47,833 bases of DNA, taken from Calditrichota bacterium (GTDB taxonomy: Bacteria; CLD3). The DNA is taken from assembly GCA_008501735.1 (NCBI GenBank), contig QQUF01000050.1, forward strand, positions 1 through 47,833, read 5' to 3'. Both the position numbers and the translations under genes were made by a program. Positions 1 to 47,833 of this stretch are shown piece by piece (within the stretch, counting starts at the first letter, position 1; each line of letters starts with the position of its first letter). The notes below the pieces were generated by a model that had not been told where the DNA came from, ran no database searches, and saw only the letters and a program-made list of their open reading frames with translations.

Positions 1-248
1 GGAAACTGACTCAAAATATTAGACAAAGTCAACCGATAGAAAATTCAGAACCTTCTTTCTTTGTTGAAGGTCAGAAGTTAGATGAACAACTTTCGCAGTT
101 GGAGAAGTTAGCAGTAGAAAAAGCATTAGATAATAATTTAGGGAATAAGTCCAACACAGCAACAGAGTTAGGAATCACCCGAATGCGACTTGACAGATTA
201 ATCGAAAAACACTCAGTCATTTTTGAGAAAAAGTGGACTAAGGGCTAA
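1..248 (+). CDS. C-terminal part of a sigma-54-type regulator (Fis-like HTH)
   Basis: An open frame enters from the left edge and stops at 246-248, giving about 81 residues. The tail (residues K-L-A-V-E-K-A-L-D-N-N-L-G-N-K onwards, then T-A-T-E-L-G-I-T-R-M-R-L) has the layout of the Fis-type helix-turn-helix that closes NtrC-family enhancer-binding proteins: a helix ending in a Gly-Asn turn, then an A-x-x-L-G-I recognition segment. The upstream AAA+ and sensor domains lie outside the window, so its signal is unknown. Two more proteins of the same superfamily follow on the same strand, which makes a regulator cluster. The identification rests only on the HTH, so a stand-alone Fis-like protein is possible. 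Confidence 0.7.
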   Translation, partial: KLTQNIRQSQPIENSEPSFFVEGQKLDEQLSQLEKLAVEKALDNNLGNKSNTATELGITRMRLDRLIEKHSVIFEKKWTKG

Positions 249-356
249 GAAATATTTTTCCTTGCAAAGTGAGTAGTTTAACATTAGTTTTTTTAGTTAC
301 TTTTTAGTAATATTTTCAAAGCAGCTATCGTATCAAATCACTTTTGACGTTGTTAA

Positions 357-2480
357 ATGGCAGACACTTTTAAAAAATTGCAAAATGCTCGTGAAGCCTT
401 TCAAAACGAGAACTTCAAAAAGGCAATAGACCTTTTTTCTGAAGCATTGGAAGAAACTCCAGCAGGAAAACTCAAGACTCAAATTTTGATTGATTTGGCT
501 TATGCCGAAGCTGAACTTGGTCTGCAAAAAGGTTTCAAATTCATTCAAAAAGCAAAACTTGAAGATGCTGAATCTTACTCGTCTGGTCTTGCAAAAGGGC
601 TTTTCTTACAGTATTTGCAAAAAGATTTAACAGCTGCTCGAAATGAATTTGAAGGTGTTTTGGAAAATAACCCTAACGATTCCTTCCTTCGTGAAAAACT
701 TCTCAAAAATTTTATTTCTAAGGCTTTCCAAAATTGCTTTAACAGATTTTGGGAAAAAGTGAATTTTGAGATTCGTAACTTTGAACTCTCAAACGCCATT
801 ACTCCTGAAGAAAATGAAATAATTCAGTATTTCAAAAATATGGCTTATGAAGAGTTAGAAAGTGAAAAAGAAGAATTAGAAGCACAATTTGGAAAAGTTT
901 CAATCGAAGGCGATGACGAATTTGATTTGGAAGAACGCAAAATTCAAAAACTTCTTGAAAAAATTTCTTACAACGGCAGAGATTGGGTTTCAAGGCTTGA
1001 ACTTGGAAAAATTTACTTTGAATCTTGTAACTTAGAATTTGCGAAAACGATTCTTGAAGAAGCTCACGACTTAGTTCCTGACAATGAAGAAATCACTTCA
1101 TTTTTGATTGAACTTTATTTACCACCTTCGCAAAAACAAATTGGTGTTGTAAGAAACCTGCCAATTTTAGACAAAAAAGAAGGCTTCTTGCGTTACAACA
1201 AACTTGCGAGATTCCCAAATAAACCTGAAAATTTGCATCTTCGTTTTGGTAAGTATTTTATGCGAAGGAACTGGCTTTCTTTGGCACGAAAAGTTTATGA
1301 AGACATTTCTGAAAATCTTAGAAATGCCGAAATTCTTTATGCACTTGGAAATCTTTACCTAAAAATTTACCAAAGGCTCGGAAAAGATACTCTCGAACTT
1401 GCGATTAGGAATTACGAACTTGCAAAACTCAAAGGTTATTCAAACCCTGACGAAGTGGAAATTCACCTTTCTGAATGTCAATACCTCAAACAAATGCGAG
1501 AAGAGTTTGCTTTCTCTCGTAAGCAACTTATGGACACAACAGGTTTGCTCGTCGGAAGTTCCAAAGGAATTACTGAACTCAAAAATGGAATTGCTTACTT
1601 GAATCATTCAAACAAAGCGATTTTGATTACAGGTGAGCAAGGAAGCGGAAAAACTACAGTTGCACAAATTATTCATCACACTTCGATGCGAAGAAACAAG
1701 ACTTTTACAAAAATAAATGCCTTGAAATTTCGCTCAGGTTACACAGACGAAAATTATCCTCAAGATTCACTTTCTCATTCAGTTTTGATTCGTCGCCAAA
1801 TTGAATTTATCAAAATTTTAGAAGATGCGAATGACTCAACTGTTTTAATTAAAAATATTGAAACTCTTCCTTCGGACTTGCAAGAAATTCTCGTTTCAGC
1901 AGTTGAAACTGGAAAAATAAATCACGAAACAGGAATCAAAGAAATCAAAGTTTACTTAATTGCGACTACCAAAAACTTTCAGACTTTGATTCAAAAAGTT
2001 CAATTTAACCAAGATTTAATTGAACTTTTTTCTGATTCAATTCTTGAAGTTCCAACTCTTAGAAGTCGTAAAGATGATTTGCCTTTGCTAATTAATTTCT
2101 TCCTCAAAAATTTGGCGGAAAAATACAAGAAAAACAATTTGGAACTCTCAACAGCTGCTTCCAAATTTTTGGAAAAATATTCCTTCAAAGAAAATATTCG
2201 TGAATTAGCAACAATGCTTGAATCTGCTGCTCAAAAAACAAACGGAAGAATTATCAGAAGTTTCGCAGAAGATGACGAAGTTGAAAATTCTCAACCAATT
2301 AGAAAAATCCTTAGCAGTCCTGACAAAATTATTGAAGCACTAATCGAAGCAAATGGAAATATTTCCAAAACTGCCGAGCTTCTTGGTTGTGATAGGTCTG
2401 GACTTCACAGAAAAATTAAAAAATACAAAATTGACCCAAAAGACTACCGAAACAATGATTTGAGGCAAAGTGGTTCGTAG
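357..2480 (+). CDS. TPR protein with degenerate sigma-54-activator AAA+ domain and Fis-type HTH
   Basis: A 707-residue cytoplasmic regulator. Residues about 1-390 are helical TPR-like repeats (several A-x-x-x-Y/F repeats such as the one starting ALGNLYLKIY). Residues about 405-640 are an AAA+ module with a good Walker A, GEQGSGKT at about 426-433. The GAFTGA loop that contacts sigma-54 is absent: the equivalent stretch reads SGYTDENYPQDSL. Walker B reads VLIKNIETL without the usual Asp-Glu. The R-x-D-L-x-x-R-L arginine-finger segment is NQDLIELFS. The C terminus keeps a Fis HTH (ISKTAELLGCDRSGLHRKIK). It may therefore bind DNA and nucleotide but probably cannot remodel sigma-54 holoenzyme on its own. 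It is followed 28 bp later by a competent-looking activator, so it may act as partner or antagonist of that protein (inference). Confidence 0.8.
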   Translation: MADTFKKLQNAREAFQNENFKKAIDLFSEALEETPAGKLKTQILIDLAYAEAELGLQKGFKFIQKAKLEDAESYSSGLAKGLFLQYLQKDLTAARNEFEGVLENNPNDSFLREKLLKNFISKAFQNCFNRFWEKVNFEIRNFELSNAITPEENEIIQYFKNMAYEELESEKEELEAQFGKVSIEGDDEFDLEERKIQKLLEKISYNGRDWVSRLELGKIYFESCNLEFAKTILEEAHDLVPDNEEITSFLIELYLPPSQKQIGVVRNLPILDKKEGFLRYNKLARFPNKPENLHLRFGKYFMRRNWLSLARKVYEDISENLRNAEILYALGNLYLKIYQRLGKDTLELAIRNYELAKLKGYSNPDEVEIHLSECQYLKQMREEFAFSRKQLMDTTGLLVGSSKGITELKNGIAYLNHSNKAILITGEQGSGKTTVAQIIHHTSMRRNKTFTKINALKFRSGYTDENYPQDSLSHSVLIRRQIEFIKILEDANDSTVLIKNIETLPSDLQEILVSAVETGKINHETGIKEIKVYLIATTKNFQTLIQKVQFNQDLIELFSDSILEVPTLRSRKDDLPLLINFFLKNLAEKYKKNNLELSTAASKFLEKYSFKENIRELATMLESAAQKTNGRIIRSFAEDDEVENSQPIRKILSSPDKIIEALIEANGNISKTAELLGCDRSGLHRKIKKYKIDPKDYRNNDLRQSGS

Positions 2481-2508
2481 TTTGTAAATTAAGTGAGAAA
2501 TCTGAAAA

Positions 2509-3819
2509 ATGAATTTGCTTGTAATTTCTGCAAAAGAAAAAACTCGGAGAACTCTTCGTAATTTTTTCAACAATAAAAATTTTGAAGTCTTTTGGACAAA
2601 AAGACTTGGTGAAGCAGAAGTTGAGCTTAAGCAAAGAATTTTTCAAGTTATTGTTTTAGATGTTTGGGAATTTTCAGAAGAAATTTCTGAATTTATCAAT
2701 CGAACCAAATCTCTTTTTCCTAAAGTCAAATTCATTCACATTACAAATTTTCAGACTTCCGTTGAAATTATCGGACTTGCAAATCATTTTCATTCAAGAG
2801 TTTTAGTTGACCCTTTTAGCCAAACTGAGTTGGAAGAAATTTTTGAAGATTTTCTACCGATTGTTTTAACAGAAAATAATGAGCAGAATTCTGAGGACGA
2901 TTTTGATTTTAATGGAATCATCGGCAATTCGGGTTCGATGAAAAGGGTTTTTAGTTTAATCCAAAAAGTCTCACAAAATGACACAACCGTTTTGATTCGC
3001 GGAGCAAGTGGAACAGGCAAAGAATTAATCGCAAGTGCAATTCACAAACTTAGTCATAGAAAAGAAAATTTGTTTTTGCCTGTAAATTGCGGAGCTTTGA
3101 CAGAAACTTTGCTTGAATCGGAACTCTTCGGTCACGAAAAAGGTTCGTTCACAGGTGCAATTTCTAAGAAAATAGGTAAGTTTGAAGAAGCAGAAGACGG
3201 CACAATTTTCCTTGACGAAATCGGTGACATCTCTGCGGCAATGCAAGTAAAATTGCTTAGAGTTTTGCAACAACGAGAAATCACAAGAGTCGGAGGAAGC
3301 GGAGTAATTCCTGTTAATGCAAGAGTCATTGCAGCAACGAATAAGAATCTTGAGAAAGAAATTCAAGAAGGAACTTTTAGGGAAGATTTATTTTATCGGC
3401 TGAATGTTTTTCCTATTCGTTTGCCACAACTTAGCCAAAGGAAAGACGACATTCCGATTTTGGTAAGACACTTTGCGAAAAGGTTTTCCAAAGGTGAAAT
3501 CACTTTTAGTGAAGAAGCAATTCAAGGGCTTCAAAGTTATCACTTTCCTGGAAATATTCGTGAACTTGAAAATATTATCGAAAGGACTTTGATTCTTTGC
3601 GACGGGAAAGAAGTTAAATTTGAAAACCTTCCTGCGAATATCAAAAGTATTGCAGAAGCTGAGATGAATTCAGGTTACGTAAGCTCATTCGAGAAAGACC
3701 TTTTGCTCAAAGCAATTGAAAAAGCAAACGGCAACAAATCTACAGCTGCAAAACTTCTTGGAATCTCTACCAAAACACTTTACTCAATGCTTGAGAAAAT
3801 CGAAATTTCAATGAATTAA
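2509..3819 (+). CDS. NtrC-family sigma-54-dependent transcriptional activator with pseudo-receiver
   Basis: A 436-residue enhancer-binding protein with receiver-like, AAA+ and Fis-HTH domains. The N-terminal 120 residues fold like a CheY receiver and keep one candidate phospho-Asp (VIVLDVWEF). They lack the acidic pair near the N terminus (ISAKEKT), and the conserved Lys of KPF is replaced (LVDPFSQ), so phosphorylation control is doubtful. The AAA+ domain is intact: Walker A GASGTGKE at about 165, the sigma-54 loop as GSFTGA at about 212, Walker B TIFLDEIGD, and R-fingers in FREDLFYRLN. A Fis HTH is near 400-430. No histidine kinase is adjacent. It is the best local candidate to drive the -24/-12 promoters at 13607-13623 and 13996-14012, but that link is inferred from proximity only. 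Confidence 0.9.
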   Translation: MNLLVISAKEKTRRTLRNFFNNKNFEVFWTKRLGEAEVELKQRIFQVIVLDVWEFSEEISEFINRTKSLFPKVKFIHITNFQTSVEIIGLANHFHSRVLVDPFSQTELEEIFEDFLPIVLTENNEQNSEDDFDFNGIIGNSGSMKRVFSLIQKVSQNDTTVLIRGASGTGKELIASAIHKLSHRKENLFLPVNCGALTETLLESELFGHEKGSFTGAISKKIGKFEEAEDGTIFLDEIGDISAAMQVKLLRVLQQREITRVGGSGVIPVNARVIAATNKNLEKEIQEGTFREDLFYRLNVFPIRLPQLSQRKDDIPILVRHFAKRFSKGEITFSEEAIQGLQSYHFPGNIRELENIIERTLILCDGKEVKFENLPANIKSIAEAEMNSGYVSSFEKDLLLKAIEKANGNKSTAAKLLGISTKTLYSMLEKIEISMN

Positions 3820-3854
3820 AAAATTTACTTTTATAAAAACGGAGGCATTTAAAA

Positions 3855-5618
3855 ATGCAAAAAATTTTACTTATTTTATTATTAGGGATTTTTATTGGTT
3901 GTTCGGAGGATGAAGAAAATGATTTCCAAGCTCCTTCTAATTTAACTGTAACTCAAATCACTCCTTCAGAAGTTCAAATTACTTGGGAAGATAACACTGA
4001 CGATGAACAAAGTTTTGTACTCGAAAGAAGCCCAAATGGGGTTTCTTTCGAGTTACTTGAGTCGTTACTCCCAAACACTACATCATACATTGACACAGGT
4101 CTTGTATCAGGAAATGTTTATGGGTATCGAGTTTCTGCCTTTAAAATCAAAACAGATTTAGCGACATCAGAAACCGTTTTATTTAGGACTCTAGTTGCTC
4201 CTACAAATTTATCTGCTTCATCAATTTCAAATAGCTCATTAAAACTTAACTGGAGTGATAATTCTGACTCTGAATTAAAATTTGTAATTGAAAGAAGTAA
4301 TGATAATGATAACTTTTCAAGAATTGATTCAGTTGATGCGGATATTTCTGAATTTATAGACGTGAACTTAGATTCGACTCAAAGCTATTTTTATAGAGTA
4401 ATTGCCCATACGACCAATAATTCGGCTATGACAAATACAATTGAAGTTAGTTATTTAGGTAATACTTTTTTTAAGAAGGTAACAAGTGAGTTTAATGATA
4501 TAAGTGCCTTAACTGTGAGTCCGGATAACTCAAAAGTAATTTTTTTAGAAGAGGATAATAGTATTAATGCTTTAGATGTAAATATAGAGCTTATGGATTT
4601 ATGGTCTGTTTCTAACTCAAGTGATTTATGGAGATTAAGTTTTTTCCCAGATGGCTCCTGTTTTACTTCATTTTCAGATTATTTTGAAGAGGAAAATGTT
4701 AGAGTCTGGAGTGCTGAGACAGGAAACTTGATTTGGAAACCAAGTCACTCTCCTTTAAAAGGTATTCGTAGCTATAAGATTAGTTCAAATGGAAAGAAAT
4801 TAATAACAGGTGGAGTAGATGGAGTTTTGAAAGTGTGGGATTCCAAATCTGGTAATTTCCTTTGGAGTGGTGTACAAAATGAGCAATTTGAAGCTTCAAT
4901 TTATAGAGTTGCAATAACCCAAGATAACACAATTGTTACTTCTTTTGATGAAGGTGGAAACTTAAAGGCTTGGGATTTATTAGATGGAAATCTAATTTGG
5001 AATAAATCATCTATTCATGCTATAATTTTAGATATTAATAAATATATTTGTTTTTATGATGCGAATAGGCACTTTGGAGTATTGGATGTAAATTCAGGAA
5101 ATGAATTATGGTTTAATTCTGTAAATACTCTTGAAAAAACTTATAAAGTTTTGTTAAATACTTCTAGGTTAATTACACTTGGTAAGTTTCTAAAAGTTTG
5201 GGATTTAGAAACAGGAAGCCTAATATGGCAGGGTGAGAATGGTGAATCACCAAACATTTATCCAAACATTTTGGTTAATTCAAGCGAAACAAAAATATTT
5301 TCAACAATTGATGATATAATTAATGTTTGGGATGCAGCCAATGGTAATAAGTTATGGTCTTACCAATTTTCTAAAGGTAACTCAGGTTGGAATGGAGTAT
5401 TGTCTAATGATGAATCGAAACTTTTATTATCTGGTTGGGATGGAGGAAATATAGTATTACTAAATACAGTTTCTGGAGAGTTGATATGGGAAGGAAAACA
5501 TGGAGATGATGTATCGAATGTAGTGATTTTGGAGGGTGGGAATTCATTTCTTTCTGTAGGAAACAAAAATGAATTAGCACTTTGGGAATATGGAAGTGGT
5601 TGGAGTGTAGTTGAATAA
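3855..5618 (+). CDS. Lipoprotein with two fibronectin type III domains and a beta-propeller
   Basis: A 587-residue exported lipoprotein. The start is MQKILLILLLGIFIGC with a lipobox Cys at residue 16, preceded by an AACGGAGG ribosome-binding site. Two fibronectin type III repeats follow (about 28-110 and 112-200), each containing the signature I-T-W-E-D-N-T or L-N-W-S-D-N-S-D-S-E. The rest is a seven- or eight-bladed WD40/PQQ-like propeller with the recurring pattern V-W-x-x-x-x-G-x-L-I-W (for example VWSAETGNLIWKP). Such proteins usually act as extracellular scaffolds or binding platforms; no catalytic motif is visible. Its codon use looks more AT-rich than the regulators upstream (many ATA, AGA and TTA codons). 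It ends at a strong terminator, so the regulator cluster and this gene may share a transcript. Confidence 0.75.
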   Translation: MQKILLILLLGIFIGCSEDEENDFQAPSNLTVTQITPSEVQITWEDNTDDEQSFVLERSPNGVSFELLESLLPNTTSYIDTGLVSGNVYGYRVSAFKIKTDLATSETVLFRTLVAPTNLSASSISNSSLKLNWSDNSDSELKFVIERSNDNDNFSRIDSVDADISEFIDVNLDSTQSYFYRVIAHTTNNSAMTNTIEVSYLGNTFFKKVTSEFNDISALTVSPDNSKVIFLEEDNSINALDVNIELMDLWSVSNSSDLWRLSFFPDGSCFTSFSDYFEEENVRVWSAETGNLIWKPSHSPLKGIRSYKISSNGKKLITGGVDGVLKVWDSKSGNFLWSGVQNEQFEASIYRVAITQDNTIVTSFDEGGNLKAWDLLDGNLIWNKSSIHAIILDINKYICFYDANRHFGVLDVNSGNELWFNSVNTLEKTYKVLLNTSRLITLGKFLKVWDLETGSLIWQGENGESPNIYPNILVNSSETKIFSTIDDIINVWDAANGNKLWSYQFSKGNSGWNGVLSNDESKLLLSGWDGGNIVLLNTVSGELIWEGKHGDDVSNVVILEGGNSFLSVGNKNELALWEYGSGWSVVE

Positions 5619-5627
5619 AAAAACTTC

Positions 5628-5654
5628 AAAGCCCTAATTTTTTAGGGCTTTTTC
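5628..5654 (+). terminator. Rho-independent terminator after the FN3/propeller lipoprotein
   Basis: A perfect 10-bp stem AAAGCCCTAA / TTAGGGCTTT with a four-base TTTT loop, followed by further T residues. It starts 9 bp past the stop codon. Confidence 0.85.
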
Positions 5655-5763
5655 ATTTCTGAGAAATCCCTCCCAAATAAAATTTCACTTTCTCGTAACA
5701 AATTGAAAAATCGAGACGTAACAGGAACACCCATAAAAAAATATTTAATTTGTAAGGTGTTCA

Positions 5764-8028
5764 ATGAAACAAAGCTTACTGTGTTCATTTTTCATTTTTG
5801 TTGCAGGGATTTCTTACTCTCAAGAAACAACTGGTATTGATTTTCAAGAAAATTTTGAAATCCAAATTTCAAAAGCCACTGACAAAATTCACATTGACGG
5901 AAAAGTCGCTGAAAATTCTTGGCAAAATGCTCAAAAACTAACCGATTTTTATGAAATTGAACCCGGAGACAACACTCAACCGAATTCCAAAACAGAAGCT
6001 TTTTTGACTTACGACGACAAGAATTTCTACTTTGCTTTCACTTGTTACGAAGAAAATATGAGTGAACTTAGAAGCACAATCACAACAAGAGACGGAATTT
6101 TTCAAGACGACTTTGTAGGAATAATGCTTGATACTTTTGGTGATGAACAGAACGCTTACGAGTTTTTTGTAAATCCAAACGGAATTCAAGGCGATTTGAA
6201 AAGAACAGGAAACAACGAAGACAGCAGTTTTGATACAATTTGGGAATCCGAAGGAAGAATCGGGAAAAATAGTTGGTCTGTCGAAGTTGCGATTCCTTTC
6301 AAAAGTATTCGTTTCCCAAATTCCATAGATTCAGATTGGCGAATCCACGTTTTTCGAGTTCGTCCAAGAAGCAGTCGTGAGCAAATTTCTCTGGTAAAAG
6401 CGGAAAAAGGAAATGATTGTTTTCTTTGCACTGCTGCTTACGTCAAAGGAATGGAAAAAATCGAAGTCGGCAAAAATTTGGAAATTCTGCCTTACGTGAT
6501 TGGAAGCCAAAGTAATTACTTGAGTGATGACGAAGACCCGAATTCAAAATTCAAAAATGACAAACCCGATGCAGCCTTTGGAATAGATTTGAAATACGGA
6601 ATCACTCCGAACTTAACTTTGGATTTTACTGCAAATCCTGATTTCAGCCAAATTGAGTCCGATGAAGCACAAATTGACGTGAACAGTTCTTTCGCTCTAT
6701 TTTTTCCCGAAAGGCGACCTTTTTTCTTAGAAGGAAGTGAAATTTTCCAAACTCACACAAACATTGTTTACACAAGAAGCATTAACGACCCAAGTGTTGC
6801 AGGAAAATTGACAGGGAAAAACGGCGACATTTCCTACGGTTACATTTTTGCAAAAGACGGAAAAACGCCTTTCATTCTCCCTTTTGAAGAATCAAGCGAA
6901 GTTCTCGAAACTGAAGAAGATTCTTACTCAAATATTTTGAGAGTAAAAAAAGACCTTTCAAACGATTCCTACATCGGACTAATCGGAACAAACAGAACTT
7001 TGGCTTCTGATGGCTCAAACTCAACTTTTGGAGCAGACGCAACTTTTCGACTTAGCAAAAAATATAAATTGAATTTGCTCTTTACAGGAAGTTACACGAA
7101 AGAACCAAACGACACTTCACTTACAAATGACATTGACAGTTTGACTTTTGACGATGGAAAATACAATTCAATTTTTGACGGTGAAGACTTTTTAGGAACT
7201 GCTTTTAAAGTCAATTTGCAACGCTCTTCAAAAGGATTAAATTTTTTCCTTTGGTACGATGATTATTCACCGACTTTCCGAGCAAGTGACGGATTTATCA
7301 CAAGTAATAATTTCAGAATGGGTGGAATTTGGACAGGTTATTCAATTTATTCGCCACATAAATTTATCGATTATATCGAACCACAAATTGAAATCGGCAG
7401 AAAATACAACTATGACGGAAAGTTTAAAGACTGGTGGGTGAATCCTCATCTTTTCATCAGATTCAAAAGACAAACTACATTTTTTGTGGGTTACGTTGAC
7501 AGTAAAGAACGTTACGGCAATGTTCTGGTGAAAGGAATTCGCAGAGTTAATTTTGACTTGGAAACTCGTTTTAGTCAAATGATTTCTGGTGGAGTCGAAT
7601 ACCTTTTGGGAACAACAATTGTCAGAAATCCTGACGACTACGATTTTGAAAAGCCGTTTCTTGGTTTTGAAAGAAACTTTGAAATTTGGACAACTTTGAA
7701 ACCGACTCGTCAATTAATTTGCGAATTTAACTACGACCACTACAATTTAAAAACTTCACGAAATGGTAAAGAACTTGAAGATGGTTACATTCTCAGAAAC
7801 AAATTGACTTACCAATTTACTAAAAACCTTTCGTTGAGATTAATCACTCAGTACGATAGTTTTGAAGAAGAGATTCAAATTGACCCACTTTTGAGTTACA
7901 AGATTAATCCATTTTCATTGTTTTACATCGGTTCAACACACTTGGCAGAAGATTTTGGTGGAAAAGAAGGATTCATTGAAACAAACAGACAATTCTTCGT
8001 AAAACTTCAATACCTATTTAGAATTTAG
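5764..8028 (+). CDS. DUF5916-family outer-membrane protein with CBM9-like N-terminal domain
   Basis: A 754-residue protein with a cleavable signal peptide (cleavage probably after ISYSQ, residues 1-20). Residues about 30-220 form a family-9 carbohydrate-binding-like sandwich (IDGKVAENSWQNAQKL, then a YDDKNFYFAFTCYE strand pair). The remainder has the DUF5916 hallmark FPERRPFFLEGSEIF followed by alternating amphipathic strands and a terminal aromatic residue (QYLFRI), typical of an outer-membrane barrel. The family's substrate is not established; in FCB bacteria such proteins are often found near proteolytic or secretion systems. An AAGGTG ribosome-binding site precedes the ATG. It stands alone between two terminators. 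Confidence 0.85.
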   Translation: MKQSLLCSFFIFVAGISYSQETTGIDFQENFEIQISKATDKIHIDGKVAENSWQNAQKLTDFYEIEPGDNTQPNSKTEAFLTYDDKNFYFAFTCYEENMSELRSTITTRDGIFQDDFVGIMLDTFGDEQNAYEFFVNPNGIQGDLKRTGNNEDSSFDTIWESEGRIGKNSWSVEVAIPFKSIRFPNSIDSDWRIHVFRVRPRSSREQISLVKAEKGNDCFLCTAAYVKGMEKIEVGKNLEILPYVIGSQSNYLSDDEDPNSKFKNDKPDAAFGIDLKYGITPNLTLDFTANPDFSQIESDEAQIDVNSSFALFFPERRPFFLEGSEIFQTHTNIVYTRSINDPSVAGKLTGKNGDISYGYIFAKDGKTPFILPFEESSEVLETEEDSYSNILRVKKDLSNDSYIGLIGTNRTLASDGSNSTFGADATFRLSKKYKLNLLFTGSYTKEPNDTSLTNDIDSLTFDDGKYNSIFDGEDFLGTAFKVNLQRSSKGLNFFLWYDDYSPTFRASDGFITSNNFRMGGIWTGYSIYSPHKFIDYIEPQIEIGRKYNYDGKFKDWWVNPHLFIRFKRQTTFFVGYVDSKERYGNVLVKGIRRVNFDLETRFSQMISGGVEYLLGTTIVRNPDDYDFEKPFLGFERNFEIWTTLKPTRQLICEFNYDHYNLKTSRNGKELEDGYILRNKLTYQFTKNLSLRLITQYDSFEEEIQIDPLLSYKINPFSLFYIGSTHLAEDFGGKEGFIETNRQFFVKLQYLFRI

Positions 8029-8093
8029 TTTTGTAATTACCTAACGTAACTTGTTTTGACCTCCGTTAAATCTCAAGGTAACAAAACAGTTTG

Positions 8094-8122
8094 AAGGTGT
8101 GAATTTCGGTTCACACCTTTTT
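8094..8122. terminator. Bidirectional terminator between DUF5916 gene and nap operon
   Basis: A perfect 10-bp stem AAGGTGTGAA / TTCACACCTT with a six-base loop TTTCGG (8104-8109) and a T tract on the plus strand. It sits between two converging transcripts and ends 10 bp before the stop of the ferredoxin gene, so it can serve both strands. Confidence 0.8.
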
Positions 8123-8131
8123 TGATTGTAA

Positions 8132-8707
8132 TTACTCAATCATTAAAGGCTTGACCACAATTCCTTTTGTACCTTTTTCTAAGACACAAAACTCTTCGCA
8201 GATTCCACAGCCTGTGCATTCTTCGTCAATTACAATTGGCTTATTAAATTTGAATTTAATTGCTGTTCTTTTGAGAGGACAAGCGTCGTAACAAGTCATA
8301 CAAAGACTGCCGTTAAAGGAAAGGCATTTATCTTTTTGGAGTTCGGCAAGTCCTATTTTGGGGAAAGTCAAAGTATCATTAAAAACAAGTGCTTCGTCTT
8401 CGCAAACTTTTATGCAATCCAAAGTTTCGCACATTTGACACGCTTTTTCGGAAGGATTTATCGAAGGCAATTCTTTTTTGAAAGGCTTTTCAAAAGTTAC
8501 GCGAATTGCTTCGGCTGGACAAACTTTTACACATTCGCCACAAGTCGTGCATTTTTCAGCAAAATTTGCAACTGCTCCTGGTGGGCGAATTAATTTGGGA
8601 AAATCCGAAAAATCTTCTTCGTTAGGCAGCCGTTTATCAATTGATTCTGCGGCTGCTCCAACTGCTAATTTCCAAGATTTTCTAAAAAAGTCTTTACGAG
8701 AAACCAC
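8132..8707 (-). CDS. Four-cluster ferredoxin of the NapF/NapG type
   Basis: A 191-residue iron-sulfur protein, last gene of the nap operon. It starts at GTG 8707, one base after the napB stop. Four cysteine motifs are visible: CTTCGECVKVC, CQMCETLDCIKVC, CLSFNGSLCMTCYDAC and CTGCGICEEFC. The same order and spacing occur in the NapG of this operon (10021-10671), and both share the RPPGA lead-in, so this is a NapG paralogue or a NapF. The N terminus SRKDFFRKS lacks a true twin arginine, unlike NapG, so it may stay in the cytoplasm as NapF proteins do. NapF is linked to maturation of NapA and electron supply; the role here is inferred from the operon. Confidence 0.8.
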   Translation of the reverse strand: MVSRKDFFRKSWKLAVGAAAESIDKRLPNEEDFSDFPKLIRPPGAVANFAEKCTTCGECVKVCPAEAIRVTFEKPFKKELPSINPSEKACQMCETLDCIKVCEDEALVFNDTLTFPKIGLAELQKDKCLSFNGSLCMTCYDACPLKRTAIKFKFNKPIVIDEECTGCGICEEFCVLEKGTKGIVVKPLMIE

Positions 8708-8708
8708 G

Positions 8709-9107
8709 TTAGTTACTTGGTGTATATTTTTTGAAATTACTATCTACTTTAAAATCGTCTTTTGTTGCTGTTTCATCATTGTCAGGAATGTGACATTGCA
8801 GACAATTTTTCCTTTCAGGGTGAGAAGTTTGCGGAATATTTATTCCTTCCCTTACTGTGCTGTGGCAATCAAGACAATTTTTTCCGCCATTTTCAGTGAT
8901 AACGTGACCATGTTCACCTAAAGAAGGATGAGTTTTTGGTAACATTGGAGGAGCTCCGAAATAAGCAACGTGGTCTTTTTCTACAAGCTCAAGATTCTTT
9001 TGGTCAGTTTCAGTTATGGGAATTGTTGGCTCTTTATCTTGCTTAGAACAAGCTACAAAAAGCATCAAAAAGATAATTCCAAATCCAATAAAAATTTTAC
9101 TAAGCAT
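8709..9107 (-). CDS. napB: Periplasmic nitrate reductase di-haem cytochrome subunit NapB (lipoprotein form)
   Basis: A 132-residue protein with two haem c motifs, CLDCH (78-82) and CLQCH (102-106), plus the NapB marker GAPPMLPKTHPS just upstream. The His after PKT and the His in TSHPER are the probable distal ligands. NapB passes electrons to the NapA catalytic subunit. Unlike the soluble proteobacterial form, this one starts with a lipobox (MLFVAC, Cys20), so it should be tethered to a membrane. A good GGAGT ribosome-binding site precedes the ATG, and napH ends 3 bp upstream. Confidence 0.92.
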   Translation of the reverse strand: MLSKIFIGFGIIFLMLFVACSKQDKEPTIPITETDQKNLELVEKDHVAYFGAPPMLPKTHPSLGEHGHVITENGGKNCLDCHSTVREGINIPQTSHPERKNCLQCHIPDNDETATKDDFKVDSNFKKYTPSN

Positions 9108-9110
9108 TTT

Positions 9111-10019
9111 TTACTCCTGCTTTATTTTTAATCCTAATTTTAACGCATTTTCGGGACAAGCATCAACACAGTTCATACAATTCGTGCAAACACCATCGTT
9201 AACCCATTTTGTGGTTCCTTTTACAGGTTCTTTAAGAACTTCCGAAACCAAGCACACTTTGAAACAATCACCACAACTTGTGCAAACTTCGTGGTCGATT
9301 TTTATTTTTGTCGGTGAAGTTTTGTGAACAATAGAGTAAAAAGCTCCAACAGGACAAGTGGACTTACACCACCAACCTTTTGCAACAAAAACATCAATCA
9401 AAAAAATTGCAAAAATCAGCCACAAAGAACTATTGAAAAGAAATCGCCATTCTGTTTCGTTTCGACCTTCAATCAAAAATTCTTTTGAAGTTCCAAAATC
9501 TTCTCCCGAACCTAAAGCCAATTCGCTACCAAATTCGCTTCCTTGAAAATCAACCCCAAGTGCAATATTTTGGCTAATAATTCCAATTGGCGAAATCCAT
9601 TCAAAAACTGGCTTTGAAGTTACTAAGCTCAAAACTAACAAAACTCCAAGAACCCAATATTTTTGAGAATCGGAAGGTTTATAATTAAAAACTCCAAACT
9701 TGTCGTGTAACTTTTCCGAAATTTCTGTCAGAATAAAAATCGGGCAAATCCACGAACAAAAAACTCTCCCGCCAACCAAAAAATAAAATCCCAAAATTAA
9801 AATTGCACTTACGAGAAGTGGAAGGTAAATCGTTTTGGTCGCCAAAGTGTAATCCAAAAAAGCAAAAGGGTCAGTGAGCGAAATTCCAAAAATCTCACTC
9901 GAAATCAGAGTCCCTTTGAAAAATGAGAATCCAAAAATCGGAGTCATCAAAAGTAAAATTACACCGATTTGAACAATTCTTCTTGTGATTTTCCACTTGT
10001 TATTTTTTACCCAATTCAT
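9111..10019 (-). CDS. napH: NapH-type membrane ferredoxin (quinol dehydrogenase component)
   Basis: A 302-residue integral membrane protein with four to five predicted helices, for example residues about 14-35, 50-85 and 125-145. The cytoplasmic CxxxCP motifs FCSWICP and CKSTCP are typical of NapH. The C-terminal tail holds two 4Fe-4S motifs, CTSCGDCFKVC and CTNCMNCVDACP. With NapG it forms the NapGH electron-transfer module that takes electrons from the quinone pool and can substitute for NapC, which is absent here. The spacing to napG is one base and to napB three bases, so the genes are co-translated. Confidence 0.92.
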   Translation of the reverse strand: MNWVKNNKWKITRRIVQIGVILLLMTPIFGFSFFKGTLISSEIFGISLTDPFAFLDYTLATKTIYLPLLVSAILILGFYFLVGGRVFCSWICPIFILTEISEKLHDKFGVFNYKPSDSQKYWVLGVLLVLSLVTSKPVFEWISPIGIISQNIALGVDFQGSEFGSELALGSGEDFGTSKEFLIEGRNETEWRFLFNSSLWLIFAIFLIDVFVAKGWWCKSTCPVGAFYSIVHKTSPTKIKIDHEVCTSCGDCFKVCLVSEVLKEPVKGTTKWVNDGVCTNCMNCVDACPENALKLGLKIKQE

Positions 10020-10020
10020 C

Positions 10021-10671
10021 TTAAGACGTTACTCCTTCATTTAAGTAGAAGTAGTGTTTTGCTTTGTCGCCTTTTTGAGTCTGAATTACCGTAATTGCAG
10101 AATTATCCAAAGGGCAAGCATTTTCACAAATTCCGCAACCTGTGCAAGCGTCTTTGTGGACAACAGGTTCAAAAATTGTGTGTTTGCCAGTCGCTTTGTT
10201 TTCTTGCTTGTTTAAAGTGATTGCATTGTCAATGAGCGGACAAACTCGGTAACAAATTTCGCACCGAATTCCATTTAGAGAAAGACACGCTTCTCTGTCA
10301 GTAATGACTGCTGTTCCAAGATTTGCTTTGGAAATGTCAGTCAAACTGTGGTCAAGTGCATCAGTTGGACAAGCCTTAATGCAAGGAATGTCTTCACACA
10401 AGTAACAAGGAGTTTCCCTGAAATTTATGTAAGGAGTTCCAGCTGATTTTCCATCTTTTGCACTTCCAAGAATCAACGTGTCGTAAGGGCAATCTTGAAT
10501 ACATTTTCCACAACGAATACAAGCTGCAAGAAAATCTTCTTCACTCAAAGCTCCTGGAGGTCGAAAATAAATTTTATTTTCGCCTCCGAGAAAATTCAAC
10601 AATGAAAATCCGCTTGCACACCCAATCGCGGAAACTGCAAAACTTTTTTTGAAAAAATTTCGTCTGTCCAT
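10021..10671 (-). CDS. napG: NapG-type Tat-exported ferredoxin
   Basis: A 216-residue protein with four 4Fe-4S motifs (CIRCGKCIQDCP, CYLCEDIPCIKACP, CLSLNGIRCEICYRVCP, CTGCGICENACP) and an N-terminal twin-arginine motif, RRNFFKK, so it should be exported folded to the periplasm. It is the partner of NapH in the NapGH quinol-oxidising module. It sits between napA and napH. The 64-bp gap from napA contains a short stretch of AT-rich sequence without an obvious hairpin. Confidence 0.93.
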   Translation of the reverse strand: MDRRNFFKKSFAVSAIGCASGFSLLNFLGGENKIYFRPPGALSEEDFLAACIRCGKCIQDCPYDTLILGSAKDGKSAGTPYINFRETPCYLCEDIPCIKACPTDALDHSLTDISKANLGTAVITDREACLSLNGIRCEICYRVCPLIDNAITLNKQENKATGKHTIFEPVVHKDACTGCGICENACPLDNSAITVIQTQKGDKAKHYFYLNEGVTS

Positions 10672-10735
10672 TTTGAAAAAATCGAGGCTAAGAAAAATAC
10701 TTTAACCTCGAAACTCCATTCAAATCGCCCACAAC

Positions 10736-13249
10736 TTATGCTTTTTCGACTTTTACTGCACATTTTTTGTAATCGGGTTCTTTCGAAATTGGGCAGTAAG
10801 CATCTAAAGTAATTTCATTCACCATTCTTGTTTCGTCAAAGAAAGGAATAAACACATTTCCCAGAGCAGGAATTGACCTTCCATTAACGTCAGCAGGGAA
10901 AACTACGCTTCCTCTTCGCGAGGAAACACGAACAAGGTCGCCTCGTTTGATTCCCATTTTTTTCGCATCGTCAGGATTCAAGTTCACAACAGCACGCGGA
11001 ACAGCTCGGCGAAGTTCAGGAACTCTCATCGTCATACTTCCTGTGTGCCAATGCTCCAAAACTCTTCCTGTGCAAAGCCAGAATGGAAATTCATTGTCTG
11101 GTTCTTCTGCTGCGGGTTCGTAAGGAACTGCCAAAATTGTTGCTTTGTATCCGTTTTTCTTAGCTTTGTAAAATGCGATGTCTCCTTTGTGTTCAGGATG
11201 TTCTTTTTTGAACTTCGCTGCGTAAGGGTCATACTTTGCATTGTAACGCCATTTTACCGAAACGAAACCTTTGTCTTTATCTCCTTCTGGAGATTCCAAA
11301 TTATCCCAAACATCTGTAAAGTCGTGTTTTCCATTAACTTCTTCAGTTTTGCCAACGTAGGGCCAAACAACTCCGTGTTTTTCTCTAAGAACATCGTAAG
11401 GAGCTAAATCTTTCCCGATTCCAAGTGAGAAACTTCTGTATTCTTCCCACATTTCTTTGTAATAATTTTCTTTTGAGTAAGGGTAAATTATGTCAGCTAA
11501 TGTTTTTCCACCTTCAACTTTCATTCGTTTGGCGATTTCATACATTTGCCAAATTTCAGTTTTTGCTTCTCCTGGAGGTTCTGCGATTTTGTTCCAATGT
11601 TGAGTTCTTCTTTCGGCATTTCCATAAGCACCTTCTTTTTCCGTCCACATTGCACAAGGGAAAACTACATCTGCGAGTTCAGTTGACCTTGTTGGGTAAA
11701 CATCGGAAACGATTAAGAAAAATCCTTTGTCTTCTGTTGCTTTGCGGTAACGGTTCAAATGAGGCATTGATTGGAAAGGGTTTGTAACTTGTGTCCACAT
11801 CAACTTCAACTTTTTGTTGTCAACTGCTCTGAACATTTCAACTGTGTGAAGTCCGACCTTTGGATTAATTTTTTCAACAGGAATGTTCCAGATTTTTGCA
11901 GCCATTTCTCTGTGTGCTGCATTTGCAACAACGTGGTCAGCAGGAAGTCTGTGAGCAAAAGTTCCAACTTCACGAGCAGTTCCGCAAGCACTTGGTTGAC
12001 CTGTTAGTGAGAAAGGTCCATTTCCAGGTTTTGAAATTTTGCCTGTCAACAAGTGAATGTTGTAAACAAGGTGATTTGCCCAAGTTCCTCTTGTGTGTTG
12101 GTTGAAGCCCATTGTCCAATACGAACAAACGTTTCTGTCTTTTGAAGAAATGTATCTTGCGGCTTCTACCAATTTTTCTACAGGAACTCCCGAAAGCTCG
12201 GAAACGTATTCGGCAGTGTAAGTACTTACAAATTTTTTGAATTCCTCAAAAGTGTAAGGATACATTGCACCTGCGTTTTTGGGAATGTCTCCATCGCCAT
12301 CTTTAAGTCCATAACCTATGTTATCTTGACCTTTTTTAAAAATAGTATTTTGCTCAACAAATTCTTTGTCATAAAGTTCATTTTCACAAATGTAGTGTGC
12401 AAAATAATTTAAAATTGCAAGGTCAGTTTGTGGTTTAAATTCCAAGTAAAGGTCAGCTTCTTCGGAACTACGAGTGTACTGAGTTCCTAAGTCAACAATT
12501 CTTACTTTGCGAGGATTTTTGAGTTTTGTATCAATAATTCTTGAGAACAAAACAGGGTGCATTTCCGCCATATTTGCTCCCCAAAGGAAGAAAGTATCAG
12601 CGTGTTCTAAGTCCTCGTAACTTCCCATTGGTTCGTCGGATTGGAAAGTTCGCATAAAACCAGCAACAGCACTTGCCATACACATTCTTGCATTTGGCTC
12701 AAGGTGGTTTGAGCCAACTCCATCTTTTGAAACGAAACCAAGCCCAGCTTTCATAAATTTAGATGCTGCGTAACCTTCAAAGATTGTCCATTGACCAGAA
12801 CCAAACATTGAAACAGCATCTGAGCCGTGTTCTTTGAGGATTTCAGTGTATTTTGAAGCCACTAGATCTAATGCTTCGTCCCAAGATGATTCTTCTAATT
12901 TTCCATTTTTACGAATCAAAGGTTTAGTAAGTCTGTCTTTTCCGTAAAGTATTTTTGACAAGAAATAACCTTTTATGCAGTTTAAACCTTTGTTTGAGTA
13001 ACAATCTGGGTCGCCTTTTGTGGCAACAATTTTATCTCCTTTTCTTCCTACAAGAACTCCGCAACCTGTTCCACAAAATCGGCAAACCGATTTATCCCAT
13101 TCCATTCCGAGTTGGTCAAGTTCTCCACCGACTTTTTGAGTAAGAGGTTCTTGAGGTTTTGGCTTTTGTTCACAAGAAGCCAATAATGAAGCGGTAGCAA
13201 TTGAAGCCGCTGTTGATTTTAAGAATTTTCTTCTATCTAAATTCTTCAT
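10736..13249 (-). CDS. napA: Periplasmic nitrate reductase catalytic subunit NapA
   Basis: An 837-residue molybdopterin oxidoreductase that reduces nitrate to nitrite in the periplasm. The N terminus has a Tat motif (DRRKFLK). The next stretch reads LLASC, so a lipid-anchored mature form is possible. Four Cys for the 4Fe-4S cluster are at 56, 59, 63 and 91 (CRFCGTGC ... GLNC). The Mo-ligand Cys is C190 in RMCMASAVAGFMRTF, characteristic of Nap rather than of Asp-ligated Nar or of formate dehydrogenases. The NapA segment EPMGSYEDLEHADTFFLWG follows. The length fits the family. The start overlaps the napD stop by 4 bp. Confidence 0.97.
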   Translation of the reverse strand: MKNLDRRKFLKSTAASIATASLLASCEQKPKPQEPLTQKVGGELDQLGMEWDKSVCRFCGTGCGVLVGRKGDKIVATKGDPDCYSNKGLNCIKGYFLSKILYGKDRLTKPLIRKNGKLEESSWDEALDLVASKYTEILKEHGSDAVSMFGSGQWTIFEGYAASKFMKAGLGFVSKDGVGSNHLEPNARMCMASAVAGFMRTFQSDEPMGSYEDLEHADTFFLWGANMAEMHPVLFSRIIDTKLKNPRKVRIVDLGTQYTRSSEEADLYLEFKPQTDLAILNYFAHYICENELYDKEFVEQNTIFKKGQDNIGYGLKDGDGDIPKNAGAMYPYTFEEFKKFVSTYTAEYVSELSGVPVEKLVEAARYISSKDRNVCSYWTMGFNQHTRGTWANHLVYNIHLLTGKISKPGNGPFSLTGQPSACGTAREVGTFAHRLPADHVVANAAHREMAAKIWNIPVEKINPKVGLHTVEMFRAVDNKKLKLMWTQVTNPFQSMPHLNRYRKATEDKGFFLIVSDVYPTRSTELADVVFPCAMWTEKEGAYGNAERRTQHWNKIAEPPGEAKTEIWQMYEIAKRMKVEGGKTLADIIYPYSKENYYKEMWEEYRSFSLGIGKDLAPYDVLREKHGVVWPYVGKTEEVNGKHDFTDVWDNLESPEGDKDKGFVSVKWRYNAKYDPYAAKFKKEHPEHKGDIAFYKAKKNGYKATILAVPYEPAAEEPDNEFPFWLCTGRVLEHWHTGSMTMRVPELRRAVPRAVVNLNPDDAKKMGIKRGDLVRVSSRRGSVVFPADVNGRSIPALGNVFIPFFDETRMVNEITLDAYCPISKEPDYKKCAVKVEKA

Positions 13250-13554
13250 TTTTGCACCTCTAAAAATGTATTTTTATGTGATTCTTCAATTACTTTTTCA
13301 TATAAATCTTTTGAATCGCCAATCACTTCATCTTCAAAGAAATGAGCAACTAACTCCAAACTTAAGACTCCAACCATAACTCTAATTTCTTCTGCAATTC
13401 CAGCTGCGAGGTCAGTGGTTTCAGTTTCCAAAACAACTGCTAATTTTGATTCTTTTGTGAAAACAATTTCTGCTTCAGGAATTAATTTGATTTGTTCTTT
13501 TACAGATTCGTAAAAAGGAGGATAGCAATTCATAACTATACTTGAAATAACCAT
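13246..13554 (-). CDS. napD: NapD chaperone for NapA
   Basis: A 102-residue small cytoplasmic protein with the NapD ferredoxin-like fold pattern: ISSIVMNC strand, helix with VKEQIKLIPEAEI, LAVVLET strand, then helix AAGIAEEIRVMVGVLSLELVAHFFE. NapD binds the twin-arginine signal of NapA and prevents premature export. It is the first gene of the nap operon and overlaps napA (ATG-A type). It lies about 50 bp downstream of a sigma-54-like element at 13607-13623. Confidence 0.9.
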   Translation of the reverse strand: MVISSIVMNCYPPFYESVKEQIKLIPEAEIVFTKESKLAVVLETETTDLAAGIAEEIRVMVGVLSLELVAHFFEDEVIGDSKDLYEKVIEESHKNTFLEVQK

Positions 13555-13606
13555 TTCGACAACCTTGAAAATAGTTTTAGTTCAATAATTTAAGATTATG
13601 AACTCT

Positions 13607-13623
13607 GACAACTGATGTGCCAA
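13607..13623 (-). promoter_or_regulatory. Candidate sigma-54 (-24/-12) promoter for the nap operon
   Basis: Read on the minus strand the element is TTGGCACATCAGTTGTC. It matches the sigma-54 consensus TTGGCACG-N4-TTGCW at the whole -24 box and the first three bases of the -12 box, with correct spacing. The one serious deviation is GT in place of the -12 GC. A start site about 12 nt downstream would leave roughly 40 nt of leader before napD. Confidence 0.5.
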
Positions 13624-13995
13624 ACAGAATAATTTTTTGAAAAAGACATTTGAATAACTTTAATGCGACTTTCAATTCTAGAGGCAAAAATTAATGACTT
13701 TTTTACCTCTTATTTATAAGAATAAGGCTTTCATATAAGAGATGTTCAGTAAGTTTTTATTTTTAATGACTTTGCAAAGTATGATTTTTTGGAATTAACT
13801 CATTCTACTAAATCAATCAATCCTTTTAAAAGCAGTTTTCTTACTGAAAACTGTAATCAAACTACTTAAAACTACTTTTGAGTAATATTCCAAGTTCACC
13901 AAATGATATTTCAAAACCCAAAACTATACTCTTTCAGAAATAAGAGTGATTACTCTTTAATTCTACTCCTAAATCTTTCTAATCAAGTTTATGAC
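13624..13995. promoter_or_regulatory. Shared control region between nap and Rieske/cytochrome b/HAO operons
   Basis: No gene is visible in this stretch. It holds several dyads: a near-perfect inverted repeat AGAGGCAAAAA / TTTTTACCTCT at 13680-13710; a 12-bp palindrome ACTTTGCAAAGT at 13769-13780; the 21-bp dyad CAGTTTTC-N5-GAAAACTG at 13833-13853; and AAGAGT-N4-ACTCTT at 13942-13957. They lie at enhancer distance from both -24/-12 elements, as sites for a dimeric or hexameric activator would. Which protein binds is not visible from sequence. Confidence 0.5.
13833..13853. promoter_or_regulatory. Perfect 8-bp dyad, candidate upstream activator site
   Basis: CAGTTTTC and GAAAACTG separated by TTACT. 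It is centred about 150 bp from the rightward and 220 bp from the leftward -24/-12 element, a usual range for an enhancer-binding protein with a Fis HTH. Function is inferred from symmetry and position. Confidence 0.4.
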
Positions 13996-14012
13996 TTGGC
14001 ATAATCTTAGCA
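13996..14012 (+). promoter_or_regulatory. Candidate sigma-54 (-24/-12) promoter for Rieske/cytochrome b/HAO operon
   Basis: TTGGCATAATCTTAGCA. The GG of the -24 box and the GC of the -12 box are both present with exact 10-bp separation, and TTGGCA matches the -24 consensus. A start near 14023-14025 would give a leader of about 30 nt before the Rieske ATG at 14053. Confidence 0.6.
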
Positions 14013-14052
14013 TAAAGGTAAATCTTATAATTTCCAAAATTAGGTTATTGAA

Positions 14053-14505
14053 ATGGATAACTCTGAAAAAGACAAAAACTCACGACGCGACTTTCTTTCT
14101 TCTACACTAATGGGTGTTGGATTGGTAGCAAGTTATGGAGTTGCTACTTACTACGCAACTCAGTTCGTCGCTCCCGAAAACAAAGAAAAAGTTTTCCGCT
14201 CAATTTATGTTTCGCCTGAAAAAAATATTCCTGTTGGAGTCAGTAAAACGATTACAGACTTAAAAGGAAGAAAAATTTCAATTACAAACACAGGTAGTGG
14301 ATTTACAGCTCTTTCTACAGTTTGCACTCATTTGGGTTGCAAAGTTCATTGGGAAGGTAGTAAAAATGCTTTTTATTGCCCTTGTCACGAAGGCTTTTTT
14401 GATTCTGACGGAAATGTTTCTCAAGGTCCACCACCACGTCCTCTCGACAAATATGAAGTTGAGTTAATTGATGGAAATATTTTTGTAAAAATTGAGGAGG
14501 TCTAA
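14053..14505 (+). CDS. Rieske 2Fe-2S protein of a bc/b6f-type complex
   Basis: A 150-residue protein. A twin-arginine motif (SRRDFLSS) is followed by one transmembrane helix (about 18-38), the usual anchor of Rieske subunits. The cluster box 1 CTHLGC has Cys91, His93 and Cys96; box 2 CPCHEGFF has Cys109 and His112, and Cys96-Cys111 would form the disulfide. The PPPRPLDKYEVE segment after box 2 is typical. It accepts electrons from quinol at the Qo site of cytochrome b. The cytochrome b gene follows 2 bp later, and an HAO-type cytochrome replaces the usual cytochrome c1 or f gene. Confidence 0.95.
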   Translation: MDNSEKDKNSRRDFLSSTLMGVGLVASYGVATYYATQFVAPENKEKVFRSIYVSPEKNIPVGVSKTITDLKGRKISITNTGSGFTALSTVCTHLGCKVHWEGSKNAFYCPCHEGFFDSDGNVSQGPPPRPLDKYEVELIDGNIFVKIEEV

Positions 14506-14507
14506 AA

Positions 14508-15563
14508 ATGGACTCTAAAGCAGAAAATAAATCCAATTGGTTTAGCGAAAGAGTTCCGATTGATTTAGAAGGGCTTAAACATATGACGAATGAGCCAGTT
14601 CCAAATCACTTAAAAAGATGGTGGTTTGCACTTGGCGGAACTCCTGCATATTTGTTTACAGTTCAATTGGTTACTGGAATTCTTCTTACGTTTTACTACG
14701 TTCCAACTCCTGAAGCTGCTTACTCAAGTGTTGCGGCAATAACAAACGAAGTTCGTTTTGGTTGGTTCATTCGCGGGATTCATATGTGGTCAGCTAACTT
14801 GATGGTTGTTGCGGTAATTTTGCATATGAGTCGAGTCTTTTTCACTGGAGCTTACCGAAAGCCACGTGAAATGAATTGGATAATTGGAGTTTGTATTTTG
14901 TTAGTTACTGTCACTTTTGGGTTTACAGGTTATTCATTAATTTATGAACAACTCTCTTATTGGGCGGCAACTGTTGGAACTAACATTGCGGAAGGTGTTC
15001 CGCTTATTGGTCCAATGATGGCAAGTTTCATTCGTGGTGGTGACGAAATCGGTGCAAATACCTTGACTCGTTTTTTTGTTTTGCATATCGGAGTCTTGCC
15101 AACTGTAATGTTTATCTTAATTGCTGTTCACGTTTTCTTTATTAGGACTCAAGGTGTAACAGAATTCAAATTCGAAGAACAAGCAGAAGAGAAAGAAGAA
15201 ACTTTCCCATTTTTCCCAAACCATCTTTTGACAGAATTAATTATCGGTTTGCTTTTGATGTACATACTCACAATGCTTGTTGTGATTTTCCCTCCTGAAA
15301 TGCACGAAGCGGCAAATCCTTTGGTAACTCCCGAACACATCAAACCAGAATGGTATTTCTACGCTTCTTTTAGATGGCTCAAAATCAACAGTTTTACTGT
15401 TGGGATTGTTGGGCAAATATTTGCAGTTGTTGCAATTATGGCTTGGCCTTGGATAGACAAGATCTTTAGACGCAAAAATCCAAATTCCGAAATCAGTATT
15501 TTTATCGGAATAATTGGGTTTTTATTTTTCCTCGTTTTGACAATCTGGGAAGCAATGGTTTAA
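14508..15563 (+). CDS. Full-length cytochrome b of a Rieske/cytochrome b complex
   Basis: A 351-residue integral membrane protein with about eight helices. It has two haem b ligand pairs, His92/His106 and His193/His208. The 13- and 14-residue gaps between them match cytochrome b6 rather than mitochondrial cytochrome b. The Qo-site motif is PEWYFYASFRWLK in the C-terminal half, so the b6-like and subunit-IV-like parts are fused in one chain. An acidic insert EEQAEEKEET (about 222-233) sits in the loop between the two parts. It would oxidise menaquinol and bifurcate electrons between the Rieske centre and low-potential haems. It is co-transcribed with the Rieske gene upstream and the octaheme cytochrome 42 bp downstream. 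Confidence 0.95.
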   Translation: MDSKAENKSNWFSERVPIDLEGLKHMTNEPVPNHLKRWWFALGGTPAYLFTVQLVTGILLTFYYVPTPEAAYSSVAAITNEVRFGWFIRGIHMWSANLMVVAVILHMSRVFFTGAYRKPREMNWIIGVCILLVTVTFGFTGYSLIYEQLSYWAATVGTNIAEGVPLIGPMMASFIRGGDEIGANTLTRFFVLHIGVLPTVMFILIAVHVFFIRTQGVTEFKFEEQAEEKEETFPFFPNHLLTELIIGLLLMYILTMLVVIFPPEMHEAANPLVTPEHIKPEWYFYASFRWLKINSFTVGIVGQIFAVVAIMAWPWIDKIFRRKNPNSEISIFIGIIGFLFFLVLTIWEAMV

Positions 15564-15605
15564 GAACTTAATTTTATTTTATTAATAATTTGACAGGTAC
15601 AAAAA

Positions 15606-17081
15606 ATGTCACTCAATACAAAAAGATTCGTTATAGCTTTTCTGAGTTTTATGTTCCTTCTCGCTCTACTTTTGGTAGGCTATATGGAAGGAAACAAAAG
15701 AGTTATGGGGCACAAAGCTGAAATAAAAGTTCCTGACGACAGTAAACAATGTGTGGAATGCCACAACATTAAAACTCCTTCACTAATTGCACAATGGGAA
15801 GATAGTAAACACGCATTAAAAGGCGTTGGTTGTATGGAATGCCACAGTACAGAAGAAGGTGATATTGACGCTTGGGAACATCACGGTTCCAAAATTGCTG
15901 TCGTCGTTTCTCCAAAAGATTGCTCCAAATGTCACTCTCATGAATTTGAAGAATTTCAAAAATCTCACCACGCTACAGCAGGTCAGATACTCGGCTCACT
16001 TGACAACACTTTAGCAGAAGTTGTTGAAGGAAGTATGGCTCACGGAATTGCTTTAAACGGGCAATCTCCAGCAGCAGTTAGCGGTTGTCTGCAATGTCAC
16101 GGTTCAGTTGTAAAAATTATGGATAATGGAAAGCCTGACCCTGCAACTTGGCCAAATACTGGAATTGGAAGAATAAATCCTGATGGCTCAAAAGGCTCTT
16201 GTGCAGCTTGTCACTCAAGACACAGTTTCTCACCAAAACTTGCTCGTAACCCTGAGAACTGCGGAAAATGTCACTTAGGTCCTGACCACCCACAAAAAGA
16301 AATTTATGATGAATCAAAACACGGTGTTGCATTCAGAGCATTCAAAGAATATATGAATCTTGATGCACAACCTTGGAGAGTTGGAATCGAATACACTGCA
16401 GCACCAACTTGTGCAACTTGCCATATGAGTGCTACTGAAACTCAAGCTGTTACTCACGATGTTGGAGATAGAATTTCTTGGACACTTCGTCCACCTGTTT
16501 CTGAAAAAATTGACGCAAAAGCTAAAAAACTTGGAAAAGATGTTTTGAGTTGGGAAGACAGACGTGAAAATATGCAAGACGTTTGTATGAAATGTCATTC
16601 AAGCGATTACGTTGAAGGATTTTATACTCAATTTGACGCGGCAATTAATCTTTACAATGAGAAATTTGGTAAACCTTCAACACACCTCTACAAAATGATG
16701 AAATCTTCTAAGCTTCTATCTGACGTTGCTTTTGATGATGAACTCGAATGGACTTATTTCTACTTATGGCATCACGAAGGTCGTCGTGCAAGACACGGAG
16801 CAGCGATGATGGGACCAGATTACACTCAATGGCACGGATTCTACGAAGTTGCAGAAAGATGGTATATGGAGTTTATTCCACAAACTCGTGAACTTTGTGA
16901 GGAAGCAATCAAACACGGAAATGCTTCTGAGAAAAAAGCTGCTCACGAAGTTCTTAAGGAACTTGACAATATCTTGAATAGAGAAGAGCACGAGTGGTTT
17001 ATCGGTAAAATGTCTGATGAAGAAAAAGCTCGTAGAAAAGCTGCTTCAGAAGAGTTCAAGAAAAGATACGTACAAGATTAA
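15606..17081 (+). CDS. Membrane-anchored HAO-type octaheme cytochrome c
   Basis: A 491-residue protein with exactly eight CxxCH motifs at Cys49, 76, 106, 161, 199, 219, 269 and 327. One N-terminal helix (about 8-26) without a clear cleavage site probably anchors it facing the periplasm. Family markers of hydroxylamine-oxidoreductase-like proteins are visible: CLQCHGS at haem 4 (the catalytic haem), APTCATCHM plus THDVGDRISW around haem 7, and the C-terminal helical part WHHEGRRARHGAAMMGPDYTQWHG. The HAO family oxidises hydroxylamine or hydrazine, or runs in reverse on nitrite. Next to a nitrate reductase and a quinol-oxidising complex, nitrite reduction is the more likely role. Tyr406 is a possible counterpart of the HAO cross-linking tyrosine, but alignment is needed. 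Confidence 0.88.
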   Translation: MSLNTKRFVIAFLSFMFLLALLLVGYMEGNKRVMGHKAEIKVPDDSKQCVECHNIKTPSLIAQWEDSKHALKGVGCMECHSTEEGDIDAWEHHGSKIAVVVSPKDCSKCHSHEFEEFQKSHHATAGQILGSLDNTLAEVVEGSMAHGIALNGQSPAAVSGCLQCHGSVVKIMDNGKPDPATWPNTGIGRINPDGSKGSCAACHSRHSFSPKLARNPENCGKCHLGPDHPQKEIYDESKHGVAFRAFKEYMNLDAQPWRVGIEYTAAPTCATCHMSATETQAVTHDVGDRISWTLRPPVSEKIDAKAKKLGKDVLSWEDRRENMQDVCMKCHSSDYVEGFYTQFDAAINLYNEKFGKPSTHLYKMMKSSKLLSDVAFDDELEWTYFYLWHHEGRRARHGAAMMGPDYTQWHGFYEVAERWYMEFIPQTRELCEEAIKHGNASEKKAAHEVLKELDNILNREEHEWFIGKMSDEEKARRKAASEEFKKRYVQD

Positions 17082-17104
17082 ATAATTAGCATTTCTCCTT
17101 TGTT

Positions 17105-17141
17105 AACTTCGGTGCATAATTTTATTATGCACCGAAGTTTT
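17105..17141 (+). terminator. Terminator of the Rieske/cytochrome b/HAO operon
   Basis: A perfect 16-bp stem from AACTTCGGTGCATAAT to ATTATGCACCGAAGTT with a 3-nt TTT loop, followed by a short T run. It is the longest perfect hairpin in the window, 23 bp after the stop codon. Confidence 0.85.
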
Positions 17142-17172
17142 GAGTGTTAATTTCATAGACTAAAAAACTATC

Positions 17173-17204
17173 GGCTTTCTTAAATCCTCTAAGAAAGCCT
17201 TTTT
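17173..17204 (+). terminator. Second hairpin with T tract just upstream of the ygbA-like gene
   Basis: A 10-bp stem GGCTTTCTTA / TAAGAAAGCC with a 7-nt loop, followed by TTTTT. It ends only 13 bp before the ATG at 17218, so it is either a second terminator for the octaheme cytochrome operon or a leader attenuator for the next gene. Confidence 0.7.
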
Positions 17205-17217
17205 GAAAGTTTCCCAG

Positions 17218-17550
17218 ATGTTAACCTTAGAGTCCAAAAGAATTTCACGCGAAAGACAAACCATTAAATCTATGATTGAAATTTATTGTGAGTCCAAACA
17301 CTCGCACCCAGAACGAATTTGTTCGAATTGCAAAGAAGTTTTGGACTACTGTAATTTAAGAATTTCAAATTGTGCATTTGGAAACGAAAAACCTGCTTGT
17401 AGCGAATGTCCAATTCATTGCTTCAAACCTGAAATGAAAAGAAGAATCAAAACTATTATGCGTTTTGCTGGACCGAAAATGGTTTTTAGACACCCAATTT
17501 TTAGTCTTTATCACATTCTTGATAAACACAAAAGGGTTAACCTTAACTAA
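17218..17550 (+). CDS. YgbA-family (nitrous oxide-stimulated promoter) protein
   Basis: A 110-residue cysteine-rich cytoplasmic protein of the YgbA_NO family. Markers are I-E-I-Y-C, ERICSNCKEVLDYCNLRISNC, KPACSECPIHCF and MRFAGPKMVFRHP. E. coli ygbA belongs to the NsrR nitric-oxide-stress regulon and is needed for recovery from NO stress. I chose ATG 17218: a TTG at 17203 would add five residues but lies inside the T tract of the preceding hairpin. Its place right after a nitrate/nitrite-reducing gene group suggests it protects against NO leaking from nitrite turnover. Confidence 0.85.
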   Translation: MLTLESKRISRERQTIKSMIEIYCESKHSHPERICSNCKEVLDYCNLRISNCAFGNEKPACSECPIHCFKPEMKRRIKTIMRFAGPKMVFRHPIFSLYHILDKHKRVNLN

Positions 17551-17636
17551 TAAATCCGCACTTTTTTCATTTAATCAAATTTTCTTTGTTATCTTTCGCC
17601 GAATTAATTCTATTGGTATTTCGCAAGAAGGTAACA

Positions 17637-18410
17637 ATGTTTCAAACCAAAAAGTCACTCGGTCAGAATTTTCTTCACGACCATAATATTTCTCGGAAAA
17701 TTGTCAATTCGACTAATCCACAGAAAACAGATTACTTCTTGGAAATCGGTCCTGGTGAAGGTGCCTTAACTCAGTTTCTTTTACCCGCAGTTTCAAAATA
17801 CTTGGCTGTCGAAATTGACTCAAGACTCATTCCGATTCTCTCAGAAAAATTTCAAGACTACGAGAATTTTAAAATCATTAATTCTGATTTCTTAGACTTT
17901 GAACTTAGCCAAATGCCGACTAATTTGAGAATTATCGGAAACTTACCTTACAATGCTACAAGTCCAATAATTTTTCAGTGCTTGGAAAATTACCAAAGAA
18001 TTCAGGACCTAACAATTATGGTTCAGAAAGAAGTTGCGGACAGGCTTTCAGCAAATTACGGCTCAAAAACCTATGGAATTTTATCTGTTTTTCTTTCGGT
18101 TTTCGGAGAAGTAAAAAAGTTGTTTAACGTTCCTCCAACTGTCTTTTTTCCAAAACCAAAAGTTGATTCGGCAGTTGTTCAAATCAAATTTCAAAATGAG
18201 TTTGAATTAGTTAACAAAGACATTTTTTTTAGAGTCGTAAAAGCTTCTTTTGGGAAAAGACGCAAAATGATTTCGAATTCACTTGCAGAAGTTGTCAAAG
18301 AATTGAACTCAGAAATCCCAAGTGATTTTGCTAAATTAAGACCAGAACAAATCAAACCAGAAGAGTTTGTCTTGCTAACTCAAAAAATCTTAGAATCGGT
18401 GAAAAAATGA
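17637..18410 (+). CDS. rsmA: 16S rRNA dimethyladenosine transferase RsmA/KsgA
   Basis: A 257-residue SAM-dependent methyltransferase that dimethylates two adjacent adenosines near the 3' end of 16S rRNA. Visible are the N-terminal KKSLGQNFLHD, the SAM loop EIGPGEGALTQ, the catalytic NLPYNATSPI and the C-terminal helical domain with FFPKPKVDSAV. I chose ATG 17637 because it gives the canonical MFQTKKSLGQNF start and has AAGAAGG just upstream; an in-frame start 17 codons earlier adds a non-homologous tail. It overlaps the next gene by 4 bp. Confidence 0.95.
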   Translation: MFQTKKSLGQNFLHDHNISRKIVNSTNPQKTDYFLEIGPGEGALTQFLLPAVSKYLAVEIDSRLIPILSEKFQDYENFKIINSDFLDFELSQMPTNLRIIGNLPYNATSPIIFQCLENYQRIQDLTIMVQKEVADRLSANYGSKTYGILSVFLSVFGEVKKLFNVPPTVFFPKPKVDSAVVQIKFQNEFELVNKDIFFRVVKASFGKRRKMISNSLAEVVKELNSEIPSDFAKLRPEQIKPEEFVLLTQKILESVKK

Positions 18411-19213
18411 AATTAATTTTTATTCTAATCTCTTTCCTTTTGGTCAGCTGTTCAGACAAAAAAGAAGAACTCCAAACGGAAGAATCTCCAAATGCTGTTT
18501 TAAAAAATAAGCCTTCAAATCGTTCTTTAAGACCTGATTCTTCTTTCTTAGAATACACAGAAGCTCTCAGACTTTTTGACGATAAAAAGTATGTAGAAGC
18601 AATTCCTAAATATTTAACAGTTTTGGAAAAGGACTCATTAAACTGGTCTGCGGCTCACGAAATTGCAATTTCTTACACAACTGTTGATTCAATCGAAAAA
18701 GCAATTTTCTACTACGAACAAACGATGAGAATTAAACCTGAATTCAGTGAATCTTACCAAAATGCAGGAAATTTACTTTTCACCATTGGGCGTTACAAAG
18801 AAGCAATTGAATTTTACGAAAAGGGCTTTAAAAATACCTCAAGTGACTACTACACAGAGACTTACAATAACCTTGCAACTGCTTACTACTTTCTTGGAGA
18901 TTTTAAAAATGCTCGCAAAATTTATAAAATTTCGATAGAGTCAGACCAATCTTCTTCAATTCCAGTTTATGGAATTGGCTTAGTTGAGTATTATGCAAAA
19001 AATTACGTTGAAAGCGAAAAATACCTTCTTGAGGCAATAAAAATTGACGACAACTTGAACGCTCACTTGACACTCGGAATGCTTTACTTTGACTCTGGTA
19101 AAGAGAAACGCTCAAAGGAAGAGTTGGAGTATTTTTTAGCAAAAGTTCCAAATTCGCCTTACGCAAAATATGCAAAAGAAAAGTTAGCAGAACTTGAGGC
19201 ACGAAATAAATAA
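18407..19213 (+). CDS. TPR-repeat lipoprotein
   Basis: A 268-residue lipoprotein. MKLIFILISFLLVSC is a lipoprotein signal with Cys15. A charged linker follows, then four to five TPR units (about 47-260), for example A-I-F-Y-Y-E-Q-T-M-R-I-K-P and A-I-E-F-Y-E-K-G-F. TPRs mediate protein-protein contacts; the partner is unknown. The ATGA overlap with rsmA and the one-base overlap with mgtE indicate a single operon with translational coupling. Confidence 0.85.
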   Translation: MKLIFILISFLLVSCSDKKEELQTEESPNAVLKNKPSNRSLRPDSSFLEYTEALRLFDDKKYVEAIPKYLTVLEKDSLNWSAAHEIAISYTTVDSIEKAIFYYEQTMRIKPEFSESYQNAGNLLFTIGRYKEAIEFYEKGFKNTSSDYYTETYNNLATAYYFLGDFKNARKIYKISIESDQSSSIPVYGIGLVEYYAKNYVESEKYLLEAIKIDDNLNAHLTLGMLYFDSGKEKRSKEELEYFLAKVPNSPYAKYAKEKLAELEARNK

Positions 19214-20586
19214 TGAGTCAATTCGACTTACAAGCACAGAGTGAAGAGCTAAAAGAATTAGTTCAAAAAAAAGATGTAGTCGCTTTAAAGAGAATTTTTG
19301 GTGAACTTCACTCAGCTGACATTGCAGAAATTCTTGAACAATTATTTGAATTTGAGGTCGAAGAAAAAAGTTTTCTTTTTTCACTTTTAGATGCCGAAAC
19401 AGCTTCCGAAGTAATTATGGACCTTGAAGGTTCTGACCTTGATGATATTGTTGCAAATATTTCTCCCATAAGAATCACAAACATTGTTTCTGAACTTGAG
19501 TCTGATGAAGCTGCTGACCTAGTTAGTGAACTTGACGAAGAAGTTGCCGACAAAGTTTTGGAGCTTGTTTCTGACGATGTTTCTTCTGAGATTAAAGAGC
19601 TTCTTACTTACAAAGAAGATACAGCTGGAAGTTTAATGGCTCTTGAAATTGTCAAAGTTACTGAAAATCAGACAATTGGAGAGGCAATAAAAGAATTAAG
19701 AAAAATTTCACAAGAAGAAGACATTGATGACTTTTACAACATTTTTGTTGTTGACAAAAAGAATAAACTTGTAGGTCATATTTCTTTGCAAGAACTTGTT
19801 TTGAGCAAAAGAAGCACTTTAATAAAAGATGCAATGACTGAGCCAATCGCTTGGGTTGAAACAAGTGTTGACCAAGAAGAAGTTGCACAAATCGCTCAAA
19901 AATACGACCTCGTTTCGATTCCTGTTGTTGACTCACAAAAATGTTTAGTTGGGCGTATCACTCACGATGATTTAGCAGACGTAATTGCAGAAGAAGCAGC
20001 AGAAGATATTTCTCGACTTACTGGTTCTGATAGCGATGAGATTTATGAAAAAAGTTCTTTAGCAACTTCAAGACTCAGACTTCCTTGGCTTCTTATTGGT
20101 TTAGTTGGTGAGATTTTTTCGGCAATAGTTTTGAGTAATTTTATTAGCTCATTGGAAAAAGTTGTAGCACTAACGTTTTTTATGCCTGTAATTATGGCAA
20201 TGGCAGGAAATTGTGGAATTCAGGCTTCTTCAGTGATAATTCGTGGTGTTGCAACAGGAGAGTTTTCCACTACAAATCTAAAAAGACAATTCTTAAAAGA
20301 AATTAGAGTTGGTCTTATAAATGGAGTGATTTGCGGTTCAATAATTGTTGGAGTAATTTGGGTTTGGTTTGGATTAGACCTTGGAATTGTTGTTGGTGCT
20401 TCCTTGGCAGCAGTAATGATAATGGCTTCTTTTTTTGGTGCTTTAATTCCAATAACTCTGAAAAAATTTGATGTTGATCCAGCAGTTGCAACAGGACCAT
20501 TTATTACTACTTCAAACGATATTTTCGGTCTATTCCTTTACTTAGCTTTTGCAACTTTTTTTATCCAAACTTTAGGAATTAGCTAA
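19213..20586 (+). CDS. mgtE: Magnesium transporter MgtE
   Basis: A 457-residue Mg2+ channel. The N-terminal superhelical domain (about 1-130) has repeating Asp/Glu-rich turns such as LHSADIAEILEQL and LESDEAADLVSEL. Two CBS domains follow (about 135-260, with DDFYNIFVVDKKNKLVGHISL and MTEPIAWVETSVDQEEVAQIA), then five membrane helices with the ion-pore signature written here GNCGIQASSVIIRGVATGE (usually GNxGxQ). The cytoplasmic domains gate the pore in response to internal Mg2+ in characterised homologues. It is the last gene of the rsmA operon. Confidence 0.95.
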   Translation: MSQFDLQAQSEELKELVQKKDVVALKRIFGELHSADIAEILEQLFEFEVEEKSFLFSLLDAETASEVIMDLEGSDLDDIVANISPIRITNIVSELESDEAADLVSELDEEVADKVLELVSDDVSSEIKELLTYKEDTAGSLMALEIVKVTENQTIGEAIKELRKISQEEDIDDFYNIFVVDKKNKLVGHISLQELVLSKRSTLIKDAMTEPIAWVETSVDQEEVAQIAQKYDLVSIPVVDSQKCLVGRITHDDLADVIAEEAAEDISRLTGSDSDEIYEKSSLATSRLRLPWLLIGLVGEIFSAIVLSNFISSLEKVVALTFFMPVIMAMAGNCGIQASSVIIRGVATGEFSTTNLKRQFLKEIRVGLINGVICGSIIVGVIWVWFGLDLGIVVGASLAAVMIMASFFGALIPITLKKFDVDPAVATGPFITTSNDIFGLFLYLAFATFFIQTLGIS

Positions 20587-20689
20587 TAAAAATCAGTTTA
20601 TCTCTAATGAATTTTAAGCTATTAATTTTTTACAGTTTCGGACTTGACAAGAATCCAAATTAGAATTAAATTGCAATCCGTTTTTAAGT

Positions 20690-20774
20690 GCCAAAGTGGC
20701 GGAATTGGTAGACGCACTAGATTCAAAATCTAGCGATCTTTGCGGTCGTGAGGGTTCGATTCCCTCCTTTGGTA
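20690..20774 (+). tRNA. tRNA-Leu (anticodon CAA)
   Basis: A class II tRNA of 85 nt. The acceptor stem is GCCAAAG / CTTTGGT with a terminal G-U pair and discriminator A. The anticodon stem CTAGA / TCTAG has loop TTCAAAA, so the anticodon is CAA (reads UUG). The long variable arm and GGTTCGATTCC T-loop fit tRNA-Leu. No CCA is encoded. Confidence 0.95.
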
Positions 20775-20800
20775 TTTATTTTTGAATAAAATTCGAAAAT

Positions 20801-20896
20801 CAATTGGGGGTACTTCAAAGGTAAAAGTACCGAATCCCGTCAGGTCTGGAAGGAAGCAGCGGTAAGTATTCGAGCCTTGTGAAGTATTTCCCATTG
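20801..20896 (+). ncRNA. ffs: Signal recognition particle RNA (small bacterial 4.5S type)
   Basis: The conserved apical domain CAGGTCTGGAAGGAAGCAGC is present, flanked by the usual GTAAG side. The outer strands CAATTGGGGGTACTTC and GAAGTATTTCCCATTG pair end to end, giving a hairpin of about 96 nt without an Alu domain. It starts 26 bp after tRNA-Leu and may be co-transcribed with it. Confidence 0.95.
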
Positions 20897-20960
20897 ATTT
20901 ACGTTTTCGACCTACCTAACTTATTAATCAAATTTAATTTTAATAAAAAGGATATTCGTT

Positions 20961-21299
20961 ATGAATAAATCAATCTTTGGTATACTTTTAATAACTTTAG
21001 CTTTTAGTTTTTACTCTTGTGCTGAAAAAGTTGCAGTAGCTGAAAGTAAAGTAAATCTTCCTGGATTACAGTGTGAATCTTGTGTTGTAACAATTAAAAC
21101 CGCTCTTAAAAGTGTCGACGGAGTTTCAGGAATTGAAATCGATAAAAAAACAAAAGTTGCAACTGTCAAATTTGACAAATCGAAAACTGATGCTTCTAAA
21201 ATCGAAACTGCAATTGCAAAATCAGGTTATGATGCAAACGAAATGAAAAAAGATATGACTGCTTACAACGGTTTACCTGACTGTTGTAAAATTGACTAA
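20961..21299 (+). CDS. Lipoprotein with heavy-metal-associated (HMA) domain
   Basis: A 112-residue exported lipoprotein (lipobox SFYSC, Cys20) carrying one HMA fold at about 31-95. The metal motif is LQCESC (Cys38, Cys41) instead of GMTCxxC, followed by VDGVSGIEID and the typical KVATVKFD strand. A Cys108-Cys109 pair near the C terminus may add a ligand. HMA domains carry Cu(I), Hg(II) or similar soft metals; MerP is the periplasmic analogue. An AAGGA ribosome-binding site is present. A merR-type gene with three metal-binding Cys lies 3.4 kb away on the other strand, but there is no direct linkage. Confidence 0.85.
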   Translation: MNKSIFGILLITLAFSFYSCAEKVAVAESKVNLPGLQCESCVVTIKTALKSVDGVSGIEIDKKTKVATVKFDKSKTDASKIETAIAKSGYDANEMKKDMTAYNGLPDCCKID

Positions 21300-21313
21300 A
21301 AAGTTTTAGAAAC

Positions 21314-21347
21314 AAAAAAGCCTTGTCGAAAATGACAAGGCTTTTTT
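21314..21347. terminator. Bidirectional terminator
   Basis: A 14-bp stem AAAAAAGCCTTGTC / GACAAGGCTTTTTT around a 6-nt loop GAAAAT. It lies between the HMA lipoprotein (plus strand) and the sorting-domain protein (minus strand), with A/T tracts that can work in both directions. Confidence 0.9.
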
Positions 21348-21366
21348 TATGTACAAATTTGAAATC

Positions 21367-22110
21367 TTACTTAGCTAAAACCATTCGTTTTGTTTGGCTA
21401 ATTCCGTTCAAATCAAAGCTGTAAAAATAAACTCCACTTGCAACTGGAGAATCATTCGCATCTTTTCCGTCCCAAGCAAAAGTGTAATTTTGTCCCGCTG
21501 TAAATTTTTGTGAAGCAAGAACTTTGATTTCCTGTCCCAAAACATTAAAAACCGATAGTTTACCGAAATCAGTTTTATCAACTGTTAATTCGATTTTTGT
21601 CGAAGGGTTGAAAGGGTTCGGGAAGTTTTGAGCTAATTTGAAAGAAGGTAAAATTACTTCGCCTTCTTCAACTGAAACAGTTACTTCTTCAGTTGAAACG
21701 TGATAGTCTTGAACCACTTTATCATTTGGGCTGTTTGCATCCCAAAACTCAACTACGATGTCAGCTTGTCCTTGAACAGTACTTGGAGTAATGTTCATTC
21801 TGATGTCAAGAGTTGTGTCAGGAGCTAAATAAATTGTGTCCGTTCCTACAAAAGGAGCCCAACAATTTATTCCTGCACAAACAGAACTTGACCAAAATGG
21901 GTCTGGCAAATTTTCTGTTACTCTATCAAAAACAATATACTGAGGTTGGGAAGTCAAGTTTGTCATATCTGCGTGAATCTCGACTAATTCCCAAGGTTGT
22001 GCAAATGAGAAATTCGCATCACTAACCATTGTAAAGCTATAAACTTGTTGAGCAAAAGAACTTGCTGCGAATGTGAAAATAGCTAATGTTGTAAAAATTA
22101 TTTTTTTCAT
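21367..22110 (-). CDS. Secreted protein with C-terminal FPNPFNP sorting domain
   Basis: A 247-residue protein with a signal peptide (cleavage probably after SSFAQ, about residue 20). The N-terminal beta-rich domain (about 22-145) resembles an extracellular Ig-like module; it contains two Cys in VCAGINCW. No enzyme motif is seen. The last 80 residues are a type-A sorting domain as used by the type IX secretion system or its relatives: LAQNFPNPFNPSTKIEL, VFNVLGQEIK, WDGKDANDSPVASGVYFY and the ending KRMVLAK. It is the last gene of the merR-thioredoxin-peroxidase gene group, 15 bp after the peroxidase stop. Confidence 0.8.
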   Translation of the reverse strand: MKKIIFTTLAIFTFAASSFAQQVYSFTMVSDANFSFAQPWELVEIHADMTNLTSQPQYIVFDRVTENLPDPFWSSSVCAGINCWAPFVGTDTIYLAPDTTLDIRMNITPSTVQGQADIVVEFWDANSPNDKVVQDYHVSTEEVTVSVEEGEVILPSFKLAQNFPNPFNPSTKIELTVDKTDFGKLSVFNVLGQEIKVLASQKFTAGQNYTFAWDGKDANDSPVASGVYFYSFDLNGISQTKRMVLAK

Positions 22111-22125
22111 TTTTTACCCTTTCGG

Positions 22126-23148
22126 TTAAAATGGACTTTTTAAGTTTTCGTTATTAATAAATTCTTCGTCAGTTAATGTTTTCAAAAAAACAATTATGTC
22201 TGCTTGTTCGGTTTCATTTAAGTTAATTCCAGAAATTCTCGAATCAACAGTTTGTGAATTTAACCCACCTTTTGCATAATTTGCAAGAACTTCTTCCAAT
22301 GAATTAAACCTTCCGTCGTGCAAATAGGGCCAACTAAACTCAACATTTCGTAAACTTGGCGTTTTGAATTTGCCTAAATCTTCATCTTTTCCTGTAACTT
22401 CTTTTCTTCCTAAATCTGCTAAGACACTATCAATTCCGTTGTTGTGGAAGGCGTTATCAGTGAAAAGTATTCCACTGTGGCAACCTGAACAGTTTGCTTC
22501 AAAAAGTGCCTTTCCACTTTCTTCGGAAGCTGAAAATTGCTCTTCGCCTCGCAAAACTTTGTCATACTTTGAATTTGCAGAAATGAATGTTCTTTCAAAC
22601 TGAGCAATCGCTTTTGTTACCAAAGTTGAATCAATTTCAGAATCTCCAAAAACCTCTTTGAAAAGTTCAGGGTAAGCCGAATGACTTTTTAATTTCTCGG
22701 CAACATTCTCCCAAGTTTCTTGCATTTCTTTTGGATTAATTACTGGACCTAAAGCCTGATTTTCTAAACTAAAAGCTCTTCCGTCCCAAAAGAATTCGTT
22801 TCCCCAACCTGCATTTACTAAATTTGGAGAATTCCTTCCACCGAAGACTTGTCCTCCGACTCCGAAACTAAATCTATTTCTGTCGCTGAAAGAAAATCCT
22901 TGTAAATGACAACTCGCACAAGCAATTGTACTGTCAGAAGATAAAATTGGGTCGTAAAAAAGTTTACGACCTAAAGCAACACCTTCAACAGTTGTAGGAT
23001 TGTCAGAAGGAATTTGCATTTCTGGGAAACCTTCGGGAATTTGAATTTCCAAAGGAGTTCCAAGAATTTTTGATTCCGAATCATCATCTCCACAACTCAA
23101 AAATGAAATTGAAAGAATTAACAGAAAATATTTCGAGAGTCTTGTCAT
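22126..23148 (-). CDS. Di-haem cytochrome c peroxidase / MauG-family lipoprotein
   Basis: A 340-residue periplasmic protein anchored by a lipobox (SFLSC, Cys19). It has two haem c motifs, CASCH (Cys77-His81) and CSGCH (Cys220-His224), and the family landmarks LGRKLFYDPILSSD, GRNSPNLVNAGW, FFWDGRAFSLE, KTPSLRNVE and YLHDGRF. Members reduce H2O2 with electrons from cytochromes or, as in MauG, oxidise protein side chains. The start codon overlaps the stop of the upstream thioredoxin-like gene by 4 bp, so the two are translationally coupled. Confidence 0.9.
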   Translation of the reverse strand: MTRLSKYFLLILSISFLSCGDDDSESKILGTPLEIQIPEGFPEMQIPSDNPTTVEGVALGRKLFYDPILSSDSTIACASCHLQGFSFSDRNRFSFGVGGQVFGGRNSPNLVNAGWGNEFFWDGRAFSLENQALGPVINPKEMQETWENVAEKLKSHSAYPELFKEVFGDSEIDSTLVTKAIAQFERTFISANSKYDKVLRGEEQFSASEESGKALFEANCSGCHSGILFTDNAFHNNGIDSVLADLGRKEVTGKDEDLGKFKTPSLRNVEFSWPYLHDGRFNSLEEVLANYAKGGLNSQTVDSRISGINLNETEQADIIVFLKTLTDEEFINNENLKSPF

Positions 23149-24269
23149 TTTATCAAAATCGATTTTTTAGTGTCTGAAATAAAATTATTAGTTTCAATTC
23201 TGTAAAGGTAAGTTCCCGAAGAAACCAAATTTCCTTTAAAATCTTTTCCGTCCCAAACAACCGAACCTGTAGAATTTTCCAAAACAAATTCATTCACAAC
23301 TTCACCAAGAACATTGAAAATCACCAACTTAGCAAATTCGTAATTCGTAATTTCTAATTCGTAATTAATTGAAGTTGTTGGATTAAAAGGATTTGGGAAA
23401 TTTTGACTTAAAGAAAACCCATTTGGCAAATTCTTTTCTTCTTCCAAATTTGTCGGTAAAACAGTAATTGTCGGAATTATGCTTTCCAAAGAATATTCAT
23501 TTCCGCCTGTTTTGACAGCTGTAAGTTTGTAGTAGTAAGTTGTGTTAGCTGTAACAGAAACGTCTGTGAAAGTGTAGTTTTGTGGAGTTGTAGTTGTTCC
23601 AGCTCCAACCAAACTTGGGTCATTAGCGTAAGAAGCAATCGCATAAAAGAACGAGTTGTCCTCACTTCTGTGAACGATAAAACCTTCGTTGTCAGTCTCT
23701 GTTTGAGTTTGCCAATCCAACTGAACATTTGCACCAACTTGGGTAAGGCTAAACGAACCTAAGGAAGCACTCGGTTGCAGAACTTGAAGACCAGTTTCGA
23801 TTGTGTTTGTAAAAGTTGTTGGATTCAAAGTGTGTGGAGGAGAAATGAATTGAACAATTCCTTCTGTATCAATTATAAAATAATTTTTGCTCGCTCCGTA
23901 AGCTGAAGAAGGTGTTGCTCCATTTGTTAAGCAAGTAAATTGAACTCCTGTTTGAGCTTGGAAAATGTTTACAACTTGTGCAGCTGTTCCATTCCAATCG
24001 TCAATTCCGAGAAAGACGACATCAGGATTATTTTGGTAATTTGTTGACCAATACTGTTGCGCCGCCGGCGCAGAATTAATACAAGAAGGTCAAGAATAGC
24101 CAAACCACATCAAGACAACAACTTTACCTTGATAATTTGAAAGTGTGTGTGAATTGCCGTTTGTGTCAGTTAATGTAAAGTTAGGAGCTGGGTCACCAAC
24201 ATTAAGTGCAAATGCAAAGTTAATTCCCAAGACCAAAGTCATTAGGGAAGTCATTAAAGTTTTTTTCAT
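23145..24269 (-). CDS. Candidate selenoprotein: secreted thioredoxin/TlpA-like protein with UxxC motif and sorting domain
   Basis: One frame runs from ATG 24269 (ribosome-binding site AGAGGAAA) to the stop at 23145 with a single in-frame TGA at 24092-24090, codon 60. Reading TGA as selenocysteine gives 374 residues, close to the 371-residue paralogue at 34967-36082. The order is: signal peptide (to about FAFA); redoxin domain (VGDPAPNFTLTDTNGNSHTL, VVVLMWFGYS-U-PSC, VVFLGIDDWNG); an FN3-like module with WQTQTETDNEGFIVHRSE; and the sorting domain with LSQNFPNPFNPTTSINYEL. The TGA aligns with Cys58 of the paralogue's CPIC. Sequence before and after the TGA is fully conserved, so there is no other sign of decay. 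The alternative is a recent nonsense mutation or base-call error. Confidence 0.75.
24058..24072 (-). promoter_or_regulatory. Candidate bacterial SECIS hairpin for UGA recoding
   Basis: Minus-strand TGCGCC-GGC-GGCGCA: a perfect 6-bp stem with a 3-nt GGC loop that starts with G. The hairpin begins 17 nt after the UGA and its loop 23 nt after it. This is within the known 16-37 nt window for bacterial SECIS loops. It uses four successive codons GCG CCG GCG GCG, rare in this AT-rich sequence, where Ala is nearly always GCA or GCT. Confidence 0.65.
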
Positions 24270-24292
24270 TTAATTTCCTCTAAGGTTAAAAG

Positions 24293-24721
24293 TTAATGGC
24301 ACTTTTTTAAAACTTCATTTTCAGAATTAAGGGCTTGAAGAATTGGACATTCACAAATTGGGGCATCAGGTTTATCGCACATTTTTGCAACTTTTGAAAG
24401 AGCATTTTTCATCTTTTCCAACTCAACAATCTTGTGTTCAATATTTTCAATTCGTGAATCTGTAATTTTACGAATTTCTTTGCACTTTGTCGAAGGTTCA
24501 ATCTTTAAAGAAAGTAAGTCTGAAATTTCTTTAAGCGAAAAGCCTAATTCTTTAGACTTTCGGATAAATTGCATCTTCTCAACATCGGATTCAGAGTATT
24601 TTCTGTAACCAGATTCTTCTTCAATATTTTTTTCGATTAATCCGAATCTTTCGTAATAACGAATTGTCTGAATGTTTACGTTAACCTTTTGTGCTAACTG
24701 TCCAATTGTAAATTTTGTCAT
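24293..24721 (-). CDS. MerR-family metal-responsive regulator
   Basis: A 142-residue dimeric regulator. The winged HTH is at 4-70 (FTIGQLAQKVNVNIQTIRYYERFGLI, SGYRKY), then a long dimerisation helix (about 83-112) and a metal loop. Cys80, Cys115 and Cys123/Cys125 match the positions and 35-residue spacing of the Hg, Pb, Cd and Zn ligands in MerR/PbrR/ZntR proteins; Cys141 is an extra. Family members bend the DNA of promoters with long spacers and activate on metal binding. It is the first gene of the group, 23 bp before the selenoprotein candidate. Which metal it senses cannot be decided from sequence. Confidence 0.9.
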   Translation of the reverse strand: MTKFTIGQLAQKVNVNIQTIRYYERFGLIEKNIEEESGYRKYSESDVEKMQFIRKSKELGFSLKEISDLLSLKIEPSTKCKEIRKITDSRIENIEHKIVELEKMKNALSKVAKMCDKPDAPICECPILQALNSENEVLKKCH

Positions 24722-24737
24722 AACTATCTTTTTTTAA

Positions 24738-24786
24738 CATTGTACTAAAGGTATAAGTTAAGCATTGTACCTTAGTATAGAGTCAA
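24738..24786 (-). promoter_or_regulatory. MerR-type promoter with two repeated operators
   Basis: On the minus strand TTGACT (24786-24781) is followed after 19 bp by TTAACT (24761-24756), the lengthened spacer of MerR-controlled promoters. Two similar 20-bp units start at 24738 and 24763 on the plus strand, CATTGTACTAAAGGTATAAG and CATTGTACCTTAGTATAGAG, exactly 25 bp apart; each has an imperfect TTGTAC/GTATAA dyad. Confidence 0.6.
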
Positions 24787-24808
24787 GAAAAATATAATTT
24801 AGAAAAAA

Positions 24809-25480
24809 TTATGCATAAGGAATCGGGTCTTTTTCACCTGCTTTTGCAAAACCTCTCAAGCGTAAAGCACAACTGTCGCACTTTCCGCAAGCAATTTCAT
24901 TTTCGGAGTAACAAGACCAAGTCTTTTTTAAAGGTGCTTTTAACTCAATTCCAATTTTGACAATTTCATCTTTTGTGTTGTGAATAATTGGAGTTTCGAT
25001 TTGAATTTTTGTTTCGGGTTTTGTGCCCGTTTCAATCACTTGGTTAAATGCCTGAAAAAAATTCTCTCGGCAATCAGGATAACCTGAACTGTCTTCTTCA
25101 ACTGCTCCAATGAAAATCTTTTTCGCTCCAATCACTTCTGCCCAACTTACAGCAATTGCAAGAATATTCGCATTTCTGAAAGGAACGTAAGAACTCGGAA
25201 TCTCCGTTGTTTCAAGGTTCGCTTCTGTAACAGGAATCGCAGAATCTGTTAGGCTTGAACCTCCGATTTTTGCCAAATGTGAAACGTCAACAACAAGTTT
25301 TGCTTTTACTTTAAAATGCTCACTCAAATCGTTAAAACATTCAAGTTCTTTTTTTTCGGTTCTTTGTCCGTAGTTTAAGTGCAAAAATGCTAAGTCGTAG
25401 TTTTGACTTTCGGCAATCGCAGAAGTTACACACGAATCCAAACCACCTGAAACAAGAACAATCGCTAAATCTTTTTTCAT
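24809..25480 (-). CDS. queC: 7-cyano-7-deazaguanine synthase QueC
   Basis: A 223-residue ATP-dependent enzyme that turns 7-carboxy-7-deazaguanine into preQ0 on the way to queuosine. The PP-loop SGGLDSC is at 11-17, LNYGQRTEKKEL follows, and the C-terminal zinc site has four Cys (CYSENEIACGKCDSCALR). The length is normal. It follows queE with a 3-bp gap, so it is second in a two-gene operon. The other pathway genes (queD, queF, tgt) are not in the window. Confidence 0.95.
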   Translation of the reverse strand: MKKDLAIVLVSGGLDSCVTSAIAESQNYDLAFLHLNYGQRTEKKELECFNDLSEHFKVKAKLVVDVSHLAKIGGSSLTDSAIPVTEANLETTEIPSSYVPFRNANILAIAVSWAEVIGAKKIFIGAVEEDSSGYPDCRENFFQAFNQVIETGTKPETKIQIETPIIHNTKDEIVKIGIELKAPLKKTWSCYSENEIACGKCDSCALRLRGFAKAGEKDPIPYA

Positions 25481-25483
25481 AAA

Positions 25484-26116
25484 TTACACTCCTTGAGTTT
25501 CTGCTGCCCAAATTACTTTGTGCATTTGTAACTGAAAACGGACTTGAAGTTTGTCCTCCAAAATCCAAGCGACAAGTTTGTCGGGTTCAAGTTCATTCCA
25601 AACAGGCGAAAACAGGACTTTACCTTTTGTGTTATTTTTTGCCAAAAGCTCTTTTGCCCAAGCGTAATCTTCTCTGCTTCCGATGACAAATTTTAGTTCG
25701 TCTTTTTCGTCAACAAGGCTCAAATTTTCATAGAAATTTTTGTGAGACATTTTTGAACTTGGAGTTTTCACGTCAACAATTTTTATCACTTCTTTGGGAA
25801 CTTTTTCTACTGAAATGTGTCCGCCAGTTTCGAGCATCACTTCGTAGTTCTGTTCTAAAAGTAAGTCGAAAAGTTCGTAAACTTTTTTTTGTAAAAGTGG
25901 CTCTCCACCTGTTACTTCCACTAAGTTGCAGTCGTAATTTTTGATTTTTTGTAACACTTCTTCCAAAGACATTTTCGTTCCTTCGTAAAAGGCGTATTCA
26001 GTGTCGCAGTAAGAACAACGCAAATCGCAACCTGACAGCCTAACGAAAACACAAGGTAAACCAACGTAAGTAGATTCGCCTTGAACACTTTGGTAAATTT
26101 CATTTATTTTTAACAT
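25484..26116 (-). CDS. queE: 7-carboxy-7-deazaguanine synthase QueE (radical SAM)
   Basis: A 210-residue radical-SAM enzyme making the 7-deazaguanine core from CPH4. MLKINEIYQSVQGES is the family start. The cluster motif is CDLRCSYC (CxxxCxxC), followed by TEYAFYEG, and the SAM-binding VTGGEPLLQ lies at about 68-76. It is the first gene of the queE-queC operon. I looked for a preQ1 riboswitch upstream and found no convincing one. Confidence 0.93.
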   Translation of the reverse strand: MLKINEIYQSVQGESTYVGLPCVFVRLSGCDLRCSYCDTEYAFYEGTKMSLEEVLQKIKNYDCNLVEVTGGEPLLQKKVYELFDLLLEQNYEVMLETGGHISVEKVPKEVIKIVDVKTPSSKMSHKNFYENLSLVDEKDELKFVIGSREDYAWAKELLAKNNTKGKVLFSPVWNELEPDKLVAWILEDKLQVRFQLQMHKVIWAAETQGV

Positions 26117-26227
26117 TCTAAGATTCTTAAGTTTAGCTATAAAAAATTTTGGCTAATCTTAAGATGATTTTGAGGTTTTACAAAGATTTTTTTGAGAATT
26201 TGGAGAAGTAGAATTTCTTTCTGTCTG

Positions 26228-26323
26228 AATCACGGATTAAATTGGATTAAAAGATTGCACGGATTTTGTTCAGTAGCAACTTTTGTAATCTGTGCAATCC
26301 TTTAATCCGTAAAATCCGTGATT
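26228..26323. repeat. Long imperfect inverted repeat
   Basis: Two arms of about 37 bp, 26228-26265 and 26287-26323, are near reverse complements around a 21-bp centre. The left arm starts AATCACGGATTAAATTGG and the right ends TAAAATCCGTGATT. The arms themselves contain repeated GGATT units. It looks like a dispersed hairpin repeat, not a terminator, since it has no T tract. It abuts the gene remnant at 26325. Confidence 0.7.
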
Positions 26324-26324
26324 C

Positions 26325-26426
26325 TTACTTGAGTAATAACATTTTGCGATTTTCAGAAAAATTTGCACTTTCTAATTTGTAAAAATAAACTCCGCTTGCA
26401 ACTTGATTTCCGAGTTCATTTACATT
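26325..26426 (-). pseudogene. Remnant of a sorting-domain protein (last 33 codons)
   Basis: The minus-strand frame reads NELGNQVASGVYFYKLES, then NRKMLLLK and a stop at 26325. This is the very end of the same sorting domain seen in the three intact or recoded proteins here (compare ASGVYFY ... TKRMVLAK at 21367). Upstream, the frame meets a stop within three codons, and no ATG or signal peptide is present, so the body of the gene is gone. Confidence 0.7.
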
Positions 26427-26615
26427 AAAATTTTAAAATATATTGTTTCTTCATACTTTCCTTTTTAAATTTTGATGTAAACTAAAAAATAAGAATAACT
26501 TACTTTTAACCAAAATATCTCATAATACAAATTGAGAAGTTATATTTCGGGATAAAAGCAATACGCATATTTTAAGATGTTATATGTAACCAATGATAAA
26601 TTATAAACTTGTATT

Positions 26616-27665
26616 GTGAAAAAGAAAAAGCTTACATTCCCTTTGGTGTATATTCCTAATGACATAAAAGTCACAAAAGACCATGCATTACTTTATCCTG
26701 AAAAGCCAAAGAAACCTAAAGTCCCAAAGAAACCAGAGCCAGAGTTGAAAAGTGAAAGAGGAGAATGGCTAGATACTCCCATTGGATGTTTAGGCCTTCT
26801 AATACTTCTCGGTTTTGTGTGTCTCTTTATTGGTCGCTGGAGAGAAGGAATTGGTTACATTGCAATAGGTATATCACTCTATTCTTTAATTTTTATATAT
26901 GCAATTATTAGTAATCGTAAGGATGATAAAAGAAACAAAAAAATGCTAAAAGCCTATGAACAACAGCTGAACTTGTATAAAAAATACGAAATAGAGTATA
27001 ACAAGAACCTTGAAAATTATAACAAAAAGGTTGCGTTACTTGAAGATTCGGAATTCAGAAAAGAACTTGCAGACCGAAAATTGAGACAAGCTTTATTTAA
27101 GTGCCCGAAGCCAGTTCATATTCAGGAACAATATAAGCAAGGAGTGAGTGAAAATAAATTTCACCAAAAACTAAAAGATATATTTGGAAACAAGATATTA
27201 AAAAATCATAGTATAGCAGATGTTCCAGTAAATTATATGCCTGATTTTGTGTATTACGACAAAGAGTCTGGCCTTTGTATTGATATTGAAATTGATGAAC
27301 CTTATGAAGGGCATTCAAATCAGCCAATCCATTGCATTGGTGAAGATACAATAAGAAACGAATATTTTCTTTCTAAAAATTGGCTTGTCATTCGTTTTGC
27401 TGAAGAGCAAGTAATCACTAATCCATTAGGTTGTATAAATTGGATAATATATTTTATTAACTATTGCTTGGACTCAGAAATTAAGGGATATAAGGCGGAA
27501 AAGTTAGAAAAAGTAAATTGTTGGACAAAAGAAGAAGCTGAATTAATGGCTTTTAAACTATACAGAAATAACTACATACCAATTTTAGAAATTGAAGATA
27601 TTTTTAGAAAAAAAGTAATAAAAAATGATAACTCAAAGGAAGAAGAGGACGATCTACCCTTTTAG
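26616..27665 (+). CDS. Membrane protein with nuclease-like (PD-(D/E)xK type) C terminus
   Basis: A 349-residue protein, probably starting at GTG 26616. Residues about 28-48 are Lys/Pro-rich. Two membrane helices follow (about 60-76 and 83-104), then a charged coiled-coil (about 105-160). The C-terminal part has NKFHQKLKDIFG, MPDFVYYDKESGLCIDIEID and FLSKNWLVIRFAEEQV. The PD ... (D/E)-x-E/D pattern followed by R-N-E-Y-F is that of restriction-like or DUF559-type folds, but the classical Lys of ExK is not clear. The gene is isolated, with gaps of about 500 and 320 bp. I do not recognise a named family; a defence role is only a guess. Confidence 0.6.
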   Translation: MKKKKLTFPLVYIPNDIKVTKDHALLYPEKPKKPKVPKKPEPELKSERGEWLDTPIGCLGLLILLGFVCLFIGRWREGIGYIAIGISLYSLIFIYAIISNRKDDKRNKKMLKAYEQQLNLYKKYEIEYNKNLENYNKKVALLEDSEFRKELADRKLRQALFKCPKPVHIQEQYKQGVSENKFHQKLKDIFGNKILKNHSIADVPVNYMPDFVYYDKESGLCIDIEIDEPYEGHSNQPIHCIGEDTIRNEYFLSKNWLVIRFAEEQVITNPLGCINWIIYFINYCLDSEIKGYKAEKLEKVNCWTKEEAELMAFKLYRNNYIPILEIEDIFRKKVIKNDNSKEEEDDLPF

Positions 27666-27988
27666 AACTATTTGTATTATAGGCAAAATGACCTTGCTAG
27701 ACTTCCTTCTGTCGCCTGTTAGGTATGTTTGGACGTTCAAGAAATCCAAATAATTGTTAAATAATGCAACAAAATATTTAGCACTCAAAACTAACAGAAT
27801 GAAACTTCATTCAGAATCTTTGGATCTATGAAATTAAAGTTTACAAAAATTTCAATCTCCCTAAATTACTCCTATAAAAACCTATTCAAATTCAAAAAAT
27901 TGAGTTATTTTAATAAATTCAATTCAACTGAAACAATCGCCTTTTTTGGTGCGTTCAGTGGTTAATTTTGTAAAACACAAGGATTTTG
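27666..27988. other. Non-coding stretch before dxr
   Basis: About 320 bp without a gene. The only structure I see is the dyad GAATGAA-AC-TTCATTC at 27797-27812, plus an AAGGA ribosome-binding site next to the dxr start. The promoter of the dxr-rseP pair should lie here, but I cannot place it. Confidence 0.5.
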
Positions 27989-29140
27989 ATGCAGAAGATT
28001 TTTCTTTTGGGTTCAACCGGTTCAATCGGTGAAAATGTTCTCAACATCGTACGGCAGCATAAAGATAAATTTGAATTTGTCGGTCTTACAGCAAACCACA
28101 GATGGGAAAATCTTGTTTCTCAAGCCTTAGAATTCCGCCCAAAAGTCGTTCTCATCGGCAATCCTGATTTTGAAGACAATGTAAAATCTGCTCTCGAAGG
28201 CACAGGAATCAAAGTCTATTCTCAAGAAGAAAATCTTGCCAAACTCGTTGCAGACACGGATTTTGATTTACTTTTTAACTCGCTTGTCGGTTGTGTCGGA
28301 GTTTTGCCGACTGTTGAAAGTCTCAAGAAAAGTAAAGACGTTGCACTTGCAAACAAAGAAACTCTTGTCGTCGCAGGCGAGTACGTGATGAATCTTGCAA
28401 AAGAAAAAAATGCTCACGTCAGACCTGTTGACAGCGAACACAGTGCAATTTGGCAATGTTTGCTCGGTGAAGCAGAAAAGGACATCGACAAATTAATCAT
28501 CACTGCTTCTGGTGGACCTTTTAGAACTTTACCTCGTGAAAAAATGCACTTGGTAACTGTCAAAGAAGCTCTGAATCACCCGAATTGGGTAATGGGAAAC
28601 AAAATCACAATCGACTCCGCAACTCTGATGAACAAAGGTTTTGAAGTAATCGAAGCTTTTCATTTTTTCGGAAATGTCAAAGTAGAAGTTGTGGTTCACC
28701 CGCAATCAATAATTCATTCAATGGTAGAATTTTGCGACGGCTCTGTAAAAAGCCAAATGGGAGTTCCCGATATGAAAATTCCGATTCAATTCGCACTTTC
28801 TTACCCAAATCGTTGGCAGTCGGATTTTGAAAGAATGGATTTCCGAAAAATCACTGAACTTACTTTTGAACAACCTGATTTTGAAAAATTCAGATGCTTG
28901 CAACTTGCTTTGGATTGTATGGAAACAGGCGGAACTTCGACAAGCGTTTTGAATGCTGCAAACGAAATTGCCGTTGAATCTTTTTTGAAAGAACAAATTA
29001 AATTTACACAAATCCCCGAATTAATTGAAAAATCAATAAACGAACACGAATTTTCTGCTCACCCAAACGTTGAAGAAGTTTTGGAAGCAGATTCTTGGAC
29101 AAGAAATTTTGTTAAAAAGGAAATATCAAAAATATGTTAG
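27989..29140 (+). CDS. dxr: 1-deoxy-D-xylulose 5-phosphate reductoisomerase
   Basis: A 383-residue NADPH enzyme, the committed step of the MEP isoprenoid pathway. The Rossmann motif LGSTGSIGENVL lies at the N terminus. LANKETLVVAGE, the substrate/metal segment PVDSEHSAIWQC, TASGGPFR and HPNWVMGNKITIDSATLMNKGFE are all canonical. ATG 27989 is preferred over the adjacent in-frame TTG because it leaves the normal family length and a well-placed AAGGA. It overlaps rseP by 7 bp. Confidence 0.97.
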   Translation: MQKIFLLGSTGSIGENVLNIVRQHKDKFEFVGLTANHRWENLVSQALEFRPKVVLIGNPDFEDNVKSALEGTGIKVYSQEENLAKLVADTDFDLLFNSLVGCVGVLPTVESLKKSKDVALANKETLVVAGEYVMNLAKEKNAHVRPVDSEHSAIWQCLLGEAEKDIDKLIITASGGPFRTLPREKMHLVTVKEALNHPNWVMGNKITIDSATLMNKGFEVIEAFHFFGNVKVEVVVHPQSIIHSMVEFCDGSVKSQMGVPDMKIPIQFALSYPNRWQSDFERMDFRKITELTFEQPDFEKFRCLQLALDCMETGGTSTSVLNAANEIAVESFLKEQIKFTQIPELIEKSINEHEFSAHPNVEEVLEADSWTRNFVKKEISKIC

Positions 29141-30213
29141 ACTTTATTTCTCAAAACTTACTTGCTTTTATAGCACTTCTCGGAATTATAATTTTCGTTC
29201 ACGAACTTGGGCATTTCCTTGCCGCTAAAATGTTCAAAATGAGAGTAGAACGCTTTTCAATTGGCTTTCCTCCAAGACTTTTTGGAGTTCAAGTTGGTGA
29301 AACCGATTACTGTATTTCTGCAATTCCTTTTGGCGGTTACGTGAAAATCGGTGGAATGGTTGACGAAAGTCTTGACACAGAAGAAATGGCAACTGAACCC
29401 GAAGATTGGGAATTCAGAGCAAAACCAGCTTGGCAACAAATTATCGTAATGGCAGCAGGAGTAATTTTCAATTTTGTTTTAGCAATTGCGATTTTAGCGA
29501 TTAGTTACGAAACTCCAATTTTCCCCGAAACTGCAATTGTTGGAGATATTTTAGCCGACAAACCAGCAGCACAAGCAGGAATTATGCCGAATGACGAAAT
29601 TTTCCAAATTGACGACACAAGAATCAATTCTTGGGAAGATATGGTTTCGGTCATTCAAGAAAATCCTGAAAATGAACTTAGCCTAAAATTGAGAAGAGAT
29701 GGAGCAGTCGAAACTCTAACTTTAGTTCCCGAAGCACAACCTGGGCAAAATGGTGAGACAGTCGGAAAAATTGGAATTGTCCGCAAAATTGACCGATTTG
29801 AACCTGTTCCGCTTGGTGAAAGTTTGGTTCGAGCAACTCAGCAGACTTATGGAATCTGTGTAATGACTTTGGCATCTTTCGGGCAAATGTTTACAGGAGA
29901 AATTAATTGGCGTGAAAATGTCGGCGGTCCAATAGCAATTATGAAATTTGCTGGTGAAACTGCAAGTAGTGGTTACCAAGACTTTTTCACTTTAGTCGCA
30001 CTTTTAAGCATCACAATTGGTTTGATTAATATTTTACCTTTTCCTGCTCTTGACGGTGGACATATTTTTATGATTTTGATTGAGAAGATTTTCCGACGAG
30101 AACTCTCACTTAAAGTAAAAATTATTGTCCAACAAACAGGAATGCTTGCCTTGCTCTGTCTAATGGCAGTCGTTCTTTGGAATGACGTTATGAAACACGT
30201 CTTTAACGGATAG
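29134..30213 (+). CDS. rseP: Site-2 membrane protease RseP
   Basis: A 359-residue intramembrane zinc metalloprotease. HELGHFLAAK in the first helix provides two His ligands and the catalytic Glu; FSIGFPPRLFG and the CISAIPFGGYVKIGGM hairpin follow. A single PDZ domain is at about 125-200 (VGDILADKPAAQAGIMPNDEIFQIDD). The third zinc ligand is in INILPFPALDGGH. It cleaves anti-sigma factors and remnant signal peptides in characterised bacteria. The dxr-rseP order is common in many phyla. Confidence 0.95.
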   Translation: MLDFISQNLLAFIALLGIIIFVHELGHFLAAKMFKMRVERFSIGFPPRLFGVQVGETDYCISAIPFGGYVKIGGMVDESLDTEEMATEPEDWEFRAKPAWQQIIVMAAGVIFNFVLAIAILAISYETPIFPETAIVGDILADKPAAQAGIMPNDEIFQIDDTRINSWEDMVSVIQENPENELSLKLRRDGAVETLTLVPEAQPGQNGETVGKIGIVRKIDRFEPVPLGESLVRATQQTYGICVMTLASFGQMFTGEINWRENVGGPIAIMKFAGETASSGYQDFFTLVALLSITIGLINILPFPALDGGHIFMILIEKIFRRELSLKVKIIVQQTGMLALLCLMAVVLWNDVMKHVFNG

Positions 30214-30235
30214 AATTAAAATTACATACTTTTTT

Positions 30236-30260
30236 AAAGCCTTCATTTTGAAGGCTTTTT
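30236..30260. terminator. Bidirectional terminator between rseP and ccmH-like gene
   Basis: A perfect 10-bp stem AAAGCCTTCA / TGAAGGCTTT with a 3-nt loop, followed by a T run on the plus strand. It lies 22 bp after rseP and 20 bp before the end of the convergent gene. Confidence 0.85.
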
Positions 30261-30280
30261 TGTTTAGACTCCTTTGGTTC

Positions 30281-30739
30281 TTAGAGCAGTTTTTTCAATT
30301 CAGAATCAATCTTGCCTTGCATTTCGTCAGTAACATTTTCTGAGTCAGTTGCTAAGTTATGCTGTTGGTCTTTAGCTTTCTGACGGTAAGATTCAAAGAC
30401 CAAATAAATTAATCCCAAACCAATTAGAATGAAAACCCAAGGACCTAAGTAAGCAGCAATTCCAAAGCCTTCCATTTCAGGTGCTGCGAGAACTCTTTTA
30501 CCGTATTGAGAAACGTAGTAATCTTTGATTTCTTGCTCACTTTTACCTTCTTCAAGCAATTTTCGGATTTCCTGCTTCATCTCACCAGCGATTCCAGAAG
30601 TTTCATTTGAAACAGATTTTGTCCAACAACAAGGAGCGATCAAGCCGTCTTCTAAGCGTTTTGCTGTAAGCTCATCGTAAGAGCCGAAAGCATTTGCTGA
30701 AAAAATTAAAACCAAAAAAAATGTATAAAAGCGTTTCAT
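30281..30739 (-). CDS. CcmH-like cytochrome c maturation protein
   Basis: A 152-residue protein with a signal peptide (MKRFYTFFLVLIFSANAFG), a short CcmH/CycL domain and one C-terminal membrane helix (about 95-113). The redox motif is LIAPCCW (adjacent Cys37-Cys38) in place of the classical LRCxxC; the helices EMKQEIRKLLEEGKSEQEIKDYYVSQYGKRVLAAPE are fully typical. CcmH proteins keep apocytochrome Cys reduced for haem attachment. This fits a genome with many c-type cytochromes, although no other ccm gene is nearby. Confidence 0.85.
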   Translation of the reverse strand: MKRFYTFFLVLIFSANAFGSYDELTAKRLEDGLIAPCCWTKSVSNETSGIAGEMKQEIRKLLEEGKSEQEIKDYYVSQYGKRVLAAPEMEGFGIAAYLGPWVFILIGLGLIYLVFESYRQKAKDQQHNLATDSENVTDEMQGKIDSELKKLL

Positions 30740-30899
30740 TTGTAAACCTTTGATAAAAAATTAAAACAAGAATTTAACACTTTAAACTAACCAAAAAGAC
30801 AAAAATAAAATTCAAATTATTTTGATAAGAAAATAGATTGTAAGATTAATCCTTACTTAGTAACTTCGGTCAAATTTTCAAAAATATGGAACATTTAAT

Positions 30900-32468
30900 T
30901 TGTCAAAAATATTAGTAACTGACCCAATTAATAATAAAGTTGCTCAAGATTTTACGAGCAAGACAGGAATCGAAGTTCACCAAAAAACTAATCTTTTACA
31001 AGAAGAACTTTTGCGTGAAATTGCGAACTATGAATTTCTTGTTGTCCGAAGTGGAACACAAGTTACAGCAGAAGTAATTCAAGCAGGGAAAAATCTCAAA
31101 GTTGTTGCACGAGCTGGAGTTGGAGTTGACAACGTTGACCTTAAAGCTGCAAGTGCTTCGGGAGTTTTGGTAATTAATGCTCCTGACGGAAATACAATTT
31201 CTGCTGCGGAACACACTTTCGCTTTGATTGCTTCAAGTGCAAGAAACATCGCAAAAGCAAACCAATCAATGATTGAGGGAAAATGGGAACGTAAAAAACT
31301 TACAGGTTTTGAACTTAATGGCAAAACAATTGGAATTGTTGGTTTTGGCAAAATCGGTCGTGAAGTTGCAAAAAGATGCTTAGCTTTTAACACAAAAGTT
31401 TTAGCCTTTGACCCATTTTTATCACCAGAAGTTGCTGAAAAACTAAAGTGCCAACAAGCAACTTTGGAGGAAATTTGGGAAAATGCCGATGTTATTAGTT
31501 TGCACGTTCCACAGAACAAACAAACTGAAAATATGATTAATAAAGAAGTTTTCAATAAAATGAAGAAAAAACCTTTGCTTGTGAATTGTGCAAGAGGAAA
31601 GTTGATTCATCAAGAAGACTTAATTGAAGCACTCAAAGAAGAAAAAATTCGTGGAGTTGCACTTGACGTTTTTCCAACTGAGCCACCTGAAAGAACTGAA
31701 CTTTTTGAACTTCCAAATGTAATTTTAACTCCACATCTTGGAGCTTCAACTGTTGAAGCGAGTAAAAATGTTACAGTTTCTGTTCTTGAAGAAATCGATT
31801 TTTACTTAAGAACGGGAAGTGTAAAAAATGCAGTAAACTCTCCAATTTCGGATTTAACTTTGCTTACAAAATTAAAGCCTTTGCTCAATTTGGCTGAAAA
31901 TATCGGAACTCTTGCAAATTCGCTTTGTAAAGAATTTCCACAGAATTTGAAAGTAAATTACTTCGGTAAAGTTGCAGAATTAAAACCTGTTTCTTGTGCA
32001 TTTTTGGTTGGTTTTTTCAAAACAACAAATGAAGTCAATTATTTTAATGTTTTTCCTCTTTGCAAAGAAAAGGGAATTGATGTTTCAGAGACTTTGACAC
32101 AAACTTCAAGAAACTTCGACATTTTAAGAGTTGAAATTGAAAGCGAAAATGAGAAAATTTTGATTGAAGGAAGTTTGCTAACTGAAGACCACCCGAAAAT
32201 TCTAAAAATAAACGACTACGCTTTTGAATTTGAACCTCAAGGTGAAATAATTTTAATCAAAAATGAAGACGTTCCGGGAGTAATTGGTGAAATCGGAATG
32301 AAATTCGCACAAGCAGAAATTAACATCGCAGATTTCCGTTTGGCAAGGAAATCTGAAAGTAAAAATGCAATGGCAGTTTTGAAAATTGATACAGAAGTAA
32401 CAAAAGAAATTCTTGACTTGTTACTCGGAATCGAAGCAATTAAGTTTGCAAAAGCAATTAAGTTTTAA
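30900..32468 (+). CDS. serA: D-3-phosphoglycerate dehydrogenase
   Basis: A 522-residue first enzyme of serine synthesis (3-phosphoglycerate to 3-phosphohydroxypyruvate). The NAD motif GIVGFGKIGREVAKR is at about 145-159. The active-site Arg is in NCARGKLI, the Glu in FPTEPPE, and the His in LTPHLGAST. A middle ASB-like domain (about 320-450) and a C-terminal ACT domain (IKNEDVPGVIGEIG) make it the long, type I form, often serine-regulated. The start codon is TTG 30900: no ATG in this frame gives the conserved MSKILVTDPI start. Confidence 0.95.
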   Translation: MSKILVTDPINNKVAQDFTSKTGIEVHQKTNLLQEELLREIANYEFLVVRSGTQVTAEVIQAGKNLKVVARAGVGVDNVDLKAASASGVLVINAPDGNTISAAEHTFALIASSARNIAKANQSMIEGKWERKKLTGFELNGKTIGIVGFGKIGREVAKRCLAFNTKVLAFDPFLSPEVAEKLKCQQATLEEIWENADVISLHVPQNKQTENMINKEVFNKMKKKPLLVNCARGKLIHQEDLIEALKEEKIRGVALDVFPTEPPERTELFELPNVILTPHLGASTVEASKNVTVSVLEEIDFYLRTGSVKNAVNSPISDLTLLTKLKPLLNLAENIGTLANSLCKEFPQNLKVNYFGKVAELKPVSCAFLVGFFKTTNEVNYFNVFPLCKEKGIDVSETLTQTSRNFDILRVEIESENEKILIEGSLLTEDHPKILKINDYAFEFEPQGEIILIKNEDVPGVIGEIGMKFAQAEINIADFRLARKSESKNAMAVLKIDTEVTKEILDLLLGIEAIKFAKAIKF

Positions 32469-32491
32469 AATATTTTTTGCCATTAGAAATT

Positions 32492-32625
32492 GGATTGCCG
32501 ACTTTAGTCGGTTAAAAATTGAAACTTTCAAATCAATAAAAAGCATTTAGGAGTTCAGCCTTTAGGCTGTTCCTTTATTTCTGGAAAATAAAAATGTTTT
32601 GTTTAACAGGCTAAAGCCTGCAATC
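32492..32625. repeat. Cluster of three short palindromes with CTTTAG/CTAAAG cores
   Basis: CCGACTTTAGTCGG (32498-32511), CAGCCTTTAGGCTG (32556-32569) and CAGGCTAAAGCCTG (32607-32620) are each a 5-6-bp stem around a tiny AT loop, and are flanked by GGATTG or CAATCC. The third, read on the minus strand, is the same type as the first two. They look like REP-like elements in the 220-bp gap between serA and the helicase gene. Confidence 0.65.
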
Positions 32626-32691
32626 CTATTTCAAAGTAAAAATCAAAAATTGCGTTATTAAATAGATAATTTTTCAAAAACAGGAATTTTG

Positions 32692-34914
32692 ATGAGTTTT
32701 ACAAAAGATTTGAACCCAAACCAAAGAGAAGCAGTTGAGAATTTTGACGGACCTTCTTTAATACTTTCGGGAGCAGGAAGCGGAAAGACGCGAGTTTTGA
32801 CTTACAGAATCGCAAATATGATTGAAAAAGGTGTTAGACCTTGGAATATTCTTGCGGTTACTTTTACCAACAAAGCTGCGAAAGAAATGGTTGAGCGTCT
32901 TGAAAAATTAATCGGAACTCACGCAAGAGATGTTTGGGCAGGAACTTTTCACTCAATCTTTGCAAGAATTTTAAGAAAAGACGGGCATCTTTTGGGCTAC
33001 AATCGGAATTTCAACATTTACGACACAACCGATGCAAAAGCGATTGTCAAATCAATAATCACTGAACGCTTAAATTTAGACTTGAAGAAATTCCACCCAA
33101 ATCCTGTTTACTCACAAATCTCAAAAGCTAAAAACAGTCTTCTAACTCCAAGTGATTACGAAGAAAGTATGCCGAGCAATTTCTTTTACAGGAATGTTGC
33201 AGACGTTTACAATTTTTATCAAAAGCAATTACAGCTCAATAATGCAATGGATTTTGACGACTTAATTTCGCTTCCTGTTCGTTTATTCGAAAGTAATCCG
33301 CAAGTCTTGGAGGCTTACCAAAATAAGTTCCATTACATTCTTGTTGACGAGTACCAAGACACGAATCACGCTCAGTACAAACTTGTAAATATGCTTGCAG
33401 ATGCACACAGAAATCTTTGTGTAATCGGCGATGACGACCAATCAATTTATTCTTTTCGTGGTGCTACAATCGAAAATATCTTGAATTTTGAAAAGGATTA
33501 CGCAGAGGCACAAGTCTTCAAACTTGAACAAAATTACCGTTCTACAAAAAATATTCTTAAAGCCGCAGCTGACGTTGTAAAAAATAACTTTGAACGCAAG
33601 GAAAAAGAAATTTGGACTGACAACGACGACGGAGAGAAAATTTCTCTAATCGAGGCTTACGACGAAAGAGACGAAGCACGAAGAATTCTTTCTTCAATAA
33701 CTCACGAAATCAGTGCAAACCGAAGAACACTTAATGAATTTGCATTGCTTTACAGAACAAACGCACAGAGTAGAGTTCTTGAAGAGGCTTTAATCAAAAA
33801 TGGTTTAAAGTATAAAATTTTTGGCGGTCTAAAGTTTTATGACAGAAAAGAAATTAAAGATGTTCTCGCTTACTTAAAAGTTCTTGTAAATCCTCAAGAC
33901 AGCCAAAATTTGAAAAGAATCATTAATTTCCCTTCTCGTAAAATCGGAAAAACGACAATTGAGAAACTTGAAGGTTATTCAGTTTCACAAGAAATGACTT
34001 TGTTTGAAGTTTGTGGAATTGTTGAAAAATTAGGCAGTCTTACTTCTCGTTCAATAAATCCAATCAAAAAATTTCATTATGAAATTTCAGAATTAATCAG
34101 CCTTCAACAACAAAATTTACCTCTAAACGAACTTGTTCGCAATGTCATTGAAAAATTTGGTTTACTAAAAATTTACGAAGATGAAGCGTCTGACGAAGCA
34201 CTTGTTAAAGCCGACAACGTCCGTGAATTAATCGGAGGAATTGACGAGTTTGTTAGCGAAAGAGAAGACAACTCATTGACTGTTTTTCTTGAAGAAGTTT
34301 CCTTAATTACAGACCTTGACAAAGATGACCCAAATTCCGAAGCGATAACTTTGATGACAGTTCATTCGGCAAAAGGTTTGGAGTTTCCAACAGTTTTTGT
34401 TTCTGGCTTGGAAGACGGACTTTTTCCAATAATTGATTTGTACGAAAATGAAGAAAAAGGTATTGAAGAGGAAGGAAGGCTTTTTTACGTTGCAGTAACT
34501 CGTGCAGAAGAAAAACTTTACGTAAGTTTCGCAAATTACAGAAGGCGTTATTCTGGCTACGGAGAATCGACTGTTAAATCAAGATTCTTGAATGAAATTT
34601 CAGAAGACCTTATGGACGGAAATGTCAAAAGTGTTAAAAATTACTACTCTTCGGGTGGCGATTTTTACGGTGAACCAAAACCTAAACAAAATGCTTCTGT
34701 TCCGCAGTATGAAAAGAAATACTCAAGCCCATTTTCTTCTCAAAAGAAATCACAAACCTACACAGTTGGAATGGACGTAAAACACGAGATTTTTGGTAAA
34801 GGTAGAATTGTTGAGATTTCAGGTTCGGGAGGTGAATCAAAAATTTCAATTAGCTTCGATTCTGTTGGTGTAAAAAAGCTCGTTCAGAGATTTGCGAAAC
34901 TTGAGATTGTTTAA
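32692..34914 (+). CDS. pcrA: UvrD/PcrA-type superfamily 1A DNA helicase
   Basis: A 740-residue 3'-5' helicase for repair and replication-fork upkeep. Visible motifs are the Q-motif LNPNQREAVE, motif I GAGSGKTRVL, Ia TFTNKAAKEM, II LVDEYQDTN, III VIGDDDQSIYSFRGA, IV EQNYRSTKNI, V TVHSAKGLEFP and VI YVAVTRAEEKL. The extra C-terminal tail (about 685-740) ends in a Tudor-like VKHEIFGKGRIVEI domain, as in PcrA. ATG 32692 is used; an adjacent upstream TTG would add one residue. Confidence 0.95.
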   Translation: MSFTKDLNPNQREAVENFDGPSLILSGAGSGKTRVLTYRIANMIEKGVRPWNILAVTFTNKAAKEMVERLEKLIGTHARDVWAGTFHSIFARILRKDGHLLGYNRNFNIYDTTDAKAIVKSIITERLNLDLKKFHPNPVYSQISKAKNSLLTPSDYEESMPSNFFYRNVADVYNFYQKQLQLNNAMDFDDLISLPVRLFESNPQVLEAYQNKFHYILVDEYQDTNHAQYKLVNMLADAHRNLCVIGDDDQSIYSFRGATIENILNFEKDYAEAQVFKLEQNYRSTKNILKAAADVVKNNFERKEKEIWTDNDDGEKISLIEAYDERDEARRILSSITHEISANRRTLNEFALLYRTNAQSRVLEEALIKNGLKYKIFGGLKFYDRKEIKDVLAYLKVLVNPQDSQNLKRIINFPSRKIGKTTIEKLEGYSVSQEMTLFEVCGIVEKLGSLTSRSINPIKKFHYEISELISLQQQNLPLNELVRNVIEKFGLLKIYEDEASDEALVKADNVRELIGGIDEFVSEREDNSLTVFLEEVSLITDLDKDDPNSEAITLMTVHSAKGLEFPTVFVSGLEDGLFPIIDLYENEEKGIEEEGRLFYVAVTRAEEKLYVSFANYRRRYSGYGESTVKSRFLNEISEDLMDGNVKSVKNYYSSGGDFYGEPKPKQNASVPQYEKKYSSPFSSQKKSQTYTVGMDVKHEIFGKGRIVEISGSGGESKISISFDSVGVKKLVQRFAKLEIV

Positions 34915-34929
34915 TTTTATTATTTAAAA

Positions 34930-34949
34930 AGACGCACAGTCGTGCGTCT
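34930..34949. repeat. Short hairpin after the helicase gene
   Basis: AGACGCAC / GTGCGTCT arms around AGTC, an 8-bp stem without a T tract. It lies between two convergent genes and may weakly terminate or be a dispersed hairpin repeat. Confidence 0.5.
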
Positions 34950-34966
34950 CTACTGGGTTTGGGAAA

Positions 34967-36082
34967 TTATTTTAGTAAAGTCATTCTTTTAGTTTGGCTT
35001 ACTTTTTCAAATTCAATTTTGTAAAAATAAATTCCGCTTGAGACTTCTTGCCCAAAACTATCTTTTCCATTCCAAACCACAGAGCCTTTTGAACTTTGCA
35101 AAACAAATTCCTTAACCGTTTCACCCAAAGAATTAAAAATGGTAAGTTTCCCTAATTCGTAATTTGTAATTCCCAATTCGTAATTTATAGTAGTTGTTGG
35201 GTTGAATGGATTTGGAAAGTTTTCTAAGAGAATGAAATTTTGAGGCGAATTTTGTTTTTCAGAAATCGAAGTCGGTAAAACAGTGAGCAATGTGAAAAGA
35301 TTTTCAAAAATGAATTCTGTTCCGTCAGTTTTGACTGTTGAAATTTTGTAGTAGTAAGTCAAATTCGGAGAAACGTTTGTATCGGTGAAAGTGAAATTCT
35401 GTGTCGTTTGGTTTGTGCCATTTCCAACCAGAGAAGGTCCGTTTTGGAAACTTGCAAATTGCGAGAAATCAATTCCATTCTCACTTCTGTAAACATTAAA
35501 ACCTTGATTATCGGTTTCAGAGGAAGTTTGCCAACTTAGCTGTACATTTGAGCCAACTTGGGTTGAATTCAAAAAGTCAACTTCTGCACCTGCCAAAATT
35601 GGTGCAAGTGAATTATTAATTGTAAATTTGAAATCATTTTCTTTGAGTTCGTGAGGAGCAGAAACGTAGGCGACAACTCCTTGTGTGTCGATTATCCAAT
35701 AATTTCTGTCAGCGATGTAAGCCGTTGCTGTTGAACCTCCATTCAAAAGTAGTGGAAAAGTTACGCCTGTTTGTGTTTGAAAAAGATTTACAACTTGTGC
35801 TTGAGTTCCGCCCCAATGGTCAATTCCAATGAAAACTACGTTTGTGTCGCTTACATAATTTGTTTGGTAAAATTGTTCCATTGCTGGAAAAGCTGTAATG
35901 CAAATTGGACAAGAATAGCCAAAAAATGAAATTACAACAACTTTTCCTTGATAATTTGAAAGTGTGTGAGAATTTCCATTTGTGTCAGTTAGTGTAAAAT
36001 CAGGAGCTTGGTCGCCAACTCCAATGCCAAAAGTGAAACTTGGAAGTGTGGTTAAAAGAGCTAAAATTAAAAATTTTCGCAT
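34967..36082 (-). CDS. Secreted thioredoxin/TlpA-like protein with CxxC and sorting domain
   Basis: A 371-residue protein that is the Cys-containing paralogue of the recoded gene at 23145-24269. It has a signal peptide (to about TFG), then a redoxin domain with VGDQAPDFTLTDTNGNSHTL and catalytic FGYSCPIC (Cys58, Cys61). An FN3-like module follows (WQTSSETDNQGFNVYRSENG), then the sorting domain LENFPNPFNPTTTINYEL ending KRMTLLK. It probably acts as an extracellular or surface thiol oxidoreductase or peroxide-handling protein. It is monocistronic here, with an A-rich ribosome-binding region and a 9-bp dyad about 50 bp upstream. Confidence 0.85.
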   Translation of the reverse strand: MRKFLILALLTTLPSFTFGIGVGDQAPDFTLTDTNGNSHTLSNYQGKVVVISFFGYSCPICITAFPAMEQFYQTNYVSDTNVVFIGIDHWGGTQAQVVNLFQTQTGVTFPLLLNGGSTATAYIADRNYWIIDTQGVVAYVSAPHELKENDFKFTINNSLAPILAGAEVDFLNSTQVGSNVQLSWQTSSETDNQGFNVYRSENGIDFSQFASFQNGPSLVGNGTNQTTQNFTFTDTNVSPNLTYYYKISTVKTDGTEFIFENLFTLLTVLPTSISEKQNSPQNFILLENFPNPFNPTTTINYELGITNYELGKLTIFNSLGETVKEFVLQSSKGSVVWNGKDSFGQEVSSGIYFYKIEFEKVSQTKRMTLLK

Positions 36083-36131
36083 TTGAAATTTATCCGTTAA
36101 AATAAGTTTCTTAGTGTAACAGAGTTTTAGG

Positions 36132-36155
36132 ATATTACTTCCATAAAAGTAATAT
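36132..36155. promoter_or_regulatory. Perfect 9-bp inverted repeat upstream of the TlpA-like gene
   Basis: ATATTACTT-CCATAA-AAGTAATAT. It sits 50 bp before the ATG of the minus-strand redox protein and 60 bp after the phosphatidyltransferase gene, so it could be an operator of the former or a weak terminator of the latter. Confidence 0.4.
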
Positions 36156-36214
36156 TAATGTGCGATTAAGAAAAATAATTTGAATAAAAAGTCACTTAGG
36201 TTGCAAGAAAGTAT

Positions 36215-37036
36215 TTACTTTTTATTCAAAATCTTTCTTGCTGTTTCGATGATTTCTGTGTAACGTTTTTCTACTTCATTTCCAGAAAATATTTTATAGA
36301 TAGAGTAAAGCCTTGCAAAAGGAACTAAAGTTCCAAAAACGATTAGAAAAATTGATACCAAACTCAAATTTAGTGGTAAAAAGTTTGGAATAAACCAGTC
36401 AAGGAACAAAAGCAAAGTCAAAACATTCATTGATTCGGGATAACGAAATAAAGTGCGGACAAAAGAAGGTTTTTGAGTTGCTTGTTGAGTAGCTCGCGAA
36501 GTTGATTCTGTTTTTAATTTTTCGTAGCTGTAACTTGGATTATCCGATTTTGCAAACAGAACGTTGATTGTCTGAAACATCGCTGCAATGTCGAATCGCA
36601 ACGACCAAAAAGCTGTCGAAAATCCCAAAAGTAAAAACCAAATAACTCCCGTCCTCTGAAATTCACCAACAGAAATGCAAAAATACATCATCGGAATTAC
36701 GATTTCGTGTCCAATTAAATCTAAAAATACTCCGTTCACACTTGATGTTTTGTAGTAACGAGCAATTTCTCCGTCACAACAATCCAAAATGTAGCCGAGC
36801 TGTAGAAGTAAAATTCCAATTACGCACAAAAGATAATCTGGATAAATTAGCAAAAATGCTCCAATGACTCCGACGATTCCTTGCAGAACTGTTGTTCCAT
36901 TCGCAGTGATTGGAGTAAGAAGCAAAAGCCAAGTAAAATAAACTGATATTTTTCTCACGATTACGTCGTGCAAAGGTGCGTAATGAGAAACGGAAGATTT
37001 TGCGATTTTATCTTTGAGGCTTTTAATTGATTCCAT
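36215..37036 (-). CDS. CDP-alcohol phosphatidyltransferase family membrane protein
   Basis: A 273-residue integral membrane protein with about six helices. It carries the CDP-alcohol transferase motif DCCDGEIAR, then G-V-F-L-D, but the final catalytic Asp three residues later is His (LDLIGHE). It would transfer a phospho-alcohol from a CDP carrier to an acceptor; the acceptor is unknown. ATG 37036 is preferred over the TTG six bases upstream. It overlaps the upstream methyltransferase gene by 14 bp, so the two are coupled and may act in one lipid or polysaccharide pathway. Confidence 0.75.
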   Translation of the reverse strand: MESIKSLKDKIAKSSVSHYAPLHDVIVRKISVYFTWLLLLTPITANGTTVLQGIVGVIGAFLLIYPDYLLCVIGILLLQLGYILDCCDGEIARYYKTSSVNGVFLDLIGHEIVIPMMYFCISVGEFQRTGVIWFLLLGFSTAFWSLRFDIAAMFQTINVLFAKSDNPSYSYEKLKTESTSRATQQATQKPSFVRTLFRYPESMNVLTLLLFLDWFIPNFLPLNLSLVSIFLIVFGTLVPFARLYSIYKIFSGNEVEKRYTEIIETARKILNKK

Positions 37037-37826
37037 AAACAAACAACATTGATTTTATTTTCCAAAAGCGATTCATTAAAGGTCTGTAAAGCCATTTTTG
37101 ATTGAGTAAAATTGGGTCAAGAAAGTACTGAACTAAAAGCCCACTTTGTAAAATTTTTCTCAAAGCCCAGTTCTGTTTGAGTGAAGAAGGGATAATTTTT
37201 CGATAAATTGTCATTGGAAAATTCGTCGGCACAAAATCTTCTGCATAAATATTTTTCAAACCTGATTTTAAAAATATCTGCTTGTATTCTTCCGGAGTTC
37301 TGTAAAGTGCTGAGTAAGTCTGCCCAATTTTCGGGTTAAATTTATCTCTGAAATCAAGTCTTTTGTCAATTCCAACTGTTTCTCTCGAAATTACTATTCC
37401 GTTTGGTGCAAGATGTTTTTTGACATTTTTTAAAATTGAATTTAGGTTTTCATCTTCAAAGTAAACCAAAACTCCTGAAATAATTATGATGTCAAATCTC
37501 TCTTCAGAGCGAAAATCTTCGACTCCTGCGACCCCAAATTCAATGTTTGTAAATCCTCGATTTTTTGCTTCTTCTTTGGCACGGTCAATCATTCCTTTGG
37601 CAAAGTCAACTGCTACGACTTTTTCACAAGTTTTTGCAAATTCAAAAGCCCACCTTCCTGTTCCACAACCTAAATCCAAGACTTTAAAATTTGGCTTAGT
37701 TTTAACAACTTTTAGAAGATGCCTTCTTTCAGTTTTGTCTAAATAATTAGCTAACTCATCAAGGTCTTCAAAGGCGGTTTTGTAGTTAGTTGATTGTTTT
37801 TCCCAGAACTTCTGACTTTCAGACAA
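37023..37826 (-). CDS. Class I SAM-dependent methyltransferase
   Basis: A 267-residue cytoplasmic protein with motif I VLDLGCGTGRWAFEFA, post-I VVAVDFAKGMIDRA, motif II/III FDIIIISGVLVYFED and IVISRETVG. The substrate is unclear. A C-terminal 80-residue extension is rich in basic and aromatic residues. The start codon is TTG 37826, the only start in frame: the previous gene stops 3 bp away, and the next upstream in-frame codons contain a stop. The order apgM-like / methyltransferase / phosphatidyltransferase suggests one transcript. Confidence 0.8.
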   Translation of the reverse strand: MSESQKFWEKQSTNYKTAFEDLDELANYLDKTERRHLLKVVKTKPNFKVLDLGCGTGRWAFEFAKTCEKVVAVDFAKGMIDRAKEEAKNRGFTNIEFGVAGVEDFRSEERFDIIIISGVLVYFEDENLNSILKNVKKHLAPNGIVISRETVGIDKRLDFRDKFNPKIGQTYSALYRTPEEYKQIFLKSGLKNIYAEDFVPTNFPMTIYRKIIPSSLKQNWALRKILQSGLLVQYFLDPILLNQKWLYRPLMNRFWKIKSMLFVYGIN

Positions 37827-37828
37827 AG

Positions 37829-39046
37829 CTATTCACCAATTTCTTTTTTGTATAAAAAATTCTGCATAAAATCATAGCTTCTTCCAAAATGTGAGCCGCT
37901 AATTTCAGCCTGATTTTCAGTTAATCTTGTCGAATTATCTGCTTTTATTCCTTTACCTGCGACAACAGTTGGAATGTCGTGAGTTGTGTGTTTTCCGTCT
38001 TTACAAAGTGTGTAATGGTCAGGCAAAATCATCACTCTAAATTCTTCGCCGTATTTTTCTTGGCAAAAATCATAAAGTGGTCCAATAATTTCTTCGTCTA
38101 AAAGTTCAATTGCTTTTACTTTGCCAGTCGGGTTCTTTTTGTGTCCTTCTTCGTCAGGTCCGTTGACGTGAACGTAAACAAAATCATCTTTTTCAAAAAA
38201 GTTCATCGCTGTTTCACGTTTACCTTTGTAATTCGTGTTGATGTAAGCATTTGCTCCGGGAATATGAATTGTTCTCATTCCAGCTGCAAGTCCGATTCCC
38301 TTCATAAAATCCATTCCGCAAACAATTCCACCAGTGATTTTGTAAGTCTCAAAAATATCTGGCATTTTTGGGTGCGAAGAAGGACTCCAAAGCCAAATCA
38401 TATCGGCTTTAGTTTTGTAGCGTTTGTTTAGCTCCTGAAATTGACCAATTGAGTCAACAAGTAAATCACGTAGAATTGGAATGATTTCGCGAGATTGTTT
38501 TGTTCTTCCGTGTGGTAAGATGTCGTGAATTTCTTCACCAATATTCATATGCGGCTCGAAACAAGTTACTTCGTCCGCTTCAATTCCTGCATTCCGAACA
38601 ATCAATAAATTTCGGTAACTCATTCCCGGATAAATTTCAATTTTGAAATCATTTTGCGGGATTTTCAAATGTGTGAGCATCGAAAGTGCTTCACCGTCGT
38701 CAATTGATTCTGCTGTAAAATCTCGAATCTTTTCTCCGTCAAGTGAAATCAAATTGCAACGAAAAGCAATGTCGCCTTCGTTCAAAGTAATTCCTTGAGC
38801 AAGTGCTTCAAAAGATGCTCTTCCGTGTGGATAAAATTCGTAAGGATTAAAACCCATAATTCCCATATTTCCGACAATGCTTCCGACAGGCAAATTTGGG
38901 AAAATTGTTTTCATTAATCCGACAGTTCCACTTTGAGCGATTCTGTCAAGGTTTGGAGTTTTCGCTTTTTCAAGAGGAGTAAGGTTGTTTAGTTCAGGAA
39001 TCGGCAAATCACCCATTCCGTCGCCAACTATGACTAAGTATTTCAT
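37829..39046 (-). CDS. ApgM-type cofactor-independent phosphoglycerate mutase-like enzyme (alkaline phosphatase superfamily)
   Basis: A 405-residue metalloenzyme of the archaeal-type mutase group. The N terminus is VIVGDGMGDLPIPEL with the metal Asp. The probable nucleophile is Ser in LPVGSIVGNMGIMGFNP. Further metal ligands lie in VHVNGPDEEGHKK and in ILPDHYTLCKDGKHTTHDIPTV. In bacteria some members are annotated as proposed homoserine kinases, so mutase activity is not certain. It is the first gene of the three-gene minus-strand group. Confidence 0.8.
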   Translation of the reverse strand: MKYLVIVGDGMGDLPIPELNNLTPLEKAKTPNLDRIAQSGTVGLMKTIFPNLPVGSIVGNMGIMGFNPYEFYPHGRASFEALAQGITLNEGDIAFRCNLISLDGEKIRDFTAESIDDGEALSMLTHLKIPQNDFKIEIYPGMSYRNLLIVRNAGIEADEVTCFEPHMNIGEEIHDILPHGRTKQSREIIPILRDLLVDSIGQFQELNKRYKTKADMIWLWSPSSHPKMPDIFETYKITGGIVCGMDFMKGIGLAAGMRTIHIPGANAYINTNYKGKRETAMNFFEKDDFVYVHVNGPDEEGHKKNPTGKVKAIELLDEEIIGPLYDFCQEKYGEEFRVMILPDHYTLCKDGKHTTHDIPTVVAGKGIKADNSTRLTENQAEISGSHFGRSYDFMQNFLYKKEIGE

Positions 39047-39138
39047 TAGTTTGCTTTCAAGATTTTGTTTTCAAAATGAAGGTAGAAATTAAATTGTTTA
39101 CGTTCAAGACTCAAGACATAAATTTAAAAGAAATTTTA

Positions 39139-39555
39139 TCAGATTCTCATTTCAACAAATTTTCTTGGAGATAAGATTTTTATTTCTTGAAATGGATTTA
39201 AAACGAGCAAGTCTTTATCACCTGTTAGAATAAAATCAGCTTTCCCATTCAAAGCCAATTCTAAAATTTTATCATCTTTCTCATCTCTACAAATTTTAAC
39301 TTTTTCTTTAATGGTTACAAAGTTAGATTTCAGTATTAAAAACTCAATAAATTTTACCCTATCATCAGATGTAATGTATTTTTCAAATTTCTTGCGAGAA
39401 AGGACACTTTTGATTTCATCTAAAGTTTCTTTAGAAAGAAGAAAATCTCCCAATTTTGCAGCTTTTTTTACACACTTTTGAGAAAAAGAATTTTTAGAAA
39501 GCAATGCACTAACAAAAATATTTGTATCAACGACAAAGAGAAATCTACTTTTCAT
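39139..39555 (-). CDS. PIN-domain ribonuclease toxin (VapC-like)
   Basis: A 138-residue PIN-domain protein: VVDTNIFVSALLSK with the first acidic residue, LSKETLDEIKSVL with the Glu, CRDEKDDKILELAL, and FILTGDKDLLVL with the last acidic residues. Such toxins cut RNA and are held inactive by a small partner. The gene overlaps the 3' end of the upstream antitoxin by 11 bp, the usual toxin-antitoxin arrangement. Confidence 0.85.
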   Translation of the reverse strand: MKSRFLFVVDTNIFVSALLSKNSFSQKCVKKAAKLGDFLLSKETLDEIKSVLSRKKFEKYITSDDRVKFIEFLILKSNFVTIKEKVKICRDEKDDKILELALNGKADFILTGDKDLLVLNPFQEIKILSPRKFVEMRI

Positions 39556-39784
39556 TCAAAATTTCTTCTAAAATTTCGTCAGTAAGACCACGTTCTTTAG
39601 CTTTTGTACTCACAGAATCCAGAATACCTTCAAAGTTTTTAGTTCTTTCTTCAAAGTCAACTTCTTCTAACCAAATTGAAATTAACTCTTCCAATTGTTT
39701 TTTCGTATTTCGAGATGCTTTTTTATAGTTTATTACTGCTTTTTTATTTAGCCTAATTTTTATTTCGTTTTCTTTTAACATCAT
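39545..39784 (-). CDS. Antitoxin partner of the PIN-domain toxin
   Basis: A 79-residue charged helical protein. The start is one of two adjacent ATG codons (39784 or 39781). The N-terminal KIRLNKKAVINYKKASRNTKKQLEEL region could be a DNA-binding RHH or similar fold, and the acidic C-terminal half (LTDEILEEILNEK) should wrap the toxin. The identification rests mainly on size and on the overlap with the toxin gene. Confidence 0.7.
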   Translation of the reverse strand: MMLKENEIKIRLNKKAVINYKKASRNTKKQLEELISIWLEEVDFEERTKNFEGILDSVSTKAKERGLTDEILEEILNEK

Positions 39785-39848
39785 TGGTCTTTCAAAATTA
39801 TTCTTTTGCGTTGAACTTAATATTTAAGGTAATTAATCTAAATACCTA

Positions 39849-40247
39849 TTAAAAATACTTAACAAATTTTTCTTTTAAAAAATTCGGTAAACGCATTGGC
39901 TTTAGTTCTGAATTCACAAAAGCGTGTTTCGTAAATCCTTCGGTAAGTTTTTCACCGTTACGAAAAATAGTGTAATTTAGAACGATTGAAGCTCTTGGCA
40001 TTTTTTCAACTCTTGCTTCGATTGTCAGAACTTCGTCGTAAAGTGAAGGTTTGAAGAATTTGCAAAATGCTTCAAGAAGTGGCATCGAAATTCCAAGCTC
40101 TTCGCATTTCGCATAAGGCATTCCAATCTCTCGCATCAAATCCGTTCTTGCAACTTCAAACCATTCCAAGTAACGAGAGTGGTGAACAATTCCCATTTTG
40201 TCCGTTTCAGCATAACGAACACGAATTTCACTATTTGTTTTTATCAT
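39849..40247 (-). CDS. YbgC-like acyl-CoA thioesterase (hot-dog fold)
   Basis: A 132-residue 4HBT-fold protein. The catalytic segment is VRYAETDKMGIVHHSRYLEWFEVAR with the active-site Asp and the helix that follows, then MPLLEAFCKFFKPSLYDEVLTIEARV. Family members hydrolyse short acyl-CoA esters; YbgC is often linked to Tol-Pal, but no tol genes adjoin it here. ATG 40247 is chosen over an upstream TTG that would add MLRK. Confidence 0.85.
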   Translation of the reverse strand: MIKTNSEIRVRYAETDKMGIVHHSRYLEWFEVARTDLMREIGMPYAKCEELGISMPLLEAFCKFFKPSLYDEVLTIEARVEKMPRASIVLNYTIFRNGEKLTEGFTKHAFVNSELKPMRLPNFLKEKFVKYF

Positions 40248-40393
40248 TTTTCTTAACAATTAATTTTACTTGTGGTAAAGCTAAGCAAATCACCAACTGC
40301 AAATCAAAAGAATTTTATTTTACTAACCTTGACACGAGATTTATTTTATTTTTGCGAAATGTTTATGAAAAAAATATTAGTAAGAGATTTTAA

Positions 40394-41326
40394 ATGAAGA
40401 AAAACCTAACTTTAGCTTTAAAGATTGTGGTTTCACTTCTTCTTTTCGGCTGGATTTTTACAAATTACGAGTTTAAAAATTTCACTAAAACGCTTCTTGA
40501 AGTCGAACCTTTTTGGATTCTTTTAACACTTCTTTTAATTATTCCAAATTTCTTTTTTCAGTTTGTAAAATGGAAAATGCTCGTTGATTCCTCAGGGACT
40601 GAAACGACTTTCTTCACTGCTTCAAAATCGGTTCTTTGTGGGAAATTTCTTACACTTTTTGTTCCCGGTGGAGCAGGAGAACTCGGAAGAGGGCTTTTCG
40701 TAAAAAATGCTTCGAAAGTCGAACTCACCAAACTCGCCGTTTTTGACAAAGTTCAAAACTTTAGTGTTGTTCTCTGTCTCGGTGGTTTTTCCTACTTTTA
40801 CTTAATGACAGATTTAAGTTTTAACCTTAAAATTTCACTACTAATTTTCTGCTCAATTCTTCCTCTATTTTTAAGTTTTGGATTTTTTAAAGCTCTCAAA
40901 TACACAAGGAAATTAAAAGAAATCGGAAGCAAAGAGCTTCTGAACCTCGAAGAACTTTCAAAATTTGACATTGCTTTTCATCTTAAAACTTACGTTTTGG
41001 CTTTCCTTTTCCACGGAACTTACATTGTTCAGTTTGCATTTTTAGTTTTAGCGTTTGGGAAAAAAGGAAATTTCCCAGACTTACTTTCAGCTTCAATTTT
41101 TTCTAATCTTTTGAAACTACTTTTACCGATTAGCTTTGGGAATTTTGGGATTCGCGAAATAACTGCAATCTTTGGTTTTAACCTTATTGGAGTTTCCGCA
41201 GAAGCTGCAACGACAGGCAGTTTCATCTTATTTTTTTTGAATAATTTCCTACCAGGAATCTTGGGGATTTTACTTTTTGCACCTGAGTTCTTTTCCAAAA
41301 GAAAAGCCAATTTATCAAAGAGCTAA
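40394..41326 (+). CDS. Flippase-like (LPG synthase TM / AglD-type) integral membrane protein
   Basis: A 310-residue protein with eight or nine helices. The conserved loop GGAGELGRGLFVKNASKV and the later LLPISFGNFGIREI are typical of the lysylphosphatidylglycerol synthase transmembrane family (UPF0104). Members help translocate or modify lipids or link glycosyl transfer to membranes. The substrate is unknown. Only 3 bp separate it from the hydrolase gene, so they are probably one operon. Confidence 0.8.
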   Translation: MKKNLTLALKIVVSLLLFGWIFTNYEFKNFTKTLLEVEPFWILLTLLLIIPNFFFQFVKWKMLVDSSGTETTFFTASKSVLCGKFLTLFVPGGAGELGRGLFVKNASKVELTKLAVFDKVQNFSVVLCLGGFSYFYLMTDLSFNLKISLLIFCSILPLFLSFGFFKALKYTRKLKEIGSKELLNLEELSKFDIAFHLKTYVLAFLFHGTYIVQFAFLVLAFGKKGNFPDLLSASIFSNLLKLLLPISFGNFGIREITAIFGFNLIGVSAEAATTGSFILFFLNNFLPGILGILLFAPEFFSKRKANLSKS

Positions 41327-41329
41327 CCA

Positions 41330-42151
41330 ATGAGTTTTCAAAAAATACTATTCAAAACTTTAGACACACTTTTACCTTCTTTTGTAGCAAGGAAAGTTTA
41401 CAAAGTAATGTCAAATCCAAGAGTTCATAAACTTCGAGATTTTGAAGAAAAAATTTTGGACAAATCAAAAAAGGAAATTATTGATTTCAAAAACTTCAAA
41501 ATCCAAACTTACACTTGGGGCAAAGAGTCTGACAAAGTAATCTTTTTGATTCACGGTTGGGAAGGACAAGCAGGAAATTTTGGAGCATTAATTGACATAC
41601 TTTTAGAAAAAGGTTATTACATAAAAGCATTTGACGGACCTTCTCACGGCAAAAGTTCAAAAGGTAGTACAAGTATGTTTACCTTTGCCGAGTTAGTCGA
41701 AGTTTTGCTCAAAAAATACAAACCGACAACAATTATTAGTCATTCTTTTGGAAGTGTTACTTCGATGTTTGCACTTAGCAAAAACCCAAACATTCCAATC
41801 GGAAAATGGCTTTTGGTAACAACTCCTCACAATTTCAAAAGCAGAGTCGAAGACATAAAAAACCTCGTCGGAGTTACCAACAGAACAATGGACAGAGTTG
41901 TAGAAATGATTGAAACCGATACAGGAGTTAGTATTGATTTGCTGAACGTCGAACATTACGGTGGCAAAGTTAAGCACGTTAAAGAGATTTTGATAGTTCA
42001 CTCAAAGTCTGACAAAATCATTCCGATAGAATCCTCAAGAATCACGAACAAAAACATTCCTCATTCCAAACTTGTCGAGTTAGATAACTTAGGGCATTAC
42101 TCGATTTTGTGGTCAGACGAACTCAAAGAAATTGTTGCTAAAGAACTTTAA
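41330..42151 (+). CDS. Alpha/beta hydrolase
   Basis: A 273-residue protein with a typical fold pattern: oxyanion strand VIFLIHGWEGQAGNFG, FDGPSHGKSS, nucleophile elbow IISHSFGSVTS (Ser in SHSFG), late acidic residue in LIVHSKSDKIIP and His in LDNLGHYSI. No signal peptide is visible. The substrate cannot be named; esterase, lipase or thioesterase are all possible. It is in tandem with the flippase-like gene upstream and the lipoprotein gene downstream. Confidence 0.85.
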   Translation: MSFQKILFKTLDTLLPSFVARKVYKVMSNPRVHKLRDFEEKILDKSKKEIIDFKNFKIQTYTWGKESDKVIFLIHGWEGQAGNFGALIDILLEKGYYIKAFDGPSHGKSSKGSTSMFTFAELVEVLLKKYKPTTIISHSFGSVTSMFALSKNPNIPIGKWLLVTTPHNFKSRVEDIKNLVGVTNRTMDRVVEMIETDTGVSIDLLNVEHYGGKVKHVKEILIVHSKSDKIIPIESSRITNKNIPHSKLVELDNLGHYSILWSDELKEIVAKEL

Positions 42152-42170
42152 CATTCTAAGAAAGAGTGAA

Positions 42171-42803
42171 ATGAAAAAATTATTACTTCTAATACTATTA
42201 CTTACCGCTTGTAGTGCCGATAAAAAAGAAGAACAACCCAAAACCGAAACTAAACAAAAAGAAGTTGTCCAAAAGGAACTTGTGGAAGAAGACTACATTA
42301 AAAGAAAGCTTCCACAACCCACTGAACAAGACATAAATTTAGATGGAAATGAGCTTAAACCTTATTTCTTAAATCATTTTTCAATCAAAAGAGAAGAATC
42401 AGGTTTTGAACCTGAAGCAGAAACTTCGATAAAATACTTTTTGGAAAGCCGAAGTTTTAAAAAGCAAATTATTCTTACCGAAAGCATTTATGGCTTAGGT
42501 GAATATCTATCAATAACAATTCCCGAGTCCTCAATTTCCGAAGTGTTTTCTTTAGTTCAAAAATTATACCCTGCTTTTGAAAAATTTAAACTTGAAAACA
42601 CCGAAGCCACTGCGTCAGAAAATAATGTTTATGGCAAAATGAATTTTGAAGACAAGTTTGAATATATTCCTAAAATTGACAAAAATGGTGAAATTAAAAG
42701 GCTCACATTAAAACACTCAGGAATCGGACCGAGTTATGTGAAAATCGAAATTATTGATTTAGGCAATGAAATTTTAGTTAAATATTCATTTGAAACGACT
42801 TAA
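42171..42803 (+). CDS. Putative lipoprotein of unknown function
   Basis: A 210-residue lipoprotein: MKKLLLLILLLTAC with Cys14, a Lys/Glu-rich linker (DKKEEQPKTETKQKE), and then about 150 residues of mixed alpha/beta sequence without a family I recognise. The frame is open 13 codons further upstream, but only ATG 42171 begins with a proper signal peptide and has an AAGAG-like ribosome-binding site. Confidence 0.65.
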   Translation: MKKLLLLILLLTACSADKKEEQPKTETKQKEVVQKELVEEDYIKRKLPQPTEQDINLDGNELKPYFLNHFSIKREESGFEPEAETSIKYFLESRSFKKQIILTESIYGLGEYLSITIPESSISEVFSLVQKLYPAFEKFKLENTEATASENNVYGKMNFEDKFEYIPKIDKNGEIKRLTLKHSGIGPSYVKIEIIDLGNEILVKYSFETT

Positions 42804-42823
42804 ACGACTAATAATTTTTGCCT

Positions 42824-43453
42824 ATGGAATTTCAACAAATTATGTCTTTTCTCGGAGCTTCAATTCTTCTGACGCTAATGCCCGGACCCGACAATATTTT
42901 CGTTTTGACGGAAAGTTTGACTAAAGGACAAAGAGATGGAATTGCAATTTCATTAGGATTAGCTTCAGGAATTTTGGTTCACACTTTGGCTACTGCAACC
43001 GGAGTTTCAATTGTAATTCAAAATTCAGAAATTACATTCACAGTCATCAAATACTTAGGAGCTTGTTATTTATTTTACCTAAGTTTCAAAGCCTTTCAAG
43101 AACAAAGACCAAACGTTGAATTAAATTTTGAAAAAGAAAATACCAAGACAGGGTTTGGAAAGCTAATGAGAAAGGGCTTTTTTATGAACGTTCTGAATCC
43201 CAAAGTTTCGCTTTTCTTCATTGCTTTCTTGCCACAGTTTGTAAGTAAAAATGGATTCAATTTTACATTTCAAATGATAATTTTAGGTTTTATTTTTATG
43301 ACACAAACTGTGATAATTTTTAGCCTAATTGCAATTCTTTCTGGCAAATTAAGTAATTACCTTAACAGTGCAAAATTTTGGAAAATTACAAAATGGAGCA
43401 AAGTTAGTGTCTTATCGGTTTTAGGGTTAACTTTAGCTTTAATGGAAAAATGA
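42824..43453 (+). CDS. LysE/RhtB-family amino-acid exporter
   Basis: A 209-residue membrane protein with six helices. Early LMPGPDNIFVLTESLTKGQRDGIAISLGLASG and later GFFMNVLNPKVSLFFIAFLPQFV are the family hallmarks. Members export amino acids such as homoserine, threonine or lysine; the substrate here is unknown. ATG 42824 is preferred over the TTG six bases earlier. It overlaps the next small gene by 4 bp. Confidence 0.9.
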   Translation: MEFQQIMSFLGASILLTLMPGPDNIFVLTESLTKGQRDGIAISLGLASGILVHTLATATGVSIVIQNSEITFTVIKYLGACYLFYLSFKAFQEQRPNVELNFEKENTKTGFGKLMRKGFFMNVLNPKVSLFFIAFLPQFVSKNGFNFTFQMIILGFIFMTQTVIIFSLIAILSGKLSNYLNSAKFWKITKWSKVSVLSVLGLTLALMEK

Positions 43454-43671
43454 TTGAAATGAAAAAGATAAATTATGTGCCAATAATTTTAATTGGTTTA
43501 GGACTTTGTTGTTTCGTTGCCTTCAACATCATCGGTTCAGAAATCGCTCCAGACGGAACTTTAATTGAGCCTTTTGCACTTGTTCCAATCGGCTTTATTT
43601 TCATTTTTAAAGGAATTTTGTTCGGAGTTGTTCTGTTTGTTTGGGGTTGGTTTCGTAAAAGGCAAAACTAA
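43450..43671 (+). CDS. Small DUF3955-like membrane protein
   Basis: A 73-residue protein with two helices (about 9-27 and 45-66) separated by IIGSEIAPDGTLIEPF, a pattern I associate with DUF3955. Function unknown. The ATGA overlap with the exporter gene favours ATG 43450; the alternative is ATG 43459. Confidence 0.65.
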   Translation: MIEMKKINYVPIILIGLGLCCFVAFNIIGSEIAPDGTLIEPFALVPIGFIFIFKGILFGVVLFVWGWFRKRQN

Positions 43672-43697
43672 AATCGAATTTCATTTTGCGGAGAATA

Positions 43698-44852
43698 ATG
43701 CCTATATTCACCGCAAAACTTGCGGAGAATAAAATTTACATTTACGAAGAAAATGATTGGCCCAACTTCACTTGGGATAGCAAAAAACTTTTGTCTTTAC
43801 TTGCAGAAACAAGAAACTTGCAAGGTAAATTGATAGGCAAAATGCAATCTCTTGGGTTTGAATTGCAGAACCAAGCAGTTTTGAAAACTCTCACTCTTGA
43901 TGTCCTCAAAACCACAGAAATTGAAGGTGAAATTCTTAATCCTGAGCAAGTTCGTTCTTCACTTGCAAAAAGGTTAGGAATCGAAATTTCGGGCTTAACT
44001 CCTTCTGACAGAAATGTTGACGGAGTCGTTGATTTGATGCTTGACGCAACTCAAAACTTTGCAAAACCTTTGAGTAAAAAAAGATTGTTTGGCTGGCATT
44101 CAGGACTTTTTCCAACAGGACACAGTAGCATTTTTAAAATCTTAGTTGGGAAGTGGCGAGACGATTCAAAAGGTCCAATGCAAGTTGTTTCGGGAGCAAT
44201 GGGAAAAGAAAAAGTTCATTTTCAAGCACCAAACGCTTCTACTCTTGAAACTGAGATGAAAAATTTCATCTCTTGGTTTAACAAAAAAGATGAAATTGAC
44301 CTTGTTTTAAAAGCTGGAATCGCTCACTTGTGGTTTGTTACAATTCACCCTTTTGAAGACGGAAATGGAAGAATTGCACGAGCTTTGGCAGATTTGCTTT
44401 TGGCAAGAGCAGACGGAATTCCACAAAGGTTTTACAGTTTGTCTTCGCAAATTCAGAAAGAACGAAAAAAATATTACGAGATTTTAGAAAAGACTCAAAA
44501 AGGCAATTTGGAAATAACTGAATGGCTTGAGTGGTTTTTGAACTGTTTTTTAAATTCTCTCAAAGCATCAGAGGAAGTGCTTTCAAAAGTAATTTTTAAG
44601 CACAACTTTTGGAATGAAAACGCAACGAAAGTCCAAAACGAAAGACAAAAATTAATGCTCAATAAATTATTAGACGGATTTGAAGGAAAGCTGACTTCTT
44701 CAAAATGGGCAAAAATTGCAAAATGCTCTCCCGACACAGCACTTCGAGACATTCAAGATTTAGTAAGCAAAAATATTTTACAGAAAACTAATGAAGGTGG
44801 AAGAAGTACGAATTATGAGTTGGTTGAAGGGAAAACTACTATGTTTCTTTAG
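43698..44852 (+). CDS. Fic-domain protein with N-terminal inhibitory motif (DUF4172 type)
   Basis: A 384-residue protein. The Fic catalytic loop HPFEDGNGRIARAL starts at His217. An autoinhibitory helix motif, [S/T]xxxE[G/N], appears as TTEIEG at about 72-77 within ENPxx-type sequence, so the enzyme can be self-restrained. The N-terminal part resembles DUF4172, and the C-terminal 80 residues (SSKWAKIAKCSPDTALRDIQDLVSK) look like a winged HTH. Fic enzymes transfer AMP or related groups to protein hydroxyls. ATG 43698 has a GCGGAGA ribosome-binding site and is better than the upstream TTG. Confidence 0.9.
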   Translation: MPIFTAKLAENKIYIYEENDWPNFTWDSKKLLSLLAETRNLQGKLIGKMQSLGFELQNQAVLKTLTLDVLKTTEIEGEILNPEQVRSSLAKRLGIEISGLTPSDRNVDGVVDLMLDATQNFAKPLSKKRLFGWHSGLFPTGHSSIFKILVGKWRDDSKGPMQVVSGAMGKEKVHFQAPNASTLETEMKNFISWFNKKDEIDLVLKAGIAHLWFVTIHPFEDGNGRIARALADLLLARADGIPQRFYSLSSQIQKERKKYYEILEKTQKGNLEITEWLEWFLNCFLNSLKASEEVLSKVIFKHNFWNENATKVQNERQKLMLNKLLDGFEGKLTSSKWAKIAKCSPDTALRDIQDLVSKNILQKTNEGGRSTNYELVEGKTTMFL

Positions 44853-44891
44853 AAATTATATCATAATTTAAATTTTACATTGAAAAGATAA

Positions 44892-45764
44892 ATGATAAAA
44901 AAAATAATAGTTAAAAACCAACAGTGTTGGTGGTGTGGAGAAACTTCCAACTTATCAGGAGAGCATAAATTTAAAGCTACTGATATTAGAAGGTTATATG
45001 GAAAAGGAAAATTTAATAAAGAAAATATGCCTTATTTAATAAAAGATGGTTGCAATATTCCTTTACAAAGTGCAAACTCCAACTTTTTAAAGTTTAATAA
45101 ATGTATTTGCAAAAAATGTAATAATGATAGGAGTAGTGATTTTGATTTATCTTATGACATTTTTATTGAATATGTCATAAAAAATAAATTAAAAATCTCA
45201 TCAGATTCATATTTAGATTTGGCTATAATCTTTGGTGAAAAGTGGAGCTTACATTTAGATAATTTACTTAGGTATTTTACGAAACAGCTTGGCTGTCAAA
45301 CTGCAACAGGAAACTATGAAGTCTCTTCCTCTATAAAAAAGTTTTTAAATCAAGAATATAAATGTTCTAACGATTTAAAATTCCTTTTTGAACTTCGTAC
45401 TCAAAATCTTTCAATTGAGAAAATATATAAAGCACCAATTCTATACTTATCTAATTTTAGTTGGACAAATCCAAATAAAATAAAACAGTACGTTCAAAGT
45501 CTATCGGGTTGGTATACTATTTCAAACGTAAGTATAAATTATTTATATCAGAAAGATGTTAGTTTGAATTCAATGCTCACAAACAAATTAGAAGGAAGTA
45601 AATTAATATTGTCAAAAATAGAAATTAATAATATTGATTTTGAAATAGATTTTAGAGATGCAAGAATTGCGATTCCGTATTTTGAAAGTTTAGGTAAAAA
45701 TGAAACTAATAAAACTCTTTTTGAATTTTTGAAAAAAATGCAAAAAAGAAAACAGACTAACTGA
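44892..45764 (+). CDS. HNH-endonuclease-like protein
   Basis: A 290-residue protein. The N terminus has a zinc knuckle, CWWCGE, followed by SGEHKFKATDIRRLY and CICKKCNNDRSSDFD. This gives the CxxC ... H ... CxxC layout of HNH nucleases, but the classical central Asn/His residues are hard to place. The remaining 200 residues have no motif I recognise. Its codon use is clearly more AT-rich (ATA, AAT, TTA) than its neighbours, which suggests recent acquisition. A defence or mobile-element role is possible. Confidence 0.65.
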   Translation: MIKKIIVKNQQCWWCGETSNLSGEHKFKATDIRRLYGKGKFNKENMPYLIKDGCNIPLQSANSNFLKFNKCICKKCNNDRSSDFDLSYDIFIEYVIKNKLKISSDSYLDLAIIFGEKWSLHLDNLLRYFTKQLGCQTATGNYEVSSSIKKFLNQEYKCSNDLKFLFELRTQNLSIEKIYKAPILYLSNFSWTNPNKIKQYVQSLSGWYTISNVSINYLYQKDVSLNSMLTNKLEGSKLILSKIEINNIDFEIDFRDARIAIPYFESLGKNETNKTLFEFLKKMQKRKQTN

Positions 45765-45789
45765 AACCAAATACAAGCCAACAACTTAA

Positions 45790-46194
45790 TTACTGATGAA
45801 TCTGTGTTACAACTGACAACTTAGTTAGTCCGCTTTTTTGGATTGTTTCCATAACTTCTACAATTTTTCCGTGTGAGACATCTTTGTCTGCGTTTAGGTT
45901 CACGACTTTATCGGGAGTTTCTGCCGAAATTTCTTTGAGTTTTGTTGTGAGTTCTTCGATTGTCAAAATCTTCTCGTCCCAAACAACTTCGCCACTACTG
46001 TTCACAAAAATTTCCAAGCCTTTTTGGGCTTCATCGCTTGCAGATTCTCCTGCTGTTGGCAAATCCAATTCGATTTCCGATTTGTTCCTAAATGACGAGG
46101 AAACCATAAAAAATATTAATAAAATGAACAAAACATCTATCAAAGAAGTGATGTTTATTATGGCTTTCTTTTTCTTTTTTTGTCTTAATTCCAT
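45790..46194 (-). CDS. ExbD/TolR-family proton-channel subunit
   Basis: A 134-residue inner-membrane protein. A basic N terminus is followed by one helix at about 14-33 that includes the essential Asp (NITSLIDVLFILLIFFMV), then the periplasmic domain with LDLPTAGES and LNADKDVSHGKIVEVM. ExbD works with ExbB to energise TonB-dependent receptors or motility. No exbB is adjacent, so it is an orphan in this window. ATG 46194 is preferred over a TTG nine bases upstream. Confidence 0.9.
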   Translation of the reverse strand: MELRQKKKKKAIINITSLIDVLFILLIFFMVSSSFRNKSEIELDLPTAGESASDEAQKGLEIFVNSSGEVVWDEKILTIEELTTKLKEISAETPDKVVNLNADKDVSHGKIVEVMETIQKSGLTKLSVVTQIHQ

Positions 46195-46275
46195 TTTTAT
46201 CAAAAATTTTGAAATTGAGTAAGTTATTTTCTGCCAAACAAGTTAATCATTGCTAACAAAAAAATATCTGGAAAA

Positions 46276-47178
46276 ATGAAGTATCCTTCCGTTTACCTAA
46301 TCGTTTTGAATTGGAACGCTGCCAAATTACTTGAAGAAACTTTACTTTCGCTAAAACAAGTTACTTACCCGAATTTGAAAATCATCGTCGTGGACAACGG
46401 TTCAATTGACGAAAGTGTCAAAATGGTAAAGAAGAAGTTTAGCGAACTCCATTTAATTTGCAACAAAGAAAACTTAGGTTTCGGTGAAGGAAACAACGTT
46501 GGAATCTCTTACGCTTTGGAACAAAATGCTGATTACATTTTGCTTCTCAACAATGACGTTGAAGTTGACCCTGAATTTGTAACCGAACTTGTAAATGTCG
46601 CAGAAAGTTCAGCAGAAGTCGGAATGGTTGCTCCAAAGATTTACTTTTTTGAACCAAAAAACAAAATTTGGTACGCAGGTGCAACAGTGAACTTTTTCAC
46701 TGGAGTTTGTGCTCACATCGGTTTGCGAGAATTTGAAAACGGTCAGTACGAAGAAGTTAAAGAAACAGATTATATTTGTGGTTGTTCAATGCTTGTAAAA
46801 GCAGAAGTTTTGAGAAAAATCGGAATGTTCGACCCAATTTATTCACCAGCTTACGCAGAAGATGTTGACCTTAGTCAAAGAGCAAAAATTAGTGGCTACA
46901 AACTGCTCTACTCACCAAAAGCAAAAGTTTGGCACAAGGTTTCTTCCTCTTCCGGTGGAGACATTAATCCGACAAAAACAGCTTTGCGAATCAAGCACAA
47001 TTTCATCTTTTTTAAAAAATTCGCCAAACCTTATCATTGGCTAACAATCATTCCTTACATCGGTTTTGCAACTTTATTTTTTCTACTCAAACAAATCTTA
47101 AGTGGGAACTTTGGGATTTTTGCAAGTGTCTTCAAAGGCTTTTTTAATGTTCTGAAATCACTTTTTGGAAAGAAATAA
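46276..47178 (+). CDS. Family 2 glycosyltransferase
   Basis: A 300-residue GT-A fold enzyme. VYLIVLNWNAAKLLEETLLSL begins the nucleotide-sugar domain. IIVVDNGSIDESV and LLLNNDVEVDPEFV hold the acidic metal-binding residues, and SPAYAEDVDLSQRAKISGYKLLY the acceptor side. It is of the rhamnosyltransferase-like group. Two C-terminal hydrophobic stretches (about 253-290) may anchor it to the membrane. Probable role: surface polysaccharide synthesis. Confidence 0.9.
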   Translation: MKYPSVYLIVLNWNAAKLLEETLLSLKQVTYPNLKIIVVDNGSIDESVKMVKKKFSELHLICNKENLGFGEGNNVGISYALEQNADYILLLNNDVEVDPEFVTELVNVAESSAEVGMVAPKIYFFEPKNKIWYAGATVNFFTGVCAHIGLREFENGQYEEVKETDYICGCSMLVKAEVLRKIGMFDPIYSPAYAEDVDLSQRAKISGYKLLYSPKAKVWHKVSSSSGGDINPTKTALRIKHNFIFFKKFAKPYHWLTIIPYIGFATLFFLLKQILSGNFGIFASVFKGFFNVLKSLFGKK

Positions 47179-47227
47179 AAAAATCTTTCATAAATTCTTT
47201 CCTCAAATTAAACTCGAAAGTCTTTTG

Positions 47228-47833
47228 ATGCCCAAAATTTTAGCTTTACTTCTGACACTCCAAGTTACTCTCTGCTTCGCTTTTGCCAAACTTGGTTCCG
47301 TGAGCGGTTACGTTCACGATTCTTCAAATCAAGAATCTCTGATTGGTGTAAATGTTTACATTCCTGAAATCAAAAAAGGTGGAATTACGAATGAAAAAGG
47401 TTACTACGTTGTTCCAAGAATCCCGAATGGAAATTACAAAATAGTTTTTTCTTATGTCGGTTACACAACCGAAACTCTCGAATTTGAAATTAAAAATGGT
47501 TCAAAGAAAATATTTGAAGTGAACCTTAAACCTTCCGAAACCAAAGTAAACGAAGTTGTCATCTCAGCAGAAGCCGAAGAAGAACTTCCCGTTTCAGAAA
47601 AACTTTACCGAAAACAAATTTCCAAAGTAACAATGAAACCAAGAGACCTTGAGTTTATGCCTCAATTTGTGGAAGCGGATTTACTTCGTTCTTTGCAAAC
47701 ACTTCCGGGCGTTGTTGCGGTTTCGGATTTTTCATCGGCACTTTACGTAAGAGGCGGAACTCCTGACCAAAATTTGATTTTACTTGACGGAGCAGACGTT
47801 TACAATCCCGAACACGCTTTTGGGATTTTCTCT
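47228..47833 (+). CDS. TonB-dependent receptor, N-terminal part
   Basis: The frame is open from ATG 47228 to the window edge (202 codons). Order: signal peptide (to about CFAFA), a carboxypeptidase-regulatory-like domain (VSGYVHDSSNQESLIGVNVYI, GYYVVPRIPNGNYKIVFSYVGY), a linker, and the start of the plug domain (LLRSLQTLPGVVAVSDFSSA, VRGGTPDQNLILLDGADVYNPEH). The barrel lies outside the window. It would import a large substrate using the TonB-ExbB-ExbD system; an orphan exbD lies 1 kb upstream. Confidence 0.9.
   Translation, partial: MPKILALLLTLQVTLCFAFAKLGSVSGYVHDSSNQESLIGVNVYIPEIKKGGITNEKGYYVVPRIPNGNYKIVFSYVGYTTETLEFEIKNGSKKIFEVNLKPSETKVNEVVISAEAEEELPVSEKLYRKQISKVTMKPRDLEFMPQFVEADLLRSLQTLPGVVAVSDFSSALYVRGGTPDQNLILLDGADVYNPEHAFGIFS

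Follow-up and report, generated by a model that had tools for sequence, protein, structure and literature searches.

Background

In a 47,833-nucleotide stretch of DNA from a Calditrichota bacterium (hereafter the window), genes for a Rieske protein and a cytochrome b are directly followed by a gene for an octahaem cytochrome c, and no gene for cytochrome c1 or f accompanies them. This raises the question which partner takes the electrons of the Rieske/cytochrome b pair, and for what purpose. A sequence-only reading of the locus had claimed a self-contained menaquinol:nitrite oxidoreductase, with NO or hydroxylamine as other options, whose octahaem enzyme would receive its electrons straight from the bc core. 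We found this claim to be supported by the gene order, by the co-divergence of the three proteins and by a membrane anchor specific to the linked octahaem proteins. From the genes, their families and motifs, the operon and its conservation we infer the complex, its electron route, its substrate and product and its proton coupling. The three genes probably encode one membrane-bound quinol:nitrite oxidoreductase, and this judgement covers both the electron route and nitrite as the substrate.

Results

The operon

The three genes lie on the plus strand at 14053..14505 (Rieske [2Fe-2S] protein, 150 aa; PF00355), 14508..15563 (cytochrome b of the fused b6/subunit IV type, 351 aa; PF00033/PF00032) and 15606..17081 (octahaem cytochrome c of the HAO/IhOCC family, 491 aa; PF13447). 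Open reading frames and Pfam domains agree exactly with the genes as first read, and the tight operon is borne out by gaps of just 2 nt between the Rieske and cytochrome b genes and 42 nt between the cytochrome b and octahaem genes. The proposed shared terminator stands in part: a strong hairpin on the plus strand (~17105..17139; 16-bp stem, -26.3 kcal/mol for a folded 65-nt segment) followed by TTTTG does lie past the third gene, but it was absent from the output of a consensus terminator scan and was recognized as terminator-like by eye and by folding. Promoter-like sites at the operon were at chance level only, and no FNR/DNR-type palindromes with at most 2 mismatches were found upstream of it. 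The first gene past the hairpin (17203..17550, plus strand) encodes a protein of the nitrogen-oxide-responsive YgbA_NO family.

Conservation of the three-gene unit

A search for relatives in one genome per species (84,980 species) yielded more than 500, of which the best 80 were kept; with the window and the nearest relative, genome G001, they make up a set of 82 loci. In 42 of these 82 loci (the best 80 of more than 500 relatives plus two) the Rieske and cytochrome b genes lie directly upstream of the octahaem gene on the same strand; in a few of these linked loci cytochrome b is truncated by the contig start, and contig edges also cut through some unlinked loci. The linked loci come from about seven phyla (Planctomycetota, Gemmatimonadota, Chlamydiota, Acidobacteriota, Nitrospinota, Bacteroidota/Chlorobiota and the host's own), an assignment that follows the record titles of assembled genomes and may contain an occasional mis-binned case. 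On the octahaem tree the linkage requires 4 changes compared to 27.5 with shuffled labels, one locus (L045) being counted as linked in this tree and placed in the unlinked set in the later analyses; its Rieske/b genes are found 3.7 kb downstream of the octahaem gene and its cytochrome b belongs to another clade. The linked cytochromes b fall into a single clade (SH-aLRT 97) that excludes seven further ones; six of these were taken from this genome or from other members of its phylum. The pairwise distances of the Rieske protein, cytochrome b and octahaem protein correlate at 0.88-0.90. Judged by these comparisons of sequences, the three genes are inherited as a unit.

The octahaem gene itself is spread more widely: 101 of 392 sampled Planctomycetota genomes carry one of the same family, Rieske/b-wired or not. 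Some unlinked octahaem genes lie beside other quinol modules, namely NrfD (L029, L044) and NapH-like ferredoxins (L035, L049, L066). A multihaem protein fused to a b561-like membrane domain, encoded after the octahaem gene in the tested locus L032 (11341-13401), is a possible alternative quinol module; similar nine-haem genes follow the octahaem gene in L026, L041 and L053, which like L032 are methanotroph and Thioploca loci. Given such varied neighbours, the octahaem enzyme is a module plugged into different quinol oxidases, and it is for Rieske/b among them that electrogenic function, through the Q-cycle, is known. Genes for Alginate_exp outer-membrane porins (PF13372) also adjoin unlinked octahaem genes (L014, 8506-9816; L045, 11488-12804).

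Rieske protein and cytochrome b

The Rieske protein matches PF00355 (E=1.6e-11) and has a twin-arginine N-terminus (SRRDFLSS) and the cluster motifs CTHLGC and CPCHEGFFD. It carries Gly at H+2 and Phe at H+4 instead of the Ser and Tyr that raise the Rieske potential and whose loss costs ~130 and ~65 mV, respectively (PMC12954380), and neither residue occurs in any of the 37 linked Rieske proteins examined. A low-potential menaquinol complex would be in keeping with this; the anammox protein Kuste4569 differs in having both residues. The same residues bear on electron bifurcation, in which nitrite reduction would be accompanied by the formation of NAD(P)H as proposed for the anammox complex R/b-3; although Kuste4569-4574 likewise combines a Rieske protein, a cytochrome b and an HAO-like protein (PMC12954380), the absence from the operon of an NAD(P) oxidoreductase and of additional multihaem subunits, next to the lack of Ser and Tyr, led us to reject this extremely improbable alternative.

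Cytochrome b matches PF00033 (1.4e-56) and PF00032 (1.6e-11), has about seven transmembrane helices and the PEWY motif, and is predicted to bind its haems through H92/H106 and through H193/H208, the latter pair being spaced by the 14 intervening residues of the b6 type. At the haem ci position, the Cys site of b6-type proteins, it reads FALGG. Most planctomycete linked cytochromes b have the Cys (FCLGG), and Ala (FALGG/WALGG) occurs in this phylum, in Nitrospinota and in most Bacteroidota copies. Compared to canonical bc1 and b6f complexes, the operon thus provides the Rieske protein and the PEWY-containing cytochrome b with two His pairs but not the c1 or f subunit. The claimed lack of the latter holds beyond the operon for cytochrome c1, as PF02167 had no match in the whole genome, nor in G001.

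The octahaem protein

The third protein matches PF13447 (E=9.5e-24; 84.5 bits against a cut-off of 21.9) and contains eight CxxCH motifs (residues 49, 76, 106, 161, 199, 219, 269 and 327), where none of 20,000 shuffled versions had more than two. It has a single transmembrane helix (residues ~8-26) and a weak similarity to PF03264, under the cut-off of that family. Its best solved relative is IhOCC of Ignicoccus (4qo5; sequence E=2.8e-53) with Nitrosomonas HAO next, and a profile search and a fold search agree with this sequence search (4qo5 on top, with E=4e-13 in the fold search, HAO after it). The AlphaFold model (pLDDT 74.8) gave TM-scores of only ~0.3 because it is free of haems. The protein falls within the HAO family near IhOCC, in line with the original assignment.

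The cross-linking Tyr467 of N. europaea HAO sits in the motif ..GGWTYTEGW.. and, in an alignment with the HAO-type paralogues of Ca. Anammoxibacter in which identity is low, corresponds to Trp409 of the octahaem protein. Trp409 is invariant among the relatives; the nearest tyrosine, Tyr406, lies three residues off and is not. As a missing cross-link tyrosine is a published mark of reductive enzymes (PMC12758564), this is good evidence, though not final since identity in the region is low, that the protein belongs to the reductive HAO/IhOCC branch. Hydroxylamine oxidation appears unlikely because the tyrosine of oxidative HAO is not found at the aligned position; identity as an oxidative HAO (hydroxylamine dehydrogenase) was rejected on the same residue. 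A complex running in reverse, in which the octahaem protein would oxidise hydroxylamine or NO and pass the electrons to quinone, could appeal to the membership of the HAO family, but given Trp409, and an adjoining gene for a nitrate reductase rather than an ammonia-oxidising enzyme, we regard it as very improbable.

The N-terminal anchor

The N-terminal anchor of the octahaem protein (residues ~3-33) looks uncleaved. All linked octahaem proteins share this one conserved kind of N-terminal membrane helix, with Lys6, Leu21 and Glu28 identical in 42 of 42, whereas signal peptides prevail among the unlinked ones, two of which (L023, L025) have a lipobox. The generic AxA signal-peptidase rule, which holds for 21 of 42 linked and 35 of 40 unlinked proteins, did not separate the two sets cleanly, and therefore an anchor profile was used. 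With a model built from the planctomycete/gemmatimonad clade, each of the 15 other linked proteins reached 28-48 bits, while 39 of 40 unlinked proteins stayed at or below 10.5 bits; the one high-scoring unlinked protein (L016, 32 bits) has its upstream DNA off the contig. A reciprocal model, trained on no planctomycete, gave 31-51 bits for 14 linked planctomycete loci and at most 2.9 for 16 unlinked ones; several of these test loci repeat loci of the first set, and none belongs to the reciprocal training set. These scores are inflated by phylogenetic relatedness, and the correlation between anchor and linkage may partly stem from the common ancestry of a few clades.

In the simplest reading, the helix would tether the octahaem protein to cytochrome b and stand in for the anchor of c1 or f, and the conserved order, the co-divergence and the linkage-specific anchor together argue for direct coupling within a true complex. 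With this signature, moreover, Rieske/b-wired octahaem proteins can be recognized simply from their sequence.

Genome context

The host genome (4.14 Mb, rated 100% complete) has a single octahaem HAO-like gene, and a search of it returned no NrfA (PF02335), NrfH/NapC (PF03264), Hcp, NirK or NirS. The check suggested earlier, on nrfA, nirS and nirK, thus found all three absent, and of the separate cytochrome c1 and the nrfAH named as arguments against a self-contained enzyme, neither was found. In seven sampled genomes of a sister family the situation is reversed: none has an octahaem gene of the same family, and NrfA is full-length in five, partial in one and a weak match only in one, with a NapC/NrfH-family gene adjoining NrfA in the three genomes where both were mapped; this counts as one evolutionary contrast, not as many.

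Upstream of the Rieske operon and divergent from it lies a complete-looking nap operon (8132-13554, minus strand), with NapD (13246..13554), the periplasmic nitrate reductase NapA (10736..13249; above the TIGR01706 cut-off), NapG (10021..10671), the quinol dehydrogenase subunit NapH (9111..10019), a small NapB-like di-haem lipoprotein (8709..9107; 24.0 bits, below the 25.1-bit cut-off) and another ferredoxin, the second of NapG/NapF-like type. NapA is the likely source of nitrite. As nap has its own NapGH and NapB-like protein, it would not need the Rieske/b pair, which leaves the pair for the octahaem enzyme. Against the favoured reading, no nap genes were found on the 32-kb contig of G001 that bears the operon. 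The window also encodes a MauG-type di-haem cytochrome c peroxidase (PF03150; 22126-23148, minus strand).

Elsewhere the genome encodes a cbb3-type oxidase and two further Rieske/cytochrome b sets. Multiple sets of this kind are known in Nitrospira and anammox bacteria. The second set (L101, C50:107000-119000) has a long-branched cytochrome b and is followed by a different multihaem protein of 327 aa; the third, a Rieske/b6 set, occurs both here (L102, C33) and in G001 (L106, 5413-10301), where a subunit IV-like protein comes next, together with an 884-aa protein with several CxxCH motifs. A like design with a different c-type partner is seen in a sister-family genome (G006), in which Rieske and cytochrome b genes precede a 489-aa multihaem protein of another family (L103, 2910-5898).

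The further sets are of importance for the alternative in which the Rieske/b pair acts as menaquinol-cytochrome c reductase for general use, a soluble carrier supplies a separate octahaem nitrite reductase and the operon is merely shared. Other donors can serve the octahaem enzyme, as there are relatives that lack Rieske/b genes, and a tetrahaem mediator, NapM, has been proposed for Caldithrix (PMC5317091). We nevertheless hold this arrangement to be clearly improbable, since this genome already has other Rieske/b sets, the operon contains no small carrier cytochrome, and order and contact are fixed across many phyla, with a separate cytochrome b clade and a linkage-specific anchor.

Finally, a quinol NO reductase gene adjoins YtfE elsewhere in the genome, which would fit an NO-forming enzyme too. 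The octahaem protein could then take nitrite only to NO, after which the separate quinol NO reductase, with YtfE for repair, would make N2O. This pair is commonly met in detoxification, which weighs against such a pathway. The adjoining YgbA_NO gene speaks for it, as does the formation of NO from nitrite by the anammox HAOr of Kuenenia (PMC12485887); the octahaem protein is, however, just 21-26% identical to the HAO-type paralogues of Ca. Anammoxibacter, compared to 61% for the Rieske/b-linked protein of that organism, and the literature ties the Nitrospira and Caldithrix counterparts to ammonium formation. We consider reduction to NO only unlikely, if the least so of the four alternatives.

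Discussion

In the quinol:nitrite oxidoreductase that we favour, cytochrome b would oxidise (mena)quinol at the periplasmic side, one electron being recycled through its haems in Q-cycle fashion and the other passing to the Rieske cluster. The Rieske head would hand electrons to the octahaem cytochrome, held beside cytochrome b by its N-terminal helix in replacement of cytochrome c1 or f, and the octahaem protein would reduce nitrite from the neighbouring Nap, most likely to ammonium, with NO or hydroxylamine as possible products. That ammonium is the main product has, in our estimation, roughly an even chance. We would go further only tentatively, and with somewhat less than even confidence, in proposing that the Rieske/cytochrome b-octahaem unit is a distinct class of bc complex in some seven phyla, with a diagnostic anchor, in which an anchored terminal enzyme replaces c1 or f and which sustains electrogenic periplasmic nitrite ammonification via the Q-cycle. 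Should this be true, nitrite ammonification would gain a proton-motive site from the dedicated quinol-oxidising bc core wired to its reductase; for Nap and epsilonHao, no evidence of an electrogenic function was reported (PMC5317091).

Comparison with known systems

The idea of a Rieske/cytochrome b-octahaem unit is not new, because papers on Caldithrix and Nitrospira have put it forward and anammox bacteria have a more elaborate version, R/b-3. Apparently new are the linkage-specific anchor, the breadth of about seven phyla and the co-divergence, which we did not find in the open-access literature, in itself weak evidence of novelty.

Caldithrix abyssi, compared here by its published gene description, has at its nap cluster consecutive genes for Rieske, cytochrome b and epsilonHao (Cabys_2558-2556), lacks NrfAH and nearby monohaem cytochrome c genes, and direct transfer from Rieske to Hao was one of the options proposed (PMC5317091, 2017). 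Both systems have the three gene types in one order beside nap, without c1 or NrfAH; the Caldithrix nap lacks NapB and has NapM, whereas nap here is divergent and includes a NapB-like protein. In Nitrospira, an octahaem nitrite reductase (ONR) is encoded beside petBC-like Rieske/cytochrome b genes and quinol-linked reduction of nitrite to ammonia was proposed (PMC6606698, PMC12342949), the genes of a like arrangement being co-expressed, at high levels, when nitrite was the only source of N (PMC6606698). Going by these descriptions, the two share Rieske/cytochrome b genes next to the octahaem gene, but the role of the Nitrospira ONR is assimilatory, while the adjoining Nap suggests respiration here. 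The operon of Ca. Anammoxibacter (L018) is alike in order, in octahaem sequence (61% identity) and in anchor (50.6 bits), its host being a planctomycete of the anammox lineage in whose genome PF13447 has seven other matches. IhOCC of Ignicoccus hospitalis (PDB 4qo5), the best sequence and fold match of the octahaem protein, is archaeal. Lastly, R/b-3 of Kuenenia (Kuste4569-4574) also combines a Rieske protein, a cytochrome b and an HAO-like octahaem protein; there the octahaem subunit comigrates experimentally with the complex (PMC12954380), and R/b-3 is set apart by its split b6/SUIV, its extra multihaem and NAD(P) reductase subunits and its high-potential Rieske protein.
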